DNA of 64,000 nucleotides. Source: Bacteroides nordii WAL 11050 = JCM 12987 (GTDB taxonomy: Bacteria > Bacteroidota > Bacteroidia > Bacteroidales > Bacteroidaceae). This document shows positions 1 to 64,000 of the stretch, piece after piece (the first letter of the stretch is position 1; each line of letters begins with the position of its first letter). The position numbers were made by a program, and so were the translations under genes. The stretch is taken from contig BAJA01000001.1 of the NCBI GenBank assembly GCA_000613465.1, positions 124,001 through 188,000 of the forward strand. Reading direction: 5' to 3'. The notes under the pieces are model-generated. The model worked only from the letters and a program-made list of their open reading frames with translations, was not told the origin of the DNA and ran no database searches.

Positions 1-338
1 TCATAGAATTATTGGATAGACAATTTCCTGTTGATTATCCACATTCAGTATTAAGTTTGCGTACTCCTGCCGATTATGCAAACCGTTTGTCTGTACACGT
101 TAATCATTTAAATAAAGTGGTAAAAGATACTACTGGAAAAACTACTTCTACAATGATTGCGGAAAGAATAATTAAAGAATGTACCCAGTATTTATTACAT
201 AGTAATCTTTCTATTTCAGAAATTGCTTATAGCTTGGGATTTGAAAACATAGCCTATTTCAGTAAATTCTATCGTAAGCATACAGGAAAAACGCCAAGCG
301 AAATTAGAGAGCAACAATTATTTGATTTGTGCAAATGA
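1..338 (+). CDS. AraC-family transcriptional regulator, C-terminal part (cut by window start)
   Basis: The reading frame is open from position 3, so the gene begins to the left of the window and only the C-terminal ~110 residues are seen. They match the AraC/XylS DNA-binding domain: two helix-turn-helix units, the second with the typical SISEIAYSLGF and FSKFYRKHTGKTPSE segments. Proteins of this class bind promoter DNA and usually activate a neighbouring operon. The next gene, an aldo/keto reductase, lies 68 bp downstream on the same strand and is the likely target or operon partner. The effector domain is outside the window, so the signal cannot be inferred. Confidence 0.85.
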   Translation, partial: IELLDRQFPVDYPHSVLSLRTPADYANRLSVHVNHLNKVVKDTTGKTTSTMIAERIIKECTQYLLHSNLSISEIAYSLGFENIAYFSKFYRKHTGKTPSEIREQQLFDLCK

Positions 339-406
339 TGCTTTGAATAGTGTTAATCAGCAATATTTGCATTACCTAATTTTGTACCGACTAAAAAATA
401 TAAATA

Positions 407-1408
407 ATGAAGTACAGAAAATTAGGCAAAACAGAAGTAAACCTATCCGCTATCGGATTGGGTTGTATGGGAATGAGTGCTGCTTATGGAGTAGCCGATG
501 AAAAAGAAAGCATTAAGACATTGCATCGTGCTTTAGAACTTGGCATTAATTTTTGGGATACTGCGGATGTGTATGGAAATGGTGCTAATGAAGAATTACT
601 ATCCAAAGTATTAGCAGAAAAAAGAAATCAGATTTTCATTGCAACAAAATTTGGTTTTCGCTTACGCAATAGTCAAGGTAGCGTGTTCGCTGGTGGTGAA
701 AGTTATGTGGATGCTTCTCCAAGATATGTAAAACAAGCTGTAGAGAACAGTCTGAAAAGATTAAATATCGAAACTATAGACTTGTATTATGCGCATCGGA
801 TTGACCCCACAATACCAATCGAAGAAACAGTTGAAGCTATGGCAGAGTTAGTTAAAGAGGGTAAAGTGCGCTATTTGGGACTAAGCGAATGTTCTCCCGA
901 ATCACTAAAAAGAGCTTGTGATGTTCATCCTATATCTGCGGTTGAGAGTGAATATTCTTTATTAACACATGATGTCGAAAAAGAGATTCTGCCATTGACA
1001 AAAGAATTAGGTGTAACTTTAGTTCCATTTTCACCGTTAGGCAGAGGTTTAGTAACAAATACTATCAACGTAAATGCGTTGGAAGAACATGATTTCCGCA
1101 AGCATTTGCCACGTTATAACGGTAAATATTGGGAAAATAACCAAAAACTGACTATTGAAATTGCAGAAATAGCAGAAAGCAAAGGAATAACCCCAGCCCA
1201 ACTTGCTTTAGCTTGGATATTGGCACAAAGTGAAAATATAATTCCTATTCCGGGAACTAAACGGATTAAGTATTTAGAAGAAAATGCAAAAGCGGTAGAT
1301 GTAAATCTATCAATGGAAGATGTCTCTAATATTCAACTGCTTTTAAAAAAATATCCTAATATTGGTAACAGATATAATGAATATGATTTTCAGTTTGTAA
1401 ATAAATAA
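407..1408 (+). CDS. aldo/keto reductase
   Basis: The 333-residue protein has the aldo/keto reductase TIM-barrel pattern. It starts with [20 protein letters not shown] and carries the catalytic Asp/Tyr region ([11 protein letters not shown]), the catalytic Lys (FIATKFGF), the His segment ([10 protein letters not shown]), and a C-terminal NADPH-binding part ([19 protein letters not shown]). It would reduce aldehydes or ketones in the cytoplasm with NADPH; the substrate cannot be read from sequence. The full family length is present. A hairpin terminator follows 15 bp after the stop. Such reductases with an AraC regulator are common cargo on Bacteroides elements, which is consistent with the island context. 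Confidence 0.92.
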
Positions 1409-1423
1409 CTTATTAAAAAAAGC

Positions 1424-1449
1424 AAGTTCTACCATGTTGGTAGGACTTC
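1424..1449 (+). terminator. hairpin terminator after aldo/keto reductase
   Basis: An 11-bp stem (1424-1434 with 1438-1448, one G-T pair) closes a 3-nt loop. It is preceded by an A-run and followed by CTTTCT, so it could stop transcription in either direction. It overlaps a potential ATG at 1434, which argues for the later rteC start at 1467. Confidence 0.75.
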
Positions 1450-1466
1450 TTTCTATAATTCCCATA

Positions 1467-2079
1467 ATGAATAATTTATTGGAACAGAGATTCTTCCGAT
1501 TATTATCGGAATACTCACAGCGTAAAGTTTCTGCATCCGAATTTACAGAAGCTATTGAAGAACTGGCTACACATTTAGCTGATTTTAGTTTAAACGAACA
1601 GGATTATTGCGTTTTACTTCGTTATTTCTCCTTTGGTTTACATCGGCTTAAATCGTATCGTGTGCGGTTTGAGCAAGAAAAAAATACCCTATTTGCATTT
1701 GATTGATGAAGCAATAGAACTAATCAAAACAGAAGTACGCATAGTGAATCTGCGTATCAAATACCCCGAACAATTCCAGCAACACGCAAATAAGCTATTC
1801 ATTTCTCCTCTCCATTTAGCTGATAAAACAAGCCTTATCAATATCATGGAAATTGTCAGCGGTCTATTCCTGTCAAAACGCATAATATATCAAAATGAAA
1901 AACCTGTTCACCTGACGGACTTAGGAAAAGCCTTTGAATGGCTCTTTAACATTAAATTAGGTGATTATCACCAAAAGTACATGGATGTCATCAAGCGAAA
2001 GCCAACCAAACTTACGGAGTTCCTTAATGAACTGGCAAACCTTATCCGCAAAGAACACGAAAATAAAGGGTATAGATAA
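1467..2079 (+). pseudogene. RteC-family regulator, broken by a one-base frameshift
   Basis: Two overlapping frames encode consecutive parts of one protein. The N-terminal part starts at ATG 1467 (MNNLLEQRFF) and the C-terminal part runs to 2079. The break is at the A7 run around 1678-1684: removing one A joins ...VRFEQEK to IPYLHLIDEA and gives a 203-residue protein. The C-terminal half resembles RteC (LTDLGKAFEWLFNIKLGDYH, then a KPTKLTEFL segment), the regulator known from tetracycline-inducible Bacteroides conjugative transposons, where it activates excision genes. The joined protein is of plausible family length. The frameshift may be a homopolymer sequencing error or real decay. A hairpin terminator lies just downstream. 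Confidence 0.7.
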
Positions 2080-2101
2080 TCAGGTGTTTAGCATCAATTT
2101 A

Positions 2102-2127
2102 TACAGGGTAGCGTATGCTACCCTGTA
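2102..2127 (+). terminator. hairpin terminator after rteC-like gene
   Basis: An 11-bp perfect stem (2102-2112 with 2117-2127, core CAGGGTAGC) with a 4-nt loop lies 23 bp after the stop and is followed by a T-rich stretch. Confidence 0.75.
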
Positions 2128-2208
2128 ATTTGTTTGCTTCCCTTTTCTGAACTTTGCTTCATCAATTGATTGGTAATCATTAGTGTATAATCAGAAAAAT
2201 GAAGCAAT

Positions 2209-2532
2209 ATGTATATAGATAATTACGAGTTTAAAGACTGGATGCAGAAACTTCTTGATAAATTGGAAGAAGTAGGCAAAGACGTAAAGAGTTTGCAAAC
2301 CAATCCCGAAGTAATGCCGGGCGATAAACTTTTGGATAATCAGGACTTATGCCTGTTGTTCAAAGTAAGTACCCGAACGTTACAGAGATTGAGAAGCAAG
2401 AAACTGCTGCCCTTTATGATGATTAGCGGAAAAGCCTATTATCGGGCTTCCGATGTGCGTGAGTTCATAAAGAAAAGGTTTGATGTTGGTACGCTCCGAA
2501 AGTTTGAAAAAGAACACGGAACGGACAAATAA
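2209..2532 (+). CDS. helix-turn-helix domain protein (excisionase-like)
   Basis: This is a 107-residue protein with a coiled N-terminal helix (residues ~5-30) and a C-terminal MerR/excisionase-like winged helix: LLDNQDLCLLFKVSTRTLQR followed by a basic wing and ASDVREFIKKR. Proteins of this shape accompany integrases and mobilization genes in Bacteroides elements and act as recombination directionality factors or small regulators; which one this is cannot be told. It is the first of three related HTH genes in the island (also near 3835 and 4510). A strong terminator follows. Confidence 0.8.
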   Translation: MYIDNYEFKDWMQKLLDKLEEVGKDVKSLQTNPEVMPGDKLLDNQDLCLLFKVSTRTLQRLRSKKLLPFMMISGKAYYRASDVREFIKKRFDVGTLRKFEKEHGTDK

Positions 2533-2543
2533 GAAAGAAACTA

Positions 2544-2580
2544 TCCCGAAGTTGTACACGTGGTAACTTCGGGATTTTTC
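2544..2580 (+). terminator. intrinsic terminator
   Basis: A 10-bp stem (TCCCGAAGTT at 2544-2553 with its complement at 2565-2574) is followed by a T-rich tract (TTTTTC...TTTTTT). It ends the HTH gene and faces the end of the convergent mobA gene. Confidence 0.85.
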
Positions 2581-2598
2581 TTTTTTGGCAAGTTATTT

Positions 2599-3048
2599 CT
2601 ATTCATCTGCCGATATTGTCCCCTCTCTTTGGTAGGACTGTTCAAACCGTCTGCTTAACATTACTATCATTTCATTGGTCTTTATCAGTTCCAAAGTGCA
2701 TTGTTCCAGTTTGTAAAGCAAAGCAAGTGCTTTCTTTTCTGAAAAATTGGAATGAAGTTCTTTCACTACCTGATTGTAATTCTGTCCTATGCTCCTGAAT
2801 TGTGAATAGAACTGTGTTAGCTGAATATAATAATCCACCTTACTTTTATCCCTTACTGTTACCTTAAACGACTTACCGAAAATACAGTTCTTAATAAAAT
2901 GCGCTTTGATAGTATAACCTGACCTATCAAAAAATGACAGGAATTTGGCGTTCTCCACATCGTCCAAATTGAACGAATAACGGTGTGTTCGTGGGTCAAG
3001 TTTAGGCTTGCGCCCTCCTTTGTGTTGGTACTTCTTTTTCTGTTCCAT
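2599..3048 (-). CDS. mobA: MobA-type mobilization accessory protein
   Basis: This 149-residue basic protein has a typical start (MEQKKKYQHKGGRKPK), a central DNA-binding region (RYSFNLDDVENAKFLSFFDR), and a helical C-terminus (IGQNYNQVVKELHSNFSEKKA). It matches the MobA family of Bacteroides conjugative and mobilizable elements, which binds oriT and assists the relaxase. I chose ATG 3048 over an upstream in-frame start at 3090 because family members begin with this Gly-Gly-Arg-Lys segment and because the upstream part lies in the inverted-repeat region. In related elements mobB (relaxase) follows directly; here the downstream space holds only a terminator and a convergent gene, so the relaxase is missing. 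Confidence 0.8.
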   Translation of the reverse strand: MEQKKKYQHKGGRKPKLDPRTHRYSFNLDDVENAKFLSFFDRSGYTIKAHFIKNCIFGKSFKVTVRDKSKVDYYIQLTQFYSQFRSIGQNYNQVVKELHSNFSEKKALALLYKLEQCTLELIKTNEMIVMLSRRFEQSYQREGTISADE

Positions 3049-3065
3049 AATTATAATTTTTACAT

Positions 3066-3176
3066 GGTTTACGACTTCGGAGTAAACCAAACCACCTTAT
3101 CAGGTGGCAAGGTTTTGAGGTGCAAAAAGCAAATAGCGGACCTCAAAACACAACTTGCTATGTTCTAATGAACATA
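3066..3176. other. putative origin of transfer (oriT) region
   Basis: Four inverted repeats follow one another directly upstream of mobA: GGTTTAC/GTAAACC (3066-3072/3082-3088), CCACCT/AGGTGG (3092-3097/3102-3107), TTTTGAGGT/ACCTCAAAA (3113-3121/3140-3148) and TATGTTC/GAACATA (3159-3165/3170-3176). Clustered inverted repeats next to mobA are the usual layout of oriT in Bacteroides elements. The nick site cannot be assigned from sequence. Confidence 0.55.
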
Positions 3177-3401
3177 AAAATCTTCCCTACGGTCAGATTG
3201 CCAAAGCAAGCGGTTCGGCTTCTTCCTATATCTATTTATCGGTTACAAAATTACAGACAGCAGTTAATCCCTGAAATATGCCCTATTACGCCAAATTGCG
3301 ACACAAATGGGCAAAGTACCCCCATTTTTAAAAACATCTGTTTTTACCCTTTTCTTTGCTAAAAATTGATTGAATGGCAGCAATATATAAGATAGTCAAA
3401 C

Positions 3402-3440
3402 AAGGTTTGAATATGGCTTTAAACCATATTTAAAAACCTT
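3402..3440. repeat. two-part inverted repeat upstream of DUF3408 gene
   Basis: An outer pair AAGGTTT/AAACCTT (3402-3408/3434-3440) encloses an inner pair AATATGG/CCATATT (3410-3416/3424-3430). It lies about 100 bp before the start of the DUF3408 gene in an otherwise gene-free stretch (3177-3538) and could be an operator or leader hairpin. Confidence 0.45.
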
Positions 3441-3538
3441 TTAGAAATATGGCAATACTGCTATAAAATTAGCTTGTTCCTTTTCAATCAGTATCAGAAA
3501 TCAATCAACCTATTTATAAACCATTAAAAATTAAATGC

Positions 3539-3838
3539 ATGGAAGAAGTAAAACAATCATTACAGGAAGCAGCAAGCAAGGAACGGGAAAGCTATAAATC
3601 GGTGTTCCTTAAAAAACGGTCGGTTTGCAACCGTCAAAGCGTGTACATAAGTGGAGAGATACAGAAACGTATCATGCAGATTGTAGGGGTGATTACGGGC
3701 AAACAGGTAAGCATCGGAAATTTTATTGATAACGTACTGGAAGAACATTTGAAAAAGTACAACGACGTCCTTTCGGCTCTCTACCGAGAAGAAATGCAGA
3801 AAGAGATATTCAACCAGCCAAAAGAAAAAGACGCATGA
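3539..3838 (+). CDS. DUF3408 family protein
   Basis: The 99-residue basic protein has the central KKRSVCNRQSVYISGEIQKR segment and the following hydrophobic helix (ITGKQVSIGNFIDNVLEEHL) of the DUF3408 family, found almost only in Bacteroidetes conjugative and mobilizable elements. The fold looks ribbon-helix-helix-like, suggesting DNA binding, perhaps in partition or transfer regulation; this role is inferred. The stop overlaps the next start (ATGA at 3835), so the two genes are translationally coupled. Confidence 0.8.
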   Translation: MEEVKQSLQEAASKERESYKSVFLKKRSVCNRQSVYISGEIQKRIMQIVGVITGKQVSIGNFIDNVLEEHLKKYNDVLSALYREEMQKEIFNQPKEKDA

Positions 3839-4152
3839 ATATCGTAACTATTGAGGAACAGACTTTTAAACAAGTATGTGGGCGGTTCTCCGGTTTCGTC
3901 AGTCAGGTGGAACGGATTTGCAGAGAGAATACCCACCAGCCGGAGAAATGGTTGTCAGGTCGTGAAGTGTGCACCCTGCTCGGTATCAGCATCCGAAGTT
4001 TGCAGAACTACCGGAACAGTGGCAAACTTGGCTATTCCCAAATCGGGAATAAGCTGTACTATAAATCTGCCGATATAGAAAGACTGGTTACCGAATGTAC
4101 GTCAAACCATCTTTCAGGAAAGAAAAACAACTATATACCAACCAATAAATAA
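3835..4152 (+). CDS. helix-turn-helix domain protein
   Basis: This 105-residue protein has an N-terminal helical part and a C-terminal excisionase/MerR-like HTH: WLSGREVCTLLGISIRSLQN followed by LGYSQIGNKLYYKSADIERL. The start codon overlaps the stop of the DUF3408 gene. It is a divergent relative of the HTH proteins at 2209 and 4510, all sharing a recognition-helix pattern (S-x-R-[TS]-L-Q) and a tyrosine-containing wing. A role in element regulation or excision is likely but not proven. Confidence 0.8.
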   Translation: MNIVTIEEQTFKQVCGRFSGFVSQVERICRENTHQPEKWLSGREVCTLLGISIRSLQNYRNSGKLGYSQIGNKLYYKSADIERLVTECTSNHLSGKKNNYIPTNK

Positions 4153-4162
4153 GTATCGCCTT

Positions 4163-4461
4163 ATGACAAGAAAACAAGATGACAATTCAGAAGTAAACCA
4201 ATCTTTTACCCTCCTGGCTATTGTGGTACATGGGAAAGTTTAAATCTTCATCCTACGGTGATGATATACCAAAGCAAGAAAAAGTATCTCCTTTCGATGC
4301 TCCATGTATCAGATAACGGACAGGCGCAACCTGCCACTTACGAGATACAGAAAGATAACCGTTACTTCATTGTTGAAGCCTTTAAACGGCTTTATATCGG
4401 CTATGACAAGGTAAAAGATTGCCTTTCCATTTCTTATTATGGCGATTACCTGCGTAATTGA
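4163..4461 (+). pseudogene. DUF3876 family gene, apparently frameshifted
   Basis: From ATG 4163 the frame encodes MTRKQDDNSEVNQSF and closes at 4243. A second frame, open from 4183, encodes the recognisable DUF3876 body: YCGTWESLNLHPTVMIYQS, then YLLSMLHV, PATYEIQ, and the typical C-terminus LSISYYGDYLRN. Adding one base near the T-run at 4204-4207 joins them into a 99-residue protein, the usual size. Alternatively translation could begin at GTG 4258, but that would remove the conserved CGTWE segment. Function is unknown; the family is restricted to Bacteroidetes mobile elements. Confidence 0.65.
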
Positions 4462-4509
4462 ACATGTATATACCAATCATTCAAACTAACTATAAATCAA
4501 TATGGCAAT

Positions 4510-4792
4510 ATGGAATTGATAAACGGTAACAGTGAAATGATAAAGGAGTTCTTTCAGTCTATGGAAAGAATGTTGGACGGTATCAGCCGGCTGGCAAAGG
4601 AAAACAGACCGCATTTTAAACGGTGAAAAGTTTCTAAGCAACCGGGAAGCATCCAAATATCTGAAAGTAAGCATCCGCACGCTGCAAGAGTGGAGAGATA
4701 CGGGCGTTATCCCTTACATTCAGATAAAAGGCAAAATAATCTACCGTCAAAGCGATATAGAAAGGCTTTTACAGACCTACTATAACAAGTAA
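4510..4792 (+). pseudogene. helix-turn-helix (excisionase-like) gene, frameshifted
   Basis: From ATG 4510 the frame reads MELINGNSEMIKEFFQSMER ... KENRP and then stops at 4626. The +1 frame from 4613 continues with ILNGEKFLSNREASKYL, RTLQEWRDTGVIPYIQ and a terminal SDIERLLQTYYNK. Removing one base around 4612 gives an intact 93-residue HTH protein like the other two in the island. Only the C-terminal half holds the DNA-binding motif, so as written the product would lack it. Confidence 0.7.
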
Positions 4793-5059
4793 CGGCAGGA
4801 ATAGCTACCATCCTTAAAAACACACATTTTTTTCCGAAACTGACTAAGAACATTAACTTTATTAGTGTAGTAGTCCGTCTGTACAAGCCTTTGGAAGAAA
4901 ATACTACCCGGAGCGTAGCGCAGGTGTGGAGATTTTCTTTCAAACCCGTAGGGCTTGGGCTTGAACAGACGGAATACGGAGCTTACCTTTGTTAATGTTT
5001 TATTCAGCTTTGGAAAAAGATTTATCAGATAAACTATACTCAGATATTATTGCTATACA
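4793..5059. other. gene-free stretch of the island
   Basis: I see no convincing gene in these 267 bp. Base composition changes from mixed to strongly AT-rich near 5000, where the cargo gene begins, so a module junction probably lies here. Confidence 0.4.
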
Positions 5060-6549
5060 TTATTTCACATTGGACGCAGAAGGTTTATTATCCCTCGCAT
5101 CTATAAGTACTATATTGGGGTCATTTTCTAAATTTAGTTCTTTTAAGACCTTCATAAGTTTCACATATTCAACATTATTGAAATACATTATAACTTTAAT
5201 ACTTTGTTTTGTATCATTAGCCTCTTCATATATTTTTACTTGATTTTCTAAATTCATTTTTAATTTACTATTTGAAGCTAATTTAAACTCTATTAGTGTT
5301 TTATCTCTTGAACCTTTTGAAACAGTATAATCAACAGGTCCTCTGCCATTATTTACTTCCCTATTAACATCAAAAGGTGAAGAGTACCATGTTAGACGAT
5401 ATATTACTTGTAAGTCAGCTTCTCTTTTTATCGGTTCATTTTTATAATAAAACAATTTATATCCATCTTTATTTTCTATGAAATCTTTTAAATATAAAAC
5501 TCTTTTCAAAGCTTCATTCAAAGAACCTTCTGGTGGTAAAGAGTAAAATTCACTTTGTTTTAATAGTTCATTTATAAGATATTGTACGTTGCTTTTGAAT
5601 AGAGTTTCAACTTCAAGCACCTTTTCTTTTGAAATATTCTTAGCACCTTCTTTGTTTTCTTCCTTTTGTTTTATATAAAAATTTAATAATTCTGGGTATT
5701 GCTGTATCGTTCGATTAACCGCAATTGCTATTTCTTTTAGAGTTGGTTGTTTTTGAGTATTACGTCCTTTAATTCTAGTTGGTGATGGAAGTCGAGAAAA
5801 ATAAAAACTATTAATCTCACTTCTTAGTTGGTCATTAGGTATACTTCCACAAATTTCTAAAAAATGCCCTCTTAAATCGTGACTATTAATCCAATTTTCG
5901 TCTTTAGTCAACAAATCCTTTGGAGTTAAAATGATATAGTCATTATTATAATAAGGTAAAATAAATTCTTTAGACATCCATCGTTCTAATTCATAGTCAA
6001 AATAAACTTTCGGAACGTTTACCTTCTTTGTTTGTTCGGCTTTCAAATATTTCTTTGCAAAATTTTCAGTATACTCTAATAAATAGGCTTTTATCAGATT
6101 ACATGAAAAATCACTAATATTATCTCTCCTACTCCCAATTGGAATAGACCAACTTTCTCAATATGTGATGTCTGAGTTATAACTTCTTTATTCAAATCAT
6201 TATAAACAATATGCATATTATCAGACATAGCTTTACCAAATTTTAAACCAAGTCCACTACCCCCATTACCTGAAATACTATATCCCAACCAATTTTGTTT
6301 TACTTCTGAAAATTTGTACCATGATTTTATTTCAGCTTCAGTCAAATATCCATATTCAGACTTTTCTTTTAAAAACAATAAGTAATCTAAAATTCCTTCA
6401 TGTAATTTTTTATATTCTTCTTTTTTGCTTGCATATAATAAAAAAGGGTCTATAAAAAGAGGTAAATCATTAATTAGTGATATATTAAATGCACCATATT
6501 GATTCAACACATCTTCATTTATATTAAAACAGTCTGTAAAATATACCAT
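5060..6549 (-). CDS. uncharacterised island cargo protein with C-terminal PD-(D/E)XK nuclease motif (one-base frameshift)
   Basis: Two adjacent frames (6549-6094 and 6046-5060) are parts of one protein. Adding one base near 6125-6130 turns ...FQLGVG plus GEIILV into ...GVGRDNISDFSCNLIKAYLL and reads on without a stop, giving 496 residues. The N-terminal third (FNINEDVLNQYGAFNISLIN) has no fold I recognise. The C-terminal part has GRGPVDY, then LIEFKLA, then NQVKIYEEA, which fits the D...E-x-K...Q-x-x-x-Y core of PD-(D/E)XK nucleases (D239, E253, K255, Q269 counted from Met at 6046). The gene is much more AT-rich than its neighbours and lies alone between the mobilization genes and the integrase, a typical place for defence cargo. 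A DNA-cleaving defence role is inference. Confidence 0.6.
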
Positions 6550-6669
6550 AATTAAAATTTATTACAAGTTTATTATTTTATTCATCACAATATTACGAGC
6601 ATAACTTTTATCGCCTATAAAGATATGTCTATTACAGATATAATCAAAGATTTTGTTTAAAAATGATAT

Positions 6670-7914
6670 TTAAAATGAGAACCTATCATTTTTACAAAAG
6701 TTTTTTTCCACATTCACCATATCACGCATAATAGAACTATCCAAAACTTTTGCATAGTGCTGTGTCATTCTTATATTGGAATGTCCCAAAATCTTAGATA
6801 CATTTTCCATTGATACATCATTAGCGAGAAAAACAACTGTAGCCGCAGTATGTCTTGCAACATGAGTAGTTAGGCGTTTTGTTATGCCACACAAATCAGC
6901 AATTTCCTTTAGATAGGCATTCATGCGCTGATTACTGATTACAGGCAAAAGTACACCTTTCTTTATACACTCTGCATTATCTTCATATTTCCTCAATATA
7001 CTTTGAGGAATGGATAAAACAGGAATATTGCACATCTGATTAGTCTTTTGTCGTGCTTTGCGTATCCACAATGCACCGTTATTGTCTTTTATCAAGTGCT
7101 CACGACTTAGCTGCTGAACATCTGCGAAAGCGAGTGCCGTGAAGCAACAGAAGACAAAAGTATCTCTTACCTGTTCCAACCGCTTGATGGTAAATTCTTT
7201 GTTCATCAAAACGTCCAATTCTTCACGTGATAGAAATTCGACCTCTACTTCCTCTTGTTTGAAGTGAATACCGTAAAAAGGGTCTTTCTTTATCCAGTCA
7301 TTAGCCAAAGCAATACGAACGACCTTTTTTAAAGTCTTCAAATGCTTCAAGGCTGAATTGTTTTGGCAATGCTTATCCGTTTTCAGCCAAAAGTCGAAGT
7401 CACGAATAAACTGACCGTCTACATCCGATAACATTATATCATCACGGTGGTAGCAAGAACGGATATATTCCTTCAGGCGATTAATAGAGGTATCAAACTT
7501 GGCAACGGTAGACGCTGTATATTCCTTGCCTGTCAAAGCTCGGCATTTCTCGTTATGTTCTGCATAGATTTCCAATAAACTACGCTGTACTTTATCACGT
7601 CCGTAGAAACAATCCTTTATTATATCGGCTGTTATCGGTTTGTTGTCTATTTCCAGTTCACGGTGTATCTGTAATACTTTGGCACGAACTGTATTAATAT
7701 AGTGGTTTAGTTCTATGGCTACACGGTCTTTTCCTTTGGAACATTCCTTTTTCTGATTCCATAAGTCTACAGGAATACTCCGTTTAATCATAACTTCGGC
7801 TACTCGCTTGTTTACGGTGATGCGCATACAAACAGGAGCTTCACCGTTTTTCAGAAGTTTTGATTTCTTGATGATGAACAATACGCTTAGTGTGTTTCTT
7901 TTCACTGCTCCCAT
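6670..7914 (-). CDS. tyrosine recombinase (integrase) of the island
   Basis: This is a phage-integrase-family protein of 414 residues. It has an N-terminal arm-binding domain, a SAM-like core-binding domain (YAEHNEKCRALTGKEYTAST), and a catalytic domain with H-x-x-R (THVARHTAAT), H (LGHSNIRMTQHY) and the nucleophile Tyr in QHYAKV. The first catalytic Arg region reads CCFTALAFADV, where the Arg is not evident; loss of this Arg is known in the CTnDOT-type integrase group. I chose ATG 7914 (MGAVKRNTLSVLF) because the longer frame relies on TTG 7941. A TAATTTTG -7-like box lies just upstream. It is transcribed away from tRNA-Asp and probably integrates and excises the island there. Confidence 0.9.
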   Translation of the reverse strand: MGAVKRNTLSVLFIIKKSKLLKNGEAPVCMRITVNKRVAEVMIKRSIPVDLWNQKKECSKGKDRVAIELNHYINTVRAKVLQIHRELEIDNKPITADIIKDCFYGRDKVQRSLLEIYAEHNEKCRALTGKEYTASTVAKFDTSINRLKEYIRSCYHRDDIMLSDVDGQFIRDFDFWLKTDKHCQNNSALKHLKTLKKVVRIALANDWIKKDPFYGIHFKQEEVEVEFLSREELDVLMNKEFTIKRLEQVRDTFVFCCFTALAFADVQQLSREHLIKDNNGALWIRKARQKTNQMCNIPVLSIPQSILRKYEDNAECIKKGVLLPVISNQRMNAYLKEIADLCGITKRLTTHVARHTAATVVFLANDVSMENVSKILGHSNIRMTQHYAKVLDSSIMRDMVNVEKNFCKNDRFSF

Positions 7915-8006
7915 AATTCTTTGTTTTTTTAAGTGGTACAAAATTAGTTTGCTACACTCAAAAACAAGCTACGCAAAAAGCTGACAATCAAAGACAAATG
8001 CGTCAA

Positions 8007-8045
8007 TTCGTGGGAGCAAAAATAGCTTTCAAAAAGTCCCACGAA
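8007..8045. repeat. inverted repeat between integrase and tRNA-Asp
   Basis: TTCGTGGGA (8007-8015) and TCCCACGAA (8037-8045) are perfect 9-bp arms around a 21-bp AT-rich centre. Their position between the integrase start and the tRNA makes them candidates for integrase or excisionase binding sites, or for a small hairpin. Confidence 0.45.
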
Positions 8046-8089
8046 TAAGCCACGTGAGAACTGCCTAAAACTACTATTTTTTGCCGAAG

Positions 8090-8134
8090 TGGAGAAAAAG
8101 AAAAAGCTCTGAAATCCTTGAATTTCAGAGCTTT
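8090..8134 (-). terminator. terminator of tRNA-Asp
   Basis: Read on the minus strand, a 12-bp stem (8123-8134 with 8103-8114, core AGCTCTGAAA) with an 8-nt loop is followed by TTTTCTTTTTC. It lies 25 bp after the tRNA end. Confidence 0.85.
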
Positions 8135-8158
8135 GCTTTAATTTGCTATTTGCTTTCG

Positions 8159-8232
8159 CGGTGCGTACGGGACTCGAACCCGTGACCCCATGCGTGACAG
8201 GCATGTATTCTAACCAACTGAACTAACGCACC
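8159..8232 (-). tRNA. tRNA-Asp (GTC)
   Basis: The 74-nt cloverleaf is complete. The acceptor arms GGTGCGT/ACGCACC pair over 7 bp, the anticodon loop CTGTCAC gives GTC on a CATGC/GCATG stem, the T arm is ACGGG-TTCGAGT-CCCGT, and the discriminator base is G. CCA is not encoded. The gene lies beside the island integrase, and tRNA genes are common insertion targets, but no second copy of its 3' end was found in the window. Confidence 0.97.
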
Positions 8233-8269
8233 AATATTTTGTTCTAACTATCTCTCTCGATTGCGGATG

Positions 8270-8277
8270 CAAAGGTA
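8270..8277 (-). promoter_or_regulatory. -7 box for tRNA-Asp
   Basis: TACCTTTG on the minus strand fits the Bacteroides TAnnTTTG -7 consensus and lies 37 bp before the tRNA. Confidence 0.7.
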
Positions 8278-8380
8278 GACATTTTTTTTTATACCTGCAA
8301 CAATTAGAAGGAAAAAATGCGAATATTTTTGTTTAAGGTAACTCATCAAAGAAAAACATTTCATGGATGGATTTATTCTT

Positions 8381-8388
8381 TATCTTTG
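8381..8388 (+). promoter_or_regulatory. -7 box for aminotransferase gene
   Basis: TATCTTTG fits TAnnTTTG and lies 31 bp before the ATG at 8420. Confidence 0.7.
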
Positions 8389-8419
8389 TAGCTCAGAAGT
8401 ATAATATAAAAATAAAGAC

Positions 8420-9735
8420 ATGAAAGATACACCTATCAAACAACATCTGATTGATGAAACTATCGAAGAATTTCAGATTGCAGACTTTTCAAAAGCAACC
8501 ATTCGCGAAGTAAAAGCCATTGCAGCCAAAGCTGAAGCAGAATCAGGAATAGAATTTATTAAAATGGAAATGGGCGTACCCGGTCTCCCACCTCAGCTGT
8601 GGGGGTAAAGGCAGAAGTGGAAGCATTGCAAAAAGGGATAGCAAGCCTGTATCCGGATATTAACGGACTTCCGGAACTTAAACAGGAAGCATCACGTTTT
8701 ATTAAAGCATTCATAAATGTAGATTTAAAACCAGAAGGATGTGTACCTGTAACAGGATCCATGCAGGGTACTTTTGCTTCATTTCTAACTTGCAGTCAGT
8801 GTGATGAAAAGAAAGATACCATACTTTTTATTGATCCGGGATTTCCTGTACAAAAACAGCAACTTGTGGTTATGGGACAAAAATACGAGACTTTTGACGT
8901 ATATGATTTCCGTGGAGAAAAGCTGAAAGAGAAGTTAGAAAGTTATTTGCAAAAAGGAAATATATCTGCAATCATCTACTCTAATCCCAACAATCCAAGC
9001 TGGATTTGCCTGGATGATAAAGAACTTAGAATCATAGGAGAACTGGCAACTCAGTATGATGTTATTGTTTTGGAAGACCTCGCCTATTTTGCCATGGACT
9101 TCCGTCAGAATCTCAGCACTCCGTTCCAGACACCTTATCAACCGTCAGTAGCACATTATACAGACAATTATATATTGCTCATCTCCGGTTCTAAAGCATT
9201 CAGTTATGCAGGACAACGTATCGGTGTCAGTTGTATTTCCGATAAGTTATATCACCGCTACTATCCCGGACTCACAAAACGTTATGGTGGAGGAACCTTT
9301 GGAACAGTATTTATCCACCGTGTTCTTTATGCACTATCATCCGGTACCAGTCATTCGGCACAATTTGCTATGGCAGCAATGTTGAAAGCAGCCAATGAAG
9401 GAGAATATAATTTCCTTGATGAAGTGAAAATCTATGGAGAACGGGCAAAGAAGCTAAAAGAAATTTTTCTTCGCCATGGTTTTCATCTTGTATATGATAA
9501 AGATCTGGGTGAACCCATTGCCGATGGTTTCTACTTTACAATTGGTTATCCGGGAATGACAAGCGGAGAATTAGCCAAAGAGTTGATGTATTATGGTGTA
9601 AGTGCTATTTCCCTTGTAACTACCGGGAGCCATCAAGAAGGTCTGCGAGCATGTACTTCTTTTATAAAAGATCATCAATATGAACAATTGGATGAAAGAA
9701 TGAAAATTTTTAAGGAAAATCATCCCATATCATAA
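8420..9735 (+). CDS. PLP-dependent aminotransferase, class I/II (one-base frameshift)
   Basis: The fold-type I aminotransferase is split. The frame from ATG 8420 ends at 8608, and the rest reads from within that overlap to 9735. Adding one base near 8593 restores [20 protein letters not shown] and a 438-residue protein. Features of the family include [17 protein letters not shown], the cofactor-ring Asp region ([14 protein letters not shown]), and the PLP-binding Lys in [15 protein letters not shown]. It would transfer amino groups between an amino acid and a 2-oxoacid in the cytoplasm; the substrate is unknown. Because the frame is otherwise clean, a base-call deletion is more likely than gene death. 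Confidence 0.8.
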
Positions 9736-9806
9736 AAAGTACACACAAAAGTAAAAAAAAGGAGAAGATAGTTTGTTCCTGCGAAATAAATATTTATATT
9801 TATCGC

Positions 9807-10400
9807 ATGAATAATATCAATTCCGACATATTTAAGATACAATCTAATAATGTATTGCCTTCACGGGGAAAGATTCTGATATCAGAACCTTTCCTGTGTG
9901 ATGCAACATTCGGACGTTCGGTAGTATTGCTCGTTGACCATACTGACGAGGGAAGTATGGGATTGATAATGAACAAACAACTCCCTTTGCTGGTGAACGA
10001 TGTCATCAAAGAATTCAAATATCTGGAAGATATACCTCTCTATAAAGGCGGCCCCATAGGGACAGACACACTTTTCTATCTGCATACTTTGCCACATATT
10101 CCCGGAGCGCTCCATGTAAATAAAGGATTATACCTGAACGGAGATTTTGATGCCTTGAAAAAGCATATTTTACAAGGGAATAATATCAACGGAAAAGTAC
10201 GTTTCTTTTTGGGATATTCGGGATGGGAATATGAACAATTAATACAGGAGATCAAGGAAAACACCTGGCTGATTGCCAAAGAAGAAGCCTCTTATCTACT
10301 CAATGGAGAAGCCAAAGATATGTGGAAAAACACACTGGGAAAGTTAGGTAGCAAGTATGAAACCTGGTCTCGCTTTCCACAAGTTCCTTCATTGAATTGA
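9807..10400 (+). CDS. YqgE/AlgH family protein
   Basis: The 197-residue protein has the family's opening ([20 protein letters not shown]), the conserved [11 protein letters not shown] segment, [13 protein letters not shown], and the [13 protein letters not shown] region. YqgE/AlgH proteins are conserved in Gram-negative bacteria, but their biochemical role is unsettled; a link to transcriptional control was proposed in Pseudomonas. It is cytoplasmic with no signal peptide. It follows the aminotransferase by 71 bp, probably with its own promoter, and converges with the GNAT gene, the two stops being only 4 bp apart. Confidence 0.92.
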
Positions 10401-10404
10401 TTGA

Positions 10405-10937
10405 TTAACGCTGTCCGAAACGTTGCATCAAGGCAGCATCTTTATATCCCTCTGAGGTTACAATCCAGTCTTTCAATAAGCCACACTGTACAAAACCACA
10501 GGAAGAAAATAATTTCATACTGGCTTCATTCTCTATTGCGACATGAGCATAGAGCTGATGAATTTGCAGAAAATCAAATGCATAATCACACAACAAATTG
10601 AGTGCATCAGAAGCATACCCCTCCCTACGAAAATCAGTGTGTACTGCAATACCTACTGCTCCACGTGAATGCAAAGGAACAAAGTCGGTTACATCAATCG
10701 TTCCAAGGATACGATTGTCTTCACGTCGTATAATCATAAGACGCAATTGCTTATCGGCAAACATATCACTCTGAGACCTTCAATGTACTGGCGTAATACA
10801 TAACGGGAATAAGGCACTGTAAAACTACTTATATCCCACATCAAAGGATCGTTTTCCATTTCGTACATTATATCAATATCTTCTGGTTCTACAGCACGGA
10901 GATAGATACGATCATTTATTAAAAAAGATTGTTTCAT
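10405..10937 (-). CDS. GNAT family N-acetyltransferase (one-base frameshift)
   Basis: Two overlapping frames make one acetyltransferase. The N-terminal part begins at ATG 10937 (MKQSFLINDRIYLRAVEPED) and shifts near 10776; adding one base gives YIEGSQSDMFADKQLRL and a 177-residue protein. The C-terminal part has the acetyl-CoA site GIAVHTDFRREGYASDAL, then HQLYAHVAIENEASMKLFSS and CGFVQCG. It resembles the RimJ/RimL/SpeG-type group that acetylates amino groups of proteins or polyamines. It begins 5 bp after the upstream glycosyltransferase, so the two are probably co-transcribed. Confidence 0.8.
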
Positions 10938-10942
10938 GTTAC

Positions 10943-12129
10943 TTATACATAGTTTTTTTCGGGAGTTACCAATACACAACTCTCAGCATTATATACACCT
11001 AATTGTAAATTCTTTCTTTGGTTATGAACAAGTAAAGAAAGTATCATTGAATAAGAAAAAGCGCTACTATCATATACTACATGTGTAAATTCATCAGAAA
11101 AACTTGATAAAAGCTCAGACTCATTAATAACAGATTTCTCATCTACTATCACAAAGTGATGATGTCCGTTCAACTGATTAGAATTAAAGATAGTGCGAAT
11201 ATTATCTAAATTTTTCTCATTGATAAAAATAAGGAAACAAGGCATATACTCTTTGGTTGGTCGTAATGCAAAAAAACATTTCTTCACACAGACTATAGTC
11301 AATTTCAACCAAGTCTGTATCTTAATTCCCGTCCTAATCATCCAACGATATGGTAAAGGGTAGTGTGAACCATGTTTACGAAAAAATATATCCATTGCAC
11401 CATAAAACACATGCACATATCGATACGATTCTTTAGAGTACTTTCACCTTTATAATGCAAAATTGGATATGGCAGATAATAATTCTTATATCCGGATTTG
11501 GTGATACGACAAGATAAATCAATATCTTCACCATACATAAAAAAATCCTCGTCAAGCAGTCCAGAACGATCTAATGCTTTTTTACGAAGCATCATATAAG
11601 CTCCGGCTAATACAGGGACTGAGTGAATAGAATTTTCATCCAGGCGCGAAAGATAATATCTATCGAATCGAGGATTATTCGGAAAACAACGGTGCATTCC
11701 TGTAAGTTTCCAAAACGAAGTTAATGGAGATGGATATCCTCTTTTCGATTCTGGTAAAAAATGGCCGTCAGGCGCAAGCATCTTTACTCCACAAGCGCCG
11801 GCGTCGGAGTGAGTATCCATAAAGCGAAGTACTTCCACAATATTAGTTGCAGGAAGCAAAGTATCGGGATTCAATAATAATATATATTCTCCTTTAGCTT
11901 TCCGCATCGCCTGATTATTGGCACGTGCAAAGCCTACATTTTCTTCATTATAAATATATGTAAGATTAGGAAAACGTTCTGTTATGTATTCTTTAGAGCC
12001 ATCAGTAGAAGCGTTATCTACCACTACTACTTCTGAAAAAATATCATTAATGGCCTGATAAAGGGATACAAGACATTGTTCCAAATAGTATTTTACATTA
12101 TAATTAACTATAACTACTGTAAGCTTCAT
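10943..12129 (-). CDS. glycosyltransferase family 2 (one-base frameshift)
   Basis: The N-terminal 240 residues are a GT-A fold: VVIVNYNVKYYLEQCLVSLY, VVVVDNASTDGS, NEENVGFARANNQAM, the metal-binding LLLNPDTLLP, and EDFFMYGEDIDLS. The frame then shifts near 11431-11434; adding one base in the AAA run restores ESTLKESYRYVHVFYGAM and continues to 10943, giving 395 residues. The C-terminal 150 residues are a second, membrane-associated part seen in rhamnosyltransferase-like enzymes of Bacteroidetes. It probably adds a sugar to a surface glycan; donor and acceptor are unknown. It lies directly upstream of the GNAT gene. Confidence 0.82.
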
Positions 12130-12153
12130 TCTTCGTTCGTTATATAAAGTTCG

Positions 12154-12580
12154 TTACGAAGGCGTTTTTTCGCCTGGCAAACAAAAAAATGAAGCAGTCA
12201 AAGCACATAAGGCGCAAAGAGCACCGGTACTATTCAATGTCATGTAATAACACAAAAGATTATATATAACAACAAAGTTAAGTAATCCTAAACGTACAAT
12301 ACTCCATAAGGCATATCGACTAAGAGCGACCGGAAAAGTTAGTTTATCAATTTTACGCGTTAACACAAAAGAAAAAAGCTTCATAGAAAAAGGAATACAA
12401 ATAGCCGTGAGTAATATCCCTACCGTTTCGAGAAAATAACAAGTTCTCACATCATCAGCCAATAGCCCAATAGGGAAAAATTCAGTTTCGCCAATAACAA
12501 CCAATAGTATAGTAACCGCCCAAAAGATTATATAACTTATCTTCAATTTTTTTTACAACGCGCTTTATCTGTTTCTCCAT
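12154..12580 (-). CDS. small membrane protein of unknown function (probable homopolymer frameshift near start)
   Basis: As written the frame can only begin at TTG 12546 (MKISYIIFWAVTI). Removing one A from the A8 run at 12547-12554 links it to ATG 12580 (MEKQIKRVVKKLKISY), giving a 141-residue protein with a basic N-terminal tail. Four hydrophobic segments are visible (around ISYIIFWAVTILLVV, VGILLTAICIPFS, WSIVRLGLLNFVVIYNLL, and ALCALCALTASFF), so it is an inner-membrane protein. I do not recognise a characterised family. It sits between recR and a glycosyltransferase, all minus strand, 24-27 bp apart. Confidence 0.6.
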
Positions 12581-12607
12581 TTTAATATCTGTTTCTTTTA
12601 TTAAAAA

Positions 12608-13225
12608 CTATACAGTTCCTGTAAATACCGTCCGGTTAACAATGCTTCGTCCCAATGTCACCTCATCGGTATACTCTAACTCGTCACCTATAGAAACGCC
12701 ACGGGCAAGTACACTCAACTTAACACCCATTCTTTCGAGCTTACGGTAGATATAAAAATTGGTCGTATCTCCTTCCATGGTGGTGCTCAGGGCAAGTATA
12801 ACTTCTTTTATTCCTCCGTCTGCTACACGTTGCACAAGGCTATCTATCTGAAGATCACTGGGGCCTACTCCATCCATAGGCGAGATAACACCTCCCAGCA
12901 CATGATATAATCCACGGAATTGCTGAGTTCCCTCTACCGCCATTACATCCCGAATATTCTCTACCACACAGATTGTTGAAGCATCACGGGCGGGATTGGC
13001 GCAAATCTGGCAGGTATCTGTGTCGGATATATTATGACATACATGGCAATACTTCACCTCGCGTTTCAATGTGATAATTGAGTTTCCAAAAGCTTCAACG
13101 GTAGCGCTGTCTTGCCGCAGCAGGTGAAGCACCAGTCTCATAGCAGTCTTTCGTCCTATTCCGGGAAGTTTGGAAAACTCTCCGACTGCCTTTTCAAGCA
13201 GCACAGAAGGATATTGTTGGTTCAT
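12608..13225 (-). CDS. recR: recombination mediator protein RecR
   Basis: The 205-residue protein has the full RecR order: an N-terminal helix-hairpin-helix ([20 protein letters not shown]), a four-Cys zinc site ([16 protein letters not shown]), a Toprim domain ([14 protein letters not shown], then [12 protein letters not shown]), and a Walker-B-like C-terminus (TLGRSIVNR). RecR with RecO loads RecA on gapped DNA during recombinational repair. The length is typical. It is the first gene of a minus-strand group reaching down to the GNAT gene, and a TATCTTTG box lies 30 bp upstream. Confidence 0.97.
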
Positions 13226-13254
13226 ATATTTCTAACTGAATCTATTATTCAGTG

Positions 13255-13262
13255 CAAAGATA
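13255..13262 (-). promoter_or_regulatory. -7 box for recR group
   Basis: TATCTTTG on the minus strand, 29 bp upstream of the recR start. Confidence 0.7.
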
Positions 13263-13314
13263 CTTATTATTTGCAGATAGAAAAAGCCCGTCACGTGAAT
13301 TGCGAAATAAATTG

Positions 13315-13322
13315 TACCTTTG
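13315..13322 (+). promoter_or_regulatory. -7 box very close to SSS transporter start
   Basis: TACCTTTG lies only 8 bp before the ATG at 13331, so the transcript would be nearly leaderless. Confidence 0.6.
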
Positions 13323-13330
13323 CGCCCGTT

Positions 13331-14806
13331 ATGAGAATACTTGTCACTATTATATGCTACTTTGCAGTACTGCTACTGATAGCCCGCCTTACCGGAAAAG
13401 GAAAAAGAAGCGGTTCGGATGCTGCATTCTTCCGGGGAGAGAACCGGTCACCGTGGTATATCGTCTCTTTCGGGATGATCGGTGCCAGCATATCGGGAGT
13501 AACCTTTGTCTCTGTACCCGGTATGGTGCGAAGTATGGACATGACGTATATGCAAACAGTTTTCGGCTTTTTCTTCGGTTATCTGGTGGTAGCACACGTG
13601 TTACTTCCATTATATTACCGGCTCAATCTGACAAGTATCTACAGTTATCTCGGCACACGAATCGGACCACGAACTTACCGTACAGGTTCTTTCTTTTTCT
13701 TATTGTCCCGTATGTTAGGTACAGCTGCCAAAATGTATCTGGTTTGCCTCATTCTTCATACTTATGTATTCGGTAACATGGGTATACCCTTCTGGATGAT
13801 TGCTGCCGGATCCGTGGCACTGGTCTGGATATATACGCATAAAAGTGGTATAAAAACGATTGTCTGGACAGATACTTTACAAACCTTCTGCCTGATAGCA
13901 GCGTTAATCTGCATCATCTATATCACCATACAAAAGTTGGATTTAGGAGGAAACAGCATAATACAGCTTATCAGCAACAACCCACATAGCCGTATATTCA
14001 TATTTGATGACTGGATGTCACGACAGAATTTTTTCAAGCAATTCCTGAGTGGCATTTTCATTGTAATTGTGATGACGGGGTTGGATCAAGACATGATGCA
14101 GAAAAATCTTTCCTGCAAAAACCTGCGCGAGGCACAAAAGAATATGTATTGTTACGGGTTTTCTTTCATCCCGCTGAATCTCCTGTTTCTTTGCTTGGGG
14201 ATCCTTCTGTTGACATTGGCAGGACAAATGAACCTTATCCTCCCGGAAGTGAATGACGATATACTTCCGATGTTTGCCACACAAGGATATCTGGGGCAAA
14301 CAGTACTTGTACTCTTCACAATCGGTATCATTGCAGCGGCGTTCAGTAATTCCGATTCCGCACTGACTGCAATGACTACCAGTGTATGTGTAGACCTTCT
14401 TGACACAAATAAAGATATAGAAGAAGTAGCTCGGCAACGACGTGGAAGAGTACACATTATACTATCTGTGATACTCATTTTCTTCATCTGCCTGGTAGAA
14501 GCACTCAACAGTAAAAGTGTGATCGATGCTATTTATATCATTGCTTCCTATACGTATGGCCCGCTATTGGGAATGTTTGCTTTCGGACTATTTACACACA
14601 GAACCACCCGGGACCGGTGGGTACCGTTTATAGCAGTAGCTTCTCCGCTAATATGCTATGCCCTCGATTGTTTCGCAATGCAGAGGTATGGATATAAGTT
14701 CGGGTATGAGTTGCTAATGTTGAACGGAATACTTACTTTTGCAGGGATGTACGCTTTATCTTCAAATGAAATAATTAACAAAGAATATGGAAATATCAAA
14801 CGCTGA
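13331..14806 (+). CDS. sodium:solute symporter (SSS family)
   Basis: This is a 491-residue inner-membrane transporter with about thirteen hydrophobic helices. The N-terminus has a membrane helix and the SSS segment [20 protein letters not shown] with [16 protein letters not shown]. The Na+ site helices TM1 and TM8 are recognisable, the latter as [17 protein letters not shown]. It would import a small organic solute with Na+; the substrate is not predictable. ATG 13331 was chosen over a longer frame because it fits family N-termini and sits after a -7 box. The 3' end overlaps engB by 20 bp, so the two genes are co-transcribed. Confidence 0.92.
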
Positions 14807-15392
14807 ATTTATTGTTAGTAACACGGACGTGAAAAAATGTCCGCCCGGGCATCTTCCTGAATATGCTTTCATAGGGCGCTCCAATGTAGGTAAATCCAGC
14901 CTTATTAATATGCTGACCGGCCGGAAGGGGTTGGCTATGACATCAGCTACTCCCGGGAAAACAATGCTCATCAATCACTTCCTAATCAACGATAGCTGGT
15001 ACATCGTCGATCTTCCGGGTTACGGTTATGCCCGTCGCGGAATGAAAGGTCAGGAACAGATTCGTACCATCATCGAAGACTATATCCTGGAACGTGAACA
15101 GATGACAAATCTCTTTTTGCTAATAGACTCCCGCCTGGAGCCACAGAAGATAGATATGGAGTTTATGGAATGGTTGGGTGAAAATGGAATACCATTCTCC
15201 ATCATATTCACCAAAGCAGATAAGCTGAAAGGCGGACGTTTAAAGATGAATATCAACGCATATATACGCGAACTTCGCAAACAGTGGGAAGAGCTCCCCC
15301 CCTATTTCGTATCCTCTTCGGAAGACCGGATGGGACGTACGGAAATATTAGATTATATAGAAAGTATCAACAAAGAAGTTAATTCAAAATAG
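14787..15392 (+). CDS. engB: ribosome biogenesis GTP-binding protein EngB/YsxC
   Basis: This 201-residue TRAFAC-class GTPase has G1 GRSNVGKSS, switch region [15 protein letters not shown]3 [10 protein letters not shown]4 TKADKL and G5 SSSED in order. YsxC/EngB is needed for assembly of the large ribosomal subunit and is essential in several bacteria. Length matches the family. Its start lies inside the symporter gene, and a DUF4923 gene follows 10 bp later. Confidence 0.96.
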
Positions 15393-15402
15393 ACAAATTA
15401 GA

Positions 15403-15999
15403 ATGAAAAAGTATGTTTTATCGCTGGCAGTCGTGTCGGCCTTATTGCTTGTTACAACGAATGTACAGGCACAATCATGGAAAGATTTATTTAATAAAGA
15501 CAACATCGAAAAAGTAGTAAATGCCGTAACTGGTAATCAAACGATAGATATGACTGGAACCTGGACATATAGCGGTTCGGCTATTGAGTTCGAATCAGAT
15601 AACCTGTTACAGAAGGCAGGTGGTGCAGCAGCGGCGGCCGTTGCAGAAAAGAAACTGGACGAGCAGTTGGCAAAAGTCGGTATTAAAGACGGACAGGTCA
15701 GCTTTACTTTCAATGCGGACAGTACTTTTACAAGTACAGTAGGAAAACGTACTATGACAGGAACTTATTCATATGATGCTACAGACAAAGTTGTACACCT
15801 AAGATACTTCAAGTTGCTGAATATGAATGCAAAGGTAAACTGTACAAGTACCAATATGGATCTGCTGTTCAACTCTGACAAACTATTGAAACTGATTGCA
15901 TTTATATCAAGTAAAAGTAGTAGTACAACTCTTAAAACAATCAGTTCACTGGCAGATAGCTATGACGGAATGATGCTGGGGTTTGCATTGAAGAAATAA
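15403..15999 (+). CDS. DUF4923 family exported protein
   Basis: A 198-residue protein with a clear signal peptide (residues 1-23, cleavage after VQA) and the start QSWKDLFNKDNIEKVVNAVTG typical of DUF4923. A lipocalin-like pattern of short beta-strands follows (MTGTWTYSGSAIEFES, FTFNADSTFTSTV). The central Ala-rich helix (KAGGAAAAAVAEKKL) is also conserved. The family is abundant in Bacteroidales and has no proven function. It is exported to the periplasm. It is the last gene of the unit with the symporter and engB, and a strong terminator follows. Confidence 0.85.
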   Translation: MKKYVLSLAVVSALLLVTTNVQAQSWKDLFNKDNIEKVVNAVTGNQTIDMTGTWTYSGSAIEFESDNLLQKAGGAAAAAVAEKKLDEQLAKVGIKDGQVSFTFNADSTFTSTVGKRTMTGTYSYDATDKVVHLRYFKLLNMNAKVNCTSTNMDLLFNSDKLLKLIAFISSKSSSTTLKTISSLADSYDGMMLGFALKK

Positions 16000-16014
16000 A
16001 CCATTGACAAACAG

Positions 16015-16060
16015 AAAAGTGCCGGTTGCATATTAACCAAATGTAACCGGCACTTTTTTA
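16015..16060 (+). terminator. intrinsic terminator after DUF4923 gene
   Basis: A 13-bp stem (16015-16027 with 16045-16057, core AGTGCCGGTT) with a 17-nt loop is followed by TTTTTTATT. Confidence 0.9.
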
Positions 16061-16082
16061 TTAGCCAAAATTCATGGAAAGT

Positions 16083-16136
16083 TGTGTTTCCCGCACAGGG
16101 AAGTGCGTTAGGCGATGATTGCTGAATGGAAACACA
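16083..16136. repeat. inverted repeat TGTGTTTCC/GGAAACACA
   Basis: Perfect 9-bp arms (16083-16091 and 16128-16136) enclose a 36-bp centre with a smaller CCCGCACAGGGAAGTGCG self-complementary part. It lies between two convergent genes, beyond the terminator of the first. Confidence 0.45.
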
Positions 16137-16158
16137 GGACGAACGCAGACTTTTACTC

Positions 16159-17292
16159 TTAATCTACTACTCCGAAACGATACACACAATGACTGTAATA
16201 TTTCTCTCCGGGACGAAGTACTGTAGACGGGAATTGTGGTTTATTAGGGCTATCTGTAAAATGTTGCGTCTCCAGACAAACGGCCGTACGCTTCTGATAA
16301 GCAATCCCCTTCTTTCCTACCATTGCACCACGCAATCCGTTTGCCGTATATACCTGCAAACCAGGTTCTGTAGTATAAACCTCCATACTACGTCCGCTTT
16401 TTGTATCTATTAGACGAGCTGCCAGCTTTGTATCATCTCCGTTCGTATTCAACACCCAATTATGATCATATCCTTTCACAATATTCAGTTGCATTACATT
16501 TTCATTAATACGTTCACCAATTAAATGAGGAGTGGTAAAATCAAAAGGTGTTCCCGCTACCGGCAGGATCTCTCCCGTAACACATTTCAACGAATCATAA
16601 GGAGTATACATATCCGCATTGATATAAAGAGACTGATCTTCAACTGTCGTATCAAAATCACCGGAGATATTAAAGAAGGAGTGATGTGACAGATTAATAA
16701 CAGTAGGTTTATCTGTTTCCGCTTCGTAATGAATATCCAGTTCGTTGTCATTGGTCACCACAAAAATAACATGTACCTGTAAATTACCGGGAAATCCGTT
16801 CTCCCCATCCGGAGAAAATAAACTTAATTTCAGTGCATTTTCATCCAGCTGTTCTGCCTGCCATATTTTAGACGCAAACCCCGGATCTCCTCCATGAGCA
16901 CAATGTTCTCCGGTATTAGGAACAAGATGGTATGTAATAGAATCCAACGTAAAGGTAGAATACATGATTCTACCGATATATCGTCCGATGGTAGCACCAA
17001 AGTTCTGTTTCTTAGCAAGATACTCAGCAATAGTAGGATATCCACATACAATGTCCTCCATTTTCCCATTACGATCCGGTACCATTAACGATACGACTCT
17101 TCCACCGTAGTTTGTAATACAAACCTCCATTCCATTCTGGTTCTTAAGCACATACAAATTTGTCAATTGTCCGTCTACTTCCGTCTGAAAGTCCCGTACA
17201 TCCAGACCGGAAAGTGTCATCTCTTTTTCTTTTCTACAAGATGTACACAGCAGTAAAATAAAAGCTATAAAAATGATACTTCTACTATTCAT
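16159..17292 (-). CDS. galM: aldose 1-epimerase (galactose mutarotase), lipoprotein form
   Basis: The 377-residue protein has a lipoprotein signal (LLLCTSC, lipidated Cys19) followed by the GalM beta-sandwich. Seen in order are NYGGRVVSLMVPDRNG, GATIGRYIGRI, the catalytic-His regions GEHCAHGGDPGF and NLSHHSFFNISG, and the catalytic Glu in VCLETQHFTDSPN. It interconverts alpha and beta anomers of aldoses such as galactose; the lipid anchor places it outside the cytoplasm. A beta-galactosidase lies nearby on the other strand, which would supply galactose. A TATCTTTG box is 34 bp upstream. Confidence 0.93.
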   Translation of the reverse strand: MNSRSIIFIAFILLLCTSCRKEKEMTLSGLDVRDFQTEVDGQLTNLYVLKNQNGMEVCITNYGGRVVSLMVPDRNGKMEDIVCGYPTIAEYLAKKQNFGATIGRYIGRIMYSTFTLDSITYHLVPNTGEHCAHGGDPGFASKIWQAEQLDENALKLSLFSPDGENGFPGNLQVHVIFVVTNDNELDIHYEAETDKPTVINLSHHSFFNISGDFDTTVEDQSLYINADMYTPYDSLKCVTGEILPVAGTPFDFTTPHLIGERINENVMQLNIVKGYDHNWVLNTNGDDTKLAARLIDTKSGRSMEVYTTEPGLQVYTANGLRGAMVGKKGIAYQKRTAVCLETQHFTDSPNKPQFPSTVLRPGEKYYSHCVYRFGVVD

Positions 17293-17326
17293 AAGCTATT
17301 GTTCGTCTTTTTTTAATACTATTTCG

Positions 17327-17334
17327 CAAAGATA
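17327..17334 (-). promoter_or_regulatory. -7 box for galM
   Basis: TATCTTTG on the minus strand, 34 bp upstream of the galM start. Confidence 0.7.
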
Positions 17335-17359
17335 CGGCATTATTTTTAAAAAAAAGCTC

Positions 17360-17367
17360 TACCTTTG
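17360..17367 (+). promoter_or_regulatory. -7 box for DUF1573 gene
   Basis: TACCTTTG lies 30 bp before ATG 17398; with the box at 17327 it forms a divergent promoter region. Confidence 0.7.
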
Positions 17368-17397
17368 TCATTCATAAACCATAAAAAGGAAATGAAT

Positions 17398-17790
17398 ATG
17401 AAAAAAATAGCATTATTCGTTGCAATGTTGGTAATAGGAATCAGTTATGCATCTGCTCAAACTGCCGACATTAAGTTTGATAAAACCACTCATGATTTCG
17501 GAACATTTTCAGAAAACAATCCGGTTGTATCCTGCGTATTTACTTTCACTAATATCGGTGATGCTCCTTTGGTTATTCATCAGGCTGTAGCATCCTGCGG
17601 ATGTACGGTGCCCGACTATACAAAAGAACCGATCCTTCCGGGAAAAACAGGAACGATCAAGGTTACTTACAACGGAACAGGTAAATACCCCGGACACTTC
17701 AAGAAATCAATAACTCTTCGCACAAATGCTAAAACAGAAATGCTGCGTTTGTATATTGAAGGTAATATGACAGCAAAAGATGCCAAATAA
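17398..17790 (+). CDS. DUF1573 domain exported protein
   Basis: A 130-residue protein with a signal peptide (MKKIALFVAMLVIGISYASA) and one DUF1573 domain: FDKTTHDFGTFSENNPV, FTNIGDAPLVI, and the conserved ASCGCTVPDY and PGKTGTIKVTYN segments, an Ig-like (ASH-type) beta-sandwich. Function is not established; many Bacteroidetes carry several copies in the periplasm. ATG 17398 was preferred over ATG 17392 because AAAAGGA then sits at a better spacing. A strong terminator follows, so it is a single-gene unit. Confidence 0.9.
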   Translation: MKKIALFVAMLVIGISYASAQTADIKFDKTTHDFGTFSENNPVVSCVFTFTNIGDAPLVIHQAVASCGCTVPDYTKEPILPGKTGTIKVTYNGTGKYPGHFKKSITLRTNAKTEMLRLYIEGNMTAKDAK

Positions 17791-17811
17791 GAAAAAATAG
17801 ACAACAACAGT

Positions 17812-17842
17812 AAGGAGAATCTTTCGATTCTCCTTTTTTTTT
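17812..17842 (+). terminator. intrinsic terminator
   Basis: A perfect 10-bp stem (AAGGAGAATC 17812-17821 with its complement 17826-17835), TTTC loop, and a run of T's. Confidence 0.93.
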
Positions 17843-17905
17843 GCTTTCTTTGATGCATATTTACAGAATACATAATTAAACACATTAAATATTTATATAG
17901 AAACT

Positions 17906-23155
<5,250 letters not shown>

Positions 23156-23157
23156 TA

Positions 23158-23937
23158 ATGAAAACAATCAGTTCATTTTTACTGGCCGCCTGTTTATCAG
23201 GTGGCCCGGTTGCAGCGCAACAGGAAACAAATCTTATGCTAACCAATGCTCAGACATTCATCGATACTCCATACACTGCCCACACGCTGGAAATGGATGA
23301 CGAAGAAGATCTTATTATCAATTGCGACGAAGTAGACTGCACCACTCTTGTAGAATATGTGCTTGCCATGTCTCTCTGCCCCACCCAGGGTAAAGATATG
23401 CGTGAGGGTGATTTCGCAGAGAATTTGCAACGCATCCGGTATCGTGACGGAAAGATTGACGGATACACTTCACGTTTACACTACATTGCCGATTGGATAA
23501 ACAACGGAGTACGTGAAGGAATCATGGAAGATGTAACCGCTGCCAATAGCCCATATACACAGAAATTATCCCTCTCATACATGTCTACTCATCCGCAACA
23601 GTATAAACAGCTTGCTAACTCCCCGGCCAATGTCAGTAAAATGGCAGGTTATGAAAAAGCGTTGACAGGACAGGAAGTTCATTGGTTACCCAAAGATGCA
23701 TTGCCCGTAACGGGACTTTCCTGGATTAAAAACGGAGACATCATCGCCATTACTACAAACACCCCGGGATTGGATGTGGCTCATATGGGGATTGCCATTT
23801 ATATAAAGGGCAATCTATGTATGCTTCATGCCTCTTCTTCAAAAGGAAAAGTATTAGTAGAAAAACTTGCACTGAGCCGTCTGCTCGACCGTAACAACAG
23901 TTGGACAGGAATACGCGTTATCAGAATGAAAAAATAA
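23158..23937 (+). CDS. DUF1460 exported peptidase-like protein
   Basis: The 259-residue protein has a signal peptide (cleavage near VAA-QQ) and a DUF1460 domain, an NlpC/P60-related fold. The probable catalytic Cys lies in CDEVDCTTLVEYVLAM, the His in GLDVAHMGIAIY. Structures in this family suggest amidase or peptidase action on peptidoglycan fragments, but the substrate here is unknown. It starts 3 bp after the beta-galactosidase stop and is followed 9 bp later by an SGNH hydrolase, all three exported. Confidence 0.85.
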   Translation: MKTISSFLLAACLSGGPVAAQQETNLMLTNAQTFIDTPYTAHTLEMDDEEDLIINCDEVDCTTLVEYVLAMSLCPTQGKDMREGDFAENLQRIRYRDGKIDGYTSRLHYIADWINNGVREGIMEDVTAANSPYTQKLSLSYMSTHPQQYKQLANSPANVSKMAGYEKALTGQEVHWLPKDALPVTGLSWIKNGDIIAITTNTPGLDVAHMGIAIYIKGNLCMLHASSSKGKVLVEKLALSRLLDRNNSWTGIRVIRMKK

Positions 23938-23945
23938 AAACAACG

Positions 23946-24640
23946 ATGGAAACGACAAAAAGAATGAAAACTATTTATCTTTTACTTATCAGCCTGTTCC
24001 TTATGAGTGGCAACATTGCCGCACAGGATTGGGCTAACTTAAAACAATTCCAGAAGGACAACGCTGCACTGGGCACTCCTGCAAAAGGAGAAAAACGTGT
24101 CGTATTTATGGGTAACTCCATTACAATCGGATGGCTCCACAACTGCCCGGAGTTTTTCAAAGACCGCCCTTATATCAATCGTGGCATTAGCGGACAGACT
24201 ACTCCGCAAATGTTGATTCGCTTCCGCCAGGATGTGATTGACTTACAGCCGAAGGTGGTAGTGATACTTGCCGGAACAAACGATATAGCAGGAAATACAG
24301 GCCCTTCTACCCTTGAAATGATAGAAAACAATCTGGCTTCTATGGCCCAGCTTGCCAAAGCAAATGGTATCAAAGTAATCCTCTGCTCTGTACTTCCCGC
24401 TTTTGATTATCCCTGGCGTCCGGGTATGGAGCTAATGTGAAGATTCCGGAACTGAACAAATGGATCAAAGCTTACGCAGAAAAGAATAAATTTATTTATC
24501 TGGATTACTTCTCTGCAATGGCTGATGATAGAAACGGATTGCCTGCCGATTTGTCAAAAGATGGCGTACATCCCAACAAGAAAGGATATGAAATCATGCA
24601 GCCAATGGTTGAAAAGGCTATCGCTAAAGCTCTGAAATAA
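23946..24640 (+). CDS. SGNH/GDSL hydrolase, exported (one-base frameshift)
   Basis: The N-terminal frame ends at 24440 and the remainder reads in a neighbouring frame to 24640. Adding one base near 24430-24432 restores RPGMEANVKIPELN (or a close variant) and a 231-residue protein. All four SGNH blocks are present: the Ser in VFMGNSIT, the Gly in NRGISGQT, the Asn in LAGTNDIAG, and Asp-His in DGVHPNKKGY. A signal peptide lies at residues 7-26 (LLLISLFLMSGNIAAQ). Such enzymes in Bacteroides often deacetylate glycans, which fits the beta-galactosidase operon. ATG 23946 or 23964 may start translation. Confidence 0.85.
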
Positions 24641-24645
24641 CAAAT

Positions 24646-25311
24646 TCAGGATCGCGTAAGCAGGTTCTTTATTTCAAGTTCAAGGCGTTGCTTCACTTCG
24701 GACATTGGGATTTCAGATCCCAGTTCCTGACGCAGTGAAGTAACGCCTTTATCTATAAACCCACAGGGATGTATATAGTTGAAATAACGCAAATCGGTAT
24801 TTACATTCAATGCCAGTCCATGCATTGTGACATAATGGCTACTCCTCACTCCTATCGCACAAATCTTACGGGCACGGGAAGTATCTCCTTCCAACCACAC
24901 TCCGGTTGCTTTCTCCAGCCTTCCGGCAGTGATACCATAGGAAGCACAAACACGAATGACGGCTTCTTCCAGTAAATGTACGTATTCTTTCAATCCCAGA
25001 TCGAACTCTTCAAGATTTAGAATGGGATAGCAAACCAACTGTCCCGGACCATGATAAGTTATGTCTCCACCACGATCAATATGGTAAAGTGTAGCGCCAA
25101 TCTTTTCTAACTGTGCTTCACTCAAAAGCATATTGTTTTCTTTTCCACTACGCCCCAAAGTATAAACAGAAGGATGTTCGCACAGGATTATGACGTTCTC
25201 ATACTCTTCTCCGTTTTGTTTGGCACGGACAAGGGTGTCAAAATATTCTGTCTGCCGTTGCCAGGCTTCGGCATATGGGATAAAATTCCAATCAATTACA
25301 GTTGTTTTCAT
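24646..25311 (-). CDS. lipB: lipoyl(octanoyl) transferase LipB
   Basis: The 221-residue protein transfers octanoate from acyl-carrier protein to lipoyl domains such as GcvH and E2 subunits. Motifs in order are CEHPSVYTLGRSGKENNML, RGGDITYHGPGQLVCYPIL, the catalytic Lys in RKICAIGV, and the catalytic Cys in HPCGFIDKGVTSL. Length is normal. The glycine-cleavage P protein in this window belongs to a system that needs this cofactor. A TATCTTTG box sits only 5 bp before the start. Confidence 0.96.
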   Translation of the reverse strand: MKTTVIDWNFIPYAEAWQRQTEYFDTLVRAKQNGEEYENVIILCEHPSVYTLGRSGKENNMLLSEAQLEKIGATLYHIDRGGDITYHGPGQLVCYPILNLEEFDLGLKEYVHLLEEAVIRVCASYGITAGRLEKATGVWLEGDTSRARKICAIGVRSSHYVTMHGLALNVNTDLRYFNYIHPCGFIDKGVTSLRQELGSEIPMSEVKQRLELEIKNLLTRS

Positions 25312-25316
25312 AAGGG

Positions 25317-25324
25317 CAAAGATA
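25317..25324 (-). promoter_or_regulatory. -7 box adjacent to lipB start
   Basis: TATCTTTG on the minus strand ends 5 bp before the ATG; initiation about 7 bp downstream would give a leaderless mRNA. Confidence 0.6.
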
Positions 25325-25328
25325 AAAG

Positions 25329-25411
25329 AGAATTATGATTTATGAAGTATGATTTATATTAAAACTCCAATAGAGCAGCACAATGAATTACACTCCATAA
25401 ATCATAACTCT
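25329..25411. repeat. intergenic palindrome A (ATGATTTATG-type arms)
   Basis: Arms 25329-25348 and 25392-25411 pair over 18 of 20 bases around a 43-bp centre. The right arm begins 4 bp after the copA stop. The centre retains only a weak trace of the GCTGC motif seen in other palindromes. Confidence 0.8.
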
Positions 25412-25415
25412 AAAA

Positions 25416-27632
25416 TCACTTCCTTTTTCCTAAACTCAGTGAATTTAATACTACACTCACACTTGAGAATGCCATAGCAGCACTTGCAAGCATCGGATTC
25501 AGTAGTAATCCATTCAATGGGAAGAGTACGCCGGCAGCGATGGGAATACCTATAAGGTTATAGATAAATGCCCAGAACAGGTTCTGATGGATAAGTCTCA
25601 CTGTCTGCCGGGATAAGTTGAATGCTTTCGGAAGCAACAGTAAATCAGAAGTCATCAGAGTAACCATAGCTACGTCCATTGCAATATCCGTTCCTTTCCC
25701 CATGGCTATACTGACATCTGCCAAAGCCAATGCCTGCGAATCATTAATTCCGTCGCCCACCATTGCTACAGTTTTTCCCTGTAATTGCAATTCACGGATA
25801 AAGTCTTCTTTGTCATCCGGCAAGGCATCTGCAATAAAACGATCAATACCTAATTTTCCCGCTACCGCCAAAGCCGTACGTTGTCCGTCACCTGTCAGCA
25901 TACAAATATCAATGCCTTGACGTCTCAGTTCCTTGACAGCTTCGGAAGAGGTAGATTTTATCGCATCCGTAACAGCAATAATAGCCAACAACTGATTCTC
26001 ACGACCAAAATAAATGATTCCGTTTCCTTCGGACTCATATTGCACAAGCATATCTGCCATTACATCCGTAACAATGGCGTCGAAATCTTTAAGCAACTTG
26101 TGGCTACCTACCCAAAACAGATCGCCTTCATAAATCACCTTCACTCCTTTCCCTGTAATACTTTCAAAGCTTTCAAGCGGTGCAGGTTTTACTTTTTCCT
26201 CGTCTTGCAGAGAGGTGACAATGGCTCCGGCAAGTGGATGCTCCGATTTCATTTCTGCAGCCAAAAGAACATTCTTGAAACACTCTTCCTGCGTTTGTGC
26301 CCATAACCAACCGCTTACAGTAGGATGTCCTTCTGTCAGCGTTCCGGTTTTATCAAGTACCACTACATCAACCTTGCGCATCTGCTCCAGGGCCACAGCA
26401 TCTTTTATCAGAATGTGCTGACTGGCAGCTTTGCCAATGCCCACCATAAGTGCGGTAGGTGTGGCAAGTCCCAAAGCACACGGACAGGCAATTACCAATA
26501 CCGAAACGGCAGAAAGCATGGCATATGAGAAGTATTCTGTTCCACCTATTACCAGCCAAAGCACAAAAGTAAGTATGGCAATACCAAGAACCACAGGAAC
26601 GAAAATTCCCGTTACACGGTCAACGATACGTTGTACGGGGGCCTTACTTCCCTGAGCCTCTTGCACCATACGAATGATACGTGCCAATACCGTCTCACTT
26701 CCTACCTGTGAAGCCTTTATTATAAAAGAACCTCGTTGATTGATTGTTCCGGCAAGCACCTTGTCTCCTTGCTTCTTTTCGACAGGGATAGGTTCACCAC
26801 TTATCATACTTTCGTCTACAAAAGATTCTCCTTCGGCAAGAATCCCATCCACAGGAATTTGTTCACCAGGGCGGACCACCACAAGATCGCCCACCTGTAA
26901 CTGATCGATCAGAACTTCTTCTTCAATGCCATTACGCACGATACGCGCCACTTTGGGTTGTAACCCCATCAGTTTTTTGATAGCAGTTGAAGTATTACCT
27001 TTGGCACGCTCTTCCATTAACTTACCCGTCAATACAAAAGCGATGATAACGACGGAGGCTTCATAATAGACATGTGGTTCCAATCCCCGATCATACCAGA
27101 ATTCGGGGAAAAAAGTATTGAATGCACTAAACAAAAATGCAATAGAGGTACTCAAAGCGACTAAAGTATCCATATTACTACGCCCCGACTTAGCTTGCTT
27201 CCAGGCACCCGTATAGAACGAACCACCAAAAAGTATCATCACCGGAAGTGTAAGTAACAACTGCAACTCATTCGAGTATGGTACATGCATAAAAACCATA
27301 GAAAGAAGCAGCATCGGGATAGCAAAAACCCAAGCTCCGATAACTTGCATCTTCAGCTTTCGGTAATGTTGCTGTTGCGCCTCTTCTTTCCGCTCTTCCT
27401 TAAGATTACCCTCTTCTATTATAAGGTCATAGCCACCGGACAACACGGCGGCACGAATTTCTCCGGGAGTCAGTTTGTCGGCTTCATATGAGACAGAGAG
27501 TGTATTGGTAGCAAGATTGACCGAAGCATCTACAATACCCGGCAACTTGCGAACTGTCTTTTCAACATTATTAGCACATCCTGCACAGTGCATGTTCAGC
27601 ACAGGAAACGCTTTCTTTGTAATAGTACTCAT
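25416..27632 (-). CDS. copA: copper-translocating P-type ATPase
   Basis: This 738-residue P1B-ATPase has one N-terminal metal-binding HMA domain ([16 protein letters not shown]), six to eight membrane helices, the actuator [10 protein letters not shown], the CPC metal site ([13 protein letters not shown]), the phosphorylated Asp in [14 protein letters not shown], the SEHPLAGAI nucleotide-site motif, and [10 protein letters not shown]. The CPC plus C-terminal pattern (YN ... MALSS-like [14 protein letters not shown]) points to Cu+ export. It is the last gene of a copper module, after an HMA protein, a TonB receptor and an HYC_CC_PP protein, with palindromes B and C in the spacers. Confidence 0.95.
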
Positions 27633-27662
27633 AATATTATTAATTAGCGATTAGTGAATAAT

Positions 27663-27749
27663 GATGAGTGAGTAGTGATAAGCAATGAGTGATAAGTACC
27701 ATACGGCATACAGCGTAGCTTGCTAATCACTTATCACTACTTACTCATC
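27663..27749. repeat. intergenic palindrome B (GTAGTGATAAG-type arms, loop motif present)
   Basis: Arms 27663-27689 and 27723-27749 pair over about 22 of 27 bases around 33 bp. The centre on the minus strand reads AAGCTACGCTGTATGCCGTA, a variant of the shared loop motif. It lies between the HMA gene and copA. Confidence 0.8.
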
Positions 27750-27784
27750 CCTATTAAAACAATCTCTCCGGGACGTTTGTTCAA

Positions 27785-28096
27785 TTACTTCTTTTCTGTC
27801 TGCTTTGCTTCTTTCACAAACTCAGCTTCATAATTAAACTTCTTAAATCCGGCTTTCAGTTTCTCTACATTTGTCTTGTCAGCGTCATAAGTGATAGAAA
27901 CGGTTTTCGTTTTCAAGTCTGTAGAAAACTCTTTTACTCCCTTCTCAAACTTGATGTTATCTTTCACTTTTCGTTCACAATTTTCACAATGCATCTGCGA
28001 TACTTTGAACACTGCCGTACGGATATCTTTCGCCATAACGGCTGTCACACTCAATAAAGCTACTGCCAGAGCAGCTACCATTCTTCTTGTTTTCAT
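27785..28096 (-). CDS. exported heavy-metal-associated (HMA) domain protein
   Basis: A 103-residue protein with a signal peptide (residues 1-22, AVMA-KD) and one HMA domain holding the metal motif QMHCENCERKV. After export it would be a periplasmic copper chaperone or sink, unlike cytoplasmic CopZ. Length is as expected for signal plus one domain. It sits between the TonB receptor and copA on the same strand. Metal specificity for copper is inferred from the neighbours. Confidence 0.88.
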   Translation of the reverse strand: MKTRRMVAALAVALLSVTAVMAKDIRTAVFKVSQMHCENCERKVKDNIKFEKGVKEFSTDLKTKTVSITYDADKTNVEKLKAGFKKFNYEAEFVKEAKQTEKK

Positions 28097-28110
28097 AAAC
28101 TGTTTTTTTT

Positions 28111-28226
28111 AGTAGTTAAGTAGTCAAAGTAGTTAAGTAGTAAGTAGAGGTAGTTAAAATGTATATGGCAGGATAACGTTAGCGCTCTGCTACTTACTAC
28201 TTAGCTACTTTGACTACTTAACTACT
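28111..28226. repeat. intergenic palindrome C (AGTAGTTAAG-type arms, loop motif present)
   Basis: Arms 28111-28147 and 28190-28226 match over 36 of 37 bases around 42 bp. The right arm begins 5 bp after the TonB-receptor stop, and the left arm ends 14 bp before the HMA start. The centre on the minus strand has GAGCGCTAACGTTATCCTGCCAT, related to the shared loop motif. Confidence 0.9.
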
Positions 28227-28231
28227 CTCTT

Positions 28232-30448
28232 CTATATTCTCGGTAAATTAAAACGAACCCCTATATACGCCTTTGCTCCATGCATTGGCCCCCATATCAT
28301 GGTCGAATCAAAATTTTCTCCCCATGGATTAGCGGCATCTATAATCGGATTCTTTTGTTTAAAGTTTGTCAGGTTCTCCCCACCCACATAGACAGACCAG
28401 CGGCGGAAATAACGCGTTACTTGCGCACTCAGCTGCTCAAAGCTGCCATAGCGCGCCTCCCATGACGGACTACCATCAGCAAGTGTATATGGATTCGGCA
28501 TCCTTCCCCCACCGTTCAACTGCAACGTTGCATCAAATTGCCACAATCCAAGTGGCGTTTGATAAGAGGCCGTCAAAAGTCCTTTATACTTACTGGTCAG
28601 AGGTTTCTCCAATAACTTCCCGTTATAAGTTGTCTTTGCATCCGTCAGACGATAAGCAGCCGTCAGGGTGAACCCCTTGAAAAGCGGATAGTTCGCTTCC
28701 AATTGTAGCACCTGTGAGTAAGAACGTCCGTCCAGATTGTAGAATGACACTTCATGGGGGGCTGTATCCATATCCACAACAACCTGTTTCAGGAAATCAG
28801 TGTAATAATATTCCGCATTAATATTCAAAGTCTTACCAAATAAAGGAATATAGGTCGAAACACTTGCTCCATAATTCCAAGCTTCTTCCTGATTAAGATG
28901 ATCGGCTATCTTTACCTTCCTGCTGCTGGCAAGCAGATAATTGTTCTCTGCCAGTACATGATTGGTGCGATAGCCTTTTCCAGCTGAAAGTCGAAAATGG
29001 ACATACTCATTCGGATTATATTTGATGTGTGCACGGGGAGTTACAAAGAAACCATATTTACTGCTATGATCTCCGCGAAGTCCACCCATGAGCATCAATT
29101 TATCATTCAAATTAAATGTGTACTGAATATATGCTCCGGGAACAGATTCTTTTACCAAAGCCTTTGTCAATCTCTGCTCTGCATCATTGGTCAGGCGATA
29201 ATGCTGATTATATCCATCATAATTGAAACTCAATCCGGTAGAAAGGCTGTGTTGCTTACTGAACTCCGTCTCAAAAAGCAGAGAGGCATACACATTGCTC
29301 TGATCCACATCATAGAGTTTAAGACCATAGGTAGCATCCTGATTGTGAATCGTCCCTTGGAGGATAAGGGCAAGATTGGTATTCTTCTCCTTATTAAATA
29401 TATAAGCATTCTTGGTGAAAGCTTCGTAACGATCCGTCTTAATACCTATTTCATAAAGATCATGTGCCGGTTCTTTCCCATGACTGACCTGCCCGCTGTT
29501 ACGATGTTCAGATAATCCCTTGATACCTGCCTGAAAGACATAGTGATCGCCCATATACGCCCAACGATTCCACAAATTATACTGCTCTACCCGGGGAATA
29601 TCGGCAAAGCCATCATCATTTGCATCATGTGCTTTTGTTTCATTTTCATAATGTGCCAGCAGTGAAGTACTCCACCGTTTCGAGAGTTTTATCGTTGCAT
29701 CAGCATTGGCTTCATAACGGCTTGTACTACTGGCAAACAGATTGGCCGATACCCAGTCCGCCTCCGGGAGCTGAGGTTTCTTGAACTCTACATTGATCTG
29801 CCCGGTGATAGACTCATAGCCATTTTTTACCGAAGAACTACCTTTACTTACCTGGATACTCTGCATCCACGGACCGGGTACATATCCCAGACCGTAGGGT
29901 GCAGCAGCTCCCCTGTAATTAGGAATATTTTCCGTCATCATCTGTACATACATACCCGAAAGTCCTAATAACTTTATCTGTTTGGCTCCTGTTGCAGCAT
30001 CCGAATAACTGACATCTACTGAGGGATTAGTAACAAAGCTTTCGCCAAGATTACAACAGGCGGCACGTGTCAGCTCGGCACTACTGATGATATCTTCATT
30101 CATCACACTGTTTCGCAATTTCATCGTACCGAGTTTCCGGCTTACAATGTTCACCTCACCTAATTCAACACCTTCGTGAAGAATAATATCAAGTTCCTGA
30201 TTCTTACTGTTGACATGAATTGTGTCATTCTCAAAACCGATAAAGCTAACAACGAGCATATGGCTTTTGGCCGGTTTGGAAATGGAGAACCTGCCCTCTT
30301 CGGTAGTTGTCACACCGTTTGTAGTATTCATCCAAAACACATTGGCACCGGGAATGGGTTCTCCGGTATTGTCTTTTACAATTCCCGTCACCTGTGCCTG
30401 TAAAGTATGGAAAGTGAAGAGAGTAAATAATAAAAATATATATTTCAT
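28232..30448 (-). CDS. TonB-dependent outer-membrane receptor (copper-module)
   Basis: The 738-residue protein has a signal peptide (MKYIFLLFTLFTFHTLQAQ), a CarboxypepD-reg-like domain (GIVKDNTGEPIPGANVF, TTTEEGRFSISK), a plug domain (LLGLSGMYVQMMTENIPN, QSIQVSKGSSSVKNGYESITGQINVEF) and a beta-barrel ending in the aromatic-terminated strand AYIGVRFNLPRI. TonB receptors take up scarce ligands across the outer membrane; its place among copper genes suggests copper or a copper chelate, which is inference. I chose ATG 30448 because it starts the signal peptide. A TAAATTTG box lies 24 bp upstream. Confidence 0.92.
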   Translation of the reverse strand: MKYIFLLFTLFTFHTLQAQVTGIVKDNTGEPIPGANVFWMNTTNGVTTTEEGRFSISKPAKSHMLVVSFIGFENDTIHVNSKNQELDIILHEGVELGEVNIVSRKLGTMKLRNSVMNEDIISSAELTRAACCNLGESFVTNPSVDVSYSDAATGAKQIKLLGLSGMYVQMMTENIPNYRGAAAPYGLGYVPGPWMQSIQVSKGSSSVKNGYESITGQINVEFKKPQLPEADWVSANLFASSTSRYEANADATIKLSKRWSTSLLAHYENETKAHDANDDGFADIPRVEQYNLWNRWAYMGDHYVFQAGIKGLSEHRNSGQVSHGKEPAHDLYEIGIKTDRYEAFTKNAYIFNKEKNTNLALILQGTIHNQDATYGLKLYDVDQSNVYASLLFETEFSKQHSLSTGLSFNYDGYNQHYRLTNDAEQRLTKALVKESVPGAYIQYTFNLNDKLMLMGGLRGDHSSKYGFFVTPRAHIKYNPNEYVHFRLSAGKGYRTNHVLAENNYLLASSRKVKIADHLNQEEAWNYGASVSTYIPLFGKTLNINAEYYYTDFLKQVVVDMDTAPHEVSFYNLDGRSYSQVLQLEANYPLFKGFTLTAAYRLTDAKTTYNGKLLEKPLTSKYKGLLTASYQTPLGLWQFDATLQLNGGGRMPNPYTLADGSPSWEARYGSFEQLSAQVTRYFRRWSVYVGGENLTNFKQKNPIIDAANPWGENFDSTMIWGPMHGAKAYIGVRFNLPRI

Positions 30449-30471
30449 ATAAATTAATTCATTTCGTGGTG

Positions 30472-30479
30472 CAAATTTA
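30472..30479 (-). promoter_or_regulatory. -7 box for TonB receptor
   Basis: TAAATTTG on the minus strand, 23 bp before the start. Confidence 0.6.
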
Positions 30480-30600
30480 CAAAATAACCTGTGCAACATG
30501 GTTGCATGAAAAGTACATTCTGTATTCGTATATTTACAGGCTTCTTTATATTCTGTTTACCAATATCTTATCTGTATAACATATGAGATAAGGAATCAGA

Positions 30601-30665
30601 ACATCCGGATGTTGTTGTACAAAACACCCGGATGTTTTAGTACACAACATGGGGATGTTTTGCAT
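30601..30665. repeat. three 23-bp tandem repeats with palindromic CATCCGGATG core
   Basis: The core GGATGTT recurs at 30607, 30630 and 30653, a constant 23-bp spacing. Copies read ACATCCGGATGTT, ACACCCGGATGTT and ACATGGGGATGTT. They lie in the 305-bp spacer between the HYC_CC_PP gene and the TonB receptor, about 120 bp upstream of the receptor's -7 box, so they may be operators. Confidence 0.75.
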
Positions 30666-30754
30666 TCTGAAGCCTAAAGATGCAAACGCAAGGAATAGTG
30701 AAAGCAGTACTATGAAACACTACCAACACACATACCTTTCTTATATACTTTTGG

Positions 30755-31150
30755 CTAAATAAGAAGAGTTGAATAAAGAGTCAGATAGTACCGCGAACTG
30801 ACAGGATGCGGAGGGACAGCATAAGATACTTCCTGCCATTTATCAGAAGGTGGAAGGCACTGAAAGTCCGGTAATAATTCACAGATAAGTTGTATTACGG
30901 GCGCAACAACAGAGGCTTCGCACGAATGTTTCATCAAATCTACTTTATAGATAGTAGCCGTACAACCTTCGTCTTTGCATGATTTATCTGACTGATGGTG
31001 AGCTTTATTACATTTAGGGCAACCACTGGTGCAACAAGTCTGCGCAGTTTCGCAACCGGCACAGCAGTAATGAACAACAGAGACTCCTACCCCGGCGTAA
31101 ATAATCAACAGGGAGAGCATAGCAAGCAGTATGTATCGAAGTCTCTTCAT
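30755..31150 (-). CDS. HYC_CC_PP family small exported protein
   Basis: A 131-residue protein with an N-terminal membrane/signal segment (YILLAMLSLLIIYAGVGVSV) directly followed by HYCCAGC, a second Cys cluster (CCTSGCPKCNKAHH), and CLPPSDKW near the C-terminus. These are the His-Tyr-Cys, Cys-Cys and Pro-Pro landmarks that name the family. The Cys/His density suggests metal binding in the periplasm; this is inference. Family members are often found next to TonB receptors and metal ATPases, as here. It is the first gene of the copper module. Confidence 0.82.
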   Translation of the reverse strand: MKRLRYILLAMLSLLIIYAGVGVSVVHYCCAGCETAQTCCTSGCPKCNKAHHQSDKSCKDEGCTATIYKVDLMKHSCEASVVAPVIQLICELLPDFQCLPPSDKWQEVSYAVPPHPVSSRYYLTLYSTLLI

Positions 31151-31160
31151 AAATCCGGTA

Positions 31161-31168
31161 CAAAGATA
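31161..31168 (-). promoter_or_regulatory. -7 box for copper module
   Basis: TATCTTTG on the minus strand, 10 bp before the start at 31150. Confidence 0.65.
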
Positions 31169-31234
31169 GGGAGATTTAACCGTTTCAGCACATTATTTTT
31201 TTCTTTTTTATTCGTTCTATTCGTTAATATGTTC

Positions 31235-31242
31235 TATATTTG
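31235..31242 (+). promoter_or_regulatory. -7 box for DUF3298 lipoprotein
   Basis: TATATTTG lies 48 bp before ATG 31291; divergent to the copper-module promoter. Confidence 0.6.
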
Positions 31243-31290
31243 TCGATAGGGAATAACCTAACAAATGTTGAATTTAAAGAAAAAGCCCTT

Positions 31291-32141
31291 ATGAAAAAAC
31301 AATATGTCAGCCTACTTGCAGTTATACTTGCGGCAAGCGGCTTTTTATTTTCTTGTGGTGACAAGATGAAAAAAGATACCGGTTCGCTGGAATTCGATAG
31401 TATACAGGTGAACAAGACGGTACATCTTTTTGGAGATACATCCAAACCAGCCTGTAACCTGCTGATAAACTTTGTCTATCCTTCCAAATCATCTGACGAA
31501 TTATTGAAAGATACGTTGGATAAATATTTCATTGCTGCTTGTTTCGGCGATAAATACATGGGAGAGAAACCTCAGGAAGTGGTAAAACAATATACAGAAA
31601 CATACATCAGTGAGTATCGTCGCGATTTGGAACCGATGTATCTGGAAGATGAAAAAGATAAAGAAAATGAATCATCCGTAGGCGCATGGTATTCTTATTA
31701 CAAAGGAATCGAAAGCATGTACAGCTCTATGAAAAGAATTTGCTTGTATATCGCATTAACTACAATGAATATACAGGTGGGGCGCATGGCATCTACATGA
31801 CTACTTATCTTAACTTCGACCTCGGTCTGATGCGTCCGTTACGTCTGGACGATATTTTTGTTGGAGATTATCAGGAGCCACTGACCGATCTTATCTGGAA
31901 TCAGCTTATGGCAGATAACGGAGCCAAGACACGTGCCGAACTGGAAGATATGGGCTATGGATCAACCGGTGAAATAGCAGCTACAGAAAACTTCTATCTT
32001 AACAAAGACGGAGTTACTTTCTACTACAATGTGTACGATATCACTCCCTACGCAATGGGACCGGTTGTAGTATCCCTGCCTTTTCAAATGCTGGAGCATA
32101 TGTTAGGTAGCAATCCGGTTATTGGTGAACTGAAAAATTAA
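31291..32141 (+). CDS. DUF3298/RsiV-type lipoprotein (one-base frameshift)
   Basis: The first frame has a lipoprotein signal (AASGFLFSCGDK) and ends at 31800 after a shift; the second carries the C-terminus. Adding one base near 31716 gives GIESHVQLYEKNLLVYRI and a 283-residue protein. The C-terminal part NEYTGGAHGIYMTTYLNFDL followed by LRLDDIFVGD is characteristic of DUF3298, the domain of the RsiV anti-sigma factor, with an N-terminal DUF4163-like part. A lipid-anchored periplasmic protein of unknown role results. No sigma factor is adjacent. Confidence 0.8.
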
Positions 32142-32169
32142 AAATATAACTCATACATTAAATAAAGCA

Positions 32170-32790
32170 GTGGAAATCATACTAAAATATTTTCCTGACC
32201 TCACGGAAGAACAGCGCAGGCAATTTGCTGCTCTATACGACTTATACATCGACTGGAATGCCAAAATCAATGTCATCTCGCGCAAGGACATCGAAAACTT
32301 GTACGAACATCATGTACTGCATTCACTGGGCATTGCCAAAGTGATCCGGTTTCGTCCCGGTACCAGCATTATGGACTTGGGTACGGGCGGCGGTTTCCCG
32401 GGTATTCCGTTAGCTATACTTTTTCCTGATGTAAAGTTTCATCTGGTAGACAGTATCGGGAAAAAGGTGCGCGTAGCTACTGAAGTAGCCAATGCCATCG
32501 GGCTGAAAAATGTAACCTTCCGCCATGCACGTGCCGAAGAGGAAAAACAGTTATTCGACTTTGTAGTGAGCCGTGCTGTTATGCCGTTGGCAGATTTAGT
32601 TAAAATCATCAAAAAGAACATCTCACCCCGGCAACAAAATGTATTGCCGAATGGTTTAATCTGTCTTAAAGGTGGAGAACTTGAACATGAAGCAATGCCG
32701 TTTAAGCATAGAACCACCTTACACAGCTTAAATGAAGATTTTAAGGAAGAGTTCTTCCAGACAAAGAAAGTGGTATATGTGACCGTATAA
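32170..32790 (+). CDS. rsmG: 16S rRNA (guanine527-N7)-methyltransferase RsmG
   Basis: A 206-residue SAM methyltransferase beginning at GTG 32170. Seen are FAALYDLYIDWNAKINVISR, the SAM motif IMDLGTGGGFPGIPLAI, the acidic loop FHLVDSIGKKVRVA, and VVSRAVMPLADL. It methylates the 530 loop of 16S rRNA; loss gives low-level streptomycin resistance in other bacteria. Length is typical. The gene is 28 bp after the DUF3298 gene and 28 bp before the MBL hydrolase. Confidence 0.95.
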   Translation: MEIILKYFPDLTEEQRRQFAALYDLYIDWNAKINVISRKDIENLYEHHVLHSLGIAKVIRFRPGTSIMDLGTGGGFPGIPLAILFPDVKFHLVDSIGKKVRVATEVANAIGLKNVTFRHARAEEEKQLFDFVVSRAVMPLADLVKIIKKNISPRQQNVLPNGLICLKGGELEHEAMPFKHRTTLHSLNEDFKEEFFQTKKVVYVTV

Positions 32791-32818
32791 ATAGATAGAT
32801 ACGTAACGTCAAATAATC

Positions 32819-33457
32819 ATGAAAATAAAGAGATTTGAATTTAATATGTTTCCCGTAAATTGTTATGTATTATGGGATGAAACAAAAGAAGCAGTCGTCA
32901 TAGACCCAGGCTGCTTTTATGATGAAGAGAAACAAGCATTGAAAAACTTCATCAACACCAATGGGTTAACAGTGAAACATTTGCTGAATACACACCTGCA
33001 TCTGGACCACATCTTTGGAAATCCGTTCATGCTGAAAGAATTCGGCCTTTCTGCAGAAGCCAGCCAAGCGGATGAATACTGGATTGAAGAAGCTCCGAAG
33101 CAGAGCCGTATGTTTGGTTTCCAACTACAGGAAGCTCCTGTGCCACTGGGAAAATACCTGCATGATGGAGATATAATCACCTTCGGAAATATATCGTTAG
33201 AAGCAATTCACGTACCGGGACACTCTCCGGGAAGCCTTGTATATTATTGTAAAGCAGAGAACTGTATGTTCTCCGGAGATGTACTTTTTCAAGGCAGCAT
33301 CGGACGTGCCGATTTAACGGGAGGTAACTTTGATGAACTGAAAGAACACATCTGTAGCCGTCTGTTCATTCTTCCCAACGAAACTGTGGTTTATCCGGGA
33401 CACGGAGCACCAACGACCATCGGTATGGAGAAAGCGGAAAATCCATTCTTCCGATAA
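32819..33457 (+). CDS. MBL-fold metallo-hydrolase (glyoxalase II-like)
   Basis: A 212-residue metallo-beta-lactamase-fold protein with the metal motif LNTHLHLDHIFGN, a third His in VPGHSPGSLVYY, Asp in MFSGDVLFQGSIGR, and the last His in VYPGHGAPTTIG. It is close to the YcbL/glyoxalase-II-like group that hydrolyses thioesters; the real substrate is unknown. It is cytoplasmic with no signal. It probably belongs with rsmG upstream. Confidence 0.92.
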   Translation: MKIKRFEFNMFPVNCYVLWDETKEAVVIDPGCFYDEEKQALKNFINTNGLTVKHLLNTHLHLDHIFGNPFMLKEFGLSAEASQADEYWIEEAPKQSRMFGFQLQEAPVPLGKYLHDGDIITFGNISLEAIHVPGHSPGSLVYYCKAENCMFSGDVLFQGSIGRADLTGGNFDELKEHICSRLFILPNETVVYPGHGAPTTIGMEKAENPFFR

Positions 33458-33528
33458 CTGTTTCGCATACGGAGAATCTACGCCAAGCGATTATACAATC
33501 CATTTGAGCAACTTAAAAACTAATTAAC

Positions 33529-36375
33529 ATGAAAACCGATTCATTCGCCAACCGCCATATAGGTGTCAGCGAAAAAGACATTGAAGTGATGCTCCGCAAG
33601 ATAGGCATAAGCACTCTTGATGAACTGATTGATAAAACAATACCGGCCAATATCCGGCTCAAAGAACCATTGGCATTGCCTCCGGCTATGACCGAATATG
33701 AATTCAGCAAGCACATTGCCGAACTGGCTGGTCAGAATAAATTATTCACCACTTATATCGGAATGGGCTGGTATAATACCATTACCCCTGCCGTAATTCA
33801 GAGAAATGTGTTCGAAAACCCTGTATGGTACACCTCTTACACACCTTACCAGGCAGAAGTATCACAAGGACGCCTGGAAGCATTAATGAATTTCCAGACA
33901 GCCGTTTGCGATCTTACAGCTATGCCATTAGCTAACTGTTCCTTACTGGACGAAGCCACCGCCGCCGCAGAAGCAGTTACAATGATGTACGGACTGCGCC
34001 CACGCGATAAGCAAAAGTCGGGAGCTAATGTTGTATTCGTTGATGAGAATATTTTTCCACAAACGCTGGCTGTGATGAATACACGTGCCATACCGCAAAG
34101 CATTGAGCTACGTGTAGGCAAGTATCAGGAATTTGAACCGACTCCGGAAGTATTCGCCTGCATCCTCCAATATCCCAATTCGGACGGAAGTATTGAAGAT
34201 TATCGCAGTTTCACAGAAAAGGCACACAAGGCTGATTGTAAAGTAGCTGTAGCTGCCGATCTGTTGGGTCTTGCACTCATCGTACCTCCGGGTGAATGGG
34301 GAGCAGACATTGTATTCGGTACAACGCAAAGGCTGGGAACACCGATGTTCTATGGTGGTCCTTCAGCAGCCTATTTTGCTACCCGCGACGAATTTAAACG
34401 CAACATGCCGGGACGTATCATTGGCTGGTCAAAGGATAAATATGGAAAGATGTGTTATCGCATGGCTTTGCAAACCCGTGAGCAACATATCAAACGTGAA
34501 AAAGCTACTTCCAACATCTGTACTGCCCAGGCATTACTGGCTACAATGGCAGGATTCTATGCTGTTTATCATGGTCAACAAGGTATCACGGATATTGCAT
34601 CACGTATTCACAGTATCAGTGTTTTCCTTGAAAAAGAGATCAGCAAATTGGGATATAAACAGGTGAACAAACATTATTTCGACACGCTCCGTTTCATATT
34701 GCCCGACAATGTTTCGGCACCGCAAGTACGTACCATCGCACTCAGCAAAGAGGTGAATCTACGCTATTTCGACAATGGTGACGTTGGTTTCAGCATTGAC
34801 GAAACCACTGATATTTCTGCTGCCAATATGCTGCTTTCTATCTTCGCTATTGCTGCTGAGAAGGATTATCAGAAGATTACTGAAATCCCCGATGCTGATA
34901 CATTCTCTAAAGAACTGAAACGCCAGAGTGCATTCCTTACCCACGAAGTATTCAATAAATACCATACGGAAACGGAAATGATGCGTTACATCAAGAGACT
35001 GGACCGCAAGGATATCTCGCTTGCCCAATCTATGATTCCACTGGGTTCGTGTACCATGAAGCTGAATGCCGCCGCCGAAATGTTACCACTGAGTCGTCCG
35101 GACCTTCTGTGTATGCATCCGTTAGTACCCGAAGACCAGGCTGAGGGGTATCGTAAATTAATAGAAAACCTGAGTGATGAACTGAAAATAATTACCGGAT
35201 TTGCCGGTGTCAGCTTGCAACCGAACTCCGGTGCAGCAGGTGAATATACAGGCCTTCGTGTGATTCGCAGTTATCTCGAAAGTATCGGTCAGGGACACCG
35301 TAATAAGATTCTGATACCCGCATCGGCACATGGAACGAATCCTGCATCGGCTATACAAGCAGGTTTCACCACAATCACTTGTGCTTGCGACGAACATGGC
35401 AATGTAGAAATGAATGATCTTCGTGCCAAGGCTGAAGAAAACAAAGAAGAGTTAGCCGCCCTGATGATTACGTACCCGTCTACACATGGCATTTTTGAAA
35501 CAGAAATCGTAGAGATCTGCGATATCATCCACGCCTGTGGCGCACAAGTGTATATGGACGGTGCAAATATGAATGCTCAGGTAGGACTAACCAATCCAGG
35601 CTTTATTGGCGCGGATGTCTGTCATCTGAATCTGCATAAAACCTTTGCATCTCCCCACGGTGGTGGTGGCCCCGGTGTAGGTCCGATTTGTGTAGCCGAA
35701 CACCTGATACCATTCCTCCCAGGTCACGGATTGTTTGGTAATCCGATAAATGAAGTATCTGCCGCTCCTTTTGGTAGTGCAGGAATACTACCTATCACAT
35801 ACGGTTATATCCGCATGATGGGTACCGAAGGTTTGACTATGGCAACAAAAGCCGCTATCCTCAATGCCAATTATCTTGCTGCCTGCCTGAAAGACACGTA
35901 TGGCATCGTATATCGCGGAGCTAATGGTTTCGTAGGACACGAAATGATTCTGGAATGCCGCAAAGTACACGAGGAAACAGGAATCAGCGAGAACGACATC
36001 GCAAAACGTCTTATGGATTATGGATATCACGCTCCTACTCTCTCCTTCCCTGTTCACGGAACGCTGATGATTGAACCTACAGAAAGTGAAAGTTTGTGGG
36101 AACTGGATAATTTTGTAACCGTGATGCAAACGATATGGAAAGAAATCCAGGAAGTGAAAAATGGCGAAGCAAGCGCGGAAGATAACGTACTAATAAATGC
36201 TCCGCATCCGGAATATGAGATCGTGAACGACCACTGGGAACACAGCTATACACGTGAAAAAGCTGCCTACCCGATAGAAAGCGTACGTGAAAATAAATTC
36301 TGGGTAAATGTGGCACGCGTAGATAATACATTGGGAGACAGAAAACTGTTGCCAACAAGGTACGGTTCGTTTTAG
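33529..36375 (+). CDS. gcvP: glycine dehydrogenase (decarboxylating), P protein
   Basis: The 948-residue single-chain P protein decarboxylates glycine and passes the aminomethyl group to lipoylated GcvH. The N-terminal half starts SFANRHIGVSEKDIEVML and has GMGWYNTITPAVI; the C-terminal half has the PLP Lys in HLNLHKTFASPHGGGGPG. Length matches fused GcvP (about 950). No gcvT or gcvH is next to it. Its TAG stop (36373-36375) lies inside the left arm of palindrome D. Confidence 0.97.
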   Translation: MKTDSFANRHIGVSEKDIEVMLRKIGISTLDELIDKTIPANIRLKEPLALPPAMTEYEFSKHIAELAGQNKLFTTYIGMGWYNTITPAVIQRNVFENPVWYTSYTPYQAEVSQGRLEALMNFQTAVCDLTAMPLANCSLLDEATAAAEAVTMMYGLRPRDKQKSGANVVFVDENIFPQTLAVMNTRAIPQSIELRVGKYQEFEPTPEVFACILQYPNSDGSIEDYRSFTEKAHKADCKVAVAADLLGLALIVPPGEWGADIVFGTTQRLGTPMFYGGPSAAYFATRDEFKRNMPGRIIGWSKDKYGKMCYRMALQTREQHIKREKATSNICTAQALLATMAGFYAVYHGQQGITDIASRIHSISVFLEKEISKLGYKQVNKHYFDTLRFILPDNVSAPQVRTIALSKEVNLRYFDNGDVGFSIDETTDISAANMLLSIFAIAAEKDYQKITEIPDADTFSKELKRQSAFLTHEVFNKYHTETEMMRYIKRLDRKDISLAQSMIPLGSCTMKLNAAAEMLPLSRPDLLCMHPLVPEDQAEGYRKLIENLSDELKIITGFAGVSLQPNSGAAGEYTGLRVIRSYLESIGQGHRNKILIPASAHGTNPASAIQAGFTTITCACDEHGNVEMNDLRAKAEENKEELAALMITYPSTHGIFETEIVEICDIIHACGAQVYMDGANMNAQVGLTNPGFIGADVCHLNLHKTFASPHGGGGPGVGPICVAEHLIPFLPGHGLFGNPINEVSAAPFGSAGILPITYGYIRMMGTEGLTMATKAAILNANYLAACLKDTYGIVYRGANGFVGHEMILECRKVHEETGISENDIAKRLMDYGYHAPTLSFPVHGTLMIEPTESESLWELDNFVTVMQTIWKEIQEVKNGEASAEDNVLINAPHPEYEIVNDHWEHSYTREKAAYPIESVRENKFWVNVARVDNTLGDRKLLPTRYGSF

Positions 36376-36464
36376 TTGAAAATTGAAAGTTGAAAGTTGA
36401 AAATTAGCTGCGCTGTCACGCTGCATAGTAATTTTCAACTTTCAACTTTCAATTTTCAACTAAA
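36371..36464. repeat. intergenic palindrome D, perfect 35-bp arms of TTGAAAG units, covering both stop codons
   Basis: Arms 36371-36405 and 36430-36464 are perfect complements over 35 bases built from TTGAAAA/TTGAAAG units. The 24-bp centre reads AGCTGCGCTGTCACGCTGCA followed by TAGT. The TAG stops of gcvP (36373-36375) and of the convergent nitroreductase (36460-36462) are mirror positions in the arms. Confidence 0.97.
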
Positions 36465-37026
36465 CAACGGTTATCGTTCCCACCTTTACTCTCTTTTCTT
36501 TCATTGGAATAGAAGGATCAGGATATCCTAAGGCTACACAACCGTATACTTTGTGATTTTCGGGGACACCGAGAGAAGTGATAAATTCACGTACTTCGGG
36601 GGCATCGCATGTTGTCCCCAGCTGGTTGATCCAGCAAGAACCAATACCCAGAGAACGGGCAGCAAGAAACATATTTTCAATAGCACAGGCACAATCCATA
36701 CCTGCCCACCATTGTGTCGGTTCATTAGAAACAATTACAAGCGTTGGTGCATGATAATAACAGCAATACGTCTGGTTACATCCGCGCTCCTGCAAATGTT
36801 TATCCTCACTTTTGGTAAATGCACCTTTGATACGGGCATTTAATTCTTCGAGTTTCTCTGTATTTTGTATAGCTGTGAAATGCCATGTTTCAAGATGCAT
36901 ACCACTCGGAGCATATGTGGCAGCTTCAAGAATAGTCAGTAAATCTTCTTCAGCTACCTGTTGAGTAGTATAAGCACGTACGCTACGACGTGCTTTGATA
37001 TTTTCTAATACTTCATTTGTTTTCAT
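36460..37026 (-). CDS. nitroreductase family protein
   Basis: The 188-residue FMN-dependent nitroreductase-fold protein starts NIKARRSVRAYTTQQVAEEDL and has ATYAPSGMHLETWHF, the FMN-contact segment CAIENMFLAARSLGIGSCWI, and VYGCVALGYPDP. Two notable Cys pairs are present (CCYY, MDCACA). Such enzymes reduce nitro compounds or quinones with NAD(P)H; the natural substrate is unknown. The stop codon lies in palindrome D, convergent with gcvP. Confidence 0.92.
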   Translation of the reverse strand: MKTNEVLENIKARRSVRAYTTQQVAEEDLLTILEAATYAPSGMHLETWHFTAIQNTEKLEELNARIKGAFTKSEDKHLQERGCNQTYCCYYHAPTLVIVSNEPTQWWAGMDCACAIENMFLAARSLGIGSCWINQLGTTCDAPEVREFITSLGVPENHKVYGCVALGYPDPSIPMKEKRVKVGTITVV

Positions 37027-37101
37027 GATGAATAGTGTTTTAATTTTTATTTGTTAGAAATAAAATGATGAACTGGTTACACTACAATGTATCATACCTC
37101 A

Positions 37102-38190
37102 TCACCTTTTAACCAGCCCAATCTTCACATTCAACTTAAAGTAATATACCCCATTCTCCCGCTCCAGGAAGCCGTACTTATCTTTATCCACAGATCCTTT
37201 TTCTAAACGGGTATTCAGATAGAGAAAATCTTCAAATGTCTTTTTCTCCGCTTTATGATAACAAAGCACCTCTCCGTTTCCATCTATCAGCAAAATTCCT
37301 TCCACAGCAGAATCCGTCCCGTTATAGATCTTTGCCGGACGCATCCCCAATGCCAGAGCAAGCAGGAACTGCTTCATTTTAAATTCATAAAAACCATGTT
37401 TATTGATCAGTTCATCCTTGATTTTCAACGGATTGATTCGTTTTATCTCCTCCGTCAATTCACTGATACGTGTGATACCATCCAAATGCATAATACGTAC
37501 CATCTCTGCCAGAACACGCGGAAAGTGCAAATCTATCATCAACAGGTTGCAACGAAACACACGGTCTGCCACATCAGAATACTTTAATACACCGCCCAGG
37601 CGTTCTATCATCATCATACGCTCTGCCACTTCTGTAGGCGACTCTTCCAATGCATTTATTTTATTCACAGTAGGTACGGCAAACTTAACACCTGTCTGCT
37701 CCAATTTCAGATTGGCAGTTCGTCCGCCATCAAGCAAAGGATTCATGGCACTAAGACGTGAACGAACATTGAATCCTGTCAATGGAGCCTCAGGATGCCA
37801 GAAGGCAACAGAAAAGTCCGTACGATCATCTGTTTTTGCTTCAAGATCAAAGATACCTGCTTCATCCAGGAACTCTTCTACCCCATCAGGCGAAGTCACA
37901 TCATTTTCGGATGACGACTTGACTGCATCGAGAATTAATCCGGCCACTGTGGCAAAATCTTCCCGTGGTATTCGCTTATCTACTGTTTCGTTTACAATAT
38001 GAATTTCCTCTTTCTCAATATAATAGCGACGCGTACCATCATGCTCTTCGCGCTGTACCATTGCTACAGGCCAGCACTGTGTATCGTCTTTTTTTGCTTG
38101 CGGCGTACCCAACGAAACCTTTCCGTCTGCCAGCAAACGGAAAAAAGCATACAGTTCACTCCATTCTCTTTTTGTTGCTTCAAATGCCAT
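37102..38190 (-). CDS. HpaII-family restriction endonuclease homologue (no methyltransferase nearby)
   Basis: The 362-residue protein is close in size to R.HpaII (about 358). From memory of the family it shares EWSELYAFFRLLADGKVSLG at the N-terminus, TGFNVRSRLSAMNPLLDGG in the centre, GFYEFKMKQFLLALALGMRP, and the C-terminal GILLIDGNGEVLCYHKAEKK with FLYLNTRLEKGS. HpaII cuts CCGG. No DNA methyltransferase lies within this window, which is unusual for a type II enzyme. It starts 16 bp after a C39-like peptidase gene and is probably co-transcribed with it. Active-site residues cannot be assigned with certainty by eye. Confidence 0.75.
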   Translation of the reverse strand: MAFEATKREWSELYAFFRLLADGKVSLGTPQAKKDDTQCWPVAMVQREEHDGTRRYYIEKEEIHIVNETVDKRIPREDFATVAGLILDAVKSSSENDVTSPDGVEEFLDEAGIFDLEAKTDDRTDFSVAFWHPEAPLTGFNVRSRLSAMNPLLDGGRTANLKLEQTGVKFAVPTVNKINALEESPTEVAERMMMIERLGGVLKYSDVADRVFRCNLLMIDLHFPRVLAEMVRIMHLDGITRISELTEEIKRINPLKIKDELINKHGFYEFKMKQFLLALALGMRPAKIYNGTDSAVEGILLIDGNGEVLCYHKAEKKTFEDFLYLNTRLEKGSVDKDKYGFLERENGVYYFKLNVKIGLVKR

Positions 38191-38206
38191 ATTTAATATA
38201 TTTGTT

Positions 38207-38974
38207 TTACAGATTAATCATTTCGGGCAGTTCCTGCCAAGGGATCAACGGACGTTGTATCTCTATCTCTTTCTCCACAGGTGGTAATTTCCCAGCACGT
38301 GCTATAGCCAGTGGAATACGTGGAGTTATCACAATATACCTCCCTGTCCAGCAGCCATCAAACCAGGCCGGATTACCCCGCTCCCGCTTTATTGGAAAAC
38401 ATTGATTTTCACCCTTACTCCGCATCATAGCCGAACGCCCGGGATCGTTGATCCATACATGAGTATCATTTATACCGCGAAGCACCATCCAATGACGGTG
38501 ACTACCCGGTTGCATCAACCCATGAGACGAACCGCGATGCCTCACATTTATCAGTACGGGAATACCCTGATCAATATATGCCTTCAGCGCCCGGTAGTCT
38601 TTATTCATAAAATGCTCAGCACTCACCATATGTTCATAATACCGTGTCAACGAATCTATTTCAAAAGAATAATAGCCACCCTGTCCTATGGATGTACGCC
38701 GCTTGAAAGGAGCACGTTTTTTCAAAAAATAATTTTTCTGATACTCTACAAGCTTTGCTTCGGCTTCTGCTGCCGAACGGCAACTATCTACGGTCATCCC
38801 TTTATAATAATCAAATACCATCAATGAGGATGCCAGCGAACAATGCGCATAAGGACATCCGCTGATCTTCTGCGAATACCAGGGTAAAGGAATATCGTTG
38901 GGAGCCACTTCCTGAGCCTGAACAGAAGGCAAATGGCTTCCAATCAATAACAAACCGAGATACAGAGCTTTCAT
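38207..38974 (-). CDS. C39-family (papain-like) exported peptidase
   Basis: The 255-residue protein has a signal peptide (MKALYLGLLLIGSHLPSVQAQ) and a C39-like cysteine-peptidase domain: SGCPYAHCSLASSLMVFDYY (candidate catalytic Cys), GIPVLINVRHRGSS, and SHRHWMVLRGINDTHVWIND (His and Asn/Asp). Members process or degrade peptides outside the cytoplasm; the substrate is unknown. ATG 38974 starts the signal peptide, while an earlier ATG (38992) would coincide with the likely transcription start. It is directly upstream of the HpaII-like gene. Confidence 0.78.
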   Translation of the reverse strand: MKALYLGLLLIGSHLPSVQAQEVAPNDIPLPWYSQKISGCPYAHCSLASSLMVFDYYKGMTVDSCRSAAEAEAKLVEYQKNYFLKKRAPFKRRTSIGQGGYYSFEIDSLTRYYEHMVSAEHFMNKDYRALKAYIDQGIPVLINVRHRGSSHGLMQPGSHRHWMVLRGINDTHVWINDPGRSAMMRSKGENQCFPIKRERGNPAWFDGCWTGRYIVITPRIPLAIARAGKLPPVEKEIEIQRPLIPWQELPEMINL

Positions 38975-38998
38975 TATCACATTTCGTATCATTGTGTG

Positions 38999-39006
38999 CA
39001 AAGATA
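38999..39006 (-). promoter_or_regulatory. -7 box for C39 peptidase/HpaII-like unit
   Basis: TATCTTTG on the minus strand, 24 bp before ATG 38974. Confidence 0.7.
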
Positions 39007-39098
39007 AGGAAATCTGATAAAACAAATGGTGGACAGAAAAAACTATTTCCAATTCCAAATGTTATATAAATAGAGTTGACTACTTAAAAAATAAAATT

Positions 39099-39305
39099 AT
39101 GGATAAAAATGAAAATCTGATTAGTATCACGGAAGTCCCTGCCGGGCCCTACATCATCAAAGGTGAATTTAAGATGATTAACAAAGAAGGGAAAGAGAGT
39201 ATTTTGCAAGGAACAAACGCTTTGTGTCGTTGCGGCCACTCTAAAAACAAACCATTTTGCGACGGAACACATCGTAAAATAAATTTTGAAAAGGACAACG
39301 AATAA
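39099..39305 (+). CDS. CDGSH iron-sulfur domain protein
   Basis: A 68-residue protein with one CDGSH-type motif: CRCGHSKNKPFCDGTH, giving the 3-Cys-1-His ligand set of a [2Fe-2S] cluster. The N-terminal part (ISITEVPAGPYIIKGEFKM) forms the beta-rich base seen in single-motif bacterial CDGSH proteins. It probably acts in electron or cluster transfer in the cytoplasm. It is a single gene, divergent from the C39 peptidase and convergent with the IMPACT gene. Confidence 0.93.
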   Translation: MDKNENLISITEVPAGPYIIKGEFKMINKEGKESILQGTNALCRCGHSKNKPFCDGTHRKINFEKDNE

Positions 39306-39402
39306 GGCTACACAAATGCGTCTTTTATAAACTCCAGTGCGTGTATCAACGGAATATTTACCCGAAGAGACACGCATTCAATTTTTCTGTTCCACCAACA
39401 TG

Positions 39403-40005
39403 TTATTCTTCCTCAAGGATACGTGCAGTCTCTACTTTTTCCAAGCGTGCCCTCAGACGAGGCATCATAGAACGACGAATACGAAGCGTCATACTACAAT
39501 CCATGTCATAGGACTGTTGTAAAATTTCAGGTTCTTCTTCTTTCACAATACGCATCACATCATTCATAAAAGGATATTCAAAAAGCAAAGTCACCTCGTC
39601 ATCTACCGTTTTTTCTACAATGGTAGCCGTGGCAATGGCTTCGGCGGCAGCAGCTTTATAAGCTACGATCAATCCGCTTGTTCCCAGCTTGATTCCACCA
39701 AAATAACGAACTACAATAATAAGTATATCAGTCAGTTCATTAGAATTGATCTGTCCTAATATAGGTTTTCCGGCTGTACCGGAAGGCTCACCGTTATCAT
39801 TCGCACGAAAATCTGTTCGTTCATGTCCCAACATATAGGCATAGCATACATGACGTGCATCGTAATATTTCTTCTGATACGTTTCGAGATGTGCTTTTAT
39901 TTCTTCGTGTGTACGCACAGGCAATGCAATAGCAATAAACTTGCTACGCTTTTCGGTATAAATACCTTCGGAGGGTTCAGTAATGGTTTTGTATGTATCT
40001 TCCAT
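39403..40005 (-). CDS. YigZ/IMPACT family protein
   Basis: The 200-residue protein has the UPF0029 IMPACT N-terminal domain: RSKFIAIALPVRTHEEIKAH, KKYYDARHVCYAYMLG, NDNGEPSGTAGKPILGQI and VRYFGGIKLGTSGLIVAYK. The C-terminal DUF1949 part follows (LFEYPFMNDVMRIV). Related to a eukaryotic translation-control protein; the bacterial role is not settled. ATG 40005 was chosen because the longer frame only translates the arm of palindrome E. Confidence 0.92.
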   Translation of the reverse strand: MEDTYKTITEPSEGIYTEKRSKFIAIALPVRTHEEIKAHLETYQKKYYDARHVCYAYMLGHERTDFRANDNGEPSGTAGKPILGQINSNELTDILIIVVRYFGGIKLGTSGLIVAYKAAAAEAIATATIVEKTVDDEVTLLFEYPFMNDVMRIVKEEEPEILQQSYDMDCSMTLRIRRSMMPRLRARLEKVETARILEEE

Positions 40006-40018
40006 GCTTTTAGAATTA

Positions 40019-40088
40019 AAAATGGAAAGTTGAAAATTAAAAATTACTATGCAGCGTATTATACAGTTAATTTTCAACTTTCCATTTT
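40019..40088. repeat. intergenic palindrome E (TTGAAA-type arms, loop motif present)
   Basis: Perfect 22-bp arms 40019-40040 and 40067-40088 around 26 bp. The centre on the plus strand contains ACTATGCAGCGT, the exact reverse complement of part of the palindrome D centre. The arm follows the TAG stop of the DUF1015 gene, in the same TAG-TTGAAAA arrangement as palindrome D. Confidence 0.93.
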
Positions 40089-40091
40089 CAA

Positions 40092-41339
40092 CTAACTAAG
40101 TTTATGAATCACCAGCCCCGAACGAAGTTTCGGTTCGAACCAAGTAGTCTTCGGCGGCATGATATTGCCAGTATCAGCAATATCCATCAATTGTTTCATT
40201 GAAACAGGATAAAGTGCCAAAGCTACTTTCATTTCACCGCTATCTACACGTTTACTCAATTCTCCCAGACCACGGATACCACCTACAAAGTCGATACGCT
40301 TATCCGAACGAAGGTCTTTAATACCTAAAATTTCATCCAGAATCAAGTTGGAAGAGATAGTAACATCCAATACACCTATCGGATCGTTATCATCATACGT
40401 TCCGGCCTTCGCTGTAAGACTGTACCATTTACCATCCAGATAGAGGGCAAAATTATGCAGTGCATTCGGTTTGTAAATCTCCGTACCTTTTTCTTCTACA
40501 ACGAAATTCTTTTCGAGCGCAGTAAGGAACTGTGCAGGAGTCAAACCATTGAGATCTTTAACCACACGGTTATAATCAATAATAGTCAATTGATTGGCAG
40601 GAAAACATACCGCCATGAAATAGTTATACTCTTCATCTCCACGATGATTCGGATTCTGTTTTGCCTTCTCAGCACCTACAAGCGCGGCAGCGGCAGAACG
40701 GTGATGTCCGTCAGCAATATAGAGTGCAGGCATTTTAGCAAACTCAGCTGTGACAGAAGCGATATCCTCTGCCTGGTCTATAATCCAGAAAGTATGTCCG
40801 AAACCATCACCCGGAGCTATAAAATCGTATACAGGATTCTGAGCAGTATATTTCTTGACGATGGCATCCAGCTTCGCATTATCAGGATATGCAAAGAATA
40901 CCGGTTCAATGTTGGCATTGTTCACGCGGACATGTTTCATGCGATCTTCTTCTTTGTCACGACGGGTCAGTTCATGCTTCTTGATAATACCATTCATATA
41001 ATCAGGCACAAAAGCACCCACAACAAGTCCGTATTGTGTCTTACCATTCATTGTCTGAGCATAGATGTAATAGTTTTCTTTATCATCCTGCACCAGCCAG
41101 CCTTTGTCTTGAAACAGTTTAAAGTTATCGGCAGCTTTGATGTACACCTTCTCGTCATGCTCATCCGTACCTACAGGAAAATCTATTTCAGGCTTAATTA
41201 TATGATAGAGTGATTTCTCATTTTCACCAGCTTCTGCACGTGCTTCTTCTGAATTAAGTACATCGTAAGGACGCGAGGCAACTTGCTCCACTAATTCTTG
41301 TGGAGGACGAATACCTTTAAATGGTTTAATTGTAGCCAT
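40092..41339 (-). CDS. DUF1015 family protein
   Basis: The 415-residue protein shows the DUF1015 hallmarks: an N-terminal IKPFKGIRPP with SRPYDVLN, HELTRRDKEEDRMKHVR, the conserved YIADGHHRSAAA, EEYNYFMAVCFP, and DFVGGIRGLGEL. The family is widespread and of unknown enzymatic function; HHR and nearby acidic residues suggest an active site. In Bacteroides it lies beside serA and serC, as here (8 bp from serA), so it may be linked to serine metabolism. It is the third gene of a serC-serA-DUF1015 unit. Confidence 0.92.
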   Translation of the reverse strand: MATIKPFKGIRPPQELVEQVASRPYDVLNSEEARAEAGENEKSLYHIIKPEIDFPVGTDEHDEKVYIKAADNFKLFQDKGWLVQDDKENYYIYAQTMNGKTQYGLVVGAFVPDYMNGIIKKHELTRRDKEEDRMKHVRVNNANIEPVFFAYPDNAKLDAIVKKYTAQNPVYDFIAPGDGFGHTFWIIDQAEDIASVTAEFAKMPALYIADGHHRSAAAALVGAEKAKQNPNHRGDEEYNYFMAVCFPANQLTIIDYNRVVKDLNGLTPAQFLTALEKNFVVEEKGTEIYKPNALHNFALYLDGKWYSLTAKAGTYDDNDPIGVLDVTISSNLILDEILGIKDLRSDKRIDFVGGIRGLGELSKRVDSGEMKVALALYPVSMKQLMDIADTGNIMPPKTTWFEPKLRSGLVIHKLS

Positions 41340-41347
41340 AAGTCTTA

Positions 41348-42268
41348 TTACTTATTTACGCGGAACTTTTCGCAACCGTCTTTCAGGAAACCAACGATCT
41401 GTTGTGCAGCAGCAATGCCGGCATTGATATTGGCTTCAGCCGTTTGTGCACCCATTTTCTTAGGAGTAGAGAAATAACGTCCGGCAAAAAGTTCGGTGAA
41501 CTTAGCATTAGCAGCAGGCATAATATCGGTGATATATTTGAAGTCGGGACGATCTTCCATCAGCTGGATAAGTTCGTCTTCATTGATAACTTCCTTACGT
41601 GCAGTATTTACCAAAATAGCTCCTTTAGGCATATCCTTCAACAAAGCATAGTTGATGGAGTTCTTCGTTTCGGCAGTAGCAGGAATATGCAGAGAGACAA
41701 CATTACAGGTTTTGTAAAGTTCTTCGGCAGAATCAACCGCTTTCACACCATCTTTCTCGATTACTTCTTTCGGGCAGAATGCGTCATAAGCATAGATTTC
41801 CATACCGAAACCTTTAGCCACACGTGCTACATTGCGACCTACGTTTCCGTAAGCATGAATACCCAGTTTCTTACCCATCAGTTCAGTTCCTGATGTTCCA
41901 TTATAGAAATTACGAACTGCATATACCAACAATCCGAAAACAAGTTCGGCTACCGCGTTGGAATTCTGTCCCGGAGTGTTCATTACACATACCCCGTGTG
42001 CAGTTGCAGCAGCAAGGTCTACGTTGTCATAACCGGCTCCAGCGCGTACCACAATTTTCAGTTCTTTGGCAGCATCCAGCACTTCGGCATCTATAATGTC
42101 ACTGCGTATAATGATTGCATTGGCATCTTTTACTGCATCCAATAATTGTGCCTTTTCTGTATATTTTTCAAGTAAAGCAAGCTCGTATCCGGCTGCTTCG
42201 ATTTCTTTGCGAATACCGTCCACAGCTACTTTAGCAAACGGTTTATCGGTAGCGATAAGTACTTTCAT
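41348..42268 (-). CDS. serA: D-3-phosphoglycerate dehydrogenase (divergent active site)
   Basis: The 306-residue short-form 2-hydroxyacid dehydrogenase starts MKVLIATDKPFAKVAVDGIR. It has VVRAGAGYDNVDLAAATAHG, PGQNSNAVAELVFGLL, a nucleotide site reading HAYGNVGRNVARVAKG, and the substrate Arg in VNTARKEVIN (R224). The usual catalytic Glu and His segments are altered: the region reads TDIMPAANAKF and STPKKMGAQTAEAN, with Lys where His is expected. The position between serC and DUF1015 supports the first step of serine synthesis. ATG 42268 fits the family start. It has no ACT regulatory domain. Confidence 0.88.
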   Translation of the reverse strand: MKVLIATDKPFAKVAVDGIRKEIEAAGYELALLEKYTEKAQLLDAVKDANAIIIRSDIIDAEVLDAAKELKIVVRAGAGYDNVDLAAATAHGVCVMNTPGQNSNAVAELVFGLLVYAVRNFYNGTSGTELMGKKLGIHAYGNVGRNVARVAKGFGMEIYAYDAFCPKEVIEKDGVKAVDSAEELYKTCNVVSLHIPATAETKNSINYALLKDMPKGAILVNTARKEVINEDELIQLMEDRPDFKYITDIMPAANAKFTELFAGRYFSTPKKMGAQTAEANINAGIAAAQQIVGFLKDGCEKFRVNK

Positions 42269-42299
42269 GATTCGATGTATATAATTATAAAAAAACGAT

Positions 42300-42382
42300 T
42301 CACTACAAACTGACACAGAGTTTCATAGAGGAGACTGCTTAAAACAGAAAACTCTGTGAAACTCTGCGATACTCTGTAGTGA
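42300..42382. repeat. intergenic palindrome F (CACAGAG-type arms)
   Basis: Arms 42300-42337 and 42345-42382 pair over about 27 of 38 bases around a short 7-bp loop. It separates serC (stop 42388) from serA (start 42268). No shared loop motif. Confidence 0.8.
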
Positions 42383-42387
42383 GAATA

Positions 42388-43455
42388 TTAATGAAGTTTC
42401 TCAAATTCCTGCATGCAGTCAATCAATGCCTGTACGCTTTCTTTAGGCAGAGCATTGTAGCATGACGCGCGGAAACCACCTACAGAACGGTGTCCCTTAA
42501 TACCTACCATACCTCTTTCAGTAGCGAACTTCATGAAGTCAGCTTCCAGCTCTTTGTATTCAGGAGCCATTACGAAGCAGATGTTCATACGTGAACGATC
42601 TTCTTTAACAGCAGTTCCTACGAACATCTTATTACGGTCGATTTCAGCATACAGCATATTGGCTTTTTCGGTTGCACGGCGTTCCATTTCTTTCACACCA
42701 CCCTGTGCTTTGATCCAACGCAATGTTTGCAGTGCAGCATAGATAGGCACTACCGGAGGAGTGTTGAACATAGAGCCATTATCAACATGTGTCTGATAAT
42801 TCAGCATAGAAGGAATATATCGTGAAACTTTGCCTAATGCATCATTCTTCACAATTACAAAAGTAACACCCGCAGGTGCCAGATTCTTTTGTGCACCACC
42901 ATAAATACAGATATATTTTGATACGTCGATAGGACGAGAGAATATATCGGAAGACATATCGGCAACCATCGGAACCGGAGAATTGAGATCTTCTTTCAAT
43001 TCGGTACCATAAATAGTATTGTTAGTAGTAATGTGGAAATAGTCAGCATCAGCCGGAACTGTATAATCTTTCGGAATATATGTATAGGTAGCTTCGGCAG
43101 AAGAGGCAACTTCTACAACTTCACCAAAAGCTTTGGCCTCTTTCATTGCTTTCTTGGCCCATACGCCAGTATTCAAATAAGCAGCTTTTTTCTCAAGGAA
43201 ATTGTAAGGTACCATGCAGAACTCCATACTGGCACCACCACCCAAGAACAATACCGAATACCCTTCGGGGATGTTGAGTAATTCCTTGAATAGTGCTACG
43301 GCTTCATCAACCACAGGTTGAAAGTCCTTAGCGCGGTGGCTTATTTCCATCAGTGAGAGACCGGAACCATTGAAATCTAAAATAGCCTTCGCTGTATCCT
43401 CAATCACCTCACGCGGAAGAATAGAAGGTCCTGCATTGAAATTATGCTTTTTCAT
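42388..43455 (-). CDS. serC: phosphoserine aminotransferase
   Basis: The 355-residue class V aminotransferase starts [20 protein letters not shown] and has [33 protein letters not shown], the PLP Lys in [13 protein letters not shown], and [19 protein letters not shown] near the C-terminus. It makes phosphoserine from 3-phosphohydroxypyruvate and glutamate. It is the first gene of the serC-serA-DUF1015 group, with an inverted repeat and -7-like box upstream and palindrome F downstream. Confidence 0.96.
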
Positions 43456-43507
43456 TTGAAGTTTGTTTTTGGTTTAACATTTCGTTACTTTGTGTCTTTT
43501 GACATTG

Positions 43508-43532
43508 CGAAATTACGGAATTATTTCCGTAA
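43508..43532 (-). promoter_or_regulatory. probable serC promoter and operator palindrome
   Basis: On the minus strand TAATTTCG (43508-43515) is close to the -7 consensus. It abuts the palindrome TTACGGAA-TTAT-TTCCGTAA (43513-43532), a candidate regulator site. Confidence 0.45.
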
Positions 43533-43775
43533 AACAAATCTTTCATTATAAAATCACATTCGGTTTGCTGATTTATCTTACTTTTTATTGGTTTATGCAG
43601 GATATATGCACCATTTTGTCATGTATAGATATCAAGAGTGAACATAAAGAATAAAGTAATAGTATTGGATAATTTTTACTTAAAGACTGAAAGTAAAAAG
43701 GATATAAAACGAATATTTATGATATGAAAGAAAGGGAAAATATCCCCCGAAGGATATTCATGTTTAATACGGTAT
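43533..43775. other. gene-free AT-rich stretch
   Basis: I see no gene here. The only structure is a short AATATCC/GGATATT hairpin near 43738-43757. Confidence 0.4.
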
Positions 43776-43845
43776 TTCACCACAGAGGTCGCAGAGGGCA
43801 CAGAGATATTATTTTCTCTGTGCTCTCCGTGTCCTCTGCGGTGAA
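43776..43845. repeat. intergenic palindrome G (CACAGAG-type arms)
   Basis: Arms 43776-43806 and 43815-43845 pair over about 25 of 31 bases with an 8-bp loop. It starts 7 bp after the helicase stop (43853). The arm words (CACAGAG, GCAGAGG) are shared with palindrome F. Confidence 0.85.
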
Positions 43846-43852
43846 CTGATAA

Positions 43853-45183
43853 TTAATCAGCTTCTTCAATAACGGTTTTCATTCCTTTTATCTTTTCTCC
43901 CCGGATAAGAGTCAGTAACTGTTTCACCTTTCCCCGGCGAATAGCAACGAAAGCATAATGCTCTTTTACATCAATTGCCCCCACATCTTCACGAGAAAGA
44001 TTTCCTTTCTTATACAAGAATCCGGCAATGTCTATACGACTTAGTTTATCTTTTTTTCCTTTACCTATATATAAGGTAACCCAAAGCGGCTTTGAAGGAC
44101 GCGGAGCTTGTTCCGGAAGTTCATATATTTCGATAGCCGTAGGAATATATTCCGGTGTTTTTCTTCTGAGCTCAGAATGAGATAAGAGGTTCCGGTAGCA
44201 TCCCAACGAGCAGTACGTCCGTTTCGATGGGTAAAGGCTTCTTCGTTCACAGGCATATGATAGTGAATAATATGCTCTACTTCCGGAATATCCAGTCCGC
44301 GGGCAGCAAGATCAGTGGAAACAAGTACATGGCAGCTTCCATTACGGAATTTATAAAGTGCACGTTCACGGTCGGGCTGCTCCATACCACCATGAAAACG
44401 TTCGTTGTACATACCCTTTTCAGCAAGCAATGCACTCACACGGTCCACCGCATCCCGATGATTACAAAAAACAATACTGGAACTACTTCCCAAGGTACAA
44501 AGCAACTTATAAAGTGTGTCAATCTTGTCTTTTACCGGAGAGATGACTTTCATTAAGGTCAGTCGCGGTGCTTCTGCAGGGATATCTGATAGAAAATTCA
44601 GTTTAATAGTACGGTTCAGTCCGGTGAACCGTGGAATTTCTTCGGCATCCGTTGCAGAGAGTAGTACCCGTTTCTTTAGTCCGGGCAGTTGAGTGATAAT
44701 CTCAGCCATTTCATCATGGAAACCGAATTCGAGAGATTTATCAAACTCGTCAATAATAAGTGTACGGATTGTATCAGGATTGAAATTCCCTTTGGCAAGG
44801 TGATCTGTTATACGTCCCGGCGTACCGATGATGATTGCAGGGTGATTACCTTGAATGCTCTTTTTCTCTTCACTGATAGGGTGACCACCATAGCAGCAGC
44901 AAGTCTTCCAAGAGGTATTCATGGTTTTGAATACAGAGTCTATCTGTAAGGCCAGTTCCCGCGAAGGAACGAGAATCAGTACTTGTATTGTATTGTCATC
45001 CGGTTTCAAGGATAAAAGCAGAGGTAACAGAAAAGCGAGTGTCTTACCCGATCCGGTAGGTGAAAGCAATATTACGTCTTTTTCTTCGGAAGCAGCATCC
45101 AGCGCAGCTTCTTGCATAGGATTCAGCGCTTCAATCTTCAGATTGCGCAGCGCAGTTTGTATTAATTCGTTCTTTTGTATCAT
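43853..45183 (-). CDS. DEAD-box RNA helicase, DbpA type (one-base frameshift)
   Basis: The helicase core contains LNPMQEAALDA (Q motif), SPTGSGKTLAF, PSRELALQ, GTPGRI, IIDEFDKSLE in place of DEAD, LLSATDAEE, VSTDLAARGLDIP and HRNGRTAR. The frame then shifts at an A5 run (44158-44162 on the plus strand). Adding one A gives SEEKTPEYIPTAIEIYELP and a 443-residue protein whose end (LYIGKGKKDKLSRIDIAGFL ... KGMKTVIEEAD) is the DbpA RNA-binding domain. DbpA unwinds 23S rRNA during 50S assembly. The motif DEFD instead of DEAD is noted. A -7 box lies 7 bp upstream. Confidence 0.88.
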
Positions 45184-45190
45184 AATGGCA

Positions 45191-45198
45191 CAAAGATA
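45191..45198 (-). promoter_or_regulatory. -7 box adjacent to the helicase start
   Basis: TATCTTTG on the minus strand, ending 7 bp before the ATG at 45183; another near-leaderless arrangement. Confidence 0.6.
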
Positions 45199-45203
45199 GG
45201 GAG

Positions 45204-45312
45204 ATTTACGATTAGACGATTTACGATTTACGATTAAAGTTTACTATGATTCCTTAAAATCAATAGCTATAACTAACTCCAATCGTAAATTGTAAATCGT
45301 CTAATCGTAAAT
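45204..45312. repeat. intergenic palindrome H (TTTACGATT-type arms)
   Basis: Arms 45204-45235 and 45281-45312 match over 31 of 32 bases around 45 bp. It lies 13 bp after the nqrF stop and directly upstream of the helicase promoter. The centre on the minus strand ends in CATAGTAA like palindromes D and E, a possible trace of the loop motif. Confidence 0.9.
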
Positions 45313-45325
45313 TTCAGCGCTTTCC

Positions 45326-46596
45326 TTATGCTCCGAAATTATCAAACATCAGATTCTTAGCCGGTACACCCAGGCTATCAAGCATCTTCTCAACGGCTTT
45401 AGACATCGGGCCAGGACCACACATGTAGTATTCAATATCTTCAGGTGCTTCGTGGTTCTTCAGGTAAGTTTCATAAATTACTTCATGAACAAAACCTGCT
45501 GTATAGCTAACACCCGCTGCATCTGCTGCAGGGTCCGGACGGTCAAGAGCTAAATGGAACTTGAAGTTCGGGAAGTCCTTTTCAATCTGCAGGAAGTCTT
45601 CCAGATAGAACACTTCATTCAATGCACGTGCACCGTAGAAATAGTTCATGATACGATCTGTTGTATGCAGTGTCTTGGTCAGGTGCATGATTTGTGCACG
45701 CAACGGAGCCATACCGGCACCACCACCAATCCACATCATTTCATTCTTAGAATCGAATATCGGATGGAAGTCTCCGTAAGGACACTCATGATTACCTTGT
45801 CACCGGGTTTCAGTGTGAAGATATAAGAAGAAGCGATACCCGGCATTACATCCATAAATCCAGGGCCTTGATCTTTCGGTTTGAAAGGAGGTGTAGCAAT
45901 ACGTACAGTCAACATGATACGGTCACCTTCAGCCGGATAATTGGCCATAGAGTAAGCACGAATGGTCTCTTCATCATTCTTGCACTTGAGTCCCATGAGA
46001 CCAAACTTTTCCCAAGCCGGCAGATATTCGTCACCGATCAGACTTTTATCAATGTCTTTATTATAATCCATTGAAAATTTAGGAATCTTGATCTGTGCAT
46101 AAGAGCCCGGAACAAAGTCCATGTGTTCGCCCTTCGGCAGAGCTACGATAAACTCTTTGATAAAAGTAGCTACATTTTTGTTTGAGATAACCTCGCACTC
46201 CCACTCTTTCACTCCCAGGATTGACTCGTCAATCTTGATAGACATATCCTGTTTCACTTTTACCTGGCAACCCAGACGCCAGTGATCAGCTTGCTGTTTG
46301 CGAGAGAAGAATCCGGTTTCAGTAGGAAGAATCTCTCCCCCCCCTTCGAGCACCTGGCAACGGCATTGTCCGCATGAACCTTTACCACCACAAGCCGATG
46401 AAAGGAACACATTGTTGGCAGACAGTGTACCCAGCAATGTACCACCGGGTGATGTCTTCAGTTGTTGTTCGCCGTTCATCGTAATCGTAACCTCGCCCGA
46501 AGGAGTCAGATAGCCCTTCGCAACGAGCAGTATAATGACAAGCAGGAGAATCACTCCAAGGAATACTCCGATACTCGCTAATATTAAAGACGTCAT
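45326..46596 (-). CDS. nqrF: Na+-translocating NADH:quinone reductase subunit F (one-base frameshift)
   Basis: NqrF is the NADH-oxidising subunit. The first frame has an N-terminal membrane helix (IGVFLGVILLLVIILLVAKG), a 2Fe-2S domain (SACGGKGSCGQCRCQVLEGG with a later C in RLGCQVKV) and the FAD domain (RAYSMANYPAEGD). It breaks near 45783; adding one base restores MSGPYGDFHPIFDSKNEMMW and the NADH domain (IGGGAGMAPLRAQ, YYMCGPGPMSKAV). The corrected length is 423 residues, typical. Last gene of the nqrABCDEF operon. A true knockout of this subunit is unlikely, so a base-call deletion is probable. Confidence 0.93.
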
Positions 46597-46618
46597 TGTA
46601 TTATTCTTTTTACTTTAG

Positions 46619-47245
46619 TTATAATTTCAATCCAGAGAAACACATAAAGGCCATTGCCATCAGTCCTACAGTGATAAACGTAATACCCAAACCACGCAGC
46701 GGAGCGGGAACGTCAGAGTAAGCCATCTTTTCGCGAATAGCAGCCAGACCGACGATTGCAAGCAACCAACCAATACCGGAACCTAAGGCATAAACCACTG
46801 CACTACCCACACCTGTGATAGCTTGCGGATTGGCAGGGTCCATTGTAATTCTCTGTTGCATGAACAGTGAAGCACCCATAATAGCACAGTTTACGGCAAT
46901 CAGCGGAAGGAAGATACCTAAAGAGGCATACAATGAGGGAGCAAAACGCTCTACCACCATTTCTACCAACTGCACAATACCGGCAATAACGGCAATAAAG
47001 AGAATAAAGCTAAGGAAGCTAAGATCGACACCTTCGATGATAGCATTGGCAGCCAGCACCTTCGTCTGAAGCAAGTAGTTCACAGGAAGCGTAACCACCA
47101 ACACGAAAGTTACCGCAATACCCAGACCGACAGCAGTCTTCACATTCTTCGACACAGCCAGGTAAGAACACATACCCAGGAAGAAGGCGAATATCATATT
47201 GTCCACAAATATGGAGCGGACGAATAAACTTAATAATTGATCCAT
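46619..47245 (-). CDS. nqrE: Na+-NQR subunit E
   Basis: A 208-residue six-helix membrane subunit with the NqrE start [28 protein letters not shown] (quoted in part: [16 protein letters not shown]) and the second inverted half with [16 protein letters not shown]. The paired Cys residues in the half-repeats (GMC, NC) bind the intramembrane iron site known in NqrD/NqrE. ATG 47245 (MDQLLSLF) was chosen over 47275. It lies between nqrD and nqrF, with the degenerate palindrome I in the spacer upstream. Confidence 0.93.
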
Positions 47246-47258
47246 AAATCTATCTTTT

Positions 47259-47342
47259 AGTAGTTGAGTAGTCAAGTCGTTAAAGTAGTAAGTAGAGAAA
47301 TGTATTTCACCTCAGCTACCAGCTACTATATTCTGACTACTT
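47259..47342. repeat. degenerate intergenic palindrome I (AGTAGTTGAG-type arms) in the nqr operon
   Basis: Left arm 47259-47297 and right arm 47313-47342 pair imperfectly (AAGTAGTCA and GTAG blocks). The left arm shares AGTAGTT-AGTAGTCAA with palindrome C. It begins 5 bp after the nqrD stop. Confidence 0.55.
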
Positions 47343-47347
47343 ATTTG

Positions 47348-47980
47348 TTAGTTTTCCTGCAATTCTTTATGTTTCGCACGCTGATACCAGATGATACAAG
47401 CAACGATAATCAATGCCATAGGAGGCATCAACATCAGACCGTTGTTTAAGTAACCCATCTTGTAGAATGACTCCGGAATAATGCGGAAGTTCAGCAAAGT
47501 GCCCGAACCCAGCAACTCACGGAAGAAGGCTACAATAATCAGAATCTTGGCATATCCAAGTCCGTTACCTATACCATCAAGACATGACTCCCAAGGACCA
47601 TTTTGCATTGCAAAGGCTTCAAGACGTCCCATCAAGATACAATTGGTAATTATCAAACCTACATAAACAGAAAGCTGTACACTTACATCATAAGCAAATG
47701 CTTTCAATATTTCACTCACAATAGTAACCAATGCAGCCACTACTACCAACTGAACAATAATACGGATACGGTTAGGGATTGTCTTTCTCAGCAACGAAAT
47801 AACAACATTGGCAAAAGCTGTAATTACTGTCACGGATAAGCCCATAACGATAGCCGGCTCCAATTTGGCTGTTACCGCCAGTGCCGAACAGATACCAAGC
47901 ACCTGTACGGTAACCGGATTGTCGACTCCCAACGGAGCAAAGAATACTTCTTTATTCTTTTTAGAAAATAATTGGCTCAT
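47348..47980 (-). CDS. nqrD: Na+-NQR subunit D
   Basis: The 210-residue membrane subunit starts MSQLFSKKNKEVFFAPLGVD and has six hydrophobic helices. Features include VQVLGICSALAVTAKLEPAI, IVQLVVVAALVTIVSEILKA, and the second half-repeat LIITNCILMGRLEAFAMQNG. The two Cys residues (GIC, NC) match the iron-binding positions shared with NqrE. Its start is 16 bp after the nqrC stop. Confidence 0.95.
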   Translation of the reverse strand: MSQLFSKKNKEVFFAPLGVDNPVTVQVLGICSALAVTAKLEPAIVMGLSVTVITAFANVVISLLRKTIPNRIRIIVQLVVVAALVTIVSEILKAFAYDVSVQLSVYVGLIITNCILMGRLEAFAMQNGPWESCLDGIGNGLGYAKILIIVAFFRELLGSGTLLNFRIIPESFYKMGYLNNGLMLMPPMALIIVACIIWYQRAKHKELQEN

Positions 47981-47996
47981 ATTCTATCGTTCCTCC

Positions 47997-48686
47997 TTAT
48001 TTATTAGTTAAAAAATTATTGTACTGACCCAGACAGTTCTTAATCATATCATCTACACCCTTAGAAGTAATTGTACCACCCGAAATACCATCGACTTGAT
48101 ATGCAGGATCAGTAACTTTACCATTCTTCTCAACAGCAAGAGCAATCTGTCCGTCTTTCATCACTTTCTTGCCATCAAACTCTTTCTGAAAAGCAGGAGT
48201 TGCAATCTCAGCTCCCAAACCCGGAGTTTCACTTGCATGAGAGAAGTACACACCGTAAACCGTGTCTTTGTCTTTGTTTAAACCTACATATCCCCAAATC
48301 GGCCCCCAAAGTCCGGCTCCCGACAAAGGAATTACATATTTGGTCTCTCCCTTCACATCGCACACATACAGCGGAAGCTGACGCTCTGCTTCCGGCTTAG
48401 ACATTTCGGCAGCCATATCTATTGCGAAACCACCATTTTCGGAAACAACCTCTCCGTTAGCGTTCAGGATCTCATCTGCTTTCACATATGTTTTATACAG
48501 TTCTTCCGCATTCTGACCTTTTGTGTCAACGTTCAATGCAGCCAGAATCTGTTTCATCTTATCCAACTCTTCGTTCTTTTTCTGCGTCGGTTTCAGAGAA
48601 GCAGAAACAAAAGCCAGAAGGAATGCTACGATAACAACCATTACCGAAGCATAAATGATAGTATAGGTATTACTATTTGTATTCAT
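47997..48686 (-). CDS. nqrC: Na+-NQR subunit C
   Basis: The 229-residue subunit has a single N-terminal membrane helix (TIIYASVMVVIVAFLLAFV) and a periplasmic FMN-binding domain. The covalent FMN attachment motif is DGISGGTITSKGVDDM, with the Thr of the S-x-T pattern. Also present are LSGAGLWGPIWGYVGL and SHASETPGLGAEI, typical FMN-binding-domain segments. Placed between nqrB and nqrD with 15-16 bp gaps. Confidence 0.95.
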   Translation of the reverse strand: MNTNSNTYTIIYASVMVVIVAFLLAFVSASLKPTQKKNEELDKMKQILAALNVDTKGQNAEELYKTYVKADEILNANGEVVSENGGFAIDMAAEMSKPEAERQLPLYVCDVKGETKYVIPLSGAGLWGPIWGYVGLNKDKDTVYGVYFSHASETPGLGAEIATPAFQKEFDGKKVMKDGQIALAVEKNGKVTDPAYQVDGISGGTITSKGVDDMIKNCLGQYNNFLTNK

Positions 48687-48701
48687 TGTTTTCGTTCGGT
48701 T

Positions 48702-49880
48702 TTAATTGTTAGACTTAACAGCACGTTTCTCGCGACGACCGATATTGCTCTGTACGATACAGTAGTCAATCAGCGGTGCGAAGATATTCATCAACAGAAT
48801 AGCAAGCATCATACCTTCGGGATATCCCGGATTGAGCACACGGATTATGATAGCCATAGCACCGATAAGGAATCCGAAAATATACTTACCTGTTTCCGTA
48901 CGGGCAGAAGTAACAGGATCGGTAGCCATAAATACAGCACCGAAACAAAAACCACCCAACACAAGGTGTTCGTACCAAGGCATATGAGCCATAGCAGTGT
49001 CCGGACCAGCAACATTAAAAATCCATCCCATAAAAGCACCACCTACAAATACAGAAAACATGGTTTTCCAGCTTGCAATGCCTGTCCACAACAACAGGAT
49101 CGCTCCCAGTGCAATGGCAATAACACTTGTTTCACCGATAGAACCCGGAATAAGTCCCGTCACCATATCCCATGAAAATGGAGGATAGCCATCAGGAGTC
49201 AGTGCTGTGGAAGCTACACCAAGTGAAGTAGCAGCAGTCAGCCCATCTACGCTCTGACCTATACCGAAAATACTCTGTCCGGATACCCAAACAGCATCAC
49301 CAGACATCTTAGTCGGATATGCAAAGAAGAGGAATGCACGGGTTACAAGAGCAACGTTGAACACGTTCATACCCGTACCACCAAATACTTCTTTTGCGAA
49401 AATTACAGAAAATGCAGTTGCAACAGCCAGAATCCAGAGTGGGCAGTCAACCGGCACAATCATCGGAATAAGCATACCTGAAACCAGAAAACCTTCCTGA
49501 ATCTCTTCTTTCTTCCATTGTGCTATAACAAACTCAATACCAAGACCGACTACATAGGATACAATAATTTTAGGCAATACAGCCAGGAATCCATAGGCAA
49601 ACATTTCCAGAAAACTGCCTTCGCCTCCTGTATGAGTGAAATGCTGGTAACCTACGTTGTACATACCGAACAGCAAAGCCGGCATCAACGCAATAACCAC
49701 GATCGACATTATACGCTTACTGTCAATCGCATCGTGAATATGCGTTCCCGTTTTCGAAGTGGTGCTGGGTACGAACAAGAATGTTTCGAAACCATCAAAC
49801 ACCGAACGAAACGCGTGGAATTTGCCGCCCTCTTCAAAGTTCGGCTTTATCTTGTCGAGATAATTTCTTAACGCTTTCAT
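48702..49880 (-). CDS. nqrB: Na+-NQR subunit B
   Basis: This 392-residue membrane subunit carries the Na+ path and a covalently bound FMN plus riboflavin. Seen are the N-terminal cytoplasmic part (YLDKIKPNFEEGGKFHAFRS), about ten helices, the GGTGMNVFNVALVTRAFLFF segment, the FMN Thr region DGLTAATSLGVAS, and FMATDPVTSARTETGKYIFG. Length is as expected. The spacer to nqrA (49881-49932) holds a one-sided run of TTTACTATTTATC-like words resembling a palindrome arm without a partner. Confidence 0.95.
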   Translation of the reverse strand: MKALRNYLDKIKPNFEEGGKFHAFRSVFDGFETFLFVPSTTSKTGTHIHDAIDSKRIMSIVVIALMPALLFGMYNVGYQHFTHTGGEGSFLEMFAYGFLAVLPKIIVSYVVGLGIEFVIAQWKKEEIQEGFLVSGMLIPMIVPVDCPLWILAVATAFSVIFAKEVFGGTGMNVFNVALVTRAFLFFAYPTKMSGDAVWVSGQSIFGIGQSVDGLTAATSLGVASTALTPDGYPPFSWDMVTGLIPGSIGETSVIAIALGAILLLWTGIASWKTMFSVFVGGAFMGWIFNVAGPDTAMAHMPWYEHLVLGGFCFGAVFMATDPVTSARTETGKYIFGFLIGAMAIIIRVLNPGYPEGMMLAILLMNIFAPLIDYCIVQSNIGRREKRAVKSNN

Positions 49881-49932
49881 TAATATATTTACTATTTATC
49901 TATTTACTAATTACTATCTGATACCTCAATGC

Positions 49933-51281
49933 TTACATCATTTCGGCACGGAGCATATCCAGTCCGAGGCGGACAATGTGTTGCAGCTCCAGTTTGGATG
50001 AATCTACAAACTCACACAGGGCAAAGTCCTCCGGAGCTACTTCGTAGATACCAAGTGCTTCCATACGGTCGATATCCTGGGCAATGATTGCCTTGATAAG
50101 GAACTCGGGCAGAATGTCCATTGGAAATACTTTATCGTATTCGCCGGACATGATCATATGACGTTCCCCTCCTTTGATACGTGCATCCATTGTGTATTCT
50201 TTCTTAGCCATCAACCAGCTGAAGTAAGAACGGTGTACACTGAAGTGATTGAAACGCGGCATGATCCATCCTAACATTTCGTGGATATCATTCCCTTCGG
50301 GGATAACTGTTACCTGGCTATGGAAAGCGCCAAGAAAGCCATTCGGAGATACCAGCTTACCAGTCAGCACATTGCCACTGATATAGCGTAATTCTTTATC
50401 TTTTGTTACGTTTCCGGCAAAGACATTGGTCAGCAATGCACCCACCCGCAACTTACAATAAGCAGGTTTCAGTACTTCAGAACCCGTTATGGCAACCGTA
50501 CGAGTCATATCTACGCGCCTGTATTCATCAGTCGTCCAATGAAGATCACGGCTTGCGGGTCAATAGTCCATACTGTTTCACCTTTTACTATAGGAGCAAC
50601 ATGGTTGATCTGCACACCTACATTTCCGGCGGGATTTGGTCCGTCGAAAGCGGTGATAGTGACATTCTTTGCCTGTGTCAAGGCTGCTGATTTTTGCTTT
50701 AGACTGATGCCGAGATAAGTTTTAGCCATCTTAGCCAATGCGTCGAGACCCGTCTGGAAATTAGCTTCTTCTCCTTTGAGTGCGAATTCAAACTCAGGAG
50801 CCAATGGATTACTGTCGAATGCAGAAACGAAAATTGCTTTGGGAGCAATGGTCGGATCAGCAATCACATCGTAAGGACGTTGCTTGATGAAAGCGAACAT
50901 ACCTGCCTGCAGCAACAATTCTTTCACCTGGTCAGCATTCAGCTGGGCAACATTCTGCTTTCCGAACTCTTCGTAGTCCTGCTCTGCAGCGGCTTCCACA
51001 ACGATACTCATCACCTTACGGCGATCACCGCGTTCCACGCTTGTTACCACGCCGCTAACGGGTGAAACAAATTTCACTTCAGGATGATTCTTGTCAATAA
51101 ACAAGGGTCCTCCAGCCATCACATATTCCTGCTCTTTGACTACCACTTTAGGGGTCACTCCAGGAAAGTCGTCGGGTACGAGTCCGTAAAATCCCGGCTC
51201 CTTCACTGCAGCTATCTCTTCAGCAGCTTTGCCTTTCAGGTTGATGTCAAGGCCTTTACGTAACTTTATTACATTTGCCAT
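49933..51281 (-). CDS. nqrA: Na+-NQR subunit A (one-base frameshift)
   Basis: The first gene of the operon encodes the peripheral quinone-binding subunit. The N-terminal frame (MANVIKLRKGLDINLKGKAA, EQEYVMAGGPLFIDKNHPEV, IADPTIAPKAIFVSAFDSNP) ends prematurely at 50511. Adding one base near 50516 changes NTGA-stop to NTGRVDMTRTVAITG and continues to 49933, giving 449 residues, the usual size. The C-terminal part has SYFSWLMAKKEYTMDARIKG and GGERHMIMSGEYDKVFPMDI. A TACTTTTG box lies 36 bp upstream of the start. The frame break is probably a base-call error. Confidence 0.93.
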
Positions 51282-51316
51282 GTGTTATATAAAATAATGG
51301 TTTCATAATTTGCCCG

Positions 51317-51324
51317 CAAAAGTA
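51317..51324 (-). promoter_or_regulatory. -7 box for nqr operon
   Basis: TACTTTTG on the minus strand fits TAnnTTTG, 35 bp before the nqrA start. Confidence 0.7.
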
Positions 51325-51356
51325 ATAAATAATAATGTGAAATAAGAGGAAAAAAG

Positions 51357-51390
51357 AAAGGAATTACGGAGATTTTTCCGTAATTCCTTT
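51357..51390 (-). terminator. strong hairpin between pepC and nqrA
   Basis: A 14-bp perfect stem (51357-51370 with 51377-51390, core GGAATTACGGA) with a 6-nt loop. On the minus strand it follows pepC and palindrome J and is trailed by TCTTTTTTCC, so it probably ends the pepC transcript. Confidence 0.75.
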
Positions 51391-51415
51391 CGTTAACGTA
51401 CACGAGAAAGGGAAT

Positions 51416-51515
51416 AGTGAGTAGCGATTAGTGAGTAGTGATAAGTGATTAGTAGCTGCGCTATTACGCCGCATGGCACCAATCGCTTATCACTACTCAC
51501 TAATCGCTACTCACT
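51416..51515. repeat. intergenic palindrome J (GATTAGTGAGTAG-type arms, loop motif present)
   Basis: Arms 51416-51450 and 51481-51515 match over 34 of 35 bases around 30 bp. The centre reads AGTAGCTGCGCTATTACG then CCGCATGGCACC, the clearest copy of the shared motif. The right arm contains the pepC TGA stop (51511-51513). Confidence 0.95.
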
Positions 51516-52914
51516 CCTCTTCCGGTGCAAACATCGGGTCCCATGCCGGCAGACGAACAGGCTTCTGTTTTAGAATTTCCATGACTTTTGGCGTGGCAAA
51601 TTTCTTTTCCACTACCAGACGAAACATATATTCATTAAACCACTCATCCGTCATAATGAGATGTCCCTGATAGCCGGAACTTGCGCCCCAACTATTCTCA
51701 ACCATCCATTTCACAGGCTTTCCGTCTTTGTTGATATCAACAGCCATTAATGTCATTGCATGACTTGAGCCACTGGCAAAAGTCTGAATACGCTGTTTTT
51801 TATCCATACCAAACGTAGTACCCATTAAAGAGTCATAGTCATAGTTATTAACATCAAGAAGTCCACGATCTGAGTTCAGGAACTTACCCACATCACAAGA
51901 GAAATACATCATTGTGCTGTCCTTCAATGAAGCAATAGCCATCTCTTTAATCTCCTCTATCGGCAAATTGACGTATGTCCAGTTATGTCCGTCATAACGA
52001 TGTCGATCAAAATCTATTTCATAGCATTTGTAATACTCACGACTCGGATCGTTCATCAACATCACATAATTATTGATAAGATTCTCATCTCCGTATTTCT
52101 TCAAGAAAGACATTGGAGTGTACCGTTCTGTCTCCACCGGATTCCCTTTGGCATCGTAACGAGTCCATGTAAATTCTGTAGGAGGGACACCCAAATTTAA
52201 TATCAACATGCGATAAACAGTACCCAGCATCTCTGTTTTACTCTTCGCAAGAGCAGCAGTTTTCGCCCCTTTCGAAGCCTGTTCACGCAATTGTAAACCA
52301 AATTCACGCAGTTTAAGTGATATCAGATTTGCCATTCGTGCCGTATTCTCACTGCTATTTGTTTCAGGCATCACTCCCTTGGGGACCAATCCATATTTCC
52401 CCACAATATCTGCAACTCCGGTAAATGTCCCACCGTCACTCAAAGGATTGCGGAACAACCATTCCACCATCTTATCATCCATCGGTTTTTCACGCGTATC
52501 AATCACTCCTTGCAAGAAAAGATTAGCCTTCTCCAACTGATCATAAAAAAATGGATAGGTCTGTGAGAATTCAAACGAAGTCAACCCATACTTTGCAATC
52601 GTTTTGGCACGCATTACGTTCAGTCCGGTGAAAAGCCAGCAACGCCCCGATGACTTCTGATCGGTAATCCCTTTGGAATCTACTTTGATAGAGAAGTAAG
52701 TATCCAGCCCCGTCATATTATCCTGATTCAAAGCCAGTTTGCGGATATCATTACTACCAATAGCATTGCGCAATGCCTTATCTGCACTTGTTCCCTGGTA
52801 ACTCTGTTTAATCTGATTCAGCATCTCACTGCTGATTCCACCCTTGTCCTGCTGTGCCTGCACAGAAAAAAGGGCAGCACTCAGAACAAATAATGACAAA
52901 ATTCGTTTATTCAT
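51511..52914 (-). CDS. exported C1B-type aminopeptidase (PepC/bleomycin hydrolase family)
   Basis: The 467-residue protein has a signal peptide (ILSLFVLSAALFSVQAQ) and a papain-like C1B domain. The catalytic Cys is in QKSSGRCWLFTGLNVMR, the His in SGSSHAMTLMAVD, and the Asn in WMVENSWGASSGYQGH. PepC enzymes are usually cytosolic aminopeptidases; here export suggests periplasmic peptide degradation, as is common in Bacteroides. The start is ATG 52914, since the longer frame relies on TTG and reads through palindrome K. Its stop lies in palindrome J. Confidence 0.92.
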   Translation of the reverse strand: MNKRILSLFVLSAALFSVQAQQDKGGISSEMLNQIKQSYQGTSADKALRNAIGSNDIRKLALNQDNMTGLDTYFSIKVDSKGITDQKSSGRCWLFTGLNVMRAKTIAKYGLTSFEFSQTYPFFYDQLEKANLFLQGVIDTREKPMDDKMVEWLFRNPLSDGGTFTGVADIVGKYGLVPKGVMPETNSSENTARMANLISLKLREFGLQLREQASKGAKTAALAKSKTEMLGTVYRMLILNLGVPPTEFTWTRYDAKGNPVETERYTPMSFLKKYGDENLINNYVMLMNDPSREYYKCYEIDFDRHRYDGHNWTYVNLPIEEIKEMAIASLKDSTMMYFSCDVGKFLNSDRGLLDVNNYDYDSLMGTTFGMDKKQRIQTFASGSSHAMTLMAVDINKDGKPVKWMVENSWGASSGYQGHLIMTDEWFNEYMFRLVVEKKFATPKVMEILKQKPVRLPAWDPMFAPEEE

Positions 52915-52940
52915 ATATATTAATGTATTAAATAATATGC

Positions 52941-53020
52941 CAATGTGTAATGTGCAATATGCCAATTGGCTGCGCTATGATGCCGCACGGTAATTGGCAG
53001 ATTGGCACATTAACACATTA
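52941..53020. repeat. intergenic palindrome K in the pepC leader (GCCAAT-type arms, loop motif present)
   Basis: Arms 52941-52967 and 52992-53020 pair with two small gaps around 24 bp. The centre reads GGCTGCGCTATGATGCCGCA then CGGT, a close copy of the shared motif. It lies between the pepC -7 box (53029) and its start (52914), so it should be part of the mRNA leader. Confidence 0.9.
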
Positions 53021-53028
53021 TCCTTTTG

Positions 53029-53036
53029 CAAAATTA
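53029..53036 (-). promoter_or_regulatory. -7 box for pepC
   Basis: TAATTTTG on the minus strand, upstream of palindrome K. Confidence 0.6.
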
Positions 53037-53144
53037 GTATCCTTTTTTGGAATTTTTATCCATTCCTTTAGATTTATTACCTATTCGACTGGAAACTATT
53101 CCGAATAAAACAGTTTTCTTTGCACCCTCATTCATAACGAGAAT

Positions 53145-54397
53145 ATGAAAAGATATATAATAGGTATATGCCTGGCGTTCATTCCCGCCATTACTCTTCT
53201 GGCACAAGAAGAGGGCATCACATTTTTAAAAGACGGCAAACTGGAAGTTAATACAGTATTTAATCCCGACAGTCTGAAACAGGATACCCTTCCTAAACTT
53301 TCCAAACGTGAATTACGCCGATTGCATGTGGCGAAACGAAATCTCCACTATAACATTCTGGGTGGTCCGAGTTACACTCCGGATTTTGGTTTTCTGATTG
53401 GCGGTAGTGCTCTCATGACTTTCCGTATAAATCCCAGTGATACCACACAGCAGCGCTCTGTTGTACCTATGGCTATTGCTTTATGTTCAATGGCGGGCTA
53501 AATCTCTTCTCCAAACCTCAGTTATTTTTCAAAGGTGACCGTTTTCGTATCTTCGGACAGTTCAGCTATAAAAATACACAGGAGAATTTCTATGGCATAG
53601 GCTACACCACCAATAAAGATTATGTACGTAGTGACACCACCAGTCAGTATCGTTACAGTGGTATGCAGATCAACCCCTGGTTCCTTTTCCGTCTGGGCGA
53701 AAGTAATTTCTTTGCAGGTCCGCAGATAGATATCAATTACGATAAAATGAGCAAACCTGCAAAATACCTTGTAGACCAGCCTTCTTATATTGAAGCCGGC
53801 GGAACAGCTCATGGTTACAGTAACCTGAGTTCCGGTCTTGGTTTCCTGCTGACGTATGATACACGTGATATTCCAGCTAATGCATACCGGGGTATTTACC
53901 TTGATTTCCGCGGTGTCATGTATCAAAAGTTTTTCGGTAGTGACAACGAATTCTATCGTCTTGAAATAGACTATCGCCAATACAAAACAGTAGGCCGCCG
54001 TAAGGTGATCGCCTGGACTGCACAAACCAAAAATGTATTTGGAGATGTACCTCTGAATAAGTATGCCCTCAGTGGAACCCCATTTGACCTTCGCGGTTAT
54101 TACATGGGACAGTATCGGGATAAATCTTCTCACGTCATTATGGGTGAGTATCGCCAGATGTTTAACACAGACAAGAGTACATGGATAAAGAAGATGGTCA
54201 GCCATATCGGCTTTGTAGCTTGGGGCGGATGCGGTTTCATGGGTCCTAATCCTACTAAAATCGAAGGTGTATTGCCCAATGCCGGAGTCGGATTACGTAT
54301 CGAAGTGCAGCCCCGTATGAACGTCCGCCTCGACATCGGCCGTAATATGGTGAATAAACAAAATCTGTTCTACTTCAATATGACAGAAGCCTTCTAA
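53145..54397 (+). CDS. outer-membrane protein, BamA/surface-antigen type barrel (one-base frameshift)
   Basis: A signal peptide (IIGICLAFIPAITLLAQ) starts the first frame, which ends at 53501. Adding one base near 53480 turns AIALCSMAG-stop into AIALMFNGGLNLFSKPQL and gives a 417-residue protein. The C-terminal part has repeated amphipathic strands, PANAYRGIYLDFRGVMYQ (D15-like), LRGYYMGQYRDKS resembling the BamA/TamA 'LRGY' motif, and ends in an aromatic residue (TEAF), consistent with an outer-membrane barrel. No POTRA domain is visible. The cargo or ligand is unknown. Confidence 0.78.
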
Positions 54398-54521
54398 ACG
54401 AAGGCTATCTCCGTTTTTAATTAAAAAAAGAAAATAGAAGAAGCATAAAGAGCACAGAATAAAATAATTATCTATATTTGCGGTAGATTACACAATTAAA
54501 TACAAGCAATTTAGGATAATT

Positions 54522-55271
54522 ATGAAGCATTTTTGCTGTCTATATTCTTTTTCTATACTTCTTCTTTGTACAGTGCCTTCGTTAGTGAAGGCACAAGAGA
54601 TGAATGATTATTCCAAAACGGAGTTAACAGATTACATCCAAATAACCCTACCCTCGCTTGATTTACTATTTGAGAATGCAAAAGGTGCTCCTACTTATGA
54701 ACTCGCTCAAGTAAAGGAAGAAATAGAGCGTAAGTTATTAACGAAAGAGAAACGAGCTATTCTTAACTTCTTCAGTCTACGAGGTAGTTATCAATACGGT
54801 ATGTTTGGTAATGAAGGCACATATACGGATGTTGCCATTGCTCCTTATCTTACTTATACAACTCAGGCACAAAGAGGTTATACTGTTGGTGCAGGAGTTA
54901 ACATTCCCCTAGACGGTCTTTTCGATTTGAAAGCTCGTGTTAACCGACAGAAACTTGCAGTAAAAGGCGCCATGTTGGAAAAAGAAGTGAAGTATGAGGA
55001 AATGAAACGAGAGATAATCGATCTGTATGCTACTGCAAACTCACAACTAAGTGTCTTAAAACTACGAGCCGAAGCTTTAGAACTTGCTACTTTACAATAT
55101 GAAATAGCAGAAAAAGATTTTACTAACGGAGCCATTGACTCCGGACAGCTATCTATAGAGAAACAGCGCCAATCCACTGCAATGGAAGCTTATGAAAAGA
55201 GCAAATTTGAACTTACCAAAAGTCTAATGATTCTTGAAGTTATTACTCGCACCCCTATTTTACGAAAATAA
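54522..55271 (+). CDS. TolC-like outer-membrane protein of exopolysaccharide locus, half length
   Basis: The 249-residue exported protein (signal to residue ~24, VKAQ) contains TolC-type features: YTVGAGVNIPLDGLFDLKAR and long coiled helices (EVKYEEMKREIIDLYATANS, SQLSVLKLRAEALELAT). It is about half the length of ordinary TolC proteins (~450), so it would supply one half-repeat per chain. It is 11 bp upstream of the Wzz-like gene and is probably the outer-membrane part of the polysaccharide exporter. Confidence 0.72.
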   Translation: MKHFCCLYSFSILLLCTVPSLVKAQEMNDYSKTELTDYIQITLPSLDLLFENAKGAPTYELAQVKEEIERKLLTKEKRAILNFFSLRGSYQYGMFGNEGTYTDVAIAPYLTYTTQAQRGYTVGAGVNIPLDGLFDLKARVNRQKLAVKGAMLEKEVKYEEMKREIIDLYATANSQLSVLKLRAEALELATLQYEIAEKDFTNGAIDSGQLSIEKQRQSTAMEAYEKSKFELTKSLMILEVITRTPILRK

Positions 55272-55282
55272 AAAAACATTTT

Positions 55283-57523
55283 ATGGACTATATACTTTAT
55301 ATATTTCGTGCTCTATACCGTAAACGCTGGTGGATAATCCTGGGAACAGCTCTTTTTACTACTATTGTTATTTATAAAACCAAAGGTATGCGGGGTAGTT
55401 ATAATGTAGAAGCTACTCTCTACACTGGTGTAGTATCGGGATATGGTATTGAAGAAAACAATGCCGGTGTCAACTGGGCCATCGCCCAAAATGCGATTGA
55501 TAACCTTATTAATATTATCCAGTCGGAAAGTACTCTCAAGCGTGTATCTATGCGACTTTTCGCACGTATATTAGTAAAAGGAGACCCTAATAAGGATCAA
55601 AATGAAATAACATCTGCCAGTTATAATTATACCTATAATCACATGAAGAATAGTCCTCATGGTAAAGAATTAATAGCGCTTATAGACAAAAACAGCGAGG
55701 ATAAAACCATGGAGAACTTCCTCAAATATGAGAAACCGGATAAGAATAACTATATATATGGCCTTTTCTATTACCAACATCCATACTACAGCTATGGTGC
55801 ATTAAAAAGAATTCAAGTCGGACGTTTAGGTAATAGTGATTTATTGAAAATCAACTACTCTTCAGGAGATCCTGGTATTACCTATAACACAATTGAAATT
55901 CTAATGAAAGAGTTTGTTAATGAATATCGTATCTTACGCTATGGAGAAACAGATAAGGTTATTGAATATTTCAGGTCTGAGTTAAATCGTATTGGAAATG
56001 AACTTACAAATCATGAGGATGACCTTACTAAATATAATGTAGATAACCGCATTATAAACTATTATGATGAAACGAAAGAGATTGCCGCCATCAACAAAGA
56101 GTTTGAGCTTAGAGAACAAGATATAAGATTTAGCTATAATAGTTCTAAAGCTATGCTTGAAGAACTCGAGAAACAAATGGACAATAATACCCGCCAAGCT
56201 ATCACAAATTTGAATTTGGTAGATAAGCTTAAACTGGCCTCTGATCTGACCGGGAAAATTACAGAAATGGAAACAATTTCTAAGAAAGAGGCTACTTCTG
56301 ATGAGCAATTAACAGAATACAAAAATAAATTAACAGAAACCAGAAAAGAGTTATCTAATATTTCTAATCAATATATAGGTGATAAATATTCTAAAAGCGG
56401 ACTTGCCCGGAATAATATTGTTGAGCAATGGCTTGACCAAACTCTTCTGTATGAAAAAGCTAAAGCAGAACTTGAAATAGCACAAAAGAGCCGTATTGAT
56501 CTTAATGACAAATATCAATTCTTTGCTCCTGTAGGTACTACTCTGAAACGTAAAGAACGTGTAATCAACTTCTCTGAACAAAGCTATTTGACCAACCTAA
56601 AAAGTTATAATGATGCTCTGATGCGTAAAAAGAACCTTGAAATGACATCAGCTGCCCTAAAAGTGCTTAATCCACCAGCTTATCCTATATCTACAGAATC
56701 TACAAACCGTAGGAAAATTATCTACATGGCTTTTTTAGGTAGTTTCTTATTCTTAACAGGATTCTTTCTGCTGATTGAATTTATAGATCGTACCCTACGT
56801 GATTCAGTACGTACCCGTAAATTAACAGGTTGTCCGGTACTAAGTGATTTCCCAAACAATACACGTCTTACTCCTTATAGTAAAACATACGAAAATATTT
56901 CAACCCGTAATTTGAGTAATGGAGTCTTTCGCTTCTTTACCCAAAAAGAAGATGGTAAACCTTATATACTCAACCTGCTCAGCGTACGCGAAAAAGACGG
57001 TAAATCATATATCGGTGAGCATCTTGAAGAATATTGGATTAGTATCGGATTAAAGGTACGTCGTCTCTCACCAGAGGTAGACTATGTACCAAACTCCTCA
57101 CGTTATATGCTTGCAAGTAATGTGAGCGAATTATATACTCCTGATAACGAAGACATTCTCATAGTAGAATATCCGGAATTGAGTCAATACAACATACCTA
57201 CTCCATTGCTCCGTAATGCTCAATTGAACCTTATGATTGTTTCGGCTGATTATGGTTGGAAATCTACTGACAGAATACTGTTACACAAACTTGAATCACA
57301 AATTGGCGATAAACCATACATCTGTCTGAATCGTGCTCCAAGGTATGATATGGAAAATTTCACAGGTATGCTCCCACCTTATACTCCACTGAGAAAATTG
57401 CTTTATCGGTTGTCACAGTTGGCTCTAACCGAAAGTTTCATTCACTGGAGAAGTTACTTGAAGAAAAAGCAAAAAACACGTCCTGTCATTGCCAGCACAG
57501 ACAACGATGACGATGATGAATGA
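55283..57523 (+). CDS. Wzz/BY-kinase-like polysaccharide chain-length protein
   Basis: The 746-residue inner-membrane protein has an N-terminal helix (RKRWWIILGTALFTTIVIY), a long periplasmic coiled region (residues ~200-440), and a second helix (IYMAFLGSFLFLTGFFLLIE), the Wzz/GNVR layout. The C-terminal cytoplasmic domain resembles a BY-kinase but is degenerate: LLSVREKDGKSYIGEHLEEY keeps GKS but lacks the usual PGEGKS Walker A, and the tail is DNDDDDE rather than Tyr-rich. It likely controls polymer length and export without being an active kinase. It overlaps the Wzy-like gene. Confidence 0.8.
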   Translation: MDYILYIFRALYRKRWWIILGTALFTTIVIYKTKGMRGSYNVEATLYTGVVSGYGIEENNAGVNWAIAQNAIDNLINIIQSESTLKRVSMRLFARILVKGDPNKDQNEITSASYNYTYNHMKNSPHGKELIALIDKNSEDKTMENFLKYEKPDKNNYIYGLFYYQHPYYSYGALKRIQVGRLGNSDLLKINYSSGDPGITYNTIEILMKEFVNEYRILRYGETDKVIEYFRSELNRIGNELTNHEDDLTKYNVDNRIINYYDETKEIAAINKEFELREQDIRFSYNSSKAMLEELEKQMDNNTRQAITNLNLVDKLKLASDLTGKITEMETISKKEATSDEQLTEYKNKLTETRKELSNISNQYIGDKYSKSGLARNNIVEQWLDQTLLYEKAKAELEIAQKSRIDLNDKYQFFAPVGTTLKRKERVINFSEQSYLTNLKSYNDALMRKKNLEMTSAALKVLNPPAYPISTESTNRRKIIYMAFLGSFLFLTGFFLLIEFIDRTLRDSVRTRKLTGCPVLSDFPNNTRLTPYSKTYENISTRNLSNGVFRFFTQKEDGKPYILNLLSVREKDGKSYIGEHLEEYWISIGLKVRRLSPEVDYVPNSSRYMLASNVSELYTPDNEDILIVEYPELSQYNIPTPLLRNAQLNLMIVSADYGWKSTDRILLHKLESQIGDKPYICLNRAPRYDMENFTGMLPPYTPLRKLLYRLSQLALTESFIHWRSYLKKKQKTRPVIASTDNDDDDE

Positions 57524-58871
57524 AGATGAAATAAAATATAACTCAAGAGACAACCATTCAGCCTCCAGTTTCTATGTGTTGTTCTCTCTTCAATTCCTGA
57601 TATTAGTTGCCAGCATGTTCATGAATGTCAAAACAGGTGTTTGTACATTATTGTTGGTACTTGTCATGACTCCATTCATCCTGATACGTTGTAGTACACA
57701 AGGCTATGATCTATCTCGTGCCCGAAACGGGATGGTACTTCTCTTTTCCCTGTCAGGTGTGTTTTACCTACTCGAGATAGGTAATCCCAATAATGTACAA
57801 GAAGCATGGAATATCGGTATTACACATTATTGGGTATACCCTTTTGCTCTTGCCTTGGTAGTCCCTGTTGCCATTCGTGACCGTAAAGGTATCGAATGGA
57901 TATTATTCATTTGGTCTCTATTTGTACTGCTCGCTGCTTTCAAAGGATATTGGCAGAAAAGTCATGGATTCAATGAACGCGAGCGTTATTTTCTCTATGT
58001 TTTAGGAGGATTCCGTACACATATCATATGGTCCGGCATTCGCTATTTTTCCCTTTTTTCTGATGCAGCCAATTATGGGGTTCATTCAGCTATGGCTGCT
58101 ACTACTTTTGCTATTTCTGCTTTTTTCGTCCGCCGCTTCTGGATGAAGATTTACTACATAATAATTACGTTAGGAGCTATTTATGGTATTGGAATATCGG
58201 GAACACGTGCAGCCGTAGCTGTACCTTTGGCTGGTATCATCACCTATGCACTTGTTTCTAAAAACTGGAAAAATATCAGTATCAGCCTTATTACAGTCAT
58301 TGGAGTTTTCTCTTTTTTCTATTTTACAAATATTGGAGATAGCAATCAATATATTCGTAAAATGCGAACAGCTTTCCGTCCTACTCAAGATGCTTCTTAT
58401 CTGGTACGCGTAGAAAATAGAAAAAAAATGAAAGAACTTATGGCAGAACGCCCTTTTGGTTACGGTATCAGTCTTTCAAAAGGTGAACGTTTTGCTCCCA
58501 AAGAATTAATGCCTTATCCTCCTGATTCCTGGCTGGTTAGCGTATGGATAGAAACGGGTATCGTTGGTTTAGTACTCTATCTTGTCATACATGGTGTACT
58601 TTTTGCTTGGTGTTCCTGGATATTATTATTCAGAATAATGAATAAACGTCTACGCGGGCTCTTGGCTGCCTGGCTTTGTATGAATGCTGGCTTCTTCGTC
58701 GCAGCATATGCTAATGATATAATGCAATATCCCAACTCCATCATTGTATATACCGGATTTGCCCTTTGTTTTGCGGGTCCATACATAGACAAAGTAATGC
58801 AGCAAGAAGAGAAAAAGGAGAAAGAAGATAAAGAGAAAAAAAAGAAAGATAAAGTCAATATATGGATATAA
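57513..58871 (+). CDS. O-antigen polymerase/ligase-like (Wzy-type) membrane protein
   Basis: The ~452-residue protein has about eleven hydrophobic helices (FYVLFSLQFLILVASMFM, IEWILFIWSLFVLLAAF, FFVAAYANDIMQYPNSI) and a large loop with SGTRAAVAVPLAGI, the pattern of O-antigen ligase/Wzy proteins that join or polymerise glycan repeats. The C-terminus is strongly charged (EEKKEKEDKEKKKKDK). ATG 57513 or 57516 lies within the end of the Wzz-like gene; an upstream non-ATG start is less likely. Overlap with the following GT gene is 10 bp. Confidence 0.8.
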   Translation: MMNEDEIKYNSRDNHSASSFYVLFSLQFLILVASMFMNVKTGVCTLLLVLVMTPFILIRCSTQGYDLSRARNGMVLLFSLSGVFYLLEIGNPNNVQEAWNIGITHYWVYPFALALVVPVAIRDRKGIEWILFIWSLFVLLAAFKGYWQKSHGFNERERYFLYVLGGFRTHIIWSGIRYFSLFSDAANYGVHSAMAATTFAISAFFVRRFWMKIYYIIITLGAIYGIGISGTRAAVAVPLAGIITYALVSKNWKNISISLITVIGVFSFFYFTNIGDSNQYIRKMRTAFRPTQDASYLVRVENRKKMKELMAERPFGYGISLSKGERFAPKELMPYPPDSWLVSVWIETGIVGLVLYLVIHGVLFAWCSWILLFRIMNKRLRGLLAAWLCMNAGFFVAAYANDIMQYPNSIIVYTGFALCFAGPYIDKVMQQEEKKEKEDKEKKKKDKVNIWI

Positions 58872-59767
58872 AAGACACACCAGTAATATCCTTTATCACC
58901 ATCTGCTATAACGGGTTGGCAGATACATGTGCATTGATCGAATCACTTTATAATGTGATCCATTCAGTAAGTTATGAAATCATTGTTGTCGATAATGCAT
59001 CCAGTCAGGACGAAGCGGCCGTTATTAAATCCCGCTATCCCTGGGTTACGACTATCCGCAGCCAGCAGAACTCAGGTTTTTCTGGTGGCAATAATCTTGG
59101 TATAAAAGCTGCTACAGGCCAGTATATCTTCCTGATAAACAATGACACTTACCTCATGGAGGATGGGCTACCGACTCTTATCGCACGTATCGAAAGCCAA
59201 CCTGAAATTGGTGCCGTATCTCCCAAAATACGTTTTGCTTTTACTCCACAACACATTCAGTTTGCCGGTTTCACAGCATTAAGCACCATCACATTGCGAA
59301 ATGAAGGAATCGGCTGTGGTTGTACGGATAATGGAGAGTTCGATATAGCCCATCCCAGCCCTTATCTGCATGGAGCTGCTATGCTTATCAAGCGTGAAGT
59401 AATAGAGCGTATCGGACCGATGCCTGAAATCTACTTCCTCTATTACGAAGAATTGGACTGGTGCACAGCCATGACCCGTGGTGGATATACACTATGGTAT
59501 GAACCGCGTTGCACTGTATTTCATAAAGAGAGTCAGAGTACCGGACAGTTTAGTACGTTACGAACTTACTACCTGACCCGCAATCGTCTTCTCTATGCCT
59601 GGCGTAACCTGCAAGGCCCTGTCCGTCTGTTATCACTGATTTACCAAATGACACTTGCTGCCACCAAAAACAGCCTACAATTCCTCTTACAACGTCGTGG
59701 AAAACTGGCCGGAGCCGTATGGAAAGGAGTTTTTGCATTCATCGTTTTACCCAATAAAACAAACTAA
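58862..59767 (+). CDS. glycosyltransferase family 2 (rhamnosyltransferase-like)
   Basis: A 301-residue GT-A enzyme: VISFITICYNGLADTCALIE, EIIVVDNASSQDEAAV, QQNSGFSGGNNLGIKAA, the metal-binding FLINNDTYLM, HGAAMLIKREVIERIG and YYEELDWCTAMTRGGY. It resembles WbbL-type rhamnosyltransferases, but the donor is not certain. Cytoplasmic face of the inner membrane. It is the first of three consecutive glycosyltransferases in the exopolysaccharide locus and overlaps the Wzy-like gene. Confidence 0.9.
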   Translation: MDIKDTPVISFITICYNGLADTCALIESLYNVIHSVSYEIIVVDNASSQDEAAVIKSRYPWVTTIRSQQNSGFSGGNNLGIKAATGQYIFLINNDTYLMEDGLPTLIARIESQPEIGAVSPKIRFAFTPQHIQFAGFTALSTITLRNEGIGCGCTDNGEFDIAHPSPYLHGAAMLIKREVIERIGPMPEIYFLYYEELDWCTAMTRGGYTLWYEPRCTVFHKESQSTGQFSTLRTYYLTRNRLLYAWRNLQGPVRLLSLIYQMTLAATKNSLQFLLQRRGKLAGAVWKGVFAFIVLPNKTN

Positions 59768-59773
59768 AAGCCT

Positions 59774-60952
59774 ATGAATACATTCATGACTATTATTGAC
59801 TGGATATTGTTCATTCCATTGGCATTTTGCGTAGGTTATTTATTATTCTACGCTATAGCCTCGTGCTTTTATCGTTCACCACACTATCTTCTTCCACACA
59901 AGCAGAGGCGTTTTGTTGTACTCTTCCCTGCATATAAGGAAGATCGTGTGATTGTAAATGCTATACAAAATTTTCTCGGACAAGATTATCCGAAAGAGTT
60001 GTATGACGTCATTGTTATCTCTGATCAGATGCAACCCCAAACAAACGAGACACTAAGCCAGTTACCTATTTGCTTGTTAAAAGCCGATTATGCAGAGAGT
60101 TCCAAAGCCAAAGCTCTCATACTGGCAATGAATACTGTTGCCGATGAAGCCTATGACATTGTAGCTATATTGGACGCAGACAATATAACCACTTCAGATT
60201 TTCTGTCTCAGATAAACCGTGCTTTCGATACGGGTCTACATGCAGTACAAGCACGCCGTACCGGTAAGAATCTGAATACAGATATCGCCATTCTTGATTC
60301 TGTGAGTGAAGAAATTAATAATGGTATTTTCCGTAAAGGGCACAATGCTGTCGGACTTTCAGCCAGTCTCTCAGGTTCTGGTATGGCATTCGATGCAGAA
60401 TGGTTTCGAAAAAACGTAAAATCATTACAAACAGCAGGTGAAGATAAAGAACTGGAAACATTGCTCTTGAAACAACGTATTTATACCGGATATTTACAAC
60501 AGCTACCTGTTTATGATGAAAAAACCCAGCAAGCGGCTACCATTAAGAAACAACGCAAACGTTGGATCGCAGCTCAATTTGGTGCACTGATTACTGTATT
60601 GCCCGACTTACCCAAAGCATTATTACAGGGCAATCTGGACTATTGTGATAAAATTTTTCAGTGGATACTTCCCCCACGGTTGTTACAAATAGCAGCTGTT
60701 TTTGGCTTTACGCTAGTAGCACTTATCATTAATCCTACAGAAGCAGGTATCAAATGGGGGATCCTTACTCTTGCCCAGATAGCAGCTATGCTGTTGCCCA
60801 TTCCCAAAAGATTGTATAATAAACAATTATTAAAGGCTATTTTCAAAATTCCCCAACTGGTGTTCATAATGACAGGAAATCTATTGAAGCTAAAAGGTGC
60901 AAACCGACAATTCATCCATACGGAACATGGAGAAGAGGCAAAGAAATCATAA
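59774..60952 (+). CDS. membrane glycosyltransferase family 2
   Basis: The 392-residue protein has an N-terminal helix (IIDWILFIPLAFCVGYLLFY) and a GT2 domain (VVLFPAYKEDRVIVNAIQ, the metal-binding DAD in IVAILDADNITTSD, acceptor motif TAGEDKELETLL, and QRKRW). C-terminal helices are also present (LLQIAAVFGFTLVALII, LPIPKRL). This processive-type (cellulose/hyaluronan-synthase-like) layout suggests transfer to a lipid carrier or polymer at the membrane. It is 6 bp after the preceding GT gene. Confidence 0.88.
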   Translation: MNTFMTIIDWILFIPLAFCVGYLLFYAIASCFYRSPHYLLPHKQRRFVVLFPAYKEDRVIVNAIQNFLGQDYPKELYDVIVISDQMQPQTNETLSQLPICLLKADYAESSKAKALILAMNTVADEAYDIVAILDADNITTSDFLSQINRAFDTGLHAVQARRTGKNLNTDIAILDSVSEEINNGIFRKGHNAVGLSASLSGSGMAFDAEWFRKNVKSLQTAGEDKELETLLLKQRIYTGYLQQLPVYDEKTQQAATIKKQRKRWIAAQFGALITVLPDLPKALLQGNLDYCDKIFQWILPPRLLQIAAVFGFTLVALIINPTEAGIKWGILTLAQIAAMLLPIPKRLYNKQLLKAIFKIPQLVFIMTGNLLKLKGANRQFIHTEHGEEAKKS

Positions 60953-60969
60953 ATCATAATACATAAATC

Positions 60970-62079
60970 ATGAAAATCGCTATTGAAGCCCAACGGATAT
61001 TCCGACCTAACAAGCACGGAATGGATTTTGTAGCTCTGGAAACAATCAGGGAGTTACAGAAGATAGATCACGATAACGAATATTTTATTCTCGTCAGTCC
61101 AGGACCAGACCGTTGTCTGGATGAATCGGACAATGTTCACATCATTGAACTCCATTGTCTTTCTTATCCTCTATGGGAACAGATAGCACTGCCACGTGCT
61201 GTAGCACGTATCCGCCCAGATCTTCTACACTGTACCAGTAATACAGCTCCCGTCTGGTGTCCTGTACCACTTATTCTGACACTACATGACATTATATTTC
61301 TGGAAAAGCGACAATCATCCAGTCGTTCCCTGTATCAGGAAATGGGATGGCATTACCGTCGTCTTGTGGTACCACGCATTCTACAGAGATGCAAAAAAAT
61401 AATTACTGTATCCAATTTTGAATGTAATCGTATCCGCGAAGCATTAGAACTTCCCCAAAATCTTTTGAAAGCAGTTTATAATGGATATAGCCCCCACTTC
61501 CGCCCACTTTCACCAGCACCAGAAATTACACATAAATATATTCCGGCAGATAATTACCTTTTCTTTCTTGGAAATACAGATCCCAAAAAGAATACTCCGC
61601 GTGTACTTAGAGCGTATAGTCGGTATCTGCAAAAATCAAAATGCAAACGCTCTCTGCTAATAGCCGACTTAAAAGAAGATGCTATAGATAAAATTCTTTC
61701 GACCGAAGGAATTGCTGAAATAAAACCATACCTTAGTTTCCCAGGCTATATACCGAATACCGATTTACCAGCCTTATACAATGGCGCTTTCGCTTTTTTA
61801 TATCCTTCATTACGTGAGAGCTTCGGTATTCCTATGCTCGAATCTATGGCATGTGGTACACCCATTATTGCAGGAAACACTTCGGCCATGCCCGAAATTG
61901 CCGGCGAAGGAGCATTACTTGCCAATCCACTGGATGAGAATGATATCACTCAAAAGCTATTATTGCTCGAAGAAGATGAGAATTTCTATTATCAACAAGT
62001 AAACTATGGTTTAGAACGCGTTAAACAGTTTTCCTGGAGAAAAAGTGCGGAAGCATTGCAGAAAATATACCTACTTTAA
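60970..62079 (+). CDS. glycosyltransferase family 4 (GT-B)
   Basis: The 369-residue protein starts MKIAIEAQRIFRPNKHGMDF and has the GT4 C-domain: YLFFLGNTDPKKNTPRVLRA, PGYIPNTDLPALYNGAFAFL, and PSLRESFGIPMLESMACGTP, the E-x7-E motif with both Glu. Donor sugar unknown. The start codon follows a one-sided run ATAAATCATAATACATAAATC (60949-60969) that resembles one arm of palindromes A and L. It is the last gene of the locus; palindrome L follows. Confidence 0.92.
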   Translation: MKIAIEAQRIFRPNKHGMDFVALETIRELQKIDHDNEYFILVSPGPDRCLDESDNVHIIELHCLSYPLWEQIALPRAVARIRPDLLHCTSNTAPVWCPVPLILTLHDIIFLEKRQSSSRSLYQEMGWHYRRLVVPRILQRCKKIITVSNFECNRIREALELPQNLLKAVYNGYSPHFRPLSPAPEITHKYIPADNYLFFLGNTDPKKNTPRVLRAYSRYLQKSKCKRSLLIADLKEDAIDKILSTEGIAEIKPYLSFPGYIPNTDLPALYNGAFAFLYPSLRESFGIPMLESMACGTPIIAGNTSAMPEIAGEGALLANPLDENDITQKLLLLEEDENFYYQQVNYGLERVKQFSWRKSAEALQKIYLL

Positions 62080-62231
62080 AGGATGGAGAGTTGTTCGATC
62101 ACTCTGCACAGTACTTCTCCTGATTGATAGAAAAGTTGTACGGAACAGAATTGAAATATCGGTCAAAGCAATATACACCGACGCAGGTGCGGAATAATTA
62201 CAGAAGCATAGGAAAGCCATGAGAGAGTTAT
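62080..62231. other. spacer after exopolysaccharide locus
   Basis: I see no gene, terminator or known RNA here. Short frames are present on both strands but have no recognisable product. Confidence 0.4.
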
Positions 62232-62284
62232 ATGAATTATGATTTATTAGCGCTATATACCACATGGCATAAATCATAATTCAT
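62232..62284. repeat. intergenic palindrome L (ATGAATTATGATTTAT arms, loop motif present)
   Basis: Perfect 16-bp arms 62232-62247 and 62269-62284 around 21 bp. The centre reads TAGCGCTATATACCACATGG, a shortened copy of the shared motif. It lies between two convergent genes, 7 bp from the LruC stop. Arms share TTATGATTTAT with palindrome A. Confidence 0.92.
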
Positions 62285-62291
62285 AATTCAT

Positions 62292-63584
62292 TTACCAAGT
62301 TGCTACTTGTCCAGTTACAGGATTCTTGTACCAATTTGCATAAAAGTCATCTCCACTAGACTCAACCCAAGCCTTAAAACCCTTGTATGCTTTGTTTATA
62401 TCTACCTTTTCAAGAGGAAACTGAAAATCTTTTATTACTTTCATTCCCCATACCAAATTCTTATCTGTTGAATATGCCATATCCGGATTCATCACAATAT
62501 CTTTGCTGGTAGCTGCATCAGTTGTATAAGCAGTGTAAAGGGATGTAGGCTGATAGCCACGCAAGTGTATTTCACGATTTCTCGTAGTAACAAGAAAAAG
62601 ATCCTGATTTATAACACTGGATGCCTGAGCAAAACCGGTACTTGCTTCGGCACTTCCACCCTTCTTTGTATAAATGGAGAAATTCACAGTAGCTGCCTTC
62701 TGAACATTATGCTCTTCTGTATTATAAAAGTCTTTTCCATTTTTCAACTCTTTCAGTCCTTCTATCAGGAAGACAGGAGCAACATCGCCCTGATCATTAT
62801 CGGCAAGTTTCACAGTGAGCCCGTTTTGTGTTACATCTTCAAAGTCAGCGATGTGGCGTTGAAGTAGTTGCCCGTAAATATTACCCGTAAAAGTTAATCC
62901 GAGTTTAGATGGGAGATTACCTCCGATAGCACGAATTGTTACTGATACATCTATACGTTCATTCTGATATTGCGCTTCATTTCCGGTAGAAACATGAGTT
63001 GCAATGGAGTAATCGGCTACCAGGTCATTAAAGTCATAATCGCCTAAATCTGGCCAGCTATCTTCAAATACCAATGTTCCGGAATTAATAATAACGGCTA
63101 ATCCTTTTTCATCCTTTCCTACTTCAAAATGATACATTCCGTACAGCATATTTTCTCCAACAGGCAGAATTGTTTCTTCTTTAGCGGCACGACTTGACGG
63201 TATGACTTCTGCCAAGTCTACTTTTACAACTTTGGTTTCGGTTGCACTAATGGGATACTCCAAATAGAGTACATTGTTGGCAGTAGGAATATCTACTGTT
63301 ACTCGCGTTACCTGTTCTGGAAATACAGAGAGTTTAGCTTTCAAAGAGGATTCCGAACAGTCGGCATCAGCATAGACCCAAAGTACAGACTCTTCGGGAG
63401 CATTTACTTCAAGGGTCACACCACGCGTTACAATCCAACCAAAATCAGCAGGAATATTTAATTCTGCAGTCTTCTCCTCCAGATCGGTAGGCAGGGATAA
63501 GTCTTTACCATCATTTACACAAGCGGTAAACGTGAAAGCTATTCCAAACAAGGAATACAATACCCAATAATTTACTTTCATCAT
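62292..63584 (-). CDS. LruC domain-containing lipoprotein
   Basis: The 430-residue protein has a lipoprotein signal (LFGIAFTFTACVNDG) and an N-terminal Ig-like region. The LruC domain (DUF4842) includes VFEDSWPDLGDYDFNDLVAD near residue 175, GLTFTGNIYGQLLQ, and the C-terminal AYKGFKAWVESSGDDFYANW followed by YKNPVTG. LruC was named from a Leptospira outer-membrane protein; in Bacteroidetes such proteins are surface lipoproteins of unknown role. It converges with the exopolysaccharide locus, with palindrome L between. A -7 box lies 34 bp upstream. Confidence 0.9.
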   Translation of the reverse strand: MMKVNYWVLYSLFGIAFTFTACVNDGKDLSLPTDLEEKTAELNIPADFGWIVTRGVTLEVNAPEESVLWVYADADCSESSLKAKLSVFPEQVTRVTVDIPTANNVLYLEYPISATETKVVKVDLAEVIPSSRAAKEETILPVGENMLYGMYHFEVGKDEKGLAVIINSGTLVFEDSWPDLGDYDFNDLVADYSIATHVSTGNEAQYQNERIDVSVTIRAIGGNLPSKLGLTFTGNIYGQLLQRHIADFEDVTQNGLTVKLADNDQGDVAPVFLIEGLKELKNGKDFYNTEEHNVQKAATVNFSIYTKKGGSAEASTGFAQASSVINQDLFLVTTRNREIHLRGYQPTSLYTAYTTDAATSKDIVMNPDMAYSTDKNLVWGMKVIKDFQFPLEKVDINKAYKGFKAWVESSGDDFYANWYKNPVTGQVATW

Positions 63585-63617
63585 TACTTAATTATAAAGT
63601 TGTTTTGTTTTAGGACA

Positions 63618-63625
63618 CAAAGATA
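63618..63625 (-). promoter_or_regulatory. -7 box for LruC gene
   Basis: TATCTTTG on the minus strand, 33 bp before the start. Confidence 0.65.
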
Positions 63626-63904
63626 GGTATTTTGTTGTATATTCTATTTATAAAAGTTGATTATTTTATTCAAAATAGAAACACGAGTTCGTCCACTCAC
63701 TCGGATTTTCCGCTACTGGGGCCGAAACCATTTTCGTACACTCTATTAAAACCAACTATTTATAGAGAATATATTTTTAATAAAAGTTAATGAGTAGAAC
63801 TCTCATCCTCTTTACTCCATTTTCTGTTTTCATAACAATTGATAATTATTTCCGTTTTCATGTTTATGCAAATTGTTGTATCTTATGAATATTCAGTTTG
63901 TTCC
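63626..63904. other. gene-free AT-rich stretch
   Basis: No gene is recognisable in this part; it leads to the repeat array at the window end. Confidence 0.4.
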
Positions 63905-63980
63905 TCGGTGAGAAACGACCTGTTTCTCGTAGAGTTTCGACCCGATCTCCGTAGAGAAACAAGGCGATTCTCGTAGAGGA
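63905..63980. repeat. four ~22-bp repeats with TCTCGTAGAGAAAC core
   Basis: The core (GTGAG or GTAGAG flanked by TCTC and AAAC) recurs at 63908, 63929, 63951 and 63973, spacings of 21, 22 and 22 bp. Each copy is partly palindromic. The following gene would lie outside the window. Confidence 0.7.
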
Positions 63981-64000
63981 AAAATAAAGATAGATAACAT

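Follow-up and report, generated by a model that had tools for sequence, protein, structure and literature searches.

What becomes of a restriction enzyme gene that is kept without its methyltransferase? This question is raised by a 64-kb stretch of Bacteroides nordii DNA (64,000 nucleotides, hereafter the window), in which an open reading frame with an ATG start, at positions 37102-38190 of the minus strand, encodes a 362-residue HpaII-like protein. The original prediction held that such a gene, if stably maintained without a modification partner, would encode an inactive enzyme, depend on a distant methyltransferase, or have taken on a new role.

Gene and chromosomal neighborhood

The features referred to below, by position in the window, are as follows.

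36460..37026, minus strand: nitroreductase, often the downstream neighbor in the genus
37102..38190, minus strand: solitary HpaII-like protein gene; 362 residues, RE_HpaII member with a putatively altered active site
37117..37125, minus strand: codons of K356-I-G358, which stands where the R-M clade has Q-x-R
37762..37764, minus strand: codon of R143, at the site of the S-x-K lysine, which is K in 90/90 methyltransferase-linked relatives among the matches listed
37816..37818, minus strand: codon of D125, acidic residue of a predicted PD-(D/E)xK-like site, kept in 95/96 solitary proteins
38155..38166, minus strand: codons of E9-W-S-E12, acidic residues on a predicted helix; E9 is kept in 96/96 and E12 in 94/96 solitary proteins
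38207..38974, minus strand: C39-like peptidase with a signal-peptide-like start, probably an incidental neighbor
39403..40077, minus strand: YigZ family gene (reading frame listed from TTG), the commoner upstream neighbor in the genus

The protein had been described as resembling the HpaII family over its whole length, and a Pfam profile search bears this out: PF09561 (RE_HpaII) matches it along the whole profile (1-359 of 359), with 469 bits (cut-off 25) and E 1.4e-140. A whole-genome profile search of the host (5.59 Mb, 93% complete) gave this one RE_HpaII match. No family for the protein was found in an NCBIfam search, and no relative in a sequence search for solved structures. Its described position, 16 bp after an exported C39-like peptidase and among housekeeping genes, also proved correct. 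The gene upstream ends at 38207, leaving a gap of 16 bp, and matches Peptidase_C39_2 at 41 bits (cut-off 24). Its N-terminus looks like a signal peptide when judged by eye, and the window neighbors of the HpaII-like gene are housekeeping genes. A Bacteroides finegoldii record is annotated in the same order as the window: serC, NAD(P)-dependent oxidoreductase, DUF1015, YigZ, C39 peptidase, HpaII family, nitroreductase, and gcvP. Between the C39 and YigZ genes, the window also holds a small open reading frame on the plus strand (39099-39305), which presumably encodes a CDGSH-type iron-sulfur protein.

A comparison of synteny across Bacteroides, suggested with the original prediction, gave a divided answer: the context of yigZ, nitroreductase, and gcvP recurs in the genus, but adjacency to a C39 gene is rare. 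Neighbors were analyzed for the 66 of 73 solitary loci that were placed, with 30 later-fetched loci standing outside this analysis. Nitroreductase (a cluster that probably contains paralogs) was in the neighborhood of 25 loci, YigZ of 22, and gcvP of 20, and a C39 gene adjoined the solitary gene in six, all within the genus. Among the 29 placed loci of the genus, the gene directly upstream was yigZ in 15 and a C39 gene in six. The two loci that form the deepest solitary pair (L093 and L131) likewise have yigZ directly upstream, and L131 also has gcvP downstream; the presence of yigZ in this pair and in much of the genus points to one old chromosomal site. Distances among solitary proteins track those of YigZ (r 0.92, 22 loci), gcvP (0.86, 20 loci), nitroreductase (0.84, 25 loci), and DUF1015 (0.74, 19 loci), with lower values for serA (0.41) and serC (0.36), the serA and nitroreductase clusters in both the neighbor and the distance analyses probably containing paralogs. 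Other genera have other neighbors, so no functional partner stands out. The suggested coupling to the C39 peptidase as a functional unit was therefore not supported, given adjacency in only 6 of the 66 placed loci, and the peptidase is probably an incidental neighbor.

Search for a methyltransferase partner

As had been noted, the window contains no methyltransferase partner. The host genome encodes a single C5 methyltransferase, on a different contig from the HpaII-like gene; this is a phage-type protein of PHROG 116 with 25% identity to an HpaII-type methyltransferase over 150 residues. Its gene lies in a prophage-like stretch (contig C102, locus L002) behind that of a transcriptional regulator (PHROG 10300). 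Two N6/N4-type methyltransferase genes of the host also exceed the cut-off; CCGG contains no adenine. A genome-wide search for a CCGG methyltransferase, proposed earlier as a check, was made with an HpaII-type methyltransferase profile built from 16 linked methyltransferases; at E 1e-60 it had no match in the host genome, of which the missing part (completeness is 93%) could contain another methyltransferase.

The same profile matched 9 of 76 genomes of the genus at E 1e-60, and only those of G570 and G553 exceeded 700 bits. Both of these methyltransferases adjoin linked HpaII-type enzymes of their own (L144 and L147). Some C5 methyltransferase match was obtained in 49 of the 76 genomes and none in the remaining 27. 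An intact HpaII-like gene is nevertheless encoded in 24 of these 27 genomes without a detectable C5 methyltransferase, and it has R143 in all 24.

A CCGG enzyme that was both active and unprotected would be expected to kill its host cell. Avoidance of CCGG as a means of self-protection was considered and rejected, the site being as frequent as expected both in the window (246 observed, 232 expected) and in nine loci drawn from genomes that lack a C5 methyltransferase (529 observed, 544 expected). Among other tetranucleotides of the window, CTAG is nearly missing, with 4 occurrences where 94 would be expected, and the counts of GATC (133, with 235 expected) and GGCC (60, with 118 expected) are approximately halved.

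Residues, phylogeny, and selection

To compare residues, we compiled 190 non-redundant proteins of at least 330 residues from 244 loci among the matches listed. Proteins were termed linked when a C5 methyltransferase lay within 2 kb, and unlinked when none did and at least 4 kb of upstream flank was available. All 90 linked proteins among the matches listed keep G8, E9, W10, E12, D125, S141, and K143 (window numbering). In contrast, 69 of the 72 unlinked proteins among the matches listed lack K143, and have R (52), Y (10), Q (4), or C, H, or F (one each) in its place. The three unlinked proteins with K143 (L140, L141, and L229) are N-terminally shortened and fall inside the R-M clade; no methyltransferase was found in the fetched stretches, the lost N-terminal residues include E9, and these proteins look as if they were enzymes decaying after the loss of a partner. 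Among the matches listed, another 28 rows had too short a flank, 27 of them without K and one (L216) with it. A scan of contigs, from which the best 80 among the matches listed were kept, used patterns that contained the lysine motif, and its rows therefore lean towards K; when they are left out, K is present in 20 of 20 linked proteins and absent from 69 of 71 unlinked ones.

The sets used for the motif, selection, and pI counts (96 solitary and 94 R-M proteins) were named by residue 143, and they agree with the tree. Position 143 of the solitary proteins is R in 78, Y in 11, Q in 4, and C, H, or F in one each, and position 141 varies (N, C, R, S, V, T, and others). E9, E12, and D125 are kept in nearly all of them, at the counts given above. 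The window protein follows this pattern, with E9, E12, and D125 present and R143 replacing the lysine. Retention of these acidic residues, combined with drift at 141 and 143, counts equally against a normal enzyme and against one that is simply dead. A second difference is C-terminal: the R-M clade has Q-x-R (Q in 94/94 and R in 93/94 among the matches listed), and the solitary clade has K-x-G at the same site (K in 96/96, G in 92/96). Two plasmid enzymes, from Acinetobacter and Lactococcus, retrieved with a solitary protein as query, have GFSIKS, QIRF, and a methyltransferase alongside. Conservation, predicted strands, and the general PD-(D/E)xK pattern suggest that S-x-K is part of the cutting site, and the residues of Q-x-R may read bases.

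Structure prediction had been recommended earlier as a way to locate the catalytic residues. The models of the window protein and of a Zobellia enzyme from the R-M clade (L042) have mean pLDDT values of 94.7 and 93.7, respectively. D125 borders strand 126-130 of the window model, R143 lies in strand 138-144, and E9 and E12 lie in helix 7-22, an arrangement that would be expected of a PD-(D/E)xK site. Foldseek, on the other hand, returned no match at E 0.001 for either model. VIA-align ranked MspI and HinP1I at the top for both the solitary model (Z 6.3 and 5.1) and the R-M model (Z 6.5 and 6.4), a suggestive ranking, yet these Z values (5.1-6.5) are middling and within the range of common arrangements, and the matches have an rmsd of 4.5-6.1 Å over 174-183 residues. 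The target sites of MspI and HinP1I are CCGG and GCGC, respectively.

Phylogenetic reconstruction separated the two groups. A quick IQ-TREE analysis (LG+G4; 64 of 190 rows; midpoint root) gave SH-aLRT support of 100 for the split between solitary and R-M proteins, and its warnings of long branches and odd composition concerned R-M rows only. The leaf order of a FastTree of all 190 rows also grouped the non-K proteins together. With the midpoint root, the deepest solitary branch comprised L093 and L131, with support of 84 for the other solitary rows.

RE_HpaII matches were detected in 73 of 76 genomes of the GTDB genus (the host included; the others at least 95% complete), and all 73 carry a gene without the lysine (44 classified earlier and 29 fetched later), with R in 71 and Y in 2. 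The 29 later-fetched genes, from 30 loci, have R (27) or Y (2) and in no case lysine, and no C5 methyltransferase was found within these 30 loci. One intact frame is present in 71 of the 76 genomes. The frame is broken in G053, the gene is split over two contig ends in G578, probably by assembly, and no RE_HpaII match was found in G024, G569, or G632; these three genomes and the broken frame suggest that the gene is not needed everywhere. A draw from the genus with incomplete genomes included gave matches in 44 of 60. At the level of the family, matches occur in 10 of 16 genera and in 135 of 298 genomes; three of these matching genomes (G568, G622, and G668) had partial matches and were left out of the loci. 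In a phylum-wide draw, 11 of 395 genomes match, and the five full-length enzymes from outside the family all adjoin a C5 methyltransferase.

A mobile origin was considered and rejected. Searches of phage and plasmid collections (tblastn) returned six and seven records, respectively. Nearest among them were some short faecal contigs that carry no annotation and two large records from Bacteroides/Phocaeicola. The one inspected, from B. finegoldii (NZ_OY725969.1; L248), is a 125-kb sequence named as a plasmid that carries serC, gcvP, and rsmG, and it looks like a piece of chromosome because serC and gcvP are present.

The solitary clade is under purifying selection. Median NG86 dN/dS over 31 non-independent solitary pairs is 0.056, compared with 0.085 over 112 non-independent R-M pairs among the matches listed, suggesting selection at least as strong as that on the R-M relatives. 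Most neighbors evolve more slowly than the solitary gene (median dN/dS of 0.015-0.078 for 12 neighbors, versus 0.058 for the solitary gene in this comparison); values for gcvP, yigZ, and the C39 gene are 0.020, 0.042, and 0.111, respectively. Columns that are at least 95% conserved number 106 in the solitary clade and 75 in the R-M clade among the matches listed, a difference partly due to breadth, because one bacterial family is compared with a set spanning phyla. In addition, 53 columns are fixed in the solitary clade to a residue that differs from the most frequent one of the R-M clade among the matches listed. The low dN/dS and the conserved columns indicate that the solitary protein is used. 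Solitary proteins are more acidic than R-M proteins (median pI of 5.66 versus 6.40), which does not favor strong DNA binding.

Candidate roles of the solitary protein

From these sequences we strongly infer that the solitary protein is not a working CCGG restriction enzyme, because it has no lysine, altered C-terminal residues, and no methyltransferase, in DNA with some 246 CCGG sites per 64 kb. With respect to the three options first put forward, inactivity as a CCGG nuclease together with a new role is favored, and a distant methyltransferase is strongly opposed. The explanation that we prefer, with moderate confidence, is that an HpaII-type enzyme was domesticated once within Bacteroidaceae and is now most likely a putative non-cleaving nucleic-acid-binding protein. 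An ancestor within the family would have lost the methyltransferase and the S-x-K lysine of an HpaII-type (CCGG) enzyme once; a single ancestral loss is supported by the tree, the motif, and the neighborhood. Mainly vertical descent since then, with purifying selection keeping the gene near-core on the chromosomes of the genus, is likewise supported. The fold retained from the restriction enzyme would serve to bind nucleic acid but not to cleave it, in regulation or in DNA maintenance. We are evenly divided over a statement framed in terms of exaptation, namely that the enzyme was exapted once within Bacteroidaceae to become a near-core Bacteroides protein, now serving as a regulator that binds specific DNA sequences or as a nuclease that acts on a new target without the lysine; we know of no restriction enzyme in such a role.

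Non-cleaving nucleic-acid binding is the simplest proposal, with an altered nuclease as its main rival. Against binding alone, E9, E12, and D125 appear to be kept more than a wholly unused active site would require, and K can be replaced, as a passage of PMC4081073 describes active restriction enzymes with E, Q, or N instead. The protein could still cleave, with changed chemistry and on a different target, such as modified DNA (Type IV-like), nicked or structured DNA, or RNA, for which a protective methyltransferase would not be needed. We regard this as unlikely. The fixation of K-x-G in place of Q-x-R would also fit it, as would the 53 newly fixed columns, which suggest a new ligand, but positions 143 (R, Y, Q, C, H, or F) and 141 vary, unlike those of a catalytic site in use, and one member is reported as inactive in the main text of PMC3488263.

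The other readings are far less probable than an altered nuclease. It is improbable that the protein acts as an inactive competitor, sitting on CCGG sites and so shielding the cell from incoming HpaII-type R-M systems. Five genomes do hold both a linked HpaII-type enzyme and a solitary gene (G561, G515, and G570, and also G553 and G470), but R-M carriers of this kind are few within the genus (2 of 76), and the solitary clade, having exchanged its Q-x-R, may no longer bind CCGG. The loci concerned are L124, L144/L145, L117/L118, L146/L147, and L114, and the linked enzyme is shortened in L147 and L114 (G553 and G470). A working R-M system with its methyltransferase elsewhere in the genome is very unlikely. 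Candidates for that methyltransferase exist in the C5 enzymes of 49 of the 76 genomes, in the two N6/N4-type enzymes of the host, and in the probable cognates proposed for 5 of 11 Bacteroides enzymes in the main text of PMC3488263. Yet the lysine is missing, the sole C5 enzyme of the host is phage-type, the intact gene occurs in 24 of the 27 genomes where no C5 methyltransferase was detected, and the 2 of 76 genomes with an HpaII-type methyltransferase that scores above 700 bits have it beside another, linked enzyme. We give equally little credence to a two-gene system with the exported C39 peptidase: the 16 bp gap in the window and the pairing in six loci and in B. finegoldii would suit it, but yigZ or other genes take the place of the peptidase in most placed loci, and the peptidase looks exported, whereas a protein with the fold of a DNA enzyme would be expected to stay in the cytoplasm. 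Such a partnership is not general. A pseudogene or decaying remnant, to which the decay of the active site, the broken frame in G053, and the three genomes without a match might point, is scarcely credible and is contradicted by the intact frames in 71 of 76 genomes and by purifying selection (median dN/dS of 0.056).

Turning to what was already known, a literature search on the HpaII active site, BT_1149, and Bacteroides HpaII function found nothing relevant; BT_1149, which shares the gene order, we take to be BthVORF1149P. The main text of Ershova et al. (2012; PMC3488263) describes 11 orthologous HpaII-like enzymes in Bacteroides, so the existence of solitary genes of this kind was reported at that time, with a changed function suggested. 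The same text cites REBASE for the absence of activity in BthVORF1149P, and counts some of the solitary group as separated R-M systems. Its groups 37, 6, and 7 (PMC3488263) most likely form one orthologous group with the present solitary proteins, and the five cognate methyltransferases that it proposes appear unlikely because the motif has been lost. What appears to be new here is that the S-x-K lysine is kept by methyltransferase-linked relatives and absent from the solitary clade, in which Q-x-R has become K-x-G; the words ‘catalytic’, ‘lysine’, and ‘selection’ are absent from the main text of the survey (PMC3488263).

In common with R.HpaII-type Type II enzymes (PF09561, with a linked C5 methyltransferase), the solitary protein has the full-length family match, the predicted order of secondary structure, and E9, E12, and D125. 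It differs from them in lacking the serine and lysine of S-x-K and in having K-x-G for Q-x-R, and its gene lacks a methyltransferase and is near-core in the genus. Given the motif loss, the public annotation ‘HpaII family restriction endonuclease’ (e.g., in B. finegoldii) is probably wrong as to function, as is the label of separated R-M systems for some of the group (PMC3488263). The maintenance of the gene in nearly all species of the genus examined, without a partner, suggests that it has probably been re-used for another job. A restriction fold that lacks the lysine of the predicted cutting site, yet is near-core in a major genus of the gut, would represent a defense enzyme turned household protein and offers a clean, testable case. 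Among the R-M relatives, a Tenacibaculum gallaicum contig (L169) carries two HpaII-type R-M pairs approximately 4.4 kb apart.
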